Assembly: GCF_003671935.1 (NCBI RefSeq)
Contig: NZ_CP032759.1
Coordinates: 124,001-188,000 of the forward strand
DNA: 64,000 bases
DNA from: Buchnera aphidicola (Rhopalosiphum maidis)
Lineage (GTDB): Bacteria > Pseudomonadota > Gammaproteobacteria > Enterobacterales > Enterobacteriaceae
Direction of reading: 5' to 3'
This document shows positions 1 through 64,000 of this stretch, piece by piece. A program made the position numbers and the translations under genes. The notes below the pieces were generated by a model that saw only the letters and a program-made list of their open reading frames with translations, was not told the origin of the DNA and made no database searches. Within the stretch, counting starts at the first letter, position 1. Each line of letters opens with the position of its first letter.

Positions 1-204
1 CGCTCAGTAGCTCGGCCAAGACAAATGGCAATGGCTATGGCAAAAGAATTGACTAATCATAGCTTACCTGAAATTGGAGATGCTTTCAGTGGAAGGGATC
101 ATACTACAGTACTGCATGCTTGTCGTAAAATTGAACAATTACGTGAAGAAAGTCACGATATTAAAGAAGATTTTTCAAATTTAATTAGAACTCTATCAGT
201 GTGA
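1..204 (+). CDS. dnaA: DnaA replication initiator, C-terminal fragment cut by the window edge
   Basis: Only the last 67 codons are present, ending in TGA. DnaA is the AAA+ initiator that binds 9-bp DnaA boxes and opens oriC. The visible part is domain IV, the helix-turn-helix DNA-binding domain, with the VARPRQMAM helix and the family signature [10 protein letters not shown]. From memory it is almost identical to E. coli DnaA, with Ser instead of Gly before GRDHTTV. The stop lies four bases before the dnaN start, so the two genes form one operon. This stretch is visibly richer in G+C than the genes that follow, as expected under strong purifying selection. The identity is certain; the 5' part lies outside the window. 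Confidence 0.97.
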
Positions 205-208
205 TATT

Positions 209-1309
209 ATGAAATTTATTATTCAAAACGATATTTTAGTTAAAAATTTAAAAAAAATAACACGATTACTAGTAAAAAATGTTTCATTTCCTATTTTAGA
301 AAATATATTAATTCAAATTGAAAATGGAATATTATCTTTAACAACAACTAATTTAGAAATAGAACTTGTTTCAAAAATTGAAATTTTAACAAAATACATA
401 CCAGGAAAAACAACTATTTCAGGTAGAAAAATTCTAAATATTTGTCGAAATTTTTCGGAAAAATCACAAATAAAAATGCAATTAAAAGAAAAAAAAATGT
501 ATATTTCTTCTGAAAATAGTAATTATGTATTAAGTACTTTATCTGCTGAAACTTTTCCAAACCATCAAAATTTTAATCATATTTCTAATTTTTATATATC
601 CTCAAATATCCTAAAGGAAATGATAGAAAAAACAGAATTTTCAATGGGAAAACAAGATGTACGATATTACTTAAATGGTATGTTGTTAGAAAAGAAAGAT
701 GAGTATCTACGTAGTGTTGCTACAGATGGATATAGATTAGCAATATCACATACTCAATTAAAAAAAGATATTAATTTTTTTTCAATTATTATTCCAAGCA
801 AAGCAGTAATGGAATTATTAAGATTATTAAACATTAAATCAAAATCATTAAATATTTTAATTGGTACCAACAGCATAAGAATACATATAAAAAATTTAAT
901 TTTTACTACTCAATTAATTGAAGGTGAATACCCTGATTATGAAAGTGTTTTATTTAAAGAAAAAAAGAATCCTATTGTTATCAATTCTATTTTATTAAAA
1001 AAATCATTATTACGTGCTGCTGTTTTTGCTCATGAAAAATTTTGTGGAATTGAAATAAATATTAAAAACAATAAATGTCAAGTACTATCTGATAATCAGG
1101 AAGAAGAAACTGCCGAAGATCTATTCGGTATCAATTATTTTGGAGAAGCAATAGAAATATCAATAAATGTTTATTATTTATTAGATGTAATCAATAATAT
1201 AAAAAGTGAAAAAATTACCTTGTTTTTAAATAAATCTCAATCTTCGATACAAATTGAAGAAGAAAATAATTCTTCAAATTCATACGTTATAATGCTATTG
1301 AAAAGATAA
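209..1309 (+). CDS. dnaN: DNA polymerase III beta subunit (sliding clamp)
   Basis: DnaN forms the ring-shaped dimer that tethers DNA polymerase III to DNA. The 366 residues equal the E. coli length. The three clamp folds are recognisable from conserved segments: an N-terminal stretch beginning [14 protein letters not shown], the middle segment with [10 protein letters not shown] near residue 170, and a C-terminal end YVIMLLKR that corresponds to the family's conserved VxMPMRL tail. It follows dnaA directly. recF, which follows dnaN in E. coli, is missing; the 143 bases before gyrB are AT-rich and hold no gene I can recognise. Confidence 0.97.
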
Positions 1310-1416
1310 AAAAGAATAATTTAAATATATCAAAAAATTTTAGAACATAAACTTTATAATATTAAAAAAAATAATTAAAGTTTTAAAAATAAAAAATATA
1401 TCATTATTAATGATAA

Positions 1417-3864
<2,448 letters not shown>

Positions 3865-3934
3865 ACATATAATTAAAACGCTATAAAACAGGTGTACATT
3901 TTTGTATCATTTTAAAAAAATTTAACTAATAATT

Positions 3935-3957
3935 GCGGCAGGAAGAAAACCAGCCGC
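3935..3957. terminator. Bidirectional terminator between gyrB and atpC
   Basis: A GCGGC/GCCGC stem (3935-3939 with 3953-3957), extended by an inner GG/CC pair after one A-A mismatch, is one of the few GC-rich hairpins in the window. A T-rich tract follows on the plus strand and an A/T-rich tract lies on the other side, so it can end both gyrB and the atp operon, whose last gene stops ten bases away. Confidence 0.75.
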
Positions 3958-3966
3958 GAAAATTTT

Positions 3967-4383
3967 TTATTTTTTAAATTTATCCATAATTTCAAGAACA
4001 CGTAATTTTGCAATTGCTTTAGAAATTTCAAGTAAAACATCGTCTTTTTTAACAGTTATAGTTTTTTTTGCAAAATTTTCTTCAGCTTCTTTCTTTGCTT
4101 GTAAGACACGTTTCCGATCTAAATCAATACCACGAATAGCAATATCTGCTAAAATAGAAACAACGGAAGGCTGGACTTCTAAGATACCCCCAGATATATA
4201 AAGACACTCTTCTTTTTTATTTGTATGGAATATATATACTATCCCTGGTTTAATTATGCTTAGTAATTGAGTGTGTCCTGGATAAATTCCCATTTCTCCT
4301 TCACTTCCAGATACTTGTATTTTATTTACTGATCCAGAAAATATACGTTTTTTAACACTGACAATATCTAAGTAAAAATTCAT
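3967..4383 (-). CDS. atpC: ATP synthase F1 epsilon subunit
   Basis: Epsilon is part of the F1 central stalk and an internal inhibitor of ATP hydrolysis. The beta-sandwich domain is recognisable by [17 protein letters not shown] near residue 30, followed by a C-terminal helical part. I chose the ATG giving MNFYLDIVS, 138 residues (E. coli 139), because it aligns with the family start and has a GGAT sequence about nine bases upstream. The open frame extends four codons further to a TTG, which is less likely. It is the last gene of the operon, 21 bases after atpD, and is followed by a strong hairpin. Confidence 0.95.
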
Positions 4384-4404
4384 GGATATATCCAAAATAT
4401 TTAA

Positions 4405-5826
<1,422 letters not shown>

Positions 5827-6702
5827 TTAATCTACTGATACTGCTGATGCTCCTGAAACAATTTCAGTCAATTCTTGAGTAATGTTAGCTTGACGAACTT
5901 TATTATAAATTAACTGTAATTCTTTAATACGATTGCTACTATTATCTGTCGCAGTTTTCATAGCAACCATACGAGCGGCTTGTTCACTTGCAATATTTTC
6001 TAAAATGCTTTGGTAAATCTGAGATTCAATATATCGATCAAATAACGTATCTAAAATTAATTTAGATTCTGGTTCATATAAATAATCCCATTTTATTGTC
6101 TTTTTGTAGAGAACATTTTCTTTACTGCAAAGTGGTAAGAGCTGACTGATTTTTGGGTACTGCGACAACTTATTATGAAACTTATTATAAGCAATAAAAA
6201 GTCTATCAATTTGATTATTTTGATACTTTTCTAAAATAATTTTAATTGAACCAATTAATTTTGATAAATCGGGATTTTCACCTAAGTTTGTTACACTTGA
6301 AATAACAGAACTACCGTATAACTTAAAAACAGATAAACTTTTTAAACCAAATAATATTAAATCAGCAGGTACATTTGTTTTAGCAAAATCTTGAATTTTA
6401 AATAGTACTTGTTTAAAAAGATTAGTATTTAAACTACCACATAATCCTCGATCAGTAGAAACTATAATAATACCAATTCTTTTATTATTTCTCTTTTCTA
6501 AATAACTGTGTTTATATTCTAAACTACCTTGTAAAACATGATGAATTACTTTTTTAATTATTTCAGAATATGGTCTACCTAAATGCATTCTTTCTTCTGT
6601 TTTTCTCATTTTAGAAACAGCAACCATTTCCATAGCTTTAGTAATTTTCTTGGTATTTATAACACTTGTTATTTGATTTTTAATTTCTTTTTTACTTGCC
6701 AC
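5827..6702 (-). CDS. atpG: ATP synthase F1 gamma subunit
   Basis: Gamma is the rotating central shaft of F1. The 291 residues compare with 287 in E. coli. The N-terminal coiled coil begins with KEIKNQITSVINTKKITKAM and the C-terminal helix contains QAARMVAMKTATDNS, both family hallmarks. GIIIVSTDRGLCGSLN is the conserved central strand. It is 21 bases upstream of atpD and 62 bases downstream of atpA in the same transcription unit. Confidence 0.97.
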   Translation of the reverse strand: MASKKEIKNQITSVINTKKITKAMEMVAVSKMRKTEERMHLGRPYSEIIKKVIHHVLQGSLEYKHSYLEKRNNKRIGIIIVSTDRGLCGSLNTNLFKQVLFKIQDFAKTNVPADLILFGLKSLSVFKLYGSSVISSVTNLGENPDLSKLIGSIKIILEKYQNNQIDRLFIAYNKFHNKLSQYPKISQLLPLCSKENVLYKKTIKWDYLYEPESKLILDTLFDRYIESQIYQSILENIASEQAARMVAMKTATDNSSNRIKELQLIYNKVRQANITQELTEIVSGASAVSVD

Positions 6703-6764
6703 TATTTTATCTCAATGAGTTTTTTTGTATTGTTAGAAAATAAAAATTAGAAAAAATTTTAAAA

Positions 6765-8297
6765 TCAAGAATTTTTAAAATTATTAATTAATTCTATAAA
6801 ATTTTTCTTTATTATATCATTGAAATTTCCATCTTTGTTTATTTCTTTCATTAAATCTAAATGATAATTATAAGCATATACTAAAATTTCTTTTTCAAAT
6901 TGAACGATTTTTTCTACAGAAATATCATCAAGAAAATTATTTTCGGCAATAAAAAACATTAGTGCTTGTTCTGCTATAGACATAGGTCTATATTGTTTTT
7001 GTTTTAATAACTCAGTAATTTTTTGACCATACGTTAATTGTTTTCGAGTTGTTTGATCTAAATCAGATGCAAATTGCGAAAATGCAGCAAGTTCATTATA
7101 TTGAGCTAATGCAGTGCGAATTCCAGAAGATAATTGTTTAATAATTTTAGTTTGAGCGGCACTACCGACACGAGATACAGATATACCTGCGTTTACAGCT
7201 GGTCGAATACCTGAATTAAACAAATTAGATTCTAAAAATATTTGTCCATCAGTGATAGAAATTACATTTGTAGGAACAAATGCAGAAACATCACCAGATT
7301 GTGTTTCAATAATAGGTAAAGCCGTAAGAGAACCAGTTTTTCCAATAATTTTACCTTTCGTAATCTTCTTCACATGCTCTTTAGACACACGAGCAGCTCT
7401 CTCTAATAAACGTGAATGAAGATAAAATACATCTCCTGGAAACGCTTCTCTTCCAGGTGGTCTTCGTAATAATAAAGAAATTTGGCGATATGCTATTGCA
7501 TGTTTTGAAAGATCATCATAAACAATTAAAGCATCTTTTCCTCGATCACGAAAATATTCTCCCATTGCACAACCGGAGTAAGGTGCTAAATATTGTAAAG
7601 AAGCTGCTTCTGAAGCTGAAGCAACAACAACAATAGTATTTAACAAAGCATCATGTTCATCTAATTTTTTCACAACATTGATAATAGTCGACAGTTTTTG
7701 TCCTATAGCAACATAAATACATGGAATATTAAATGCTTTTTGATTAATAATAGTATCTATTGCAAGCGCTGTTTTTCCTGTTTGTCTATCTCCAATAATT
7801 AATTCACGTTGTCCACGACCAATAGGAATCATCGAATCAATAGCTTTATAACCAGTTTGTATAGGTTCGTTAATTGATTGTCGATCAATAACACCAGGCG
7901 CATCCGCTTCTACTGGCAAATAGACGTCATGTTTTATAGAACCTTTTTCATCAATAGGAAAACCTAATGCATTAACTATTCTACCTAACAGTGCAAAACC
8001 TGCTGGAACTTCTAGGATTTTTCCTGTGCATCTAACTTTAGTACCTTCAGTAATATGAATATAGGGTCCCATAACTACAGCACCAATTGTGTCTCTTTCT
8101 ATATTTAATGCAATTGCATATTCGTTTTCAGGCAATAAAATCATTTCTCCTAACATAACATTAGAAAGACCATAAATTTTTATGATACCATCATTAACAG
8201 AAATAATAGTACCTTCATTATAAGATTGATTAAATACTTCAAATTGAGCAATTCTTTCTTTAATCAATTGACTAATTTCTGTAGAATTTAATTGCAT
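6765..8297 (-). CDS. atpA: ATP synthase F1 alpha subunit
   Basis: Alpha forms the non-catalytic nucleotide sites that alternate with beta. The 510 residues compare with 513 in E. coli. The Walker A motif GDRQTGKT is at residues 169-176, exactly the E. coli position. The signature [17 protein letters not shown] lies near residue 370, and the arginine in SVSRVG is the finger that reaches the beta site. It follows atpH by 13 bases. The reverse-frame reading inside this gene is a shadow. Confidence 0.98.
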
Positions 8298-8310
8298 ATA
8301 TAATGCTCGC

Positions 8311-8844
8311 TTAAAAATTTAAAACTTCAGATAATTGTTTAAGATAACTACGAACAGAATAATCAAACACCATATCATTTTTTTTTATGACTATACCATC
8401 AAGTATTTCTTGATCAATTTTATATATAAACTTTATTTTAGATAAAAATGCTTTTTGCAATACACAACGTATATCAATAATCTCGCTTTTTTGCAAAGAA
8501 TATGCTGATGTTAATTCAATAATGGTATTACCTTGATAAGATGTTTCTAATTTTAAAAACTGTTGCAGTATATTATTAAATATTCTAAAACGCTGATTTT
8601 TCGCTAATAATTTTATTAAATTTCTTGCATGATCATTAATTTGATCACCAGCAATAAAAATAAAACAAGACGATAAATAACTAGGAGATAAAGATCCAGA
8701 TAAAAATTTCTCAATTTTTTTTGAAAAAACCATTTCATTAATAAAAATGAGCATTTTTTTCCATTTTTCTATTGATTTATTTTCTACAGCTAATTCGAAA
8801 ATCGCTTTAGCGTATGGTCTAGCAATAGTATCAAACGATGACAT
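8311..8844 (-). CDS. atpH: ATP synthase F1 delta subunit
   Basis: Delta (OSCP) joins the peripheral b stalk to the top of F1. The length of 177 residues equals E. coli. The start region [23 protein letters not shown] and the C-terminal segment [24 protein letters not shown] match the family (E. coli ...[23 protein letters not shown], from memory). Sequence divergence is higher than for alpha and beta, as usual for this subunit. It is placed between atpF and atpA as in E. coli. Confidence 0.95.
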
Positions 8845-8860
8845 TAATCTTTCACCTATA

Positions 8861-9346
8861 TTAATTTTTTATCTGTGATAAAGAAATAATTAAATTTTTT
8901 ATTAAGTCTTTATTTTTATCTTTTTGAATGTTCTCTTTAATAATTTTTTCAGCTATAGAAATAGATAAATCTACAATTTCTTTATGTAATTTTTTACGTT
9001 CTTGCATAATTTTTATATCGATTTCTAATTGATTTCTTAAAAAAATTTTTTTACTTTCCTCTACAGCAATATTTTTCGCATTCTCTAAAATAATCAATTT
9101 TTGTTTATTTGCTTCATTTATAATAAAAGAAGCTTTTTCTTTAGAAACTTGAATTGTTTCATTCATTTTTTTTTGAATAATGAGAAATTCTTCTTTGGCT
9201 TTTTTTAAAGAAATTAAAGATTCTTCAATGTTTTTTTGTCTTGTTTCAATAGCAAAAATAATAGGAGGCCATATATATTTCATACAAAACCAAACGAATA
9301 AAAAAAATGAAAGTGCTTGTCCAAGAATTGTTGCATTAAGATTCAC
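8861..9346 (-). CDS. atpF: ATP synthase Fo subunit b
   Basis: Subunit b dimerises into the peripheral stalk. The 161 residues have one N-terminal membrane segment (about residues 8-26, LGQALSFFLFVWFCMKYIW) followed by a long charged helix with a coiled-coil pattern, rich in Lys and Glu. The start MNLNATILGQ matches the family. In E. coli atpF follows atpE closely. Here the spacer is 114 bases and contains a hairpin with a T-rich tail, listed separately. Confidence 0.95.
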   Translation of the reverse strand: MNLNATILGQALSFFLFVWFCMKYIWPPIIFAIETRQKNIEESLISLKKAKEEFLIIQKKMNETIQVSKEKASFIINEANKQKLIILENAKNIAVEESKKIFLRNQLEIDIKIMQERKKLHKEIVDLSISIAEKIIKENIQKDKNKDLIKNLIISLSQIKN

Positions 9347-9379
9347 GATAATGGACCTTATGTATTAAAAATAAAAATT

Positions 9380-9410
9380 AATCTTTACGCTATCTAAAAA
9401 CGTAAAGATT
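9380..9410 (-). terminator. Hairpin with T-rich tail between atpE and atpF (possible attenuator or 3'-end stabiliser)
   Basis: AATCTTTACG and CGTAAAGATT form a perfect ten-pair stem around an 11-base loop. Read in the direction of the operon, the stem is followed by AATTTTTATTTTT. It begins 50 bases after the atpE stop codon and ends 33 bases before the atpF start. Partial termination, or protection of the transcript end, would raise atpE mRNA relative to downstream genes. That effect is an inference; the structure is seen directly. Confidence 0.55.
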
Positions 9411-9460
9411 TTACTTATAATTTAAAGCAATAAATTTTTTTAAAAAGAAATAAAAGAAAA

Positions 9461-9724
<264 letters not shown>

Positions 9725-9742
9725 TTATGGTCAATTTTCATC

Positions 9743-10570
<828 letters not shown>

Positions 10571-10704
10571 TCATTTATTTTATATATTTTAAAAATAAAA
10601 AAAACGAAATAAAGTAACTAATTTTAAAAATACTAAATTAATAAATAAAATCAAGAAAAATATTATATATTTAAAATTAATTAAAAAGTGAAAAAGACAA
10701 TTTA

Positions 10705-12600
10705 TCATAATACATGATTTTTATAATATTCTTTTTTTAAATGTATTAATAAAATAGATATAGTTGCTGGTGTTATACCAGAAATACGCGACGCTTGACC
10801 AACGGAAACCGGTTTATAATCATTTAATTTTGAAGCAGCTTCATGAGATAAACCTTTGATTTTATTATAATCATAGGTAGGTAGCAAGGGAGTATTTTCA
10901 TTTTTTAAATGTCTATTTATTTCTTCTAACTGTCTTTTAATATAACCTTCATATTTAATTTGATTTTCTATTTGATCTGCTGCTTCTAAATCAGAAATAC
11001 CTGTTTCGAATGCTTTTAAAAAATTTAAATTTTTATATGTAATTTCTGGACGTTTTAACAAATTTAAAATATTTACTTTTTTAGTTAAAACAATATTAAA
11101 TAAATTACTTAAAATATCAGCATCAGAAGATTCAGGATATAATTCTATTTTTTTTAAACGATTAGTTTCATTATGAATATTCAATATTTTTTCATTATAA
11201 CGAACCCATCTTGAATTATCTACTAATCCTAATTTATAAGCAATTTTAGTTAAACGTAAATCAGCATTATCTTCTCTCAAAGTTAACCTATATTCAGCTC
11301 TTGAAGTAAACATTCGATAAGGTTCTTTGGCACCTTGAGTAGTTAAATCATCAATAAGAACACCTAAATAAGCTTGATCACGTCTAGGGAACCATTGTTT
11401 ACAATCTTTTGCATTTAAAGCTGCATTCAACCCTGCTAGAAGTCCTTGAGAAGCAGCTTCTTCATATCCAGTAGTACCGTTAATTTGACCGGCTAAAAAA
11501 AGACCTTTAATCCATTTACTTTCTAGAGTAAGATTTAAATCCTTAGGATCAAAAAAATCATATTCTACAGCATAACCAGGAGTAATAATTTTAGATTTTT
11601 CTAAACCTTTTATAGATTTTACTATCTCTTTTTGCACATCCAAAGGTAAACTAGTTGAAATACCATTAGGATATATTTTAATACTAGTTAATCCTTCTGG
11701 TTCTAAAAAAATTTGATGAGATTTCCTATCAGGAAAACGTATAATTTTATCTTCAATTGAAGGACAATATCGAGGACCTAAACCTTTAATTATACCTGTA
11801 TATATAGGACTCTTGTCTAAATTATTACGTATTATTTCATGTGTTTTTTCATTGGTATGTGTAAGAAAACATGGTATTTGAAGAGGATGATTAGAAACAT
11901 GTCCCATAAATGAAAAAACAGGAGTAGGAATATCACTATGCTGAACAAATAAATTTTCAAAGTTAATTGTATTAATGTCAATCCGAGGTGGTGTTCCAGT
12001 TTTTAATCTATTTACACGAAGAGGTAAATCTCTTAAACGAAGAGCTAAATCTATGGATGCTTTTTCTCCTTTTCTTCCAGAAGAATAACTGTTCAACCCT
12101 ATGTGTATTTTCCCTCCTAAAAAAGTACCTGTAGACAATACAACTGATTTAGAATAAAAACTTATGTTACTTTGAGTTAAAACGCCTATAACTTGATAAT
12201 TTTTAACAATTAAATCTTTTACTTCTTCTCCTAAAATTAATAAATTAACTTCTTTGTTTAATAAATTTTTTATATTTTGACAATAAAGTATTCTATCAGC
12301 TTGAGCTCTAGTAGACCTCACAGCAGGACCTTTTTTAGAATTTAAAATTCTAAATTGAATCCCTGAATAATCAATAGCTCTAGCCATCAAACCACCTAAA
12401 GCATCTATTTCTTTTACCAAATGGCTCTTTCCTATTCCTCCAATTGCTGGATTACAAGATAATACACCTATGTCATCAATTTTTTGAGTTAATAATAATG
12501 TTTTACAACCTATCCTTGCAGAGGCTGCCGCAGCTTCAGTACCAGCATGTCCTCCACCAATAACAATAACATCAAAATTTTTTAAATACGACTTCAACAT
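10705..12600 (-). CDS. mnmG: tRNA U34 carboxymethylaminomethyl modification enzyme MnmG (GidA)
   Basis: MnmG with MnmE modifies U34 of tRNAs that read split codon boxes, using FAD, methylene-THF and NADH. The 631 residues compare with 629 in E. coli. The N-terminal FAD site is [14 protein letters not shown] near residue 12. The family signatures [12 protein letters not shown] and [16 protein letters not shown] are intact. AGGG lies about nine bases upstream of the ATG. The gene reads away from the likely oriC gap, as in E. coli, and is followed by the atp operon. Confidence 0.97.
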
Positions 12601-12628
12601 ACAAAAGACCCTTTAAAATATTCAAATT

Positions 12629-12657
12629 ATTCTATACAGTATTAATATTTTAATCAA
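12629..12657 (-). promoter_or_regulatory. Sigma-70 type promoter for mnmG
   Basis: On the minus strand TTGATT (12657-12652) and TAGAAT (12634-12629) are separated by 17 bases, close to TTGACA/TATAAT. The implied start of transcription is about 22 bases before the mnmG ATG. It may also serve the atp operon by read-through. Confidence 0.5.
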
Positions 12658-12777
12658 GATAACACATAATAAATATTCAAAATAAAATATTACAAACAAA
12701 AATAATTAAAGATTGTTTTTCTGTTTTTAAAAATAAAAAAAAAAAGAATAATACTTATTATTAGTAAACATAAAATC

Positions 12778-12786
12778 TGTGGATAA
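12778..12786 (-). promoter_or_regulatory. Perfect DnaA box (TTATCCACA on the minus strand)
   Basis: The plus strand reads TGTGGATAA, the exact complement of the high-affinity E. coli consensus. A chance match is unlikely because the box is one of the most G+C-rich spots in an AT-rich gap. Its position beside mnmG supports use at oriC. Confidence 0.75.
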
Positions 12787-13040
12787 GTCACGTGTGATAT
12801 TGATAATCAAAGAAGTTCTTGAACTAACTAACTGTGTACAATTAGTGTTTTTCATACGAATAACTTTTTTTATATGTTATAATTTTAATCAAAATTAAAC
12901 AAAAATTTACTCTAAAAAAAGTTACTATTGCATTCATGATTATTTTTTTTATAAATTAATAAAAAACTATCTACTAATAACAAAAAATTTTAAATTATAT
13001 ATCGTTAAAAAATAAAAAACTAAAATAAGGAAAAATAGAA

Positions 13041-13634
13041 ATGCATTTAAATAAGATGAAAAAATTAACTATATTAAATAAAAAAACATATTTAATGATA
13101 TTTCTTCTGGTTTTTCTTATTTTTTTTGTTGTTTTGTTTAAAAAACCGAAAGAAAAAAAAATAAATTCACAAGAATTCAGATACGAAGAAATTATAAAAA
13201 AAATAAATGCAAAAAAAAATCAAGATTTAAGTACAATTGAAAAATTTATTATAGAAAACAAAAATATTTATGGAACTTTATCTTCTCTTTTTTTAGCAAA
13301 AGAATATATTTTAGATAATAATTTAGATAAAGCTTTTATCCAATTAAACAATAGCTTAAAATATACAAAAGAAGAAAATTTAAAAAATATACTGAAATTA
13401 AGAATGGCAAGAATAAAAATTCAACAAAATAAAAATCAAGATGCAATGAAAATACTAGAAAAAATAAAAGACGATAGTTGGATAAGTATAGTAGAAAACA
13501 TAAAAGGTGATATTTTTATGAAAAATAAAGACATTAAAAAAGCAAAATTAGCGTGGGAAAAAAGTAAATATTTTCAACAATCTAATGCATCTAAAGAAAT
13601 GATTAATATGAAAATTAATCAAATAAAAAAATAA
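13041..13634 (+). CDS. yfgM: YfgM-type SecYEG ancillary protein (membrane-anchored TPR protein)
   Basis: YfgM is an inner-membrane protein that binds the SecYEG translocon with the chaperone PpiD. This 197-residue protein (E. coli 206) has one N-terminal membrane segment (about residues 18-35) and then Tpr-like helices. Recognisable conserved stretches are FIIENKNIYGTLSSLFLAKE near residue 70, LKLRMARIKIQQNK near residue 118 and a C-terminal MINMKINQI. In E. coli the order is yfgM-bamB-der; here bamB is missing and der follows after 35 bases. AAGGA precedes the start. Confidence 0.88.
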   Translation: MHLNKMKKLTILNKKTYLMIFLLVFLIFFVVLFKKPKEKKINSQEFRYEEIIKKINAKKNQDLSTIEKFIIENKNIYGTLSSLFLAKEYILDNNLDKAFIQLNNSLKYTKEENLKNILKLRMARIKIQQNKNQDAMKILEKIKDDSWISIVENIKGDIFMKNKDIKKAKLAWEKSKYFQQSNASKEMINMKINQIKK

Positions 13635-13669
13635 ATGCAAAATTTAAAATAAAAAAATGGATACTTAAA

Positions 13670-15031
13670 ATGTTACCTATCATTGTATTAATTGGACGTA
13701 CTAATGTAGGAAAATCTACTTTGTTTAATATATTGAGTAGAACTAGAAAAGCACTAGTTGCTGACTATCCCGGACTTACTAAAGACAGAAATTATGGATC
13801 TTGTTACTTAACAGAAAATAAAAAAATAATTATAGTAGATACAGCAGGACTCGACTTTAAATTACAAAAAATAGAAAAAAAAAGTCATGAACAAACTTTA
13901 AAAGCTATTCAAGAATGCGATGGAATTTTATTTTTAGTAGATGCTCGTGATGGAATCATGCCACAAGAATATGAAATTGCTGAAGAAATAAGAAAATATC
14001 AAAAAAAAACAATATTAGTAATTAATAAAGTAGATGGCATTAAAGAAGATTCTAAAATTAATGAATTTTATTCTTTAGGATTTAAAGAAAATATAAAAAT
14101 TTCTGCAAGTCATAACCAAGGAATTAATAGTCTTATTTCAAAGTATTTAACTCCTTGGATTACAAAAAAATTTAAAGAAACAAACCTAGAAAAAAACAGT
14201 CAAGAACATTCCATAAGAGAAAAAATTTCCGTAACAGTTGCATGTATAGGAAAACCAAATGTTGGAAAATCAACGTTGATTAATTCAATAATCATGAAAA
14301 AAAGAATGATTACTTCTAAAACACCTGGTACAACAGTAGATACTGTGTCAGTACCTATTAAATACAACAATAAAAATTATATTTTTATAGATACTGCAGG
14401 AACATCTAAAAAAAAATCTAAAAAAAATAAAATAGAAAAATTTTCTACAATTAAAACATTGCAAACGATTGAAAAATCAGATTTAACTTTACTCGTAATA
14501 GACGCAAAAAATGAAATATCTAATCAAGATTTATTATTAGCGAACTTTGTTGAAGAATCCGGAAAACCATTAATTATTGTAATTAATAAATGTGATTTAT
14601 TAAAATTATCAGAAAAAAAGAATTTACAGAATTTGATTAAATATCAATTAAAATATTATTTCTTTTCAAGAATACATTTTATATCAGCGCTTTATAATGA
14701 AGGAACATTTGAACTTTTTCAATCTATTGATATGTCTTATAATTCTTCTAAAAGAAAAATACAAACTTCAGAGCTCATGAAAATCATGCATACAGCAATA
14801 AAAAAACACCACCCTCCAATGATAAATGGACGACGAATAAAACTAAAATATGTCCATCTAGGAAGCTCTAATCCAGTTAAAATTATTATACATGGTAATC
14901 AAGTAAAAAATTTATCTTTATCTTATAAAAAATACCTAAAAAATTTCTTTTACGAAACACTGAAAATGAATGGAATACCAATAAAAATACAATTTAAAGA
15001 AACTATTAATCCATATATTTCAAAAAAATAA
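13670..15031 (+). CDS. der: Ribosome-associated GTPase Der (EngA)
   Basis: Der is a double-GTPase required for 50S ribosome maturation. Both G domains are visible: GRTNVGKSTLF near residue 8 with DTAGL and NKVD, and GKPNVGKSTLI near residue 196 with DTAG and NKCD. A KH-like domain closes the protein. At 453 residues it is shorter than E. coli Der (490), mainly by a shorter acidic linker and tail. Its stop codon abuts the stop of the opposing fdx gene with no spacer. Confidence 0.96.
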   Translation: MLPIIVLIGRTNVGKSTLFNILSRTRKALVADYPGLTKDRNYGSCYLTENKKIIIVDTAGLDFKLQKIEKKSHEQTLKAIQECDGILFLVDARDGIMPQEYEIAEEIRKYQKKTILVINKVDGIKEDSKINEFYSLGFKENIKISASHNQGINSLISKYLTPWITKKFKETNLEKNSQEHSIREKISVTVACIGKPNVGKSTLINSIIMKKRMITSKTPGTTVDTVSVPIKYNNKNYIFIDTAGTSKKKSKKNKIEKFSTIKTLQTIEKSDLTLLVIDAKNEISNQDLLLANFVEESGKPLIIVINKCDLLKLSEKKNLQNLIKYQLKYYFFSRIHFISALYNEGTFELFQSIDMSYNSSKRKIQTSELMKIMHTAIKKHHPPMINGRRIKLKYVHLGSSNPVKIIIHGNQVKNLSLSYKKYLKNFFYETLKMNGIPIKIQFKETINPYISKK

Positions 15032-15367
15032 CTAATTTTCTATTGTATAATTCGTATTATATAAGGGAATTTGTACTTCTATGTCACTAGTACCAATAAC
15101 TGCTTGACAACTCAATCGACTCGTAGATTCTAAACCCCAAGCTTTATCTAATACATCTTCTTCTTTTTCAGACCATCCTGAAAGAGAACGAAAACCTTTT
15201 GTTATAATACAATGACACGTACTACAAGCACACGATTTTTCACAAGCATGTTCTAATTTAATGTTATTTTTTAATGCAACATTTAAAATAGTTTCACCTT
15301 CTTTAGATTCAAAACATCCACCTTTAGGCAATAAAAATTTATGAGGTAAAAAATATATTTTAGGCAT
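15032..15367 (-). CDS. fdx: [2Fe-2S] ferredoxin of the ISC system
   Basis: Fdx supplies electrons during Fe-S cluster assembly. The start chosen, MPKIYFLPH, gives 111 residues as in E. coli and has a purine-rich AGAAGAG upstream; a TTG seven codons further upstream overlaps the hscA stop and is unlikely. The cluster ligands are in [12 protein letters not shown] near residues 42-53 and LSCQ near residue 87. The tail EIQ..YN retains the acidic-basic character of the family. It is the last gene of the isc operon and converges on der without a gap. Confidence 0.95.
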
Positions 15368-15384
15368 TATATAATCTCTTCTAA

Positions 15385-17196
15385 TCAATTTTTAATTGAA
15401 GAAAAATCAATAGTTTTTTTTAATCGTAATGAAAAAAAATTTTTACTAACTTCTTCTAACTTTTTTAAATTTAATTTCATAGAAAAAAAATCATCGTCAT
15501 CTATAGATTTTTGCAATTTAATTTGTTTTGATCTTATTTTTTTTAATTCTTCTGAAGTAATTAGGTGTTTGTCTTCTTGTAAAGCATTGTTTAAAATATC
15601 TAAAATATATTTAGATTCAATTTTTTTTTCTTTTTTAACCCTGAGATAATAATCATCCTTGGCGTACATAGTAGATTCTTTAATTATATTATTAATATTT
15701 TTATTTTTTAAAAAAACAATATTTTCAATTTGAACTTTTTTTTGTTTATGGCTAGCTTTTTCTAAAGCTTGTACACTAATTAAACCATCAGCATCTACTT
15801 CAAAAGTAACTAAAATACGAACCATACCAGCCTTTTTAGAAGGAATATTTTTTAAAACAAATCTTGAAAGAGAAATACAATCTTTTACTAATTCTCTTTC
15901 TCCTTGTAATACATGAATAAGAATAGAACTTTGATTATCTTTAGAAGTCGTAAATTCTTTCGTCTTAGAAATAGGTATAGGAGTATTACGCAAAATAATT
16001 TTTTCAACAAACCCGCCCATAACTTCAATACCCAAAGAAAGAGGTATCACATCAAGTAAAATTGTTCTTTTTTGAAAAGTATTTTGAACAAGCATACCTG
16101 ATTGCATTGCAGCTCCTATTGCAACAACCTGGTCAGGATTTATAGAAATTAAAGGTGGTCTTCGAAAAAATTTTTTTACTTCCTCGTATACTAATGGAAC
16201 ACGTGTTGATCCACCAACCATAATAACTTCTTTAATATGCTCTACTTTAAGATCAATTTCTTTAAGAATATTAGAACAAATAAATAAAGTTTTTCTAATT
16301 AAATTTTTAATAATTAAATTGAATTCATCACGATAAATAACACCATTCCAATTAAAAAAATTTATTTCTACTTTCTCATATTGAGTAAGTTTTATCTTTA
16401 TTTCTTTCGCTTTTTTAAGCAACAAAGATTGAAAAAAGATATTGCATTTATTTGGAAAATTTAATTTTTTATAAATATAATTAGCTAAGCAAGTATCGAA
16501 ATCATCTCCTCCTAAATTTGAATCACCAGCTGTTCCTAAAACTTCAAATATTCCTTTATTTAACTTTAATATAGAAACATCAAAAGTACCACCTCCTAAA
16601 TCGTAAACCACAACGAGACCTTGTTTATCTAATTGTAAACCATAAGCAACAGCAGCAGAAGTTGGTTCATTTAATAATCTAATTAAATTAATTTTTGCTG
16701 AAATAGCAGCTTTCTTTATAGATTCTTTTTGAAGATTATCAAAATAGGCAGGAACAGTAATTACTGTTGCATCTATTTTTTGATTAAAAAATTCACATGC
16801 TTTTTCCTTTAAAAATTTTAATATTTCGCTAGCAACATCAATAGGAGTAACTAATCCAGCATTTGTATGAAATAAAACCCCTCCATCTTTATTCTCTTCT
16901 ATAACGTATGGTAAAATAGGAAATTCTTTTTTTATAAAATCAATAGAACGACCAATTAAACGTTTCACTGACGTAATTGTATTTATTGGATCTTCAACGA
17001 TTTTTTTTTCTGCTTCCCAGCCAATTAATGGTTTGCTTTTATTAAAATTTACAATTGATGGTAATAAAAAGCGTTTCTTATTATCTGTTAATAAAATAGT
17101 ACGTTCATTTTGTATACTAGCTAAAAGAGAATAAGTAGTTCCAAAATCAATACCTAAAATTAATTTTTTTTTAACTTTATTTTTTGAAAAAAACAT
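15385..17196 (-). CDS. hscA: Hsp70-type chaperone HscA for Fe-S cluster transfer
   Basis: HscA is the specialised Hsp70 that releases the cluster from IscU in an ATP-driven cycle with HscB. It has 603 residues (E. coli 616). The ATPase domain shows [12 protein letters not shown] near residue 16, [15 protein letters not shown] near residue 190 and [12 protein letters not shown] near residue 327. The substrate-binding domain follows with [15 protein letters not shown] and a helical lid. It lies 17 bases upstream of fdx and 36 bases downstream of hscB. Confidence 0.97.
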
Positions 17197-17232
17197 GTAG
17201 AAAATCCTAATTTATCTAACTTAGATAAGTTA

Positions 17233-17730
17233 TTATTGTTTCTTTAAACGAGTTTGTATTTTTTTAAAAAATAGAAGTTCAGTTATTAATCGAATAACGT
17301 CATTCCATTTTTTTTCGTCAAATTTAATTTCAATTGTTTTTTCATAATTTTTTATTATATTTTTTATTTTTTTAAAAAAAATTTCAATTTGAACTTCATC
17401 ACAATTGTTTTCTGTTAAAAAATCTAATTCTTCATATAAAAAAAAATATTTTTTTAAAAAATCTTTATCTTCACACAAAAACTTTTCTTTACTAATTTTA
17501 AAACCATTTAAGGAAAGTAAATATATACCTCTCTTTAATGAATCTTGTAAAATCTTATACCCTTTATTAATTTCAATTGATTTTTGTAAAACAATTTTCT
17601 TTTCAAATTCAGAACAATGTATGAATAAATCTGGATGAAATTTTAATTGTAACTTATAAAAGGCTTCAGAAAGTAAAGATTTATTAATTCTATATTTTTT
17701 CGGTAAATTAAATAATGTAAAATAATCCAT
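17233..17730 (-). CDS. hscB: J-protein co-chaperone HscB
   Basis: HscB delivers IscU to HscA and stimulates its ATPase. The 165 residues compare with 171 in E. coli. The N-terminal J domain has the invariant HPD motif in LKFHPDLF near residue 32, and the C-terminal part is a helical IscU-binding domain. The start [10 protein letters not shown] is the family start. In E. coli iscA lies between iscU and hscB; here it is lost and the 99-base gap holds a hairpin. Confidence 0.95.
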
Positions 17731-17777
17731 AAACCACCTAAGTTACACTATATTTCAAAAATTTATAATGCATAATT

Positions 17778-17809
17778 AAATGTTGAAAGAACATTTTCTT
17801 TCAACATTT
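17778..17809. terminator. Hairpin inside the isc operon, between iscU and hscB
   Basis: AAATGTTGAAAG and CTTTCAACATTT form a perfect 12-pair stem with an 8-base loop. It occupies the gap where iscA has been deleted. The tail after the stem is AATTATG on the operon strand, so a full terminator is doubtful. Attenuation or mRNA processing that lowers hscBA-fdx relative to iscSU is possible. Confidence 0.5.
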
Positions 17810-17829
17810 TAATTAAAAAAAATTAAAAG

Positions 17830-18216
17830 TTAGTTTTTATTTCTTTTACTTTTATAATCTGAAATAGCAGCTTTAATAGCATCTTCTGCTAAAATAGAAC
17901 AATGTATTTTTACTGGCGGTAATTCTAATTCTTCAACTATATTAGTATTTTTAATCGCTTCTGCTTCTTTTATAGATTTACCTTTAATCCATTCTGTAAC
18001 TAAAGAGCTAGAAGCTATTGCAGAACCGCAACCATAAGTTTTAAAACAAGCATCTTCAATGATACCCTTATTATTAACTTTAATTTGTAATTTCATTACA
18101 TCACCGCAAGCAGGGGCTCCTACCAATCCACTTCCTACGTTAGAATCAGAATTAGAGAATGATCCGACATTACGTGGATTTTCATAATGATCCATAACTT
18201 TTTTACTATAAGCCAT
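17830..18216 (-). CDS. iscU: Fe-S cluster scaffold protein IscU
   Basis: IscU is the scaffold on which IscS sulfur and iron form [2Fe-2S] clusters. Its 128 residues equal E. coli. All three ligand cysteines are present at 37 (APACGDV), 63 (YGCGSA) and 106 (KIHCSIL), with Asp39. The HscA recognition motif LPPVK is at residues 99-103. It follows iscS after 37 bases. A hairpin follows. Confidence 0.98.
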   Translation of the reverse strand: MAYSKKVMDHYENPRNVGSFSNSDSNVGSGLVGAPACGDVMKLQIKVNNKGIIEDACFKTYGCGSAIASSSLVTEWIKGKSIKEAEAIKNTNIVEELELPPVKIHCSILAEDAIKAAISDYKSKRNKN

Positions 18217-18253
18217 TTTTCAATTACCTTCTTATCTGTTTAATTTAATTACT

Positions 18254-19468
18254 TTAACTATGATCCCATTCTATACTGTTTAAATCAACTCCTGATTTAA
18301 ACATTTCCCATAAAGGTGAAAGAGCACGCAATCTATGAATTGATTTATGTACTGACTTTATTGTATGTTGAATTTCTTCTTTCGTTGTAAATCTTCCAAT
18401 TGAAAATCGAATAGAACTATGTGCTAATTCATCTTTAATTCCTAAAGCTCTTAAAACATAAGAAGGTTCTAAACTTGAAGAAGTACATGCAGAACCAGAA
18501 GAAATAGCTAAATCTTTAAGTGCCATAATTAGTGATTCACCTTCAATGTAATTAAAACTAACATTTAAAATATGAGGTGCACCTTGTTTTAAATCACTAT
18601 TTAAATAAACCTCTTCAATATTTTTAATACCATTCCAAAGATCGTTTCTTAAATTGGTTAAATGAATAAAATCATCATTTATTTTCTTTCTAGCTAACTT
18701 AAAAGCTTCACCCATTCCAACAATTTGATGAACCGGTAAAGTTCCTGCACGCATTCCTCTTTCATGACCTCCTCCATGTGATAATGCTAATAAACGTACA
18801 CGTGGTTTTCGACGAACGTATAAACCTCCAATGCCCTTAGGTCCATATATTTTATGAGCTGAAAAAGACATTAGATCCACAAATAAATTTTTTAGATTAA
18901 TAGCTATTTTTCCTACACTTTGAGTGGCGTCAACATGAAAAAAAACATCATGAGATCTGCAAATTTTAGATATATTGGTAATGTCTTGTATAATCCCAGT
19001 TTCATTATTTACATGCATTATTGAAACCAGTATAGTATTTTTGTTTATATTTTTTTTTAAATCATTTAAATCAATGATGCCGTTATTTTTAGGTGTAAGA
19101 TAAGTTACAGAAAAACCTACACTTTCCAAATATCTACATGCATCTAATACAGATTTATGCTCTGTTTTACTCGTAATAATATGATTACCCTTTTTTTTAT
19201 GGAAAAAAGCTATACCTTTAATAGCTAAATTATTTGCTTCAGTCGCACCAGAGGTAAAAATAATTTCTCGAGAATCTGAGCCAATTAACTCTGATATTTC
19301 ATTACGAGCAATGTCAATGACTTCTTCAGCTTCCCAACCAAATTTATGCGAACGAGAAGCAGGGTTTCCAAATATTCCATCTATTGTTAAATAATTCATC
19401 ATTTTTTTTGCAACTTTAAATTCTACTGGTGTAGTAGCTGCATAATCTAAATAAATTGGAGTTTTCAC
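18254..19468 (-). CDS. iscS: Cysteine desulfurase IscS
   Basis: IscS takes sulfur from cysteine for Fe-S clusters and for tRNA thiolation. PLP binds the Lys in [12 protein letters not shown] near residue 206, and the active-site Cys is in [15 protein letters not shown] near residue 328. Two GTG codons could start it. I prefer the second, giving [14 protein letters not shown] and 404 residues as in E. coli, with AAGG about 11 bases upstream; the first GTG (at 19480) would add four codons and overlap that site. The regulator iscR, normally first in the operon, is absent. Confidence 0.95.
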
Positions 19469-19591
19469 TAAGTTGTTCACCTTATATAATTATTGTAAAA
19501 AAACTAAAAAAAATAATATTGTATTATTTTAACAAACATTTAAAAATAAAAGTAAATACAAATTAAAAGTAAAAATATATAATATACAAAC

Positions 19592-19620
19592 TAGACTTTT
19601 AACTTAATTAGGAATATAAT
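19592..19620 (+). promoter_or_regulatory. Promoter for tRNA-Trp
   Basis: TAGACT and a perfect TATAAT (19615-19620) are separated by 17 bases. The tRNA begins 25 bases after the -10 box, which fits a short 5' leader. Confidence 0.55.
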
Positions 19621-19644
19621 TGTTTTTAAAATTTAAATATCATT

Positions 19645-19721
19645 AGGGGTGTAGTTCAATTTGGTAGAGCATCGGTCTCCAAAACCGAAAGTTGTAGGTT
19701 CAAGTCCTTCCACCCCTGCCA
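19645..19721 (+). tRNA. trpT: tRNA-Trp (CCA anticodon)
   Basis: The 77-base sequence folds as a cloverleaf: AGGGGTG pairs with CACCCCT, the T arm has GGTTCAAGTCC, and the anticodon CCA (19679-19681) sits in the loop CTCCAAA. The 3' CCA end is encoded. It is close to E. coli trpT and, as there, lies upstream of the ilv genes. Confidence 0.97.
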
Positions 19722-19789
19722 AAAATCTCACTCATTTTTTTTTAAAAAAACTTAATCTTATTAAATCAAAGAAAAACAATATCAACTGA

Positions 19790-19817
19790 TTATCATATTT
19801 TTTTTATGATATATAAT
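19790..19817 (+). promoter_or_regulatory. Possible ilvD promoter
   Basis: TTATCA (19790-19795) and TATAAT (19812-19817) are 16 bases apart, about 108 bases before the ilvD start. A seven-pair hairpin TATCATA/TATGATA overlaps the site. No ilv leader peptide or attenuator of the E. coli type is visible in the remaining sequence. Confidence 0.35.
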
Positions 19818-19924
19818 TCCTTTTTTTAAAAATAAAAAAAAATCTTTAAAAATTTAAAAAAATATACCTTTTTTAAAAAAATCCTAAAAAATAATAAGAA
19901 ATATTTCTAGGAGTAATTTATAAA

Positions 19925-21778
19925 ATGCCTAAATATCGTTCATTTACAACTACACATGGAAGGAATATGTCTGGAGCAAGATCTTTATGGCGTGCTACAG
20001 GTATGACAGATGAAGACTTTAAAAAACCTATTATTGCAATAGTAAATTCATTTTCTCAATTTGTACCAGGACACATTCATTTGCAAGAAGTCGGTAAAAT
20101 AATTTCTAAAGAAATAAAAAAATACGGTGGTGTTCCAAAAGAATTTAATACTATTGCTATAGATGACGGAATAGCAATGGGTCATTCAGGAATGTTATAT
20201 TCTTTACCATCTCGTGAATTAATTGCAGATTCTATAGAATATGTAATTAACGCACATTGTGTTGATGCAATTATATGTGTTTCAAATTGTGATAAAATAA
20301 CTCCGGCAATGTTTATGGCTGCATTACGTTTAAATATACCATCAGTCTTTGTTTCAGGTGGACCAATGGAAGCAGGTAAAATAAACAGAAAAGATAAAAT
20401 AGAAAAAATTGATTTAGTTGATGCCATAATACATGGAGGAAATCCTAATCAATCAGATGATTTTTTAAGAAAAGTGGAGCTTTCAGCTTGTCCTACCTGT
20501 GGTTCTTGTTCAGGTATGTTTACAGCAAACTCTATGAATTGTTTAATAGAAGCTATAGGTTTAGCTTTACCTGGAAATGGAACACTATTAGCAACGCATA
20601 TTGATCGTAAAAAATTATTTAAGAAAGCAGCAGAAACTGTTGTTAAAATTACACAAGATTATTATCTTAATAATAATAAAGACATTTTACCACGAAATAT
20701 AGCAAATAAAGAATCTTTTGAAAATGCTATGGCTCTAGATATTGCGATGGGAGGTTCTACTAATACTATTCTACATTTATTAGCTGCAGCTTATGAAGGC
20801 AATATTGATTTTAAAATGTCAGACATTAACACACTTTCAAAAAAAATTCCTCACATTTGCAAAGTTGCTCCAAGTACTAATTTATATCATGTAGAAGATG
20901 TACATCGAGCAGGTGGTGTAATGAGAATTTTAGGAGAACTAAATCGTTCTAATTTATTGAATAAAAAAACAAAAAATATATTAGGATTAAATTTAGAAGA
21001 AACATTAAAAAAATATGACATTTTATCTGCAAAAAACAAAAATATAATAAAGATGTTTCATGCAGGACCAGGTGGTACTCGTACAGTAAAACCTTTTTCT
21101 CAAAATTACAGATGGGATAAATTAGACAACGATCGTGTTAATGGATGTATTCGTTCATACGATAATGCCTATAGCAAAAATGGTGGTTTATCTGTTTTAT
21201 ATGGAAATTTAGCAAAAAATGGATGTATAATAAAAACAGCGAGCATAGACAAAAAAAATTATATTTTTTCTGGATTTGCTAAGGTATATGAAAGTCAAGA
21301 AGAAGCTGTTACTGCTATTTTATCAGGAAAAATAATTTCTGGTGATGTTGTAGTTATTCGTTATGAAGGTCCTAAAGGTGGACCAGGTATGCAAGAAATG
21401 CTATATCCGACAACATATTTGAAATCTATGAATTTAGATAAAGAATGCGCATTAATCACTGACGGGCGATTTTCTGGTGGAACATCTGGTTTATCTATAG
21501 GTCATATATCACCTGAAGCAGCAAATAAAGGTATTATAGCTGTAGTAAAAAATGGTGATAATATTCAAATTAATATTGAAAAAAAAACAATTCATTTAAA
21601 TATTACAGAAAAAGAATTAAATCTTCGTATTATTAAAGAAAACCTAAAAGGTTCTAAAGCATATAAACCCCTAAATCGAATAAGAAATGTTTCTTTTGCT
21701 CTGCGTGCTTATGCACATTTTGCTTCTAGTGCAGATACAGGTGCAATAAGAAACAAAAAGAAATTATTCAATTTTTAA
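19925..21778 (+). CDS. ilvD: Dihydroxy-acid dehydratase
   Basis: IlvD dehydrates 2,3-dihydroxy acids to the keto acids that become isoleucine and valine. These are essential amino acids that the aphid receives from its symbiont. It has 617 residues (E. coli 616). Fe-S ligand cysteines lie in [10 protein letters not shown] near residue 121 and [18 protein letters not shown] near residue 192. [19 protein letters not shown] is the C-terminal signature. TAGGAG precedes the start. It is followed 67 bases later by ilvC, the enzyme of the step before. Confidence 0.98.
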
Positions 21779-21845
21779 AAAATAAAAATTTGTCATTAAT
21801 AATGGTAAATATTAAATAAATTTTAAAGACTTAGGAATTACTGAA

Positions 21846-23321
21846 ATGAATTATTTTAATAAATTATCTTTTCGTAAAAAAATTAATGAAATTAAGAAAT
21901 GTCGTTTTATGAAGAGAAACGAATTTAAAAATGAAAACGAAATTTTAAAAAATAAAAAAATAGTTATTGTAGGTTGTGGATCACAAGGTTTAAATCAGGG
22001 TTTAAATATGAGAGATTCTGGATTAAATGTTTCTTTTGCACTTAAAAAAAAGAGCATTTTAAAAAAAAATACTTCCTGGTTAAACGCTACTAAAAATAAT
22101 TTTGAAGTTAACGATTATGATTCATTAATACCAAATGCGGACCTAGTTATTAATTTAACACCGGATAAACAACATGAAAATGTTGTAAAAGAATTGCAAA
22201 AATTAATGAAAAAAGATTCATTTTTAGGTTATTCACATGGATTTAATATTGTAGAATGTGGTGAAGTTATACGAAAAGACATAACAGTGATTATGGTCGC
22301 ACCAAAATGTCCTGGAACAGAAGTTCGAGAAGAGTTCAAAAGAGGATTTGGAGTACCTACATTAATTGCAGTTCATGATGAAAATGATCCTAATAAAATC
22401 GGATTAGAAATTGCGAAAGCATGGGCTTTTTCAACAGGTGGACATCGTGCTGGAGTATTAGAATCCTCATTTGTAGCTGAAGTAAAATCAGATTTAATGG
22501 GAGAACAAACAATTTTATGCGGAATGCTGCAAACAGCGTCTTTAATATGTTACGAAAAATTAATTAAAGATGAATATGATCCTTCTTATGCAGCAAAATT
22601 AATACAATATGGTTGGGAGACAATTACAGAATCTCTTAAACATGGAGGTATTACGTTAATGATGGACAGACTCTCTAATCCATCAAAAATAAGAGCATAT
22701 AAAATATCTAATGCAATAAAAAAGATATTATCACCTTTATTTAAAAAACATATGGATGATATTATTTCAGGTGATTTTTCTAAAGAAATGATGATAGATT
22801 GGCATAATAATGATAAAAAACTATTAAATTGGCGCGAAAATACAAAAAACACATCTTTTGAAAAAAATACTCTTTCTTATTCAAAAAAAATATCAGAACA
22901 AGATTATTACGATCATGGAACACTAATGGTAGCTATATTGAAATCAGGTATTGAATTAGCTTTTGAAACCATGATTAATACAGGTATCATAAGTGAATCA
23001 GCTTATTACGAATCTTTACATGAACTACCATTAATTGCAAACACGATTGCAAGAAAAAAATTATATGAAATGAATATAGTGATTTCAGATACAGCAGAAT
23101 ATGGAAGTTATCTATTTTCAGAATCAGCATATCCTATTTTAAAAAAATTTATTATTAATCTTGAAAGAAATGACTTAGGATCTTCGTTAAATAAAACAAA
23201 AATAAACAATGTTGAATTATATAAAATTAACGAAAAAATTCGTAATCATCCAATTGAAATTGTTGGAAAAAAATTAAGAAAATATATGAAAGAAATGAAA
23301 TCAATTTGTGTTGAAAAATAA
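21846..23321 (+). CDS. ilvC: Ketol-acid reductoisomerase (NADP+), class II
   Basis: IlvC isomerises and reduces acetohydroxy acids in isoleucine and valine synthesis. The 491 residues equal the long enterobacterial class II enzyme. The nucleotide fold reads [19 protein letters not shown] near residue 40, and metal ligands fall in the [15 protein letters not shown] segment near residue 215. [15 protein letters not shown] marks the duplicated C-terminal knot. In E. coli ilvY regulates ilvC divergently; here ilvY is absent and the gene simply follows ilvD. Confidence 0.97.
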
Positions 23322-23399
23322 AATCCAAATTTACCAAATTGTAATTTTTTTAAGAATTTTAAAAAACCAATTATTTAATTAATCTAAAATTATCATTTT

Positions 23400-25364
23400 A
23401 TGCCTCTTAATTTTAATCAAAGAAATGCTATAGAACTTATTAATGGTCCCTGCTTAATATTAGCAGGGGCTGGTTCAGGAAAAACAAAAGTTATTATCAA
23501 TAAAATTATTTATTTAATAAATTATTGTCAATGTAAACCCGGAAATATTATCGCTGTTACGTTTACTAATAAAGCTGCTCATGAAATAAAAGTTCGTCTT
23601 GCAAAAAATTTAAATTATTTGCAAATAAAAAAAATGATTATTTCTACTTTTCATTCACTTGGATTAGAAATTATTAAAAAAGAAATTAATGCATTGGAAT
23701 TTGATTCTAATTTTTCTTTATTTGATGAAAAAGATCAAATGATTTTATTAAAGAAAATATGCAATAAAAATATAAAAAATAACACAAAATTATTAAAAAA
23801 ATTAGTATTCATGATTTCTTTTTGGAAAAATAAATTTCTTACTCCTTTACAAGTACAGTTATCAGCACAATCAAATTTAGAAAAAGATTTCGGATACTTG
23901 TATGAAGAATATAACTCTTATTTACGCAAATCAAATATATTAGATTTTGACGATTTAATTTGCATACCAACAACTTTATTGAAAAACAATCAAATTATAC
24001 AAAATCGCTGGCAAAAAAAAATTTCTTATCTATTAGTAGATGAATATCAAGATACAAATAATAGTCAGTACGAATTAATAAAAATGCTTACTAATATAAA
24101 TTCAAATTTTACTTTAGTAGGAGATGATGATCAATCAATATATTCATGGAGAGGTGCCAAACCGCAAAATATTTTTCTATTAAAAGAAGATTTTCCCAAT
24201 TTAAAAGTCATAAAAATGGAACAAAATTATCGTTCTTATGGAAGAATACTTAAAGCAGCAAATAAGTTAATCTCAAATAATTTACATTATTTTAAAAAAA
24301 ATTTATTTTCTACTCTAGAATATGGTAAAAAAATAAAGGTTATAATTGGACAAAATGAAGAAATCGAAGCAGAAAAAATAGCAGATAAAATAATTAATCA
24401 ATGTTCGGATAACATAATACAATACAAAGATTATGCCATACTATATCGTGGAAATTATCAATCTCAAATTCTTGAAAAAACTTTATTAAAAAAAAATATC
24501 CCCTATGATATTTCTAGCAGTTCATCATTTTTTTCTCGTCCTGAAATAAAAGATTTATTAAGTTATCTTCGTTTAATTGTTAATCCAAACGATAACTATG
24601 CATTTATAAGAATTCTAAATATTCCTCATCGTAAAATTGGATTAACTACACTAAACAAATTAGAAGAACTATCTATTAAAAAAAATAAAAGTCTTTTCGA
24701 AATAAGCAACGATATAGAAATAAAAAAAATTTTAAGAGAAACAACAATAAAAAAAATAAAAAATTTTATTTCTTGGGTAAATAACATAATTGCATTATCG
24801 CATCTTAAACCAGATGATGTTTTAGATAATATTATTAATGATACTAAATATGAATTATGGTTAACTAAAACTTTAAAAGAACCTAAAAAAATTCAAAAAA
24901 GTATAAATAATATTTACACTTTATCAAATTGGTTAAAAGACATGTTAAAAGGAAATGAATTTGAAAAACCAATGAATCTATTACAAATTGTTAAAAAAAT
25001 GACTTTACGAGATGTTTTAGAAAAAAAAATAAAAAAAAATCAAGTTCAAAAAAATCGAGTACAATTGATGACATTACATTCATCTAAAGGACTAGAATTT
25101 TCTTCAGTTTTTATAATTGGTATGAATGAAGGTATTTTACCTAATATAAAAAGTATTAATAATGATAATATTGAAGAGGAAAGAAGACTAACTTATGTAG
25201 GTATGACAAGAGCAAAAAAAGAATTATTCTTTACATATTGTCAAACTAGAATTCAATATGGACAAAAATTAAATACACTTCCTAGTAGATTTTTATTTGA
25301 GTTGCCTCAGGAGGATTTACAGTGGGATAAAGATATTTATTTTCATAAATTTTATAAAAAATAA
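23400..25364 (+). CDS. rep: ATP-dependent DNA helicase Rep
   Basis: Rep is a 3'-5' superfamily 1A helicase that clears proteins ahead of the replication fork. It has 654 residues versus 673 in E. coli. Motif I LAGAGSGKTKV is near residue 20, motif II LLVDEYQDTN near residue 210, motif III GDDDQSIYSWRGA near residue 240, and motifs V-VI are LMTLHSSKGLEF and RLTYVGMTRAKKE. The helicase core is complete, but the tail ends about 20 residues early, after LPQEDLQWDKD. The missing tail is the region that binds DnaB in E. coli. The ATG has no clear ribosome binding site. Confidence 0.96.
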   Translation: MPLNFNQRNAIELINGPCLILAGAGSGKTKVIINKIIYLINYCQCKPGNIIAVTFTNKAAHEIKVRLAKNLNYLQIKKMIISTFHSLGLEIIKKEINALEFDSNFSLFDEKDQMILLKKICNKNIKNNTKLLKKLVFMISFWKNKFLTPLQVQLSAQSNLEKDFGYLYEEYNSYLRKSNILDFDDLICIPTTLLKNNQIIQNRWQKKISYLLVDEYQDTNNSQYELIKMLTNINSNFTLVGDDDQSIYSWRGAKPQNIFLLKEDFPNLKVIKMEQNYRSYGRILKAANKLISNNLHYFKKNLFSTLEYGKKIKVIIGQNEEIEAEKIADKIINQCSDNIIQYKDYAILYRGNYQSQILEKTLLKKNIPYDISSSSSFFSRPEIKDLLSYLRLIVNPNDNYAFIRILNIPHRKIGLTTLNKLEELSIKKNKSLFEISNDIEIKKILRETTIKKIKNFISWVNNIIALSHLKPDDVLDNIINDTKYELWLTKTLKEPKKIQKSINNIYTLSNWLKDMLKGNEFEKPMNLLQIVKKMTLRDVLEKKIKKNQVQKNRVQLMTLHSSKGLEFSSVFIIGMNEGILPNIKSINNDNIEEERRLTYVGMTRAKKELFFTYCQTRIQYGQKLNTLPSRFLFELPQEDLQWDKDIYFHKFYKK

Positions 25365-25530
25365 AAAAAATATAAAGATAAAAAATTTAAAAAAGATACC
25401 AAAAAAAAATATCTAATTTCAAATAATTAAAATTATTTAATTTTAGTTTAAATCAATTCTCAAAAATGATATTATATTAAGGCTAATTAAATAAATTTAA
25501 ATTTTTTATTATTGAACTAGAGTAAAAAAA

Positions 25531-25857
25531 ATGAACAAAATAATTGAACTTACTGATGACAATTTCGAAAAAAAAGTATTACAATCAAAAAATTTTGTAC
25601 TAGTCGATTTCTGGGCGGAATGGTGTAACCCATGTAAAATACTAGCTCCTATTTTAGAAGAAGTGGCACAAGAATACTTTCATAAAGTTACGTTTGGTAA
25701 ACTAAATATAGAAAAAAATCCAAATACTGCTCCTATTTATTCTATTCGTGGAATTCCAGCATTGCTATTATTTCGTGAAAAAGAAGTTCTTGCTACTAAA
25801 GTAGGAGCAATTTCTAAATTACAACTTAAAGAGTTTTTAAATGAAAATATTCAATAA
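25531..25857 (+). CDS. trxA: Thioredoxin 1
   Basis: TrxA reduces protein disulfides using electrons from thioredoxin reductase. The 108 residues are one short of E. coli. The buried Asp26 and the two active cysteines 32 and 35 are in place, but the motif is WCNPCK, where nearly all thioredoxins have WCGPCK. The cis-Pro loop reads RGIPALLLF. Its position between rep and rho matches E. coli once rhlB and gppA are removed. Confidence 0.96.
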
Positions 25858-25909
25858 ATATTTATATTATAAATATTATTAATTAATTTTTAATTAAAAA
25901 TTTAATTTT

Positions 25910-26023
25910 ATGAAAAATTTATTAATGAAAATAAAAAAATTTATAATTTATATCACAGTTATCATTTCGAGATTTACCCCGATTTTACTAAGAACCCACC
26001 ATTATGAATCTTACCGCACTTAA
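25910..26023 (+). CDS. Possible leader ORF overlapping the start of rho
   Basis: A 37-codon frame starts with ATG and ends with TAA 20 bases inside rho. Its second half covers an unusually G+C-rich island (TCGAGATTTACCCC... and AGAACCCACC). The rho ATG has no Shine-Dalgarno sequence, so translation of this frame followed by re-initiation could drive rho. The peptide does not match the E. coli RhoL leader peptide as I remember it. The island may instead be conserved at the RNA level. Confidence 0.25.
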
Positions 26024-27263
26024 AAATATGCCAGTTTCTGAATTAATTACTCTTGGTGAAAAAATGGGGTTGGAAAATTTAGCGCGTATGCGTAAACAAG
26101 ATATTATTTTTGCCATCCTTAAACAACATGCAAAAAGTGGAGAAGATATATTTGGAGACGGTGTTTTAGAAATATTACAAGATGGATTTGGTTTTTTACG
26201 TTCTGCTGATAGTTCTTATTTAGCCGGTCCTGATGATATATATGTTTCACCAAGTCAAATTCGTAGATTTAATTTACGTACTGGTGATACTATTTCAGGA
26301 AAAATAAGACCACCAAAAGAAGGTGAAAGATATTTCGCTCTGCTTAAAGTTAACGAAGTAAATTATGATAAACCGGAAAATGCTAGAAGTAAAATTCTTT
26401 TTGAAAATTTAACACCTTTACACGCTAATTCTCGATTAAGAATGGAAAGAGGAAACGGCTCAACTGAAGACTTAACAGCAAGAGTTCTTGATTTAGCCTC
26501 ACCTATTGGACGAGGTCAAAGAGGTTTAATTGTAGCACCACCCAAAGCAGGAAAAACGATATTATTACAAAATATTGCACAAAGTATAGCTTACAATCAT
26601 CCAGATTGCGTACTGATGGTTTTATTAATTGATGAAAGACCAGAAGAAGTTACTGAAATGCAAAGACTAGTGAAGGGAGAAGTCGTTGCATCTACTTTTG
26701 ATGAACCTGCGTCAAGACATGTTCAAGTTGCTGAAATGGTTATTGAAAAAGCCAAAAGATTAGTAGAACATAAAAAAGATGTAATTATATTACTCGATTC
26801 TATCACTCGTTTAGCACGTGCTTACAACACAGTTGTTCCAGCATCAGGAAAAGTTTTAACAGGAGGAGTAGATGCTAATGCTTTACATAGACCTAAAAGA
26901 TTTTTCGGTGCAGCTCGAAATGTAGAAGAAGGAGGAAGTTTAACAATTATTGCAACAGCATTAGTTGATACCGGATCAAAAATGGACGAAGTTATTTATG
27001 AAGAATTTAAAGGAACAGGAAACATGGAACTGCCATTGTCAAGGAAAATAGCAGAAAAACGTGTTTTTCCTGCTATTGATTACAATCGATCTGGTACTAG
27101 AAAAGAAGAACTATTAACTTTACCAGATGAATTGCAAAAAATGTGGATTTTAAGAAAAATAATTCATCCTATGAGTGAAATAGATGCAATGGAATTTTTA
27201 TTAAACAAATTATCTATGACAAAAACAAACGATGAATTTTTTGATATGATGAAACGTTCGTAA
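26004..27263 (+). CDS. rho: Transcription termination factor Rho
   Basis: Rho is the hexameric RNA helicase that ends transcription at unstructured RNA. The 419 residues equal E. coli. The N-terminal RNA-binding domain contains [18 protein letters not shown] near residue 60; the ATPase has Walker A APPKAGKT near residue 178, [12 protein letters not shown] and the Q-loop/R-loop region near [17 protein letters not shown]. Conservation is very high. The sequence before the ATG lacks a ribosome binding site and is listed as a possible leader frame. Confidence 0.98.
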
Positions 27264-27378
27264 AGATTAAAAATATTTTTTTACTTTATATTATTTTTGT
27301 TTTTTAAAATTTTAAAAAAAAAACTGGACAATAAAGATTATTAATCTTAAACTAATCTAGTTTGGTTTTATTTTAAAT

Positions 27379-27453
27379 GCGCTCGTAGCTCATTTTGGAT
27401 AGAGCGCTATCTTCCGAAGGTAGAGGTATCAGGTTCAAATCCTGTCGAGCGCA
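27379..27453 (+). tRNA. argX: tRNA-Arg (CCG anticodon)
   Basis: GCGCTCG pairs with CGAGCGC, the T loop is GTTCAAAT, and the anticodon loop TTCCGAA gives CCG. No CCA end is encoded (the discriminator A is followed by CTT). It resembles E. coli argX and heads the Arg-His-Pro cluster. The 115 bases between rho and this gene contain two short hairpins (27334-27348 and 27349-27363) that may terminate rho. Confidence 0.96.
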
Positions 27454-27511
27454 CTTTTTACAAAATATAATAAATAATTTTTAAAAATATTCAAAAAAAT
27501 AATGAAATTTT

Positions 27512-27588
27512 GGTGGCTATAGCTCAGTTGGTAGAGTTCTGGATTGTGATTCCAGTGGTCATGGGTTCAAATCCCATTAGCCACCCCA
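27512..27588 (+). tRNA. hisR: tRNA-His (GTG anticodon)
   Basis: The 77-base span includes the extra G(-1) that pairs with C73, a hallmark of tRNA-His. The anticodon GTG is at 27546-27548, and CCA is encoded. It is nearly identical to E. coli hisR. Confidence 0.97.
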
Positions 27589-27603
27589 AAATAAAATATT
27601 TTA

Positions 27604-27680
27604 CGGCGAATAGCGCAGCTTGGTAGCGCAACTGGTTTGGGACCAGTAGGTCAGAGGTTCAAATCCTCTTTCGCCGACCA
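27604..27680 (+). tRNA. proM: tRNA-Pro (TGG anticodon)
   Basis: CGGCGAA pairs with TTCGCCG, the loop TTTGGGA gives anticodon TGG (27638-27640), and the CCA end is encoded. E. coli has argX-hisR-leuT-proM; leuT is missing here. The 3' end lies five bases from the end of the opposing hemD. Confidence 0.97.
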
Positions 27681-27685
27681 AAAAA

Positions 27686-28442
27686 TTAAGTTTTATTATT
27701 AATTTTACTAATTAATTCTAGTAAACTATTGTTATTTGCATAATCAGAAACAACTACATCATGCCAACCAATCTCTTTGGCTATCTTTTCTAATCTATTT
27801 CCAACAACAATAATTTTACATTTAAACAACCATTGAATTTTATCAGGAACAGAAATTATTTTATTTAATTGATATAATGTTTCACTGTTTGTTACTACAA
27901 GTGTATTTATTTTGTAATAACGCCATTTTTTTGTTTCTGAAACAATATCTATAATTTTAAATATTCTTTTATAACATTCAACAACAGATACATCACAACC
28001 TTTTTTTATCAAATATTTTTTTATTAATTTTCTTCCATTTTCCCCTTGTAATAAAATAATTTTTTTCTTTAAAAGATTACTTTGACATAAAATAGATAAC
28101 AAATTTTCACTGTTTTCTTTATTCTTAGGAATTAAAATTTTTTTTTAACATATTTTTTTAAAAGAATCGCAGTACTTTTACCAATAGCATAATATATTGG
28201 ATATATCGGCCATATTAATTTTTTTTTTTTAAATAAATATTTATGTAATAAATAGAAGTTTTAGAAAAAATCAGAATTATATCTGATATATATATATCAT
28301 AAATTTTTCTTGATACACTATTTTCTGTTTTACTCGGATAAAAATCAAATAAAGAGAAATGTAAAGAAAATACATCTATATTATTTAAATTCCTTACTAA
28401 TTTTTTTCCCTCTGGAGAGGGTCTCATAACTAATATTTTCAT
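27686..28442 (-). pseudogene. hemD: Uroporphyrinogen III synthase, broken by two poly(A) frameshifts
   Basis: HemD closes the linear tetrapyrrole made by HemC into uroporphyrinogen III. The start [15 protein letters not shown] overlaps the hemC stop as ATGA. Reading is lost at a 12-base A run (28219-28230) and again at a 9-base A run (28138-28146). In between, the frame WPIYPIYYAIGKSTAILL matches the E. coli WPRLPDYFAIGRTTALAL segment, and the last part GENGRKLI..GCDVSVVECYKR continues the family. One extra A at each site restores a protein of about 250 residues. It could be a recent pseudogene, a slippage-rescued gene or two sequencing errors. Confidence 0.85.
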
Positions 28443-29383
28443 ATGTAATGTGATTTTTTTATATAAAAATTGTCTAAAATTTTTCTTGCCCCATTATTAA
28501 GTAATTCTTTTGCTAAAGAATAACCCATTTCTTCTGCAGTATTATACCAACCGAATCTTTCTCCTTTTAATATTATTTCACCATCTGGTGAACCAACTAA
28601 TCCTCTAAGCCAAATTTTTTTCTTTTTAAGAATTGCGTAGCTTCCAATTGGAATTTGACATCCAGCTTCTAATTTTTTACAGAATGCTCTTTCTGCATTG
28701 ATTTCAATAAAAGTATTAAAATGATTTAAACGTGATAAAAAAAATAATATTCTTTTATCATGTAATCTAGATTGTATACCAATAGAACCTTGACCACAGG
28801 AGGGAAGAGATAACTCAGCTGGTATAATTTGAGTAATTCTATGTTTTAAATTTAATCTATTTAATCCTTCAGCAGCTAAAATAATTGCATCATATTTACC
28901 TTCGTCTAACTTAGCAATTCTTGTTTCTACATTACCTCTTAATGGTGATACAATTAAATCTGGCCGATAAGTAACTAACTGACATTGTCTTCTTAAACTG
29001 GATGTACCAATTATTGCTCCTTTCGGTAAATGATTAATAGATTGATAACGATTAGAAACTAATGAATCTAATGGATTTCCTCTCTTACATATACTAATTA
29101 AACATAATTCTTTTGTGATATGAACAGGAAGATCTTTCATTGAATGTATAGCAATATCCGCTTTATTTTCAAGAAGAGCAAACTCTAATTCTTTTATAAA
29201 TAAACCTTTTCCTCCAATTTTAGAAAGAGATTTATTTAAAATATTATCTCCATGAGTAACAATAGGTATTATTTTTATATTTAAATCTGGATATAAAGAT
29301 AACAACTTTTTTTGTACATATTTAGTTTGTTGTAGAGCCAAGGGACTTTTTCTAGTAGCAATTCTTAATGTTTGTTTTCGCAT
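28439..29383 (-). CDS. hemC: Hydroxymethylbilane synthase (porphobilinogen deaminase)
   Basis: HemC polymerises four porphobilinogens into hydroxymethylbilane. The 314 residues match E. coli (313). Conserved segments are [13 protein letters not shown] at the start, HSMKDLP near residue 82, [11 protein letters not shown] near residue 127 and the dipyrromethane cofactor cysteine in [13 protein letters not shown] near residue 242. It is transcribed with hemD. In Buchnera the pathway is thought to serve siroheme rather than heme. cyaA, which lies upstream in E. coli, is absent. Confidence 0.97.
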
Positions 29384-29447
29384 ATTACAATTCGTATTAT
29401 TATAGAGATATTATTTAGTATTTTAAAATACTTAAAAAAATTATTTT

Positions 29448-29813
29448 TTATTTTGCGGTTCTTTTTATAGTAGTAAAAATTAAATTTTTATTTGATTGCA
29501 TAGAACATGATTTTTCAAATATTTCCCAAAAATTTTTGTTACTGCGATTACAAATCCATTTATCTGTCTCGTAATTAAAATGATATGCATTTAATTTTGT
29601 AGCTAACCATACTTGTTGCAATGATTCTTGTTTGTTAATAACAATTATACTTTTATTTGAAAAAGTAATAGTCATAACATAATCTTGCACTTCATAATCA
29701 ATATCAATTTTATTATCGTAAAAATTTAAATTATCTTCTATCTTTGAAAATAAATCATCTACTAATTTATAAAAATTATTATTTATTTCAGTAAAAATTG
29801 TATTTTTTTTCAT
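29448..29813 (-). CDS. cyaY: Frataxin-like iron-binding protein CyaY
   Basis: CyaY is the bacterial frataxin; it binds iron and modulates IscS. The core [19 protein letters not shown], the strand [19 protein letters not shown] and [15 protein letters not shown] match E. coli, including the conserved Trp residues. At 121 residues it is longer than E. coli (106), with extra residues at both ends. It fits functionally with the isc operon elsewhere in the window and is divergent from dapF, as in E. coli. Confidence 0.93.
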
Positions 29814-29906
29814 TTTTTATATCCTTGAATAATAAATTTGATTATATTAAGTTAATAAAGATAATTATCTTTAATAAAAAAAGAAAATTACTATTAGGAA
29901 AAAAAA

Positions 29907-30761
29907 ATGTTTTCAAATCATAAAAAAAAGAAAAAGATTAATTTTTCCAAAATGCATGGTTTAGGTAATGATTTTATGGTTATTGAATCAATTAAACAAG
30001 ATTTTATTTTGAATCAATCAATTATCAAAAAATTATCTAATCGAAATACTGGAATCGGTTTTGATCAATTATTATTAATTGAAAAATCAAATAATCTTAA
30101 ATTTGATTTTCATTATCGTATTTTTAACTCTAATGGAAATGAAGTTGAACAATGTGGAAATGGTGCTCGATGTGTAGGTTTATTTCTTCTTTTAAAAGGT
30201 TTAACTAATAAAAAAACAATTAGTTTAAGTACTAATAAAAAAAATATATTTATAAAATTTATTGCTGATAACAATATTAAAGTTAACATGAACGAACCTA
30301 ATTTTAAATTAGAAGAAATACCTGTTTCAAAAAAAATTACATCGAAAAATTTTTGCGTGAAACTTTTAAATAAAAATTTAATATGCAGCTTAGTTTCTAT
30401 CGGCAATCCTCATTGTGTTATTCAAGTAGAATCTATAAATAATGCACCTGTAAAAAAAATTGGCAAATTTTTAGAAAAAAATTCAATATTTACTCACGGG
30501 ATAAATATAGGTTTTATGAAAATTATAAATAAAAATCATATTCAGTTAAGAGTTTATGAACGTGATGTAGGTGAAACTCAGTCTTGTGGTAGTGGTGCTT
30601 GTGCAGCTGTTGCAGTAGGTATTGCTAAAAATCTTCTTTGTGATAATGTTAAAGTAGATTTATTAGGTGGAAGTTTAATCATTAAATGGAAAGGTTTTAA
30701 TTATCCTCTTTATATGATAGGACCGGCTCATCATGTTTACGACGGGTATATATACATATAA
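29907..30761 (+). CDS. dapF: Diaminopimelate epimerase
   Basis: DapF converts LL- to meso-diaminopimelate, the precursor of lysine and of peptidoglycan. The two catalytic cysteines are in GNGARC (near residue 80) and SCGSGACAA (near residue 224). The start region [15 protein letters not shown] is typical; about eight extra lysine-rich residues precede it compared with E. coli (284 versus 274 residues). A TAGGA site lies before the ATG. Lysine is one of the amino acids supplied to the host. Confidence 0.97.
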
Positions 30762-30782
30762 GAAACATTTTGTATTTGAAAG

Positions 30783-31982
30783 ATGTTTTTTATACTTTTG
30801 GAAAAAAAAAATGCTATTAAAAAAAAAAATACAAAAAAATTTAATCAAATTGTTTTATCTCTTTTTTTAGGCGGGTTTTCTAGTTTTTCTATTTTATACT
30901 GTGTACAATCAATTTTACCAGTATTTTCTAAACAATTTTCTTTAACTGCAACAGAAAGTAGTTTATCTTTGTCAGCTGCAACAGCAACAATGGCTATTGG
31001 AACACTATTTATTGGTCCTTTATCAGATAGAATTGGTCGAAAATCAATTATGTCTTCTTCTTTACTAATAGCAGCAATACTTACTATTATATGTTCTATT
31101 ACAAATAGTTGGTTAATTATTGTTTTTCTTCGTGCTTTAACTGGATTAGCATTAAGTGGTGTTGTTGCAGTTGCTATGACTTACATTATTGAAGAAGTAC
31201 ATCCAAATTCTGTTTCATTTTGTATGGGATTATATATTAGCGGAAACACAGTGGGTGGATGTTCTGGAAGACTTTTAAGTAGTTTTTTAGCAGAATATTT
31301 CTCTTGGAATATTGCATTTGTAATAATTGGTTTTTTTTCTTTAATATCATCTTGTCTATTTTTATATTTTTTACCATCATCAAAAAACTTTTATCCTATT
31401 TCTATAAATCTTCATAAATTTTTAAAAAATTTTTACTTGCATCTAAAAAACCCAACATTACTTGTTTTATTTGCAATAGGATTTATTTTAATGGGTAGTT
31501 TTATTACAATTTTTAATTATATTGGTTATCGATTAATGTTATCACCATTTTTTTTATCTTCTTCAAGCATAGGATTTACATCTATTATTTATTTAACTGG
31601 AGTCTATAGTTCTCCTAAAGCTGGTATTTTGATAAATCAATATAATCGAAGTAGTATATTAAGAATAGCACTATTATTAATGATTTTAGGTGTTTTAATT
31701 ACACAATATAATCAAATTTATATAATTATTTTAGGATTAGTAATATTTTCAGGTGGATTTTTTGCATCTCATTCTATTGCAAGTAGCTGGATTAGTTCTT
31801 ATGCAAAGATTGCTAAAGTTCAAGCAACTTCTTTGTATTTATTTTTCTATTATTTAGGATCAAGTATATTTGGTACGTTTGGAGGATTTTTTTGGTTTTA
31901 TTCAAAATGGATAGGTATTTCAGCTTTTATTATAATTATTTTAATTTTTGGCATTTTTTTATCTTTAAAATTAGAAAAATAA
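30783..31982 (+). CDS. ynfM: Major facilitator superfamily transporter, YnfM type
   Basis: This 399-residue protein has 12 predicted membrane helices. It aligns along its length with E. coli YnfM as I remember it: LYCVQSILPVFSKQF near residue 38, GPLSDRIGRKSIM (the MFS loop 2-3 motif), GLYISGNTVGGCSGRL and GGFFASHSIASSWI. The substrate is not known. Buchnera keeps very few transporters, so an export or uptake role in exchange with the host is plausible. It starts 21 bases after dapF and is probably co-transcribed with it. In E. coli ynfM is elsewhere. Confidence 0.9.
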   Translation: MFFILLEKKNAIKKKNTKKFNQIVLSLFLGGFSSFSILYCVQSILPVFSKQFSLTATESSLSLSAATATMAIGTLFIGPLSDRIGRKSIMSSSLLIAAILTIICSITNSWLIIVFLRALTGLALSGVVAVAMTYIIEEVHPNSVSFCMGLYISGNTVGGCSGRLLSSFLAEYFSWNIAFVIIGFFSLISSCLFLYFLPSSKNFYPISINLHKFLKNFYLHLKNPTLLVLFAIGFILMGSFITIFNYIGYRLMLSPFFLSSSSIGFTSIIYLTGVYSSPKAGILINQYNRSSILRIALLLMILGVLITQYNQIYIIILGLVIFSGGFFASHSIASSWISSYAKIAKVQATSLYLFFYYLGSSIFGTFGGFFWFYSKWIGISAFIIIILIFGIFLSLKLEK

Positions 31983-32079
31983 CATAATTTTTTAAATAAA
32001 ATTTATATTTTACTTTCCTCTAACACGGTTTCTCACAGATAATAAACTTAGTTCAATTCATCAAAATGGCTTAAAGATC

Positions 32080-33552
32080 ATGCTATATTTATTTTCTTAT
32101 TCTGATTTGAATCATAGTTTATTTGTTTTACTTGCTTTAGTTTTTGTATTGTGTTACGAAGCTATTAATGGATTTCATGATACAGCCAATGCTGTGTCAA
32201 CATTAATTTACACACGGGCAACTTCAGCTCATTTTGCAGTTATAATGTCAGGTGTATTTAATTTTCTTGGTGTTCTTCTTGGAGGCTTAACAGTTGCATA
32301 TGCGATTGTTCATTTATTACCTAACGATTTATTATTAAATACTGATTCAAAACATGCTCTTGCTATGGTTTTTTCCATGTTATTGGCGGCTATACTATGG
32401 AATTTATCTACATGGTATTTTTGTTTGCCAGCTTCAAGTTCACATTCACTTATTGGAGCAATAATTGGAATTGGTTTGACTAATGCAATAACTACTGGTT
32501 CGTCTTTAGTATATGCATTAAATATTCCTAAAATGACAAATGTTTTTTTATCTCTTATTTTTTCTCCTATTGTAGGCTTGATAATTTCTGGGAGTTTAAT
32601 ATTTTTGTTACGTTTTTTTTTAAAAAAGAAAAAAAATTTTTATCGTATTCATATGACTCCATTAGAACGAGAAAAAAAAGACGGGAAAAAAAAACCACCT
32701 TTTTTAATTAAAATTGCTTTAATTTTATCATCTATCGGAGTAAGTTACGCTCATGGTGCAAATGATGGTCAAAAGGGAATCGGTTTATTAATGCTTGTTC
32801 TTATTGGAATTACACCATGTAACTTTTTAGTTAATTTAAATGCATCTAAAAAAGAAATTATTTATACAAAAAATGCAATTAATCATTTATATGAATACTA
32901 TTTGAAAAACAAAATTAAAATAATTAATAATACTAATAATCAAAAAAAAATTAATAACACAATAAAAAATTATAATTATTTTCAAGTTATAAAAAGCATA
33001 AAAAAAACTAAAATTTTATTACAAGATATCTATGATTATAATCAATTAAACATACAAAAAAGATTTAAATTACGTCATTTTTTACTTCTTCTTTCCGAAA
33101 ATATTGATCAAACAATGAATTTTTTGAATATTTCTAAAAAAGAGAAAAATTTCCTGGAAAAAAGTAAAAAAGACATACTTAAAACAATTGAATATGCACC
33201 TATGTGGATAATATTAATTATCGCACTCTCTTTATCTGTGGGTACAATGATTGGTTGGAAACGTATAGTAATAACTATTGGTGAAAAAATAGGAAAAAAA
33301 AGAATGACATATGCGCAAGCTATGTCAGCACAAATAACTGCTTCGTTATCAATTGGGATAGCAAGTTATACAGGAATACCTGTATCTACAACACATATTT
33401 TATCTTCGTCTGTGGCTGGAGCGATGTTAAGCGATGGAGATGGAATTCAAATTAGTACAATAAAAAACATTGCTCTTGCTTGGATATTAACCTTACCTGT
33501 TTCAATTTTATTATCTAGTTTTTTTTATTGGATAGCTCTTTTATTAATATAA
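32080..33552 (+). CDS. pitA: Inorganic phosphate transporter, PiT family
   Basis: PitA carries metal-phosphate complexes with protons. The two PiT signatures are present: [15 protein letters not shown] near residue 31 and [17 protein letters not shown] near residue 222. The 490 residues (E. coli 499) have two membrane halves around a large charged cytoplasmic loop rich in Lys and Asn. A strong terminator follows. In E. coli pitA also lies in the neighbourhood of rsmJ, so the synteny is retained. Confidence 0.95.
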
Positions 33553-33583
33553 AAAATTTTAAAAGATTGACAATATTTTTAAT

Positions 33584-33626
33584 ATAGGAGTACGTTTTAC
33601 AATAAAATGTACTCCTATTTTTTTTA
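33584..33626 (+). terminator. Rho-independent terminator of pitA
   Basis: ATAGGAGTACGTTTTA pairs with TAAAATGTACTCCTAT (one G-U pair) around a three-base loop, followed by a run of eight T. It is the longest perfect hairpin I find in the window and sits between the convergent pitA and rsmJ. Confidence 0.85.
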
Positions 33627-34366
33627 TTTAAAAGGAAGATATATATCAAAACGATGATGTTTATTACTAATAATAAAATCTACTTTATCATTAGATATAG
33701 GATTAGCATAAGATGGTCTTTTTACAACAATTCTTTTTTTTGCAAATTTTCTTGCAACATTTAATAAATCTTTAGATTGATTACTTTTATTTGTTAACTT
33801 TCTCAAAAATTGCATGTTTTTTTTAGGAAGAGACTTTCTTTTATTACTTGGATACATTGGATCTAAATAAATGACATCTGGTTTTAAAATTTCCATATTA
33901 AGCATATTTAAGCTATTGTTAAAAATTAAGTGTAATCTTTTTTTTAACCAAAAACCAATATTTTCATCTTTATAACCTCTTTGTAATCCATCTTTTAATA
34001 AAGCGGCAATTACAGGATGACTTTCTATCATAACGACATGGCATCCTAAAAAGGAAAGTAAAAAAGCATCTTTTCCCAATCCTGCTGTTGCATCTAACAC
34101 AGAAGGAAAATAGTTTTTTTTGATTCCTATAGCTTTATAGATAATTTCATTTTTTTTTTAAAATTTAAACATCTATAATTATTTCTTTTCGAACTAAAAT
34201 TAACTTTTATAGATTTTTTTTGAGGTGTTGAACGATCATATAATTCTAAAGAGTTGGAATTCATTATTAATGCCATAGAAGAATTTTTATCATGTTGTAA
34301 ACGATATTCATGAATTAAATTTTGTATTCTTTGATTTTTATGATTTATTATTAAATATATATTCAT
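33624..34366 (-). pseudogene. rsmJ: 16S rRNA m2G1516 methyltransferase RsmJ (YhiQ), broken by one poly(A) frameshift
   Basis: RsmJ methylates G1516 of 16S rRNA. The N-terminal part MNIYLIINHKNQRIQ..SMALIMNSNSLELYDR matches the E. coli protein. The frame is lost at a ten-base A run (34150-34159); the other frame continues with KAIGIKKNYFPSVLDATAGL, covering the SAM-binding motif, then YLDPMYPSNK and VVKRPSYANP to the C-terminal GHRFDIY equivalent HHRFDIY. One extra A restores about 247 residues, the family length. The 3' ORF has no proper start of its own. Confidence 0.87.
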
Positions 34367-34396
34367 AATATTTTTTATTTTTTTAAAATTAATTAA

Positions 34397-34425
34397 TTGA
34401 CTTTTTTAAAAATACATTTTATAAT
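34397..34425 (+). promoter_or_regulatory. Near-consensus sigma-70 promoter for the orphan gene
   Basis: TTGACT (34397-34402) and TATAAT (34420-34425) are exactly 17 bases apart, 11 of 12 consensus bases. It would start transcription about 200 bases before the orphan ORF, giving an unusually long leader. The rest of the 269-base gap is almost pure A+T and holds the 15-bp tandem repeat. Confidence 0.7.
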
Positions 34426-34586
34426 TAAATTAAATTTTTTTTTATTTTTGTTTCTTTATTTTAAGAACTTAAATTTAATAAATTTTTTTTGTATAGTTAT
34501 AAAACTTTAAAATTGTAATTAATAATCTATTTTTTTGTTTTTAAAAAAAATTTAATTTACAATTTTTAAAAAAATTTACGTTAAGA

Positions 34587-34616
34587 CTGAGATAGTAAAT
34601 TCTGAGATAGTAAATT
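34587..34616 (+). repeat. Perfect 15-bp tandem duplication in the leader of the orphan gene
   Basis: CTGAGATAGTAAATT occurs twice without spacer, ending 19 bases before the orphan start codon and just before its AAGGA ribosome binding site. It may be a recent duplication or a paired binding site. Confidence 0.9.
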
Positions 34617-34635
34617 AAAAAAAGGAAAAAAAATT

Positions 34636-36056
34636 ATGTCATCTAATATTACTCTAGTTGATAAATTAAATCCAACACGTTTTAATCAAAATGACAAATT
34701 AAAAACTAAAATTGATGAAATATACCACGAATCATTAAAAAATATTAAAAATTCTTCAGAAATTTTAACACAAGAAAAAAAATATCCTATTAGTAGCACT
34801 AAAGTTTCTATTAATTATGTTGAAAATGAAAATGAAAATAGTCCAATTGATTTAGAAGAATTTTATAGAAAATATTTATTAAAATTCAATGATTTCATAG
34901 ATATGAAAAAAAAACTTCTTCTGAATCCTCTTCTGAAAGTACTTCCTATAATCCAATCGATATAATAAAAAAAATTCAAAAAAAAATTCAAGATATAGTT
35001 AAAGATATTAATTTAAAAAAACAAATCATGGATTCTCTTAATGCATTAAAAAATACTGTACTTAGTGCTTATGAGACAGTTAAAAACGAAACTATAAATC
35101 TTTTTAATGGTACAACCTTCTTAAAAATTTTTAACGCAGGATGTGAGTTATTCTCACAGCCGACAGAATCAACTAAAGAGACAAGTGAAAAAATTGATAA
35201 TTTGATGAATCAAGTTGAAGAATTAGGTAAAACAATTGAATCTTCAAAATTTTTTATACATACTATAATTGAAAAAGTTAAAGAACAAGGAAGATTAAAA
35301 GTAGTTAATAAATTAAATAAAAATCCACAGCATCCAGAATATGAAAGTTCTTTTCCAGAGCTTAATGTTATGGTTCCTAAAAAAGAAAATTTAAATAAAT
35401 GGTATCCATTTAATTTAGATGAAAGTTTTGATATAGAAGTAAGAGAAGGTGCTTTAAAAGTTAATCAAAAATTTAAAGATAGAATGAATAGAACTATTGA
35501 GAAATCCCATTATAAATATTTCACAGATAATAATGTTTGGACAGTTTCAGATAGATTAGATGTATCACCTGAAAATTTCTTTTCTACGATTGCGCATTTT
35601 CAAAAAATATACGAAAAATTAAAATCTTCTTCTCAAGAATTAAATAAAGATTTTATGACAGATTTTAATTCATCTCTTTTTGTTGTTGATGGAAATTTAA
35701 TTTATTCTACAAATAAAGAAGATATGATAGAAAAATTTAAAAAAATCGTTCCAAATGTTACAGATCAAAAGTTAATTTCTGCATATGCACATCCAAAAAT
35801 TTTAAGTCAATCTTATTTCCAATTGCTTTCTAAACATCCAGAACTAAATGAATATCAAATTATAAATTCAAGAAATGTTTATACAATTACACACATAGAT
35901 AATAATCAAATAAAATTAGTGGCTACCAACTTATCTAATTTACGTGCAAAAGACGAAAATTCTGTTCAGCCGTATTATTCTTTTGGAATACGTACAAGTA
36001 TAATTATTTCTTCTAAAAATGCACCAGCAATGAAATTTTCACATTTTGTTCGTTAA
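34636..36056 (+). pseudogene. Buchnera orphan protein of about 473 residues (yba-type), interrupted by one poly(A) frameshift
   Basis: I do not recognise this protein in any family outside Buchnera. The first frame (109 codons) ends after an A9 run at 34906-34914; one extra A joins it to a frame that runs without a stop, through KTSSESSSESTSYNPIDII, into the second part ending MKFSHFVR. The joined protein is hydrophilic, with no signal peptide or membrane segment that I can see. It has a Ser/Glu-rich linker near residue 95, a region of amphipathic helices (about 110-220), then a mixed, more globular C-terminal half with FPELNVMVPKK and IKLVATNLSNLR. Codon use and A+T content look like its neighbours, so recent transfer is not indicated. 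The Buchnera APS genome report named four such orphans, yba1-yba4; this may be one of them. Confidence 0.65.
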
Positions 36057-36081
36057 TTTGTTAACATAAACATTTTTTTAA

Positions 36082-36114
36082 AAAAATAGGGTATATGAAA
36101 TATACCCTATTTTT
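36082..36114. terminator. Bidirectional terminator between the orphan gene and coaD
   Basis: AAAAATAGGGTATAT pairs perfectly with ATATACCCTATTTTT over 15 base pairs around the loop GAA. The T run and A run at its ends allow it to work on both strands. It lies between convergent genes, 25 bases after one stop and 12 bases from the other. Confidence 0.85.
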
Positions 36115-36126
36115 CAAAAATAGTAT

Positions 36127-36624
36127 TTATCTATTAGAAATATCTTTAAATTTTTCCATTAAAGCAAAATGTATTTCTTTAGGAAGATAAGGTTTAATAT
36201 TACCTTTATATTTTGCTATTTCTTTCACAAAAGATGAAGATATAAACGAAACTTCTTTAGAAGAAAGAAAAAAAATACTATCTAAATCAGGATAAATTTG
36301 TTTATTTATAGCAGCTAATTTTATTTCATAATCAAAATCAAATATTGTTCTTACTCCCCTAATTAAAATATTAGTTTTTTCTTTTTTTGCTAAATTAGCA
36401 AGCAAACCATTAAATCCAATTACTTTTTTTATATTTTTAAGATGTAATGTAGCTACTTTAGTTAATTTTATTCTTTCTTTTAAATTAAAAATAGTTTTTT
36501 TATTGAGATTGTTAGAAATAGCAATAGTGATATTATCAAAAATTTTTGCTGCGCGAGTTATGATGTCTAAATGTCCGTATGTAATTGGATCAAATGTACC
36601 TGGATATATTGCTATTTTTTTCAT
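36127..36624 (-). CDS. coaD: Pantetheine-phosphate adenylyltransferase
   Basis: CoaD adenylylates 4'-phosphopantetheine, the penultimate step to coenzyme A. The start KKIAIYPGTFDPITYGHLDII carries the nucleotidyltransferase GH motif near residue 18, and the C-terminal ISSSFVKEIA segment closes the active site. The 165 residues compare with 159 in E. coli. It is flanked by divergent epmA and by a shared terminator. In E. coli it lies in the waa cluster, which is absent here. Confidence 0.96.
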   Translation of the reverse strand: MKKIAIYPGTFDPITYGHLDIITRAAKIFDNITIAISNNLNKKTIFNLKERIKLTKVATLHLKNIKKVIGFNGLLANLAKKEKTNILIRGVRTIFDFDYEIKLAAINKQIYPDLDSIFFLSSKEVSFISSSFVKEIAKYKGNIKPYLPKEIHFALMEKFKDISNR

Positions 36625-36726
36625 TTTTTATTTTTTTTTATTTACTGATTAATTATGTTTAAGTCATTTATTATATATATAATATTTTTTTAAAATTAAT
36701 ATTTTTATTTTTTAAAGGGAAAATAT

Positions 36727-37701
36727 ATGCAAAAAAAATGGCAACCTAGTTCTTCTATTAAAATTTTAAAAAAACGATCAAAAATTATTGCTAATATTCG
36801 TTCTTTTTTTTTAAAAAAAAACGTTATGGAAGTAGAAACTCCAATATTATCTCGATCATCAGTAACAGATATAAATTTGACTCCATTTGAAACAAATTAC
36901 TTTTCTTTTAATAGTAATCTAAAAAAAATTAAATTATGGCTAATAACTAGTCCAGAATATCATATGAAACGTTTATTAGCAGCAGGAAGTGGATCTATAT
37001 ATCAAATTTGTCGTAGTTTTAGAAATCAAGAATTTGGTCAATATCACAATCCAGAATTTACCATTCTTGAATGGTATCAACTTTCTTTTTCTATGGAAAG
37101 AATGATTGAAGAAATAGACTGTTTTTTTCAAGAAATTTTGAATTTTGATAAATCAGATAAAATTTCTTATCAAGAAACATTTATAAAATATTTACAAATA
37201 GATCCCTTATCTACTAACTTATCTGAATTATTACAATGTTATAAAAAATTTAAATTAGAGCATTTAATTCATTTTGAAAACGATTTAAGTAAATTAATAG
37301 AAATGCTTTTTACATTACAAATACAACCTTTTCTTGGAAAAGAAAAACCATTATTTGTTTATCATTTTCCTTTAGAACAAGCTTCTCTTGCTGCTATGAA
37401 CGTAAAAGATAATCGTATTTCAGAAAGATTTGAAATTTTTTTTAAAGGTATTGAATTAGGAAATGGTTTTTATGAATTAACAGATTATTTTGAACAAAAA
37501 AATCGTTTTTTAAAAGATAATGAAAAACGTCAAGATATGAATCTTCCCAAACAAAAAATAGATAGTTATTTTCTAAATGCAATGAACTATGGTTTACCAA
37601 TTTGTTCAGGAGTAGCTATTGGTTTAGATCGTTTAATTATGATAGCATTAAATCAAAAAAGTATTGATCAAGTTATGTCTTTTTCATTTGATCGTTGTTA
37701 A
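36727..37701 (+). CDS. epmA: EF-P lysine ligase EpmA (PoxA/GenX)
   Basis: EpmA is a lysyl-tRNA-synthetase paralogue that attaches beta-lysine to elongation factor P so that ribosomes can pass polyproline stretches. The class II motifs are present: VETPILSRSSVTD near residue 35 (motif 1), RSFRNQEFGQYHNPEFTILE near residue 98 (motif 2) and SGVAIGLDRLIMI near residue 300 (motif 3). The 324 residues match E. coli (325). The N-terminal anticodon-binding domain of true LysRS is missing, which separates it from lysS. Confidence 0.96.
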   Translation: MQKKWQPSSSIKILKKRSKIIANIRSFFLKKNVMEVETPILSRSSVTDINLTPFETNYFSFNSNLKKIKLWLITSPEYHMKRLLAAGSGSIYQICRSFRNQEFGQYHNPEFTILEWYQLSFSMERMIEEIDCFFQEILNFDKSDKISYQETFIKYLQIDPLSTNLSELLQCYKKFKLEHLIHFENDLSKLIEMLFTLQIQPFLGKEKPLFVYHFPLEQASLAAMNVKDNRISERFEIFFKGIELGNGFYELTDYFEQKNRFLKDNEKRQDMNLPKQKIDSYFLNAMNYGLPICSGVAIGLDRLIMIALNQKSIDQVMSFSFDRC

Positions 37702-37705
37702 AAAA

Positions 37706-38479
37706 TTACCAATAATTTTCCATGGTAATATGACCACGTTTGCGTCGCAAATTCTTTTTCATAAGTCGATTCTCTTGTAAAAATAAATATGTATCTTTTA
37801 CCATAAATGGATTTCCACATAACATAACATGTGAATTATTGGAATTAATTTTTAAACCAATTTTTTTTTCTAAAATTTGATTTTTTAATAAAAAAGGAAT
37901 TCTTCCGTGCAATGAATTATCAATTTTTTCTCGACTTAATATTGTTTCAATTTTTAATTTTCCATTGTATTTCTTATGAAGTTCTTTCATTAAAGGAAGA
38001 TAGGTTAAATCATTTTTATATCGTACAGCATGTATTAAGACAATGTTTTTAAATCTATTAACATCTTTGCCTTCTTGTAATATAGAACAATAAGGACCTA
38101 TTGCAGTACCAGTAGCAAACATCCACAACGTTTCACAAGTCTGTATTTCATCTAAGGTAAAAAAACCAAATGAATTTTTTTTAATAAATAAACTATCTCC
38201 AGATTTTAAATTATATAAAAGATTACTTAATTTTCCATTAGGTACTCGAACAATATAAATTTCCAAATTTTTATTACTTGGAGCATTGACAAAAGAATAT
38301 GCTCTTTGAATTTTTTTTTTCTGAATATTATTTGAAGAAGTTATATTTTCTTCATTTAAAGCTAATTTTGTAAATTGTCCAGCTTGAAAAGGAGAAATTG
38401 ATGCATGTAAAATAAGACTAAATAAATTCTCAGTCCATTTATGAACTTTCAAAACATTAGCATTAATCCATGGATTCAC
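37706..38479 (-). CDS. fpr: Ferredoxin/flavodoxin-NADP+ reductase
   Basis: Fpr passes electrons from NADPH to ferredoxin or flavodoxin; in this genome a likely client is Fdx of the isc operon. The FAD-binding [11 protein letters not shown] is near residue 63, the NADP-binding [11 protein letters not shown] near residue 120, and the C-terminal [14 protein letters not shown] and ENYW end are typical (E. coli ...EHYW). It has 257 residues (E. coli 248). Its 3' end lies four bases from the end of epmA on the other strand. Confidence 0.96.
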
Positions 38480-38588
38480 TAATTTATTCCTCTATTGATT
38501 TTTAATATTTGAATCATTGTACTTATTTTAGAACAAGTACAATGATTAATTTAAAAAAATATTCATTTTTTTTAAAAATTTTTATATT

Positions 38589-39068
38589 TTATTTTTTTTC
38601 AATTTCTGTAACTTTACTGGGAATATTAATAAATATTTTTTTAGGTTTTTCTTCATCTGGTACTTTGCATTCAAAATTAATTTGTAATAGTCCTAAAAAT
38701 AGTTCTGCTTTTTTAACTTGGATTTTATGATCAAAATTAAAATTTAAAGAGAAATCATTAAATATAATACCTTTGTGTAGATGTTTTTTTATTTTATGAT
38801 TATCATTTTTTTGATTCTTTTTTTTCCCCTGTATTATTAATTGACTATTATGTACAGAAATATCTACTTCTTTCTCTTCATATCCAGGAATACTTAATAT
38901 TAATTCATATTTATGTTCGTCAATTTGATATAAATTGTATGCTGGTGTTTCTGATAAAGGTTTTTCTCCTGTTAGAGTACTAAAAATTTTATCAATTTGA
39001 TTAAATCTATTTGAAAAAACACTATTTTGATTAATATTTGGTAAAAAAGAAAAAGAACGGTAAGACAT
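38589..39068 (-). CDS. ibpA: Small heat-shock protein IbpA
   Basis: IbpA is an alpha-crystallin type chaperone that holds unfolded proteins for refolding. The crystallin domain runs from PAYNLYQIDEHKYELILSIP near residue 41 through GIIFNDFSLNF to a C-terminal strand; the family's C-terminal I-x-I anchor is suggested by KIFINIPSK. It has 159 residues (E. coli 137). A very strong AAGGAGG ribosome binding site precedes the ATG, and a sigma-32 type promoter lies upstream. The plus-strand frame here is a shadow. Confidence 0.95.
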   Translation of the reverse strand: MSYRSFSFLPNINQNSVFSNRFNQIDKIFSTLTGEKPLSETPAYNLYQIDEHKYELILSIPGYEEKEVDISVHNSQLIIQGKKKNQKNDNHKIKKHLHKGIIFNDFSLNFNFDHKIQVKKAELFLGLLQINFECKVPDEEKPKKIFINIPSKVTEIEKK

Positions 39069-39144
39069 AAAACCTCCTTTTATAAATTATATTAGTGTTG
39101 TATTCTAATAATTAATATTCAAATTAAAAAGAGTTCTTTGATTA

Positions 39145-39172
39145 ATATAGGGTTGTATTTTTTTTTTTTCAA
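39145..39172 (-). promoter_or_regulatory. Sigma-32 (heat-shock) promoter of ibpA with a poly(A) spacer
   Basis: On the minus strand TTGAAA (39172-39167) and CCCTATAT (39152-39145) are 14 bases apart, close to the sigma-32 consensus CTTGAAA...CCCCATNT. The -35 box and most of the spacer lie in a run of 12 A (39158-39169). A one-base deletion in exactly this kind of run in Buchnera is published as the cause of lost ibpA induction and of changed aphid heat tolerance. Confidence 0.75.
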
Positions 39173-39264
39173 TGTTTAGTTATCATAAATAATAAAAATA
39201 TTTATTTTAAAAGATATTTATCTATTTTTACTATACTAAAATAGTAAATAAATATTATAAGAAA

Positions 39265-40596
39265 TTATAAAATGAATCGACTTAAATCTTCATTAGATAT
39301 CAGTTGATCTAAATGTTTTCCAACATATTCTGAATTAATTTCAATAGTTTTACCATTATTATCACTGGCGTTAAAAGAAATATCTTCCATAAGTTTTTCT
39401 AATATTGTATGTAAACGACGAGCTCCAATGTTTTCCATAGATTCATTAACTTTCCAAGCAGCTTCTGCAATATTTCGTATTCCTTCTTTTGTAAAATTTA
39501 TATATACACCTTCTGTTTTCATAAGTGCTTTATATTGTGCAGTAATTGATGCAGTTGGTTCAGTTAAAATTTTTTCAAAATCATTGATTGTTAATGCTTG
39601 CAACTCCACTTTAATTGGAAGTCGTCCTTGTAATTCTGGAATTAAATCAGAAGGTGTTGATGTTTGAAAAGCACCTGACGCAATAAATAAAATATGATCT
39701 GTCTTAACCATTCCATATTTAGTTGATACTGTACAACCTTCAACTAATGGAAGTAAATCTCTTTGTACACCTTCTCGAGAAATATCTGGACCAGAAGAAT
39801 CACCTCTTTTGCATATTTTATCAATTTCATCAACGAATACTATACCATTTTGTTCGACTGCATTAATCGCTTCTTTTTTAATTTCTTCTTGATTTATCAA
39901 TTTGGCAGCTTCTTCTTCTTTTAATAATAGAACTGCATCTTTTATTTTCAACCGTCTTGTATTTTTTTTATGACCTCCTAAGTTTTGAAAAAGAGATTGT
40001 AACTGACTTGTTAATTCTTCCATACCAGGTGGCGCCATTATTTCTACGCCCATAGTAGTAGCTAATAAATTAATTTCAATTTCTTTTTCATCAAGAACAC
40101 CTTCTCTTAATTTTTTTCGAAATATTTGCAAGGTATTTAATAAACTTTCATTTTTTTCATTTTCTGTCCAGTTATTTTTTGGTCTAGGAACTAAAACATC
40201 TAATATTCTTTCTTCAACTATTTCTTCAACTCGAATTTTGTTTTTTTCAATATTTTTGACTCGAATCATTTTAATAGCAGCGTCTGTTAAATCTCGAATG
40301 ATTGAATCTACTTCTTTCCCGACATATCCAACTTCAGTAAATTTAGTGGCTTCTACTTTTATAAAAGGTGAGTCTGCTAATTTAGCTAATCTTCTAGCAA
40401 TTTCTGTTTTTCCTACTCCAGTAGGGCCAATCATTAAGATGTTTTTGGGAGTAATTTCATGGCGTAGTTCATTATTTAACTGCATTCTACGCCAACGATT
40501 TCTTAATGCAATAGAAACAGCTTTTTTTGCTTGTTCTTGACCAATGATAAACTTATCAAGTTCAGAGACAATTTGAGGGGGAGTCATTTCAGACAT
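39265..40596 (-). CDS. hslU: HslU ATPase subunit of the HslVU protease
   Basis: HslU unfolds proteins and feeds them into HslV. The 443 residues equal E. coli. Walker [16 protein letters not shown] is near residue 58, the pore loop [14 protein letters not shown] near residue 90, Walker [11 protein letters not shown] near residue 250, and the C-terminal LSRFIL tail that docks into HslV is intact. It follows hslV after 11 bases. Confidence 0.98.
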
Positions 40597-40607
40597 ATAA
40601 ATAATCC

Positions 40608-41138
40608 TTATTTTCCTGAAAATAGTTCTTTTATAGTAAAACTATGATTAGTGTAAATACAAATATTTGCTGCAATATTTAATGATTTTTCTACGATTTC
40701 ATTAGCACTAAGTTTAGTGTTATCAATTAATGCACGTGCTGCTGATTGAGCATAAGAACCACCAGAACCTATTGCGATTAAATCATCTTCAGGTTGAATT
40801 ACGTCGCCATTTCCAGTAATAATTAAAGAATTATCTTTATCAGCAACTGCTAATAAGGCTTCTAATTTACGTAGCATTCTATCAGATCTCCAATCTTTCG
40901 CTAATTCAATAGCAGCACGTTGTAGTTGACCTTGATACATAGCTAATTTTTTTTCAAACATTTCAAATAAAGTGAAAGCATCTGCAGTTCCACCTGCAAA
41001 ACCAGCAATTACCTTTTCATGATAAAGTGTTCTAATTTTTTTAACATTACTTTTCATAATAGTATTGCCTAAAGTTGCTTGTCCATCACCTCCAATTACT
41101 ACTTTATTTTTTAATCTTACACTGAGTATTGTGGTCAC
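40608..41138 (-). CDS. hslV: HslV peptidase subunit of the HslVU protease
   Basis: HslV is the threonine peptidase of the proteasome-like HslVU complex. The GTG start gives MTTILSV, which places the catalytic Thr at position 2. AGAGG lies eight bases upstream. The 176 residues equal E. coli, with [24 protein letters not shown] and the conserved [19 protein letters not shown] segment. I see no sigma-32 type promoter directly before it. The ftsN remnant lies just upstream on the same strand, as ftsN does in E. coli. Confidence 0.97.
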
Positions 41139-41327
41139 AAGAAGAACCTCTTAAAAATAATGTGTTTATTTTTTTTTAATTATATAAAAAATAAAATTTT
41201 TAATATAAAATTAAGAATTTTAACTTTAATGTAAAAAAATTATTTAAGTAAAATTATCAATAAGATCAAATTTTATTTTGTATAAAAAATATTTAAGTTT
41301 ACTGGTTTCTTAAAAATTTTTTAAGAA

Positions 41328-41590
41328 TTATAAATGTTCTAATTTCTGAATATATTTCCATTTTTCTTTAGGTTTAGGAGGTAATAAATCATTACTTTTT
41401 TCTTTATTTATAAAAATTTTTTTTTCTGCATCTTTTGGCTTGTTAAAAAAAACATTTAAAAAAGAAAAAAAAAGAATAGTTGCTATAATAATAACAAGAA
41501 TATGATATTTATTTAAATTTATATTCTTTTTTTTGTTTTTTTTTTTTTTTTGAAATATATTGAATTAATTTTATTGTTATCGTTGTACAT
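41328..41590 (-). pseudogene. ftsN: Miniature FtsN: membrane anchor plus essential periplasmic helix, with a poly(A) frameshift near the start
   Basis: FtsN activates septal wall synthesis. Reading the minus strand, ATG at 41590 opens MYNDNNKINSIYF, followed by a 16-A run (41536-41551), a basic stretch, one membrane segment (HILVIIIATILFFSFLNVFF) and then LPPKPKEKWKYIQKLEHL before a stop. E. coli FtsN has LPPKPEERWRYIKELESR at this place; Trp83, Tyr85 and Leu89, shown essential there, are all kept. One extra A joins the two parts (about 87 residues). The rest of FtsN (linker and SPOR domain, about 230 residues) is absent. The position upstream of hslVU and divergent to rpmE is exactly that of E. 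coli ftsN. It could be a minimal working gene or a dying one. Confidence 0.75.
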
Positions 41591-41693
41591 ATTTGCTTAA
41601 TATATTTTATTTAAATTGAAAAATATTAATTATTAGTAGACCAATAATCGTATAATAGAATAGATATTATTAGTATATTTTAGGAAAATTTTT

Positions 41694-41912
41694 ATGAAAA
41701 AAAAAATACACCCAGCTTATTCTCAAATAACAGCTACTTGTTCATGTGGAAATATAATTGAAATTTTTTCAACCGTTAATCTAAATCTAAACTTAGATAT
41801 ATGTGCAAAATGTCATCCATTTTATACTGGAAAACAAAGAATTATTGATACTGGAGGACGAGTTGAAAGATTTAAAAAACGTTTTAAATTGATTAAGAAA
41901 GATACGATATAA
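41694..41912 (+). CDS. rpmE: 50S ribosomal protein L31
   Basis: L31 bridges the ribosomal subunits. It is the zinc-binding form: cysteine pairs TCSCGN and [13 protein letters not shown] are present. The 72 residues compare with 70 in E. coli. TAGGA precedes the start. priA, which lies next to rpmE in E. coli, is not between it and ftsN here. A long hairpin follows. Confidence 0.96.
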
Positions 41913-41940
41913 ATTATTTTTTTAATTTATAATCTTTTGA

Positions 41941-41979
41941 TTTTAAGCATCTTAAATAATATTTTAGATGCTTAAAATA
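41941..41979. terminator. Bidirectional terminator between rpmE and amiB
   Basis: ATTTTAAGCATCT and AGATGCTTAAAAT form a perfect 13-pair stem with further A-T pairing possible inside the 13-base loop. T-rich tracts follow on the plus strand. It separates convergent genes. Confidence 0.7.
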
Positions 41980-42006
41980 ATTTTTAAAATCATTTTTTTA
42001 ATTTTT

Positions 42007-42907
42007 TTACGTATCTCTCAAATTAGAGAGAAATGTATCTTGAAAATAATTTTTTAAACCCATATAAATAGCATTTGCAATTTTATTTTGGTATTCGTCA
42101 GTTCTTAATTTTTTTTCTTCTGAAAAATTCGTGATAAATCCTGTTTCTATTAACATAGAAGGTGTGTTTATAGAGCTTAGTATTCCTAAACTAGCATAGT
42201 TTGGTGTTATTTTATCTAATTTTATAATTTTTTTAAATTGTTGAAATACATAATTGGATAAGTTAATTTCCATTTTTTGAAAATTATTAAATTGTAAATC
42301 AAGAATAGTTTTTTTTAAAAAAAGATCATATTTTTTGTTTTGAATTAAATTTTGAATATTTTTAGGAAAATATATGTGTTCTTTTGTATCTTTTATAAAA
42401 TTATTAATTTCGCGATGCATTCTTTCATTAGTAGTAATCCAGATTGATGCACCTGATACATATTTCTTTTTAGATGAGTCTACGTGGATAGATATTAAAA
42501 AGCTTACATGATTGTTTTTTAGAAAATCTCTTCTTTTTTTTAAAGAAACATAAGAATCATCATTTCGTGTTAAAACTGGATAAAACAGATTACTGTTTTT
42601 TAATAAATTTTTAAGCTTTATCCCAATTTTTAAAGTTATTTTTTTTTCTTGCAATCCTAGACTGTTTACTGCTCCTGGATCTTGTCCTCCGTGTCCTGGA
42701 TCAATTAAAATAATAAATTTTTTTAATATTTTTTTTACATTCTTTTTATTTTTTTGGTTTTTTTTTATATTTTTAAAAAAAATAATTATTTTTTTGTGAA
42801 TTGTCTTTTTTAAAAATAACTTCATTTATTTTATTTGCAGACTGTGTTGGAAAGGTTATTAATAAGATAGCAAATATTATCCATTTATAAAAAGAACAAA
42901 AAATCAT
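42007..42907 (-). pseudogene. amiB: N-acetylmuramoyl-L-alanine amidase AmiB, reduced to its catalytic domain and frameshifted after the signal peptide
   Basis: AmiB cuts stem peptides from septal peptidoglycan. I place the start at the ATG giving MIFCSFYKWIIFAILLITF, a signal peptide ending near TQSA, with GAAGGA upstream. The frame is lost at a run of eight T in coding sense (42775-42782); one extra base joins it to the amidase domain. That domain has zinc ligands in IDPGHGGQDPGA, LQEKKITL and SIHVDS and the catalytic Glu in IETGFITN. The joined protein is about 300 residues versus 445 in E. coli: the N-terminal AMIN domain and the C-terminal LysM domain are both missing. An alternative ATG inside the frame gives the amidase without a signal peptide. 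Confidence 0.85.
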
Positions 42908-42960
42908 ACATTTTCCTTCTATAATATTAATTTTAGACTGATAATATAAAAAAATGTAAA

Positions 42961-43036
42961 TGGAGCGGGAAACGAGATTCGAACTCGCGACCCCAACCTT
43001 GGCAAGGTTGTGCTCTACCAACTGAGCTATTCCCGC
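42961..43036 (-). tRNA. glyV: tRNA-Gly (GCC anticodon)
   Basis: GCGGGAA pairs with TTCCCGC, the anticodon GCC is at 43003-43001, and CCA is encoded. It is nearly identical to E. coli glyV. In E. coli three copies lie between orn and the amiB side; here one remains. The 162 bases between it and orn are AT-rich and show no gene. Confidence 0.97.
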
Positions 43037-43198
43037 AAAAAATTTTACAAATTATAATTTTATTTTTATCAATATTTATTTATCTTATATACATAAGATG
43101 TATTTATCAAGCTTTCTTTTAAGAAAAATTATTTTATTTAATATTTTTTTTAAATAATTTTTAACTATAATAATAAAATTATTATGTTTAACGTATAT

Positions 43199-43736
43199 TT
43201 AAATATTGAAGAAAATTTTTTTATAAAAATTTAATTCTATTATAGATTCGTGAATATCTTCTAGTGCTGTATGATTTTTTTTTTTTTTTTATTATGAAAG
43301 GATACCATCGATTTACTAATTCTTTAACAGTACTAACATCTATACATCGATAATGAAAATATTTTTCTAAATTTGGCATATATCGAGATAAAAACTTTCT
43401 ATCTTGATAGACACTATTACCGCAAATAGGTGATGATTTTATAGGAACCCATTTTTTTAAAAAAGATATTATTTCATATTCAGCTTTCAACTCATCATAC
43501 GTACTTTTTTGAACACGTTTTATTAGTCCATTTTTTTTATGTATTTTAATATTCCATTCATCCATCAGCATCATATGTTTTTCTTTTTGATGAATAGCAA
43601 TAACGGGACCTTCTGAAAGTATATTTAATTTTTTATCTGTAATTACTGTGGCAATTTCAATAATTCGATGTATTTCAGCGTTTAATCCAGTCATTTCTAA
43701 ATCAATCCAAATAAGATTTTTATCATTAATTATCAT
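43199..43736 (-). pseudogene. orn: Oligoribonuclease, frameshifted at a 16-base A run near the 3' end
   Basis: Orn degrades short RNA oligonucleotides to mononucleotides and is essential in E. coli. The first frame covers [10 protein letters not shown] (two catalytic acids), [15 protein letters not shown] and [10 protein letters not shown]. At the A16 run (43275-43290) the frame shifts. Read as is, the protein ends with a meaningless [17 protein letters not shown] (stop at 43221). The other frame gives [20 protein letters not shown], which matches the E. coli tail THQAMDDIRESVAELAYY and holds the catalytic His and last Asp. One A fewer or two more restore it (178 residues, E. coli 181). Confidence 0.88.
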
Positions 43737-43889
43737 AATTTTTTTATTAATTTTGATGTGTCTGTTATAAAAAACAAAAGATTTTTAATTGTATTTTTTT
43801 AGTCAAAAATTAATGAATATAGTATAATAAAAAATTAATAAAAAATATATATTTTTTAAATATATAAAGATTAAAGGTAGGTAAATGAG

Positions 43890-45545
43890 ATGAAAAAAAT
43901 CAATCTTATTGAAACTCAGTCTTGGAAAGATTTAAAAAATCATTTTAAAGAAATAAAAAACGTCCATTTAAAAGATCTTTTTTTGTCTGATTCTGATAGA
44001 TTTAAAAAATTTTCGATTTTATTTAAAAATGAAATATTAGTTGATTTTTCAAAAAATCGTATTACTGAAAAAACTTTAACATTTTTATTAAATTTAGCAA
44101 AAGAGATGAATGTTAAATCTGCTATTAAATTAATGTTTTCTGGATCTGTAATCAATAAAACCGAAAATCGGCCAGTATTACATATCGCATTACGAAATAG
44201 AAGTAATTTTCCGATTTTGTTAAATGGTTCTGATGTTATGTTAGAAGTTAATAATGTATTAAAAAAAATAAAAAATTTTTCAGAATTAGTTATAAGTGGA
44301 AAATGGAAGGGTTACACTGGAAAATCTATTTCTGATGTTGTTAATATAGGTATTGGTGGATCAGATTTAGGACCATATATGGTTACAGAAGCGTTACGTC
44401 CATATAAAAATCATTTAAACATGCACTATGTTTCTAATATAGATGGTACTCATCTTTTTGAAGTTTTAAAGAAAATAAATCCTGAAAAAACAATTTTTTT
44501 AATAGCTTCGAAAACATTTACTACAGATGAAACTATAACTAATGCTAATAGTGCAAAATTTTGGTTTTTAAAACATTCAAAAAACAAAAATACTCTAGAT
44601 AAACATTTTTTTGCTTTATCAGCTAATATAAATAATGCTTTAAATTTCGGGATTAATATTAAAAATATTTTTCAATTTTGGGATTGGGTAGGAGGTCGTT
44701 TTTCATTATGGTCTTCGGCTGGACTATCTATTGTTTTATCTATTGGATTTAATAACTTTGAAAAGTTTTTACAGGGAGCTCATGTTATGGATAATCATTT
44801 CTATAACACGGAATATAATAAAAATATTCCGGTATTATTAGCTCTTATTAGTATTTGGTACTCTAATTTTTTTAATTCTGAAACAGAAGCTATATTTCCA
44901 TATGATCAGTACATGCATCGTTTTTCTGCATATTTTCAACAATCTAATATGGAATCTAATGGGAAATCAATTGATAAAAATGGAAATAAAATATGTTATC
45001 AAACTGGACCTATTATTTGGGGTGAACCAGGTACTAACGGTCAACATGCATTTTTTCAATTAATTCATCAAGGTACTAAGCTAATTCCAAGTGATTTTAT
45101 AGTACCAGTTATTTCTCACAATAATTTCCACGATCATCATCTTAAGTTAATATCTAACTTTTTAGCTCAAACTCAAGTGCTTGCTTTTGGAAAATCTAAA
45201 AATTCTTTTTTAAAAGAATCTGTTTTTTTTACTAAAGATGAAAATAAATTTAATGCAATTTTGCCTTTTAAAATATGTGAAGGGAATCAACCAACAAATT
45301 CTATTTTATTACGAAAAATAACACCTTACAATTTAGGTGCGTTAATTGCTTTATATGAGCATAAAATTTTTGCTCAAGGTCATATATTAAATATTTTTAG
45401 TTTTGATCAATGGGGTGTTGAAATAGGAAAAGAAGTAGCTAAAAACATTTATAATAATATTAATGAAAAAACAAAAAATAATAAATTTTATGATTCTTCA
45501 ACACAAGGGCTTATTGATTTTTATAATTTTTTTACGAATAAATAA
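43890..45545 (+). CDS. pgi: Glucose-6-phosphate isomerase
   Basis: Pgi interconverts glucose-6-phosphate and fructose-6-phosphate. Its 551 residues compare with 549 in E. coli. [16 protein letters not shown] is near residue 152, [14 protein letters not shown] near residue 270, and the C-terminal signature [14 protein letters not shown] near residue 510. Catalytic Glu and His occur in [10 protein letters not shown] and [15 protein letters not shown]. Mannitol-derived fructose-6-phosphate from the following mtlAD genes enters at this point of glycolysis. Confidence 0.98.
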
Positions 45546-45629
45546 AATTATTTTTTCTTTATATTTAAATTGTTTTTAGTCAAAGTTAATTATAACTTTT
45601 TTCTATTTTTTAAATTTGAGTAAATATTT

Positions 45630-47579
45630 ATGCTTAGATTAATAAAATTAAAAATACAAAATTTTGGTCAATTTTTAAGTAATATGATTATGCCTAATAT
45701 AAGTATATTTATTACATGGGGAATTATGAATGCTTTATTTATCCCCTTAGGTTGGCAAAGTAATAAAATATTATCTCAATTGATATCACCTATAATATTT
45801 TATCTCTTACCTATTCTTATTGGATATACTGGAGGTCGTTTAATTGCTGGTGAAAGAGGAGGCTTAGTAGGAAGTATAACTGCTATAGGGATGGTAAGCA
45901 GTACAGATATGCCTATGTTTTTAGGCGGAATGGTTTCTGGTCCCTTAGGAGGATGGGTAATAAAAAGTTTTGATCAATTAATTAAAAACCGAATAAAGAG
46001 TGGTTTTGAAATGTTAGTTAATAATTTTTCAATTGCAATAATTGGAATATTTTTAACAATTATTTCATTTTTTTTAATTGGTCCTTTTATCGAAAGGACA
46101 TCTAATTCTTTGGGATGTCTAATAAAAATAATAATAGATTTTAATTTATTACCTCTTATTGCATTCATTATTGAGCCCGCTAAAGTATTTTTTTTAAATA
46201 ACGCAATTAACCATGGGATATTTTCTCCTTTAGGAATTCAAGAAATATCAGAGAATAAAAGTTCTTTATTTTTTTTAATAGAATCTAATCCTGGCCCAGG
46301 AATAGGTGTTTTAATGGCCTGTTTTTTTTTCGGAAAAGAAGCGTCTTATAAATCTTCAGGAGGGGCAGCAATTATTCAATTTTTAGGAGGAATTCATGAA
46401 GTTTATTTTCCTTATGTATTAATGAAACCAATATTAATGCTTTCTTTAATTTTAGGAAGTATGACAAGTATTTTTATGCTGGTTTTTTTAAAAGGAGGAT
46501 TAATTTCTGCCGTCTCACCAGGTTCTATTTTACTTATTTTAGCAATGACAAAAAAAGGTTTGTATTTTGCAAATATTATTTCTATATTCTCTTCTTTTTT
46601 AATTTCTTTTCTTAGTGCAGCTTTATTTTTTAAAATTAATTTAACTAAAAAGATAGAAAATAAACAAAAATATGTAAAGTCATTTAAAAATAATTTATAT
46701 CCTATAAAAACAAAAGATTTTAAAAAATATGATTTTATTAAAAAAATTAAAAATATTCAACAAATTAAGAAAATTATAATTGCTTGTGATGCTGGAATGG
46801 GATCTAGTGCAATGGGAGCAAGTATTCTTCGTAAAAAAATAGAGAGTAAAAATTTAACACATATTTCTGTATCCAACATTGCTATTAATTTATTACCTAA
46901 AAATGCAGATTTAGTTATTACACATGAAAAATTAACTTACCGAGCTAAAAAAAATGCTCCTAATTCTCAACATATATCATTAAAAAATTTTCTTGACAAC
47001 AATTTTTACACTATTTTAGTAAAACAATTAGATGAAAACAAAATTCTTTATAAAAAAAAGAACGAAGAAGATAAAAAAGATAGTATTTTTGAAAACAATA
47101 TTCATTCTAATGAGCAAATGAAACCAAAAAAATTTTTTCAAATAAGTGAAAAAAATATTTTCCTTAATCAATATGCCGAAAATAAAAAAGAAGCTATTAA
47201 AATTGTTGGTAAATATTTAGTAGAACAGGGATATGTTAAAAAAGATTATATTAATGCAATGCTGGATCGAGAAAAAATTGCTTCAACTTGGTTAGGCGAA
47301 TCTGTAGCTTTACCACATGGAACTATAAAGGCTAAAGATTCCATTTTAAAAACTGGAATAATTTTTTGTCAATTTCCAAAAGGTGTTCACTTCGGAGAAA
47401 GTATTGATGATATTGCCTATCTCGTTATCGGTATTGCTGCCAAAAACAATGAACATATCATGGTAGTAAGTAATATTACTAATGCATTAGATGATAAAGA
47501 TATTATTATTAAATTATCAAAAACAAAAAGTGTAAAAGAAGTATTGTCATATTTAAATTCAAATATTGAAAAAAACTAA
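45630..47579 (+). CDS. mtlA: PTS mannitol permease, fused IICBA
   Basis: MtlA imports mannitol and phosphorylates it to mannitol-1-phosphate. The 649 residues (E. coli 637) have a membrane IIC domain (about 1-340, with [16 protein letters not shown] and [15 protein letters not shown]), a IIB domain with the phosphorylated Cys386 in [16 protein letters not shown], and a IIA domain with the phospho-His563 in ALPHGTI. All three are intact, so it needs EI and HPr from elsewhere in the genome. mtlD overlaps its frame region directly after; the regulator mtlR is not seen. Confidence 0.97.
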
Positions 47580-47598
47580 TTTTAATTGGAATAATTTT

Positions 47599-48759
47599 AT
47601 GCAAGCTTTACATTTTGGAGCAGGAAATATTGGACGAGGTTTTATTGCAAGAGTATTGTTAAAATCTGGTTTTCATTTAATATTTTCAGATGTGGATCAA
47701 GAAATAATAAATATTATTAATCATTATAAAAAATATAAAATTAAATTAGTAGGTAATAATTTTGAAAAAATTATAGATATAAATAACATTAGTGCTGTAA
47801 ATTCTCATGATCCAAATGTTTTAAAAATTATTTCTAATGTTGATTTAATTACAACAGCATCTGGAGTTAACGCTCTTCATAAAATAGCTTCTATTCTTAT
47901 AGAAGGAATTATTTTAAGAATGAATTTAAAATGTAAGAAACCATTAAATATAATTGCTTGTGAAAACAAAATTAAAGCCACTTCTTTTTTAAAAGAAATT
48001 ATTTTTAATCAAATTCCTGTTAAATATTATAATTATTTTAATGAATATATTGGTTTTGTAGATTGTAGTATTGATACTATCATACCAACTGTTTCTTCTA
48101 AAGAAGAAAATTTATTTTTAATTGCTGAAGATTTTAAAGAATGGATTGTGAATATAAATCAATTTAAAGGAACAGTTCCTAAAATTATTGATATGACATT
48201 AAGTAATAATTTAATGCCTTTTATAAATAGAAAAATATTAACTCTTAATACAGGCCATTCTATAGCTGCTTATTTAGGTTTTATAAAAAGTTATAAAACT
48301 ATATATGAATCAATGTTAGATTGTAGTATAACAAAAATTGTAAAAAATGCTATGAAAGAAAGTGGCTTAGTTTTAGTTAAACGTTATAATTTTGATAAAA
48401 AAGATCATTTATCTTATATTAATAAAATTTTTCTTCGTTTTAAAAACCCTTTTTTTTTAGATAAGATTGAACGAGTTGCACGAAATCCACTACAAAAATT
48501 AAATAAAAATGAACGTTTAATACAGCCTTTTTTAGGAGCGATAAAATATAGTTTGCCATATTCTAATTTAGTTAAAGGTATTGCAGCAGCGTTACATTAT
48601 CGAAATGTAAATGATATAGAGTCAATTAAACTATCTTCTTTAATTCAAATACATGGAATTGAAAAAACTTTAGTTAAAGTATGTAACTTAAATGAAAAAA
48701 GTAAGGAAATTAATTTAATTATTTCAGAATATTATTCTATATTAAAAAATTTTTTATAA
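47599..48759 (+). CDS. mtlD: Mannitol-1-phosphate 5-dehydrogenase
   Basis: MtlD oxidises mannitol-1-phosphate to fructose-6-phosphate. I chose the ATG giving MQALHFGAGNIGRGFIARVL, which matches the E. coli start and its NAD-binding glycine motif, with TTGGA upstream; an in-frame TTG 11 codons earlier lies inside mtlA and is unlikely. The 386 residues compare with 382. Conserved parts include VDCSIDTIIPT near residue 150 and LNTGHSIAAYLGF near residue 215. Confidence 0.95.
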   Translation: MQALHFGAGNIGRGFIARVLLKSGFHLIFSDVDQEIINIINHYKKYKIKLVGNNFEKIIDINNISAVNSHDPNVLKIISNVDLITTASGVNALHKIASILIEGIILRMNLKCKKPLNIIACENKIKATSFLKEIIFNQIPVKYYNYFNEYIGFVDCSIDTIIPTVSSKEENLFLIAEDFKEWIVNINQFKGTVPKIIDMTLSNNLMPFINRKILTLNTGHSIAAYLGFIKSYKTIYESMLDCSITKIVKNAMKESGLVLVKRYNFDKKDHLSYINKIFLRFKNPFFLDKIERVARNPLQKLNKNERLIQPFLGAIKYSLPYSNLVKGIAAALHYRNVNDIESIKLSSLIQIHGIEKTLVKVCNLNEKSKEINLIISEYYSILKNFL

Positions 48760-48806
48760 ATTTATATCAAAAATCATTTTTTTATAATTTTAGAGAATAA
48801 GGTCAA

Positions 48807-50558
48807 ATGTTATCACCTATTCGTATATTATCAACTAACTTATCTAGTCAAATTTCAGCTGGAGAAGTAATTGAAAGACCATCATCTGTAATTAAAGAAC
48901 TATTAGAAAATAGTATTGATGCTAAAGCAAAAAATATCAATATTAGTATTGAAAAAAGTGGTCTTCATTCTATAACAGTAAAAGACGATGGTTTTGGTAT
49001 TGAAAAAAACCAATTATTGCTTGCGATCTCACGTCACGCTACTAGTAAAATTAATACGCTTACAGATTTAGACAGTATTAATACATTTGGGTTTAGAGGA
49101 GAAGCTTTAGCTAGTATTCGAGCAGTTTCAAGATTAAAATTAATTTCATGCCCTAAAAATAGTAAAATAGCATGGAGTATATATTCAGAAGGATTTTCTG
49201 ATTATACTCTATTGAAGCCAATTGCTCATCCGTTTGGAACTAGCATAATAGTGGAAAATTTATTCTACAACATTCCTGTTCGCCTTAAATTTATAAAAAA
49301 CAAAAAATTGGAATTTCTAAAAATTTGCGAAATAATCAAAAGAATAGCTTTATCTCATTTTGATATCAATATTTCTTTTAAAAAAAATAAAAAACTGTTT
49401 TTAACCTATAAAGCAATAGAAAAAAATGATAATAAAATTCATCGATTAAAAACAGTATTTAATCACATTGACATAAATTATTTTTTAGAAATTAAAGAAA
49501 AAATCGACAATATCACACTATTTGGATGGTTGTTTTTTCCTCCATCTCCACCAAATTCATTTAAAAAAATACAATTTTTTTATGTTAACAATCGATTTAT
49601 TTATAGTGATCTTATAAATAATGCTATTTTTAATGCTTTTTATGAAATAGCAGGAAATAAAAAAAATATATCATTTGTTTTATATATTACTTTACCTTCT
49701 AATGAAATAGATATTAATATTCATCCTACTAAAAATGAAATTAAATTTCATAAATCTAATATTATTTACTTTTTTTTATATAAAACTATTTTATCTCATT
49801 TAAAAAAATCTAAAATTAAATATTTTTCGAATAATTCTTTTTCAAAAGTCCATTCTGATAAATATAAAAATAATAATTTTTGTTCCTTAAGCATTGATTC
49901 AATGTCTAAAATTTGTTTTAAAAACGAAAAAAAATTTTTATATAAAGATATAATAGCAAATTATTTTTTTAAAATTGATTCTAAAAGATTTTTAAAAAAA
50001 TATTTTTTTTCTTTTGGACGGTTATTAATGGTTTTTCAAAAATATTATGGATTAATGTATTACTTTGATACTTTTTCATTAATTTCTTTTCCTTTAGCAA
50101 AAAAAATAGTCGAACAGTACAAATTAAAAAAAGTTATTAAAAATCATATAATACCTGATTTTTTTTCATGTAACTTTTCGTTTTTAATTACTCTTGAACA
50201 GAGTAAAGTGTTATCTGATAATTTAAAATTATTACTAAAATTTGGATTTAATTTTATTTTAAAAGAAGAAACATTTTTTTTAAAAACTATTCCTAATTTT
50301 TTAAAATATCAAAATCTTGATATACTTTTATCTAGTTTTTTTTCATTTATTTTTTTAAAAAAAAAAATATGTATTAAAGATATAATTAAATGGTTTGATA
50401 GTAATATATTAGTAGAAAAAAACTCTTGGAGTTATTTAGATGGAATTTCAATTTTATTAGAAATAGAATATTTTTGTCCCTCTATACTTAAAAATCCTCC
50501 ATTTAAACTATTACAAAAAATAAATATTAATGAAGCACTATGTATATTAAAAATATAA
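48807..50558 (+). CDS. mutL: DNA mismatch repair protein MutL
   Basis: MutL couples mismatch recognition by MutS to downstream repair. The GHKL ATPase motifs are IERPSSVIKELLENSIDA near residue 24, DDGFGIEK near residue 60 and NTFGFRGEALASI near residue 93; NIHPTKNEIKF closes the N-terminal domain near residue 310. The linker is shortened, and the C-terminal dimerisation domain is present but diverged (583 versus 615 residues). It overlaps the miaA start by 19 bases, a common sign of translational coupling. The amiB gene that precedes mutL in E. coli lies elsewhere in this window. Confidence 0.95.
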   Translation: MLSPIRILSTNLSSQISAGEVIERPSSVIKELLENSIDAKAKNINISIEKSGLHSITVKDDGFGIEKNQLLLAISRHATSKINTLTDLDSINTFGFRGEALASIRAVSRLKLISCPKNSKIAWSIYSEGFSDYTLLKPIAHPFGTSIIVENLFYNIPVRLKFIKNKKLEFLKICEIIKRIALSHFDINISFKKNKKLFLTYKAIEKNDNKIHRLKTVFNHIDINYFLEIKEKIDNITLFGWLFFPPSPPNSFKKIQFFYVNNRFIYSDLINNAIFNAFYEIAGNKKNISFVLYITLPSNEIDINIHPTKNEIKFHKSNIIYFFLYKTILSHLKKSKIKYFSNNSFSKVHSDKYKNNNFCSLSIDSMSKICFKNEKKFLYKDIIANYFFKIDSKRFLKKYFFSFGRLLMVFQKYYGLMYYFDTFSLISFPLAKKIVEQYKLKKVIKNHIIPDFFSCNFSFLITLEQSKVLSDNLKLLLKFGFNFILKEETFFLKTIPNFLKYQNLDILLSSFFSFIFLKKKICIKDIIKWFDSNILVEKNSWSYLDGISILLEIEYFCPSILKNPPFKLLQKININEALCILKI

Positions 50559-51515
50559 ATTCTAATAAAGAACAAAAACCTATTGTTTTTTTTTTAATGG
50601 GACCTACTGGATGTGGGAAAAGTAAATTATCTATTTATCTCAGAAAATATTTGCCGATAGAGATAATTAGCGTAGATTCAGCATTAATTTATCGAGATAT
50701 GAATATTGGAACAGACAAACCACATTCTGTGGACTTAAAAAATCATCCTCATCGCTTATTAAACATTAAAGATCCAAGTGAAGTTTATTCAGCTGCAGAA
50801 TTTAGAAGAGATGCTTTAAAAGAAATTTCTAATATTTTAAAAATAGGTAAAATACCCTTTCTTGTAGGAGGTACAATGTTTTATTATCAAACATTGTTAT
50901 ATGGAATGTCTAATTTACCAGCATCTAATATTGAAATTCGTGAATATTTATTAAATAAAAAAAAAAAACAGAAATTTTTTATATGAAAAATTAATCTTAA
51001 TAGATCCTATATCTGCTAATCGTATTCATAAAAATGATTCTCAAAGATTACTAAGAGCACTAGAAGTGTTTTATATATCTGGAAAAACTTTAACATCTTT
51101 GAAAGAAAAAAAAAATTCTTATTCACTACCATATAATGTTATTCAATTTTCTATTATTCCAAAAAATCAACAATGGTTATACAAAAAAATTGAATTACGT
51201 GTACGAAAAATATTGAAATTAGGTTTTCAAAAAGAAGTAGAAAACTTGTTTTTTAGACAAGATATACATAAAAATTTACCATCTATCCGATGTATAGGAT
51301 ATCGTCAAATGTGGGACTATCTCGAATATCGAATTAGTTATGAAGAAATGTTTAATAAAATCATTTTTTCAACAAGAAAATTGGCTAAGCATCAAATAAC
51401 ATGGTTAAAAAAATGGAAAAACGTGTATTATTTATATGCTAATAATCCACATTATCTTTTTTTGCAAATTTTAGAAATTCTTCAGAAAAATATGAATTTA
51501 ACATTTCATTGTTGA
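50540..51515 (+). pseudogene. miaA: tRNA dimethylallyltransferase MiaA, split by one frameshift
   Basis: MiaA prenylates A37 of tRNAs that read UNN codons. The first frame contains the P loop MGPTGCGKSKLS, DSALIYRDMNIGTDKPH and VGGTMFYYQTLLYG. Between an A12 run (50957-50968) and a T6 run (50975-50980) the frame is lost and a stop follows. Another frame then reads YEKLILIDPISANRIH and continues through DSQRLLRALEVFYISGKTL, PSIRCIGYRQMWDYL and LAKHQITWLKKW, all strong family matches. Removing one base or adding two restores about 324 residues (E. coli 316). hfq and hflX, which follow in E. coli, are absent. Confidence 0.88.
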
Positions 51516-51738
51516 ATTGTTAATGCAAAATATATATTTAAAAAATATTAAAGAAAAATTGCATTGGTATTTTTTAAAAAAAATTTTTCTTTATTTTTTA
51601 ATTAATTTTATTCAATTATCTTTTAAAAAATTTATAAAAAAAATACAGTTTTCATACTATAGAATATAGGATATATTATTTCTATTTATCGTTTTTTAAA
51701 AATTAATAAGTATCAAAACTAATAAAATGAGGCATAAA

Positions 51739-52974
51739 ATGGCCTGGAATAAACTTAATGATGGTAAGCCAGAGCTTGATCCCTGGGGGAAAAAGAATAG
51801 TCAAGAAAAAAATGATTCAAAAAATAAAAATGATCGAAAAAATCATGAAAATAAAACTTTTTTAGATTTTAAGAAATTTTTATATAATATTAATAATATT
51901 GTGAATAGAACAACAAATTCTTCAAATTCATCAAAAAACAAAATCAATCCTTTTTTAATAATAAGTTTTGTTTCTTTTTTTATTTGGTGTTTTAGTGGTT
52001 TTTATACCATCAAAGAAGCTGAACGTGGAGTGGTAACTACTTTTGGAAAATTCAGTTATTTAGTCGAACCAGGATTAAATTGGAGACCAGTTTTTATTAA
52101 CGAAGTAAAAGCTGTGAATGTTGAAACTGTACGTGAATTAGCAACGTCAGGTATTATGTTAACTTCAGACGAAAATGTAGTACGTGTAGAAATGAATGTA
52201 CAGTATAAAATTACTGATCCCGCTAACTATCTTTTTTCTGTTGCCTATCCAGATGATAGCTTGCGTCAAGCTACTGATAGTGCGTTGCGTGGAGTTATAG
52301 GCCATTCAACTATGGATCGGGTATTAACTGAAGGGCGAACTTTAGTTCGAAGCGATACTCAAAAAGAAATTGAAGAAACAATTAAACCTTACAAGTTAGG
52401 AATAACTATATTAGATGTAAACTTTCAGACAGCAAGACCTCCAGAAGAAGTAAAAGCTGCTTTTGATGATGCTATTGCAGCACGTGAAAATCGTGAACAA
52501 TACGTACGTGAAGCTGAAGCATATTCAAACGAAGTTCAACCAAAAGCAAATGGAAAAGCACAAAGAATTCTAGAAGAAGCTAAAGCTTATTCTTCTCGAA
52601 TTATATTAGAAGCTCAGGGAGAAATAGTTCGTTTTTTAAAAATCCTTCCCGAATACAAAAAGAATAAAGAAATGACTCTAAAACGTTTTTATATAGAATC
52701 AATGGAAAGATTATTAAGCAAGACTAAGAAAATTTTTATTGACAAAAAAAATCATTCAAAATTATTTTTATCTTTAAATAATTTTTTTAATCAAGATGAA
52801 TTTAACAAGAAAAATTTTTTTAATAATCCAATTAATTCAAGTCAAAACTATCCTTATTCTTCTCAAAGCAATAAAGAAGTTAATAATTTCCCTTCATTAT
52901 CTCCAAATAATTTTTTTAAACAGCGTCATGTAAACTCTATACATAGTAATGTTCAAAACATAGAAAGAGAATGA
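51739..52974 (+). CDS. hflK: HflK, membrane regulator of the FtsH protease
   Basis: HflK and HflC form a large membrane ring around FtsH and limit its activity. The start MAWNKLNDGKPELDPWG matches the E. coli start (MAWNQPG...DPWG) and uses GAGG upstream; an ATG four codons earlier contains that ribosome binding site and is rejected. There is one membrane segment near residues 76-93, then an SPFH/band-7 domain (EAERGVVTTFGKF to the REAEAYSNEVQPKANGKAQR coiled region). It has 411 residues (E. coli 419). The tail is Asn- and Ser-rich. Confidence 0.94.
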   Translation: MAWNKLNDGKPELDPWGKKNSQEKNDSKNKNDRKNHENKTFLDFKKFLYNINNIVNRTTNSSNSSKNKINPFLIISFVSFFIWCFSGFYTIKEAERGVVTTFGKFSYLVEPGLNWRPVFINEVKAVNVETVRELATSGIMLTSDENVVRVEMNVQYKITDPANYLFSVAYPDDSLRQATDSALRGVIGHSTMDRVLTEGRTLVRSDTQKEIEETIKPYKLGITILDVNFQTARPPEEVKAAFDDAIAARENREQYVREAEAYSNEVQPKANGKAQRILEEAKAYSSRIILEAQGEIVRFLKILPEYKKNKEMTLKRFYIESMERLLSKTKKIFIDKKNHSKLFLSLNNFFNQDEFNKKNFFNNPINSSQNYPYSSQSNKEVNNFPSLSPNNFFKQRHVNSIHSNVQNIERE

Positions 52975-52978
52975 AAAT

Positions 52979-53902
52979 ATGAATAAAATAGTTATTTGTA
53001 TATTAAGTTTTTTTCTTCTTATTTTCTCATCTTCTTTTTTTATTGTTAAAGAAGGAGAACGTGGAATCATACTTCAGTTTGGAAAAGTTTTAAGAAATAA
53101 TGAACAAAAAACTTTAGTTTATACACCTGGACTTCATTTTAAAATTCCTTTTTTAGAAAACGTTAAAATTTTAGATTCACGTATCCATACTATGGATAAT
53201 CAAGCAGATCGTTTTGTAACAAAAGAAAAAAAAGATCTTATTGTTGACTCTTATATTAAATGGCGTATTAGTGATTTCAGTCGTTATTACCTAGCTACCG
53301 GAGGAGGAGATGTTTTTCAAGCTGAAGTATTATTGAAAAGAAAATTTAGCGATCGATTACGTTCTGAAATAGGACGTCTTAACGTAAAAGAAATTGTAAC
53401 AGATTCAAGAGGAAGATTAACTACAGATGTTCTGTATGCTTTAAATAATGGAACAATAAATTTAGATAATACATCACTTATTAATGTAAATAGTATGAAA
53501 GCTCTTGGAATTGAAGTAGTAGATGTTCGTATTAAACAAATTAATTTACCCTTAGAAGTATCGGATGCTATATATAATAGAATGAGAGCAGAAAGAGAAG
53601 CAGTAGCTAGAAGTCAACGTTCTCAAGGACAAGAAAAAGCAGAAAAATTACGTGCAACAGCAGATTATAAAGTTTCTATGATATTAGCAGAAGCACGAAA
53701 AAAAGCTTTAATAATAAAAGGACAAGGAGAAGCCGAAGTAGCTAAATTATTTTCAGAAAATCTTGGTCAAGAAGCGTCTTTTTATTTTTTCGTACGCAGC
53801 TTGCATGCTTACGAAAATAGTTTTAAAAATAGTGATAATATAATGTTAATTAATTCAGATAACGAATTTTTTAAATATATGAATAAAATAATCAAAAATT
53901 AA
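52979..53902 (+). CDS. hflC: HflC, partner of HflK
   Basis: HflC alternates with HflK in the FtsH-associated ring. It has an N-terminal membrane segment (about residues 4-21), then the SPFH domain with VKEGERGIILQFGKV near residue 23 and a helical region RAEREAVARSQRSQGQEKAE near residue 210. The 307 residues are shorter than E. coli (334) at the C-terminal end. It starts four bases after hflK. Confidence 0.95.
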   Translation: MNKIVICILSFFLLIFSSSFFIVKEGERGIILQFGKVLRNNEQKTLVYTPGLHFKIPFLENVKILDSRIHTMDNQADRFVTKEKKDLIVDSYIKWRISDFSRYYLATGGGDVFQAEVLLKRKFSDRLRSEIGRLNVKEIVTDSRGRLTTDVLYALNNGTINLDNTSLINVNSMKALGIEVVDVRIKQINLPLEVSDAIYNRMRAEREAVARSQRSQGQEKAEKLRATADYKVSMILAEARKKALIIKGQGEAEVAKLFSENLGQEASFYFFVRSLHAYENSFKNSDNIMLINSDNEFFKYMNKIIKN

Positions 53903-53940
53903 AAATATATTTTAAGAAAATAAAAAAATAGGTATTTTAA

Positions 53941-55236
<1,296 letters not shown>

Positions 55237-55385
55237 GTGACAATTTTGATTATCATCATTTATATTTTATTCTAAAAAAACTCTAAGGTATTAAAATTTT
55301 TAAATGAAATTAATGATTATTAATTAATAATAAGTTAGTTTAATAAAAAAATATATTATAAAATAATGTAATTGGAGAAGTAAAT

Positions 55386-57587
55386 ATGGTAGTAGAATCC
55401 TACCAAAAAAAAGAGAATAAGAAAAATAGAAATTTTATCCCATGTCGAGAACAGATTTTATTTTTATTAAAAACAGCTAAAGATTTAATAAGTCAAAAAA
55501 AGTTAGAAAAAAAATTTAGTATTAGTACTCAAGAACAGCAAAAAGCATTACGTCGAAGATTAAGAGCAATGGAACGAGATGGCCAAATTATATATACTCG
55601 TAATCGCTGTTATATTACTCCAGAAAATTTAAAAACAGTTACAGGTAAAGTTATAGGTCATAGAGATGGTTATGGTTTTCTTAGAACAGAAACATTTAAA
55701 GATGATTTCTGGCTTTCAACAGAACAAATGAAATTTTGCATTCATGGTGATATTATTTTAGCTCATGTTATAAAATCTGACAGAAAAGGACGAAATTCAG
55801 CAAAAGTTTTAAAAATACTACAACCAAATGATGTTTTAATTGTAGGTCGATATTATATTGATAATAAAAAAAAATTTGTTATTCCGCATGATAGTCGATT
55901 TAATTTTAAAATATTTATTTCTGATTCCGTTGTTTCTAATGCATACATTTCTCTAGGAACAATTGTTGTAGTTAAATTAAAAGAAAATTCGATGAAAAAA
56001 AACAAGATACAGGGAACTATAGTAGAAATCCTTGGAAAAGAAATGGGAACAAATTTAGCTATAGACATAGCATTGCGTACGCATTGTATTCCTTATTTAT
56101 GGCCAAAAGAAGTTGAATATCAATTACATGAAATAAAAGATAAAATAAATCAAAAAGACTTTAAAAATCGTATAGATTTAAGACATATTCCATTTTTTAC
56201 AATTGATGAAGAAGATGCTCGTGATTTTGACGATGCTGTTTTTTGTAAAAAAAAAACTAATGGAGAAAAAGGATGGAAATTGTGGGTCGCAATTTCTGAT
56301 GTTAGTTACTATGTTAAGCCTGATACTGCTTTAGATAAAGTTGCCTCGAAAAGAGGAACATCTGTGTATTTTCCGTCTTTAGTTATACCTATGTTGCCAG
56401 AAAAAATATCTGTAGACGTGTGTTCTTTAAATCCGAACGTAGAACGTTTATCTTTAATATGTGAAATGAATTTATCAAATAAAGGAGAACTAATTGAATA
56501 TAAACATTATGAAGCGGTTATATGTTCTCATGGACGTTTTACATATAATGAAATATTTAAAATTTGGAATGGAGATATTGAACTTCGTTTTAAATATAAA
56601 AAGTTATTGAAATATATTCAAAATTTATCATCTTTACAAAAAATTTTAAAAAAATATAATATTTCTAAAAGAGGTATTTATTTTGAAAATATAGAAGCTA
56701 AGTTTACATTAGATTCTGATTTTCGAATTAAAAACATTTATCAAAACATTCGAAATGATGCACACAAATTTATTGAAGCATGTATGATTTTAGCAAATAT
56801 AGCTTCAGCTGAATTTGTTAAAAAGTACAAATATCCAGTTTTATTTCGCAACCATGACCGTCCTGCTAAAGACAGTATTATTAATTTTCGATCAGTCTTA
56901 AAAAAATTAGGATTATCTCTACTAGGAGGTGAAATACCAGAATCTACACATTATTCGGATTTATTAAAAAAAGTCTCAAATCGTCCTGATTATGAGATGA
57001 TTCAAACAATATTATTACGTTCTATGAAACAAGCTGTGTATTCTCCAGATAATCGTGGTCACTTTGGGTTGTCATTATCCAGCTATGTACATTTTACTTC
57101 CCCTATCAGGCGTTATCCTGATCTTTTAGTTCATAGAGTAATTAAATTTTTATTACTAAAAGAAAAAAAAATATCTTTTAAAGGGAAAGACTTATCTAAA
57201 TTTAAATTACATAATCTTAATGAAGTAAAAAAAATAGGTCTCCATTGTTCAATGACAGAAAGACGCGCAGATGAAGCTACTAGAGATGTTGTAGATTGGT
57301 TGAAATGTGATTTTATGCAAAAAAAAATTGGAGATGTACTTACAGGGGTGATTTCTAATGTTACTTCATTTGGTTTTTTTGTTCGTTTAAATCAATTTTT
57401 TATTGATGGATTAGTTCATATAGCAACTTTAATTGACGATTATTATTATTTTGATGCTATTGGGTTGAAACTTATTGGAAAATCAAGTAAAAATACTTAT
57501 TGTCTTGGCGATACATTAAAAGTAAAAGTTATTGCTGTTAATTTAAATGAACGCAAGATAGAATTGTCTTTATATATGTCTCGTTGA
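55386..57587 (+). CDS. rnr: Ribonuclease R
   Basis: RNase R is a processive 3'-5' exoribonuclease that digests structured RNA. The N-terminal helix-turn-helix and cold-shock domains are followed by the RNB domain with IDEEDARDFDDAVF near residue 273 (metal-binding Asp cluster) and HFTSPIRRYPDLLVHR near residue 570, then an S1 domain from GDVLTGVISNVTSFGFFVRL. It has 733 residues versus 813 in E. coli. The lysine-rich C-terminal tail, used for helicase activity and for SmpB-dependent regulation in E. coli, is missing. Confidence 0.97.
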   Translation: MVVESYQKKENKKNRNFIPCREQILFLLKTAKDLISQKKLEKKFSISTQEQQKALRRRLRAMERDGQIIYTRNRCYITPENLKTVTGKVIGHRDGYGFLRTETFKDDFWLSTEQMKFCIHGDIILAHVIKSDRKGRNSAKVLKILQPNDVLIVGRYYIDNKKKFVIPHDSRFNFKIFISDSVVSNAYISLGTIVVVKLKENSMKKNKIQGTIVEILGKEMGTNLAIDIALRTHCIPYLWPKEVEYQLHEIKDKINQKDFKNRIDLRHIPFFTIDEEDARDFDDAVFCKKKTNGEKGWKLWVAISDVSYYVKPDTALDKVASKRGTSVYFPSLVIPMLPEKISVDVCSLNPNVERLSLICEMNLSNKGELIEYKHYEAVICSHGRFTYNEIFKIWNGDIELRFKYKKLLKYIQNLSSLQKILKKYNISKRGIYFENIEAKFTLDSDFRIKNIYQNIRNDAHKFIEACMILANIASAEFVKKYKYPVLFRNHDRPAKDSIINFRSVLKKLGLSLLGGEIPESTHYSDLLKKVSNRPDYEMIQTILLRSMKQAVYSPDNRGHFGLSLSSYVHFTSPIRRYPDLLVHRVIKFLLLKEKKISFKGKDLSKFKLHNLNEVKKIGLHCSMTERRADEATRDVVDWLKCDFMQKKIGDVLTGVISNVTSFGFFVRLNQFFIDGLVHIATLIDDYYYFDAIGLKLIGKSSKNTYCLGDTLKVKVIAVNLNERKIELSLYMSR

Positions 57588-57673
57588 TTTTTAATCAAAA
57601 AGAATGATTTTTTAAAAAACGAAATTTTATTGATTTTTTTTTAAAATTAAAATACCATGTACATACAATTAGC

Positions 57674-57736
57674 TATAATTTTTTTTTATAAAAGTTCCTT
57701 GCTTCCTTGGAAAAATAGCTATAAATAATAAGGAAG
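57674..57736 (+). promoter_or_regulatory. Promoter element and leader hairpin before rpsF
   Basis: A perfect TATAAT (57674-57679) without a clear -35 box is followed by a hairpin, CTTCCTT (57702-57708) with AAGGAAG (57730-57736). The start codon of rpsF is 28 bases further. Many bacteria have a S6:S18-binding leader here; I cannot show that this is one. Confidence 0.4.
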
Positions 57737-57763
57737 ATGAAAAATCCAAAAGGAGCATTTAAA

Positions 57764-58105
57764 ATGCGTCATTATGAAATAATTTTTATGATCCATCCAG
57801 ACTACAGTGAAAAAGTTTCTGCAATAATCGAAAAATATAAAAAAATTATCCATGATAATTTTGGCACTATACATCGTTTAGAAGATTGGGGTAGACGACA
57901 ATTGTCCTATCCTATTAATAAATTACATAAAGCACATTATATTCTTTTAAATATAGAAGCTTCTCCTACAACTATTAGTCTGTTAGAGACAGATTTTCGT
58001 TTCAATAATTCAATTATTAGAAACATTATTATGTCTGTAAAAAAACCGATAAGTGAGCCATCACCAGTAATGAAGTTAAAAGAAGAAAAAAAAGATAAGA
58101 AGTAA
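57764..58105 (+). CDS. rpsF: 30S ribosomal protein S6
   Basis: S6 binds S18 on the platform of the small subunit. The start [13 protein letters not shown] matches E. coli and has AAGGAG eight bases upstream; a frame nine codons longer would cover that site. It has 113 residues (E. coli 131), lacking part of the acidic tail. [24 protein letters not shown] is the conserved centre; I quote only that it spans about residues 37-60. priB, between rpsF and rpsR in E. coli, is lost. Confidence 0.95.
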
Positions 58106-58178
58106 TTTATCATAAAGACATAAATTTTATTTTTTTTAAAAATAAAAATTTTCTTTAATTTTAGAGGATATCCAAGAA

Positions 58179-58406
58179 ATGGCACGTTACTTTCGTCGTC
58201 GAAAATTCTGTCGTTTTACTGCAGAAGGAATTCAAGAAATAGATTATAAAGATATTACAATGTTAAAAAATTACATTACAGAAAATGGTAAAATTGTTCC
58301 TAGTCGTATTACTGGTACTAGAGCTAAATATCAGAGACAGTTATCTAGAGCTATTAAAAAAGCACGCTATCTTGCTTTACTGCCCTATACTGATCAACAT
58401 CATTAA
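58179..58406 (+). CDS. rpsR: 30S ribosomal protein S18
   Basis: S18 partners S6 and binds 16S rRNA. The 75 residues equal E. coli, with [15 protein letters not shown] at the start, [13 protein letters not shown] near residue 47 and the basic tail. AGAGGA lies ahead of the ATG. Confidence 0.97.
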
Positions 58407-58467
58407 GATCTATTTTATTATTAAATTGTTAAATAAAATAGAGCAAAAAAAGAGAGAACAATAAACA

Positions 58468-58920
58468 ATGGAAGTAATTCTTTTATTAAAAATAAAAAAA
58501 CTAGGTGATTCCGGTGCAATTGTTCATGTAAAATCCGGCTATGCTAGAAATTTTTTAATTCCTAAAGGAAAGGCTATTTTAGCTAATAAAAAAAATATTG
58601 AATCTTTTGAAGCTCAGCGTATTGAATTAGAAAAAGAAAATATCAGCAAATTACTTATCGCTCAATCTCGTGCTGAAAAAATAAAGAAAATAAAATCTAT
58701 AATTATTCAATCTAAAGTTGGTAAAGAAGGTAAAATATTCGGTTCTATAGGCATTAGAAATATTATAAAAGAAATGACTTTATTAGGTATAAAAGTTAAT
58801 AAAAAAGAAATCAAATTGCCAAATGGAGTATTACGTCAAGTAGGAGAACATAAAGTCATTTTTCAACCACATAATGAGGTACATGAATATTTTATAGTTA
58901 GTGTTATTGCAAAAAAATAA
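58468..58920 (+). CDS. rplI: 50S ribosomal protein L9
   Basis: L9 extends from the large subunit near the L1 stalk. The N-terminal domain has the signature LGDSGAIVHVKSGYARNFLIP, of which GYARNFLIPKGKA is the most diagnostic part, then a long connecting helix and a C-terminal RNA-binding domain. The 150 residues compare with 149 in E. coli. It closes the rpsF-rpsR-rplI operon. Confidence 0.97.
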   Translation: MEVILLLKIKKLGDSGAIVHVKSGYARNFLIPKGKAILANKKNIESFEAQRIELEKENISKLLIAQSRAEKIKKIKSIIIQSKVGKEGKIFGSIGIRNIIKEMTLLGIKVNKKEIKLPNGVLRQVGEHKVIFQPHNEVHEYFIVSVIAKK

Positions 58921-58962
58921 ATATTTTTTAAATATAAATTTAATATATACACGTGGTGTTAA

Positions 58963-59724
58963 ATGTTAAAAAAAGTTTGTGAATTAGCACAAATTGCAGG
59001 TTCTGTTATAATGAATTATTATCTTTCTAAAAAATTAGTAAATATTTTTTATAAATCGGATAATACTCCTATCACTAATGCTGATTATCAAGCAAATAAT
59101 ATCCTGAAAACAGGTTTACTTTCTATTTTTCCAAAAATTCCTATCTTATCTGAAGAAGAATCACATGATTTTAAAAACTATAAAAATTGGCATACGTATT
59201 GGTTAATTGATCCATTAGATGGAACTAAAGAATTTTTAAAAAAAAATGGTGAATTTACAGTAAACATTAGTTTAATTAAAAAAGGTATACCTATTTTAGG
59301 CGTGATATATGCTCCTTTTTTTAATGTTCTGTATTCTTCTTTTAACAAAGAAGCTTGGAAAGAAGATAAAAGAAAAGGATATAAAAAAAAAATATTTGTT
59401 ATGCAATCAAAAGAACCATTATTAGTTACGAGTCGTTCTCATCCTGATAAAGAATTAGATAATTTTTTGAGTAAAATAAATAGTAATTATAAAATAAAAA
59501 AGTTAGGTTCTTCATTAAAATTTTGTTATATTGCAGAAGGCAAAGCACAAATTTATCCAAGATTTGGAAATACATGTATTTGGGACACTGCAGCAGGTCA
59601 TGCTATTATTACTGCAGCAGGCGGAAAAGTAAAGACATGGAACGGAGGAGAATTAAATTATTCTCTATCTTCTTTTAATGATAATTTATCTTTAATAAAT
59701 CCAGGTTTTTTAGCTTCAGCATAA
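58963..59724 (+). CDS. cysQ: 3'(2'),5'-bisphosphate nucleotidase CysQ
   Basis: CysQ removes PAP, the inhibitory by-product of sulfate reduction. It belongs to the inositol monophosphatase family: SEEESHDF near residue 65 and WLIDPLDGTKEFLKKNGEFT near residue 84 are the metal sites, and IWDTAAGHAIITAAGG near residue 206 is the C-terminal one. The 253 residues compare with 246 in E. coli. Its retention beside a damaged hemD is notable, since both relate to sulfate assimilation. Confidence 0.95.
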   Translation: MLKKVCELAQIAGSVIMNYYLSKKLVNIFYKSDNTPITNADYQANNILKTGLLSIFPKIPILSEEESHDFKNYKNWHTYWLIDPLDGTKEFLKKNGEFTVNISLIKKGIPILGVIYAPFFNVLYSSFNKEAWKEDKRKGYKKKIFVMQSKEPLLVTSRSHPDKELDNFLSKINSNYKIKKLGSSLKFCYIAEGKAQIYPRFGNTCIWDTAAGHAIITAAGGKVKTWNGGELNYSLSSFNDNLSLINPGFLASA

Positions 59725-59780
59725 TTTTTATTATGAAAGATATATAATAATGTTAATAATTCTTTACGAAAAAAATATTT

Positions 59781-60239
59781 ATGAATAATATTAAAGTTAA
59801 AATCTTAGATTCTAATATAAAAAAAAATAGTAATTCTTTTTTACCTAAATATATGACTCCTGGTTCTTCTGGTTTAGACCTTAAAGCAAGTATAAAGAAA
59901 AAAATAATTTTACCTTCTAAAGAAGTTATTTTAGTCCCAACTGGAATAGCAATACATATTGATAATCCTTATGTTACAGCTTTAATTTTACCTCGTTCTG
60001 GATTAGGTCATAAACATGGAATTGTCTTAGGTAATTTGACTGGTTTAATTGATTCAGATTATCAAGGTGAATTAATGATATCTCTTTGGAATCGAAGTAA
60101 AAATGATTTTTCTATTAATCCTTATGATAGGATCGCTCAAATGATATTTATTCCAATCATTAGACCTGTATTTTCTATTGTTGAAAAATTTGAAAAGACC
60201 TCACGTTTTGAAAAGGGCTTTGGTCATTCAGGTCTCTAA
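59781..60239 (+). CDS. dut: dUTP pyrophosphatase
   Basis: Dut hydrolyses dUTP and so keeps uracil out of DNA. All five trimeric dUTPase motifs can be seen: GSSGLDLKA, PRSGLGHKHGI, GLIDSDYQGEL, NPYDRIAQMIF and the glycine-rich tail RFEKGFGHSG. The 152 residues match E. coli. slmA, between dut and pyrE in E. coli, is absent, and pyrE converges on it. Confidence 0.97.
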   Translation: MNNIKVKILDSNIKKNSNSFLPKYMTPGSSGLDLKASIKKKIILPSKEVILVPTGIAIHIDNPYVTALILPRSGLGHKHGIVLGNLTGLIDSDYQGELMISLWNRSKNDFSINPYDRIAQMIFIPIIRPVFSIVEKFEKTSRFEKGFGHSGL

Positions 60240-60274
60240 TAATATACTGAAGAAAAAATATGATATATTTTTAC

Positions 60275-60930
60275 TTAAAATTTCTGAAAACAAGAAGAAT
60301 ATTCTTTATAATATTTAATTAATTTATGTGCGTATTTTTTTAACTTCTTTTCTTCTAATAGATAATATATAAAGTCATCAATTGTAATTATTGAGTTGAT
60401 TGTACACTTTTTTTTATTTTGAGAGTTAATTATCACACTTAAGTTTTCTTCTTTTTTTTCTTTTCGATCTAACAAAACAAAAATTGAAGATATTTCAGCT
60501 TTTTCTTTTTTGATTATTTTAGCTGCGTGATTGATTGAAATTCCTGATGTAATAACATCATCTAAAATAATAATTTTTTTATTTTTTATATTTGTTCCTA
60601 CAGAGTATCCTTTTTCTCCATATTTTTTTTCTTCTTTTCTATTAAAAGAATATGGAATGTCTAAATTATACTGGTTTTTTAATGCTATAGAAGTGGCTAC
60701 TACAATTGGTATACCTTTATAAGCAGTTCCAAATAACATATCAAATTTGATATTTAAATTAATTATTGATTTTGCATAAACAGAACCAATTTTAGCAATA
60801 TCTTCTCCGGTAGATAATAGACCTGAGTTAAAAAAATAAGGACTAGTTCGTCCAGATTTTAATGTAAATTTTCCAAAATTTAAGACTTTTTTTTTAAAAG
60901 AAATTCAATGAACTCTTTTTTCCACTCCAT
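60275..60930 (-). pseudogene. pyrE: Orotate phosphoribosyltransferase, frameshifted near the start
   Basis: PyrE joins orotate to PRPP in pyrimidine synthesis. The ATG at 60930 opens MEWKKEFIEFLLKKK; an A9 run (60887-60895) then throws the frame to a stop. The other frame continues VLNFGKFTLKSGRTSPYFFN and into FGTAYKGIPIV, FNRKEEKKYGEKG and the PRPP-binding IILDDVITSG. One extra A restores about 218 residues (E. coli 213) matching from end to end. Without repair, translation could only begin at the internal ATG (60739) and would lack a third of the enzyme. Confidence 0.9.
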
Positions 60931-60989
60931 AAAGTTTGATCCTTATTTTTAGTGAAAAATTGTAATTTAATATAAACATTTTATTTTAA

Positions 60990-61062
60990 TGGCCCTTGCT
61001 GGATTTGAACCAGCGACCAAGCGATTATGAGTCGCCTGCTCTTACCACTGAGCTAAAGGGCC
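60990..61062 (-). tRNA. ileX: tRNA-Ile with CAT anticodon (lysidine type, not tRNA-Met)
   Basis: GGCCCTT pairs with AAGGGCC; the anticodon CAT (61029-61027) sits in CTCATAA. The sequence is very close to E. coli ileX, in which C34 becomes lysidine so that it reads AUA. It lacks features of initiator or elongator tRNA-Met. No CCA end is encoded. Confidence 0.92.
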
Positions 61063-61155
61063 TTAAAATTTACTATTATACTATAAATCAATTTCTTCTA
61101 ATAATCTATAGTTCTTTTAATTTTTTTTAAATTTAATTTTTTATTTTATATCTAT

Positions 61156-61184
61156 TTGACATATGTATAATTTTTTGATATATA
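61156..61184 (+). promoter_or_regulatory. Consensus promoter of tRNA-Asn
   Basis: A perfect TTGACA (61156-61161) and TATATA (61179-61184) are 17 bases apart, and the tRNA starts ten bases after the -10 box. It is one of the two best sigma-70 promoters in the window. Confidence 0.7.
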
Positions 61185-61193
61185 TATTTGTAT

Positions 61194-61266
61194 TCCTCTG
61201 TAGTTCAGTTGGTAGAACGGCGGACTGTTAATCCGTATGTCACTGGTTCGAGCCCAGTCAGGGGAG
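61194..61266 (+). tRNA. asnT: tRNA-Asn (GTT anticodon)
   Basis: TCCTCTG pairs with CAGGGGA (one G-T pair), the anticodon GTT is at 61227-61229, and the T loop is GTTCGAGC. CCA is not encoded. It matches E. coli asnT, which is also near the yeeX-sbcB region. Confidence 0.96.
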
Positions 61267-61287
61267 AAAAAAATTTAATATTTTCTT

Positions 61288-61593
61288 TTAATCAACTATT
61301 AATTTTAATTCTTTTGACAAACTTCTTTTTTCCTTTGAAAGTTCAGCATTTTTTACAACATAGTCGTCTATTCTATCTTCATAATCATTTTTCATCATAA
61401 AAATTATTTTTTTAATTTCTTCGTAGTTCATATCGGGTGTGATATATTGATTGAGATTGTCAAGTAATAGTATTCTTTTTTGATTATCTCTAATTTTTTT
61501 TTCAATATCAGACATCTCTCTTTTTATTTTATTTTTTCTTCTAAATTTATGTACAAATTCTAATACGCTTTTAAATGTTTTTTTCGTGTTCAT
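61288..61593 (-). CDS. tmaR: TmaR (YeeX), polar organiser of PTS enzyme I, UPF0265/DUF496 family
   Basis: In E. coli TmaR gathers PTS enzyme I at the cell pole and limits its activity. This 101-residue protein aligns with YeeX along its length: [18 protein letters not shown] near residue 10, [18 protein letters not shown] near residue 30 and [20 protein letters not shown] near residue 68. It is predicted to be helical and coiled-coil. Enzyme I would serve the mannitol PTS encoded in this window. In E. coli yeeX is near sbcB; yeeA, sbmC and dacD between them are lost. Confidence 0.9.
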
Positions 61594-61690
61594 TATATTT
61601 AAGTAACCTTTTTTAATTATATTTAATGTTTTTTAATAATTTTTTAGGAGTTTAATACTTTTTATTTATTAAAATTAAAAATAAAAGAAT

Positions 61691-63139
61691 ATGAAAAATA
61701 TTTTAAAAAAAAATAAAATAAATTTTTTATTTTATGATTATGAAACTTTTGGAACGCATACATCTTTAGATAAACCAGCTCAATTTTCTTCAATTAAAAC
61801 GGACGAAAATTTGAATATTATTGAAAAACCAAAATCTTTTTATTGTTTCCCATCAGATGATTATTTACCCGATCCTTCTTCAATTTTAATTACGGGAATT
61901 ACTCCTGAATATACAGAGAAAAATGGTATGAATGAGTATGAATTTTCTAAAAAAATACATACTATTCTTCTAAAACCGCATACTTGTGTAATAGGCTATA
62001 ATAACATTAATTTTGATGATGAAATCACAAGAAATATATTTTATCGTAATTTTTTAGATCCTTATGAATGGAGTTGGAAAAACAACAATTCTCGCTGGGA
62101 TTTGTTAAACATTGTTAGAGCATGTTATTCTTTAAGACCAAGTGGTATCAAATGGCCTAAAAATGAACTTGGATTACCTGTTTTTAAACTTTCAGATTTA
62201 ACCAAAATAAACAATATACCACATTGTAACGTTCATGATGCTACATCAGATGTATATGCTACTATTGAATTGGCAAAATTAATAAAAAGAAAACAACCGA
62301 AATTATTTAATTTTTTTTTCAAATACAGGAAAAAAAATGAATTATACAATTTGATTGATTTAAAAAATTGGGCACCAATGATATATATTTCTAGCTATTT
62401 TGGTATTTTACGTAATAATATGAGTTGTATATTACCTTTATCTTGGGATGAAGATAATAAAAACATATTAGTTGCAATTGATTTATTTAAAGATATTGAA
62501 AAACTAATTTTTTTTTGCAAGACAGTATCTATTGATAATATTTCAATTAAAAATCTATTTGATTTAGGAATAGTATTAATATATTTTAATCGTTGTCCTA
62601 TTTTAGCACCTATGAAGTCAATTAGAGAGGAAGATAGAACCCGATTAAACTTTAAAACATCTTTGTACGATAAAAAAATAAATTTAGTAAAAAAAAATTA
62701 TTTTATAATTCATTTTATTAAAAATGTTTTATTAAAAAAAAAGAAAAATAATGATTCTTTAAATGTAGATTTACGAATTTATGATTCTTTTTTTAGTTTT
62801 TATGATAAAAGTTTAATAAAAATGATAAGTCTAACTAAACCAAATTGTTTAAAAAACATGCAGTTAAATTTCAAAGATGCACGTTTAAAAGAATTATTTT
62901 TTCGTTATAAAGCTCGTAATTTTTTTCATATATTAAATAAAAGTGAAAAAAAAGAATGGCTTTGTTACTGTTTAGAAACTTTAAACTCATTTTTTTTAAC
63001 GGGATACATAGATAAAATTGAATCTCTTTTAAAAGTTTACTCTTATGATATAAAAAAAATTAATTTGTTATCTAATTTATTAAAATATGTCTTTGAAAAA
63101 TATAAAAAAATATTTTTTAAATATTTTAATTTAAATTAA
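61691..63139 (+). CDS. sbcB: Exodeoxyribonuclease I
   Basis: SbcB digests single-stranded DNA 3'-5' and takes part in mismatch repair with MutL. FLFYDYETFGTHTSLDKPAQ near residue 12 carries two of the DEDDh acids; GYNNINFDDEITRNIFYRNF near residue 98 the third; the last His/Asp pair is in NIPHCNVHDATSDVYAT near residue 175. An SH3-like and a helical domain follow. It has 482 residues (E. coli 475). Its 3' end overlaps the restored end of murI by 14 bases. Confidence 0.95.
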   Translation: MKNILKKNKINFLFYDYETFGTHTSLDKPAQFSSIKTDENLNIIEKPKSFYCFPSDDYLPDPSSILITGITPEYTEKNGMNEYEFSKKIHTILLKPHTCVIGYNNINFDDEITRNIFYRNFLDPYEWSWKNNNSRWDLLNIVRACYSLRPSGIKWPKNELGLPVFKLSDLTKINNIPHCNVHDATSDVYATIELAKLIKRKQPKLFNFFFKYRKKNELYNLIDLKNWAPMIYISSYFGILRNNMSCILPLSWDEDNKNILVAIDLFKDIEKLIFFCKTVSIDNISIKNLFDLGIVLIYFNRCPILAPMKSIREEDRTRLNFKTSLYDKKINLVKKNYFIIHFIKNVLLKKKKNNDSLNVDLRIYDSFFSFYDKSLIKMISLTKPNCLKNMQLNFKDARLKELFFRYKARNFFHILNKSEKKEWLCYCLETLNSFFLTGYIDKIESLLKVYSYDIKKINLLSNLLKYVFEKYKKIFFKYFNLN

Positions 63140-63169
63140 TTTCTCGAATTTTTTTAAAGTTGTATTTTT

Positions 63170-63895
63170 TTAAAAAAAATAATAGTTGTTGTATTTTTTT
63201 TTCGTATTTAGAGCATAAAAGAATATTTTTTTTTTTTTTTTTTGATAAGAATATTTTTTAATTTTGTTGACAATTGTTTCTCCTGAATCTATAAAGTTAA
63301 TAGGTTTGTAAAATATTTTTTGGATCTCTTTTTTTAGAAAAGAAAAGTGAGTACATCCAAGAATAATAGTATCAGGTTGTCTTGAAAGAACAGTCCATGA
63401 TTGAAAAATTTCTCTTAATTTTACATTTGAAATAAATATTTTTCTAAACTTTTTTTCAGCAATTATTGCTAGTTCATTTGTAGCGATTACTTTTATAGTT
63501 TTTTGAAAAGAATATTTATATATATTTTTTTTTATATACGAACTATTAACTGTAGCTCGAGTGGCTATTAAACCAATAGTTTTATTTTTTGTTATTTCAA
63601 TAGCAGGTTTAAATATAGGTAAGATTCCAATAATAGGAATATTAAACGTTTTTCTTAAAATAGGTAAAGATATTGTGCTGATTGTATTGCACGCTATTAT
63701 TACCATCTTAATTGGATAAATTTCTTTTATTATATTAATTATTTTGATACTTCTTTCTATAAGAAACTTTTTTTTCTTTTTCCCATAAGGGAAGCCTTCA
63801 TTATCCAACATATAAATATAATTTATATTAGGAAAATTTTTTTTTATATTATTTAATACAGATAGTCCACCGATGCCAGAATCGATTATAAGCAC
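63170..63895 (-). CDS. murI: Glutamate racemase, with the C-terminal helix in another frame
   Basis: MurI makes D-glutamate for peptidoglycan. LIIDSGIGGLSV (first catalytic region), FPYGKKKKKF, IIACNTIS (catalytic Cys) and ILGCTHFSFL (second Cys) are intact. The start is a GTG without a clear ribosome binding site; the frame is open further upstream to TAA without an ATG, so an ATT start is also possible. As read, it ends in KKKYNNYYFF. After an A9 run (63194-63202) the other frame gives IQQLLFFLKKYNFKKIREI, which matches the E. coli C-terminal helix; one extra A would extend the gene to 63126 (about 256 residues). The catalytic core does not depend on this. Confidence 0.85.
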   Translation of the reverse strand: MLIIDSGIGGLSVLNNIKKNFPNINYIYMLDNEGFPYGKKKKKFLIERSIKIINIIKEIYPIKMVIIACNTISTISLPILRKTFNIPIIGILPIFKPAIEITKNKTIGLIATRATVNSSYIKKNIYKYSFQKTIKVIATNELAIIAEKKFRKIFISNVKLREIFQSWTVLSRQPDTIILGCTHFSFLKKEIQKIFYKPINFIDSGETIVNKIKKYSYQKKKKKIFFYALNTKKKYNNYYFF

Positions 63896-64000
63896 TTTTT
63901 TTACGCTAATAATATTATTAGAAATTGTATTAATGATTTAAATGAATATAGAAAAATATATTTATTCGTTTTTAAATAAAAATAATTTCATATAATCTTC

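Follow-up and report, generated by a model that had tools for sequence, protein, structure and literature searches.

A candidate for genus-wide transcriptional slippage at an invariant A9 run in a gene seen only in Buchnera-like genomes

Known systems of slippage at poly(A) runs

The tssM1 gene of Citrobacter rodentium and the tssM3 gene of Yersinia pseudotuberculosis each harbor a coding poly-A run from which transcriptional slippage yields two length variants (PMC4256274). Slippage in tssM1 gives rise to the full protein, as is proposed here for a gene of Buchnera aphidicola. However, the tssM1 run is an A11 with a measured slippage efficiency of 20-25%, and both protein forms are needed, whereas the Buchnera run is an A9 that is found genus-wide and is known from sequence alone. 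Slippery sites are described as uncommon in tssM genes (PMC4256274).

The dnaX gene of Thermus thermophilus carries a run of nine As, the same length as in the Buchnera gene, and the full product of two-ORF dnaX genes is likewise predicted to need slippage (PMC3711429). There are two salient differences. The run length varies among the two-ORF dnaX genes (of 12, nine have 10 As and one each has 9, 8, and 7; PMC3711429), while that of the Buchnera gene is invariant, and dnaX encodes a universal polymerase subunit, whereas the Buchnera gene is Buchnera-only.

Slippage-rescued frameshifted genes of insect endosymbionts share with the present locus both the kind of bacterium and the mechanism at poly(A) that is proposed here (PMC5009743, PMC3164680). 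Homopolymer frameshifts in reduced genomes are commonly taken as recent inactivation, and 42 of the 69 pseudogenes treated in PMC3164680 are single-genome homopolymer events; in contrast, the offset described below is common to 32 of 33 Buchnera genomes. Decay does not account for a frameshift whose run has the same exact length throughout a genus, and the locus offers a direct test of whether endosymbionts regulate through transcription errors. If true, the proposal would mean that an obligate endosymbiont with few regulators left employs programmed transcriptional slippage throughout its genus. Annotation, for its part, may divide or misname a gene that belongs to the small set private to Buchnera.

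The gene and its relatives

The locus lies in the window, a stretch of 64,000 nucleotides from the genome of Buchnera aphidicola (Rhopalosiphum maidis), in which the gene is flanked by rsmJ and coaD and ends at position 36056, just where an earlier sequence-only reading had placed it. That reading described a protein of about 473 residues and of no recognised family. The latter part of the description stands, as no convincing match was found, but the protein does not correspond to a single ORF. Two different frames meet at a run of nine As (A9, 34906-34914, plus strand), the proposed slippage site, and the 473-residue protein is obtained only with a frame change at this run. The N-part ORF (34636-34965, plus strand) starts with MSSN and extends for 90 codons up to A9, followed by KKK and a 16-residue tail. 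The C-part, delineated by frame analysis, is an open frame of 387 codons (34893-36056, plus strand) that lies at -1 relative to the N-part and harbors a conserved C-terminal domain (35508-36053, plus strand) common to members from other genera. The sole hint of a frame change in the earlier reading was the phrase "frame-restored protein"; the conserved shift itself was missed.

As judged by its C-part, the gene is present in 34 of the 36 genomes of the genus, with C-part identity to the window ranging from 87% down to 38%. Of the 392 genomes sampled from the family, 44 carry it. When 394 genomes of the order were searched with the profile A1, only two marginal hits (E values of 9.1e-4 and 7.5e-3) appeared besides the window's own. 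On sequence grounds, the protein family is seen only in Buchnera-like genomes. The gene is fast-evolving, and together with this distribution its divergence bears out the earlier view of an orphan retained in a reduced genome. For 26 of the 39 members from other genera, the short flanks contain rsmJ, coaD, or epmA, which supports one ancestral locus. G073 and G415, the two genus genomes in which the gene was not found, likewise gave no hit for pitA, and their coaD hit is absent or weak, suggesting that a larger segment is missing or unassembled.

The protein has a characteristic layout in which the start, MSS in 48 of 72 members, is followed by a variable middle and by a conserved stretch comprising the last ~175 residues. 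Helix and hydropathy scanning of 14 selected proteins revealed amphipathic stretches and no transmembrane-like stretch. Searches of the N-part and the C-part separately against Pfam and NCBIfam gave coiled-coil-like or chance hits only. No convincing match emerged from the C-part against PDB, from either part against PHROGs, from the profile A1 against PDB, or from 13 members of A3 against Pfam and NCBIfam. Three candidates, namely spectrin (E value of 0.0084), a rhoptry fragment (E value of 0.032), and an RTX model (15 bits against a cutoff of 1000), were set aside as coiled-coil-like or chance matches. Two scans of a contig collection, which may omit records close to the window, yielded no relative.

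According to PMC1899503, Buchnera has just two orphans, yba3 and yba4, which are highly expressed and common to the symbionts of A. pisum and S. graminum. Like the present gene, they are Buchnera-only and fast-evolving, and the gene is a candidate for yba3 or yba4, or for both if the two halves were named apart. Unlike the present gene, they are described without a frame change in the portion of PMC1899503 that was available. A literature search recognised no account of a conserved frame change in the gene, although its absence from print is not thereby established.

The A9 junction across the genus

Exactly nine As occupy the junction in all 34 gene-bearing genomes of the genus; these are public assemblies without reads, and because they are related, genome counts are not independent events. 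The frames were tabulated for 33 of the 34 loci by means of a script that identified the tract, the two frames, and the position at which the N-part starts. The remaining locus (L057, in genome G404) retains A9 and was left out of the table because its N-part has further frame breaks. These breaks lie ahead of A9 and could reflect either decay or additional slippage.

Among the tabulated genomes, 29 need one additional A for the two parts to be joined, and three (G401, G418, and G421) need one A fewer. In the last, G403, A9 is intact and one extra A approximately 35 nt downstream puts both parts in one frame. The out-of-frame offset is common to 32 of the 33, with G403 (one frame) and L057 (N-part broken) as the exceptions. 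The length of the N-part varies from 87 to 148 codons across the genus, such that the tract stays while its surroundings change, and the tail that would be read without slippage comprises 1-26 codons and exhibits no conservation. The base preceding A9 is G in 30 genomes and T in three; the three with T are those that need the reversed shift, with A9 unchanged. A tree built from seven neighbouring proteins groups G401 with G418 in one clade (support of 1.000) and places G404, whose junction is likewise CAT-A9, in a different clade (support also 1.000), while the place of G421 is uncertain.

The constancy of the junction was compared with that of other homopolymers. Within the gene, the length of the junction run is identical in 32 of 32 aligned relatives, while among the other A or T runs of at least 7 in four reference members none is constant in length beyond 9 of 32. 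A or T runs of at least 8 occur in 12 out of 13 neighbouring genes and number 38 altogether. The best-kept neighbouring A run of at least 9 has the same length in 17 of 33 relatives, and the most constant neighbouring run of all is an A8 (31 of 33) in a strongly conserved gene at 40608-41138, which we take to be hslV. The composition of the tract is less informative. Lysine is encoded by AAG in only 5.7% of cases in the Buchnera gene studied, and a run of AAA codons alone is consequently weak evidence; avoidance of AAG at the tract was dropped as too weak an argument.

The frames of neighbouring genes provide a second comparison. Eight out of 11 such genes have a single frame in 32 or more of the 33 or 34 loci that were located. 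The corresponding counts are 31 of 33 for a gene that is presumably hemC and 24 of 27 for epmA. The gene at 42007-42825 is in one frame in 20 of 33 under an 85% coverage rule, with the eight printed failures having coverages of 0.83-0.97. The adjoining rsmJ is intact in 32 of 34 loci, differing in frame only in the R. maidis Buchnera and its close relative G400. Since the neighbouring genes are mostly in one frame and rsmJ is intact in nearly all loci, a shared frame change is not the local norm.

Slippage and alternative explanations for the junction

All 39 family members from other genera carry the conserved domain within a single open frame, 274-537 codons long and free of internal stops. 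For the 25 pairs that are closest by C-part dS, the C-part has a dN/dS of 0.18-0.65 and the N-part one of 0.31-1.29. Neutral evolution, the outcome that the sequence-only reading had set against a retained role, is rejected for the C-part, which is under purifying selection; the N-part is under looser constraint. By these comparisons, the fused protein is what is kept.

The proposal is that a conserved promoter drives a single Buchnera-specific gene whose two parts stay out of frame at A9, and that RNA polymerase slips on this run. An added A, or in a few lineages a missing one, would let the transcript encode the full protein of roughly 458-526 residues, including the conserved C-terminal domain. 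Unslipped transcripts would yield an N-part product, roughly 90-150 residues long and ending in an unconserved tail of 1-26 residues. In this manner, the tract would set the dose of the C-terminal domain or the ratio of the two products. We infer from the genomes that slippage takes place in the cell, and production of the full protein by RNA polymerase slippage at A9 is likely. Whether the out-of-frame state is itself selected is an evenly balanced matter, with dose or ratio as the presumed selected trait. The fuller reading, in which a private gene has been out of frame at an invariant A9 since the genus ancestor and slippage serves as a fixed dose or ratio control of the C-terminal domain, has an even chance of being correct.

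The mechanism has precedents in the literature. Insertions made by the Buchnera RNA polymerase fall in homopolymers in 151 of 157 cases (PMC5574713), and slippage on runs of nine As is reviewed in PMC5009743. The transcriptome-wide survey that counted these insertions detected no transcription error restoring a frame in Buchnera (PMC5574713), which either counts against the slippage reading or reflects the depth of the survey. Further points against slippage are the N-part dN/dS of up to 1.29, the broken N-part of L057, the absence of the gene in 2 of 36 genomes, and the neighbouring A8 that is nearly as constant (31 of 33).

The alternative that survives best, although it is on the whole doubtful, concerns the reason for keeping the site and not slippage itself. 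It holds that the junction is a frozen accident, an ancestral indel for which leaky slippage rescues enough protein without any regulation. Rescue of broken Buchnera genes at poly(A) has been reported (PMC3164680), 12-50% of transcripts are corrected in endosymbiont genes (PMC5009743), and one lineage, G403, has left the out-of-frame state. Yet comparable A and T runs alter their length readily, and an in-frame A10 should accordingly have arisen often, while it is found in 0 of the 34 genomes. The absence of A10 suggests that the out-of-frame state is favoured, through either a limit on dose or a ratio of products.

Programmed -1 ribosomal frameshifting on A_AAA_AAA would also join the two frames and is improbable. 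This heptamer is listed among the known slippery motifs (PMC3711429), and 29 of the 33 tabulated junctions have it in the N frame with the right offset. The same count leaves genomes unserved, as three need the opposite shift yet keep A9. Because some lineages need one A more and others one A fewer, a -1 ribosomal shift cannot serve both, while polymerase slippage can. Moreover, a ribosomal site needs seven As and the run is held at nine, no Shine-Dalgarno-like motif lies upstream of the tract in any of the 33 loci, and the 75 bases after the tract show no RNA structure (mean z of -0.07, with z below -2 in 1 of 33; pseudoknots are outside the scope of this calculation).

Still less probable, and indeed very unlikely, is the presence of two separate genes with the C-part translated from its own start or by reinitiation. 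A plain ORF caller does display two ORFs, but no conserved C-part start was found among ATG, GTG, and TTG codons. In 32 genomes, the first of these codons lies 28-182 codons past the tract, and in G393, G407, and G409 it lies beyond a conserved block ending in FPDL. The gene is, in addition, a single ORF in other genera and in G403. A pseudogene or a homopolymer assembly error, for which the error-prone nature of homopolymers and the frameshift in the adjoining rsmJ of the R. maidis Buchnera might speak, is scarcely credible given an identical A9 in 34 assemblies, an R. maidis Buchnera genome polished with PacBio and Illumina reads (PMC6451198), and C-part dN/dS values that stay under 1 in all of the 25 closest pairs.

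Possible function of the protein

The gene may serve the symbiosis. One specific possibility, which is unlikely on present evidence from the genomes, is that the flagellar basal body works as a secretion machine and exports the protein, which then acts on the host cell. The conserved N-terminus (MSS in 48 of 72), variable middle, and conserved end are compatible with an export substrate, and of the 44 genomes in the family sample that carry the gene, 41 have an FlhA hit. According to PMC8109811, the Buchnera flagellar apparatus has no known secreted protein. On the other hand, G386 (locus L110) has no FlhA, FliP, or FliF hit, yet carries a 431-codon open frame that matches the family profile with an E value of 1.9e-23. 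G127 and G357 also keep the gene in the absence of an FlhA hit, while retaining FliP and weak FliF hits. A strict dependence on the flagellar export gate is contradicted by G386 and was rejected, with G127 and G357 likewise being without an FlhA hit. As far as gene content tells, retention of the gene does not strictly require this gate.

Promoter and leader

The promoter (34397-34425, plus strand) reads TTGACT-17-TATAAT, with 11 of 12 matches to consensus, and ranks at the top of 25 promoter-like sites within 33000-37500. The same scan of this interval gives no excess over shuffled sequences (25 sites against a shuffle mean of 37.3), and the real support for the promoter is consequently comparative. 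TTGACT occurs within 300 nt upstream in all 33 tabulated genus members (shuffled mean of 1.5) and in 20 of the 39 members of other genera (shuffled mean of 1.6), suggesting that expression from this hexamer is probably old. Its distance to the ATG ranges from 102 to 282 nt across the genus. The near-perfect promoter claimed from sequence is in these respects confirmed, and its match to consensus is suggestive, and only that, of high expression.

The leader (34426-34635, plus strand) is ~200 nt long and, compared with Rfam, matches no family above chance. A Shine-Dalgarno-like AAAGGA (34621-34626, plus strand), read directly in the sequence, precedes the ATG. The long leader and ribosome binding site of the sequence-only reading are thereby upheld, as is the 15-bp tandem duplication, an exact copy at 34587-34616 (plus strand). 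The duplication is lineage-specific, being absent from the four relatives checked, and looks like a recent local event.

Other frame variation in the window

Two further homopolymers of the window differ in length or frame. In the R. maidis Buchnera, rsmJ (33624-34366, minus strand) is frameshifted at a T10 run (34150-34159). The ORF at 29907-30761 has an A8 at nucleotide 16 in the window, compared with 10 As in 20 of 33 relatives, a difference that is not a multiple of three. Lying near the start of the ORF, this run-length difference may represent either start-site variation or another case of slippage.
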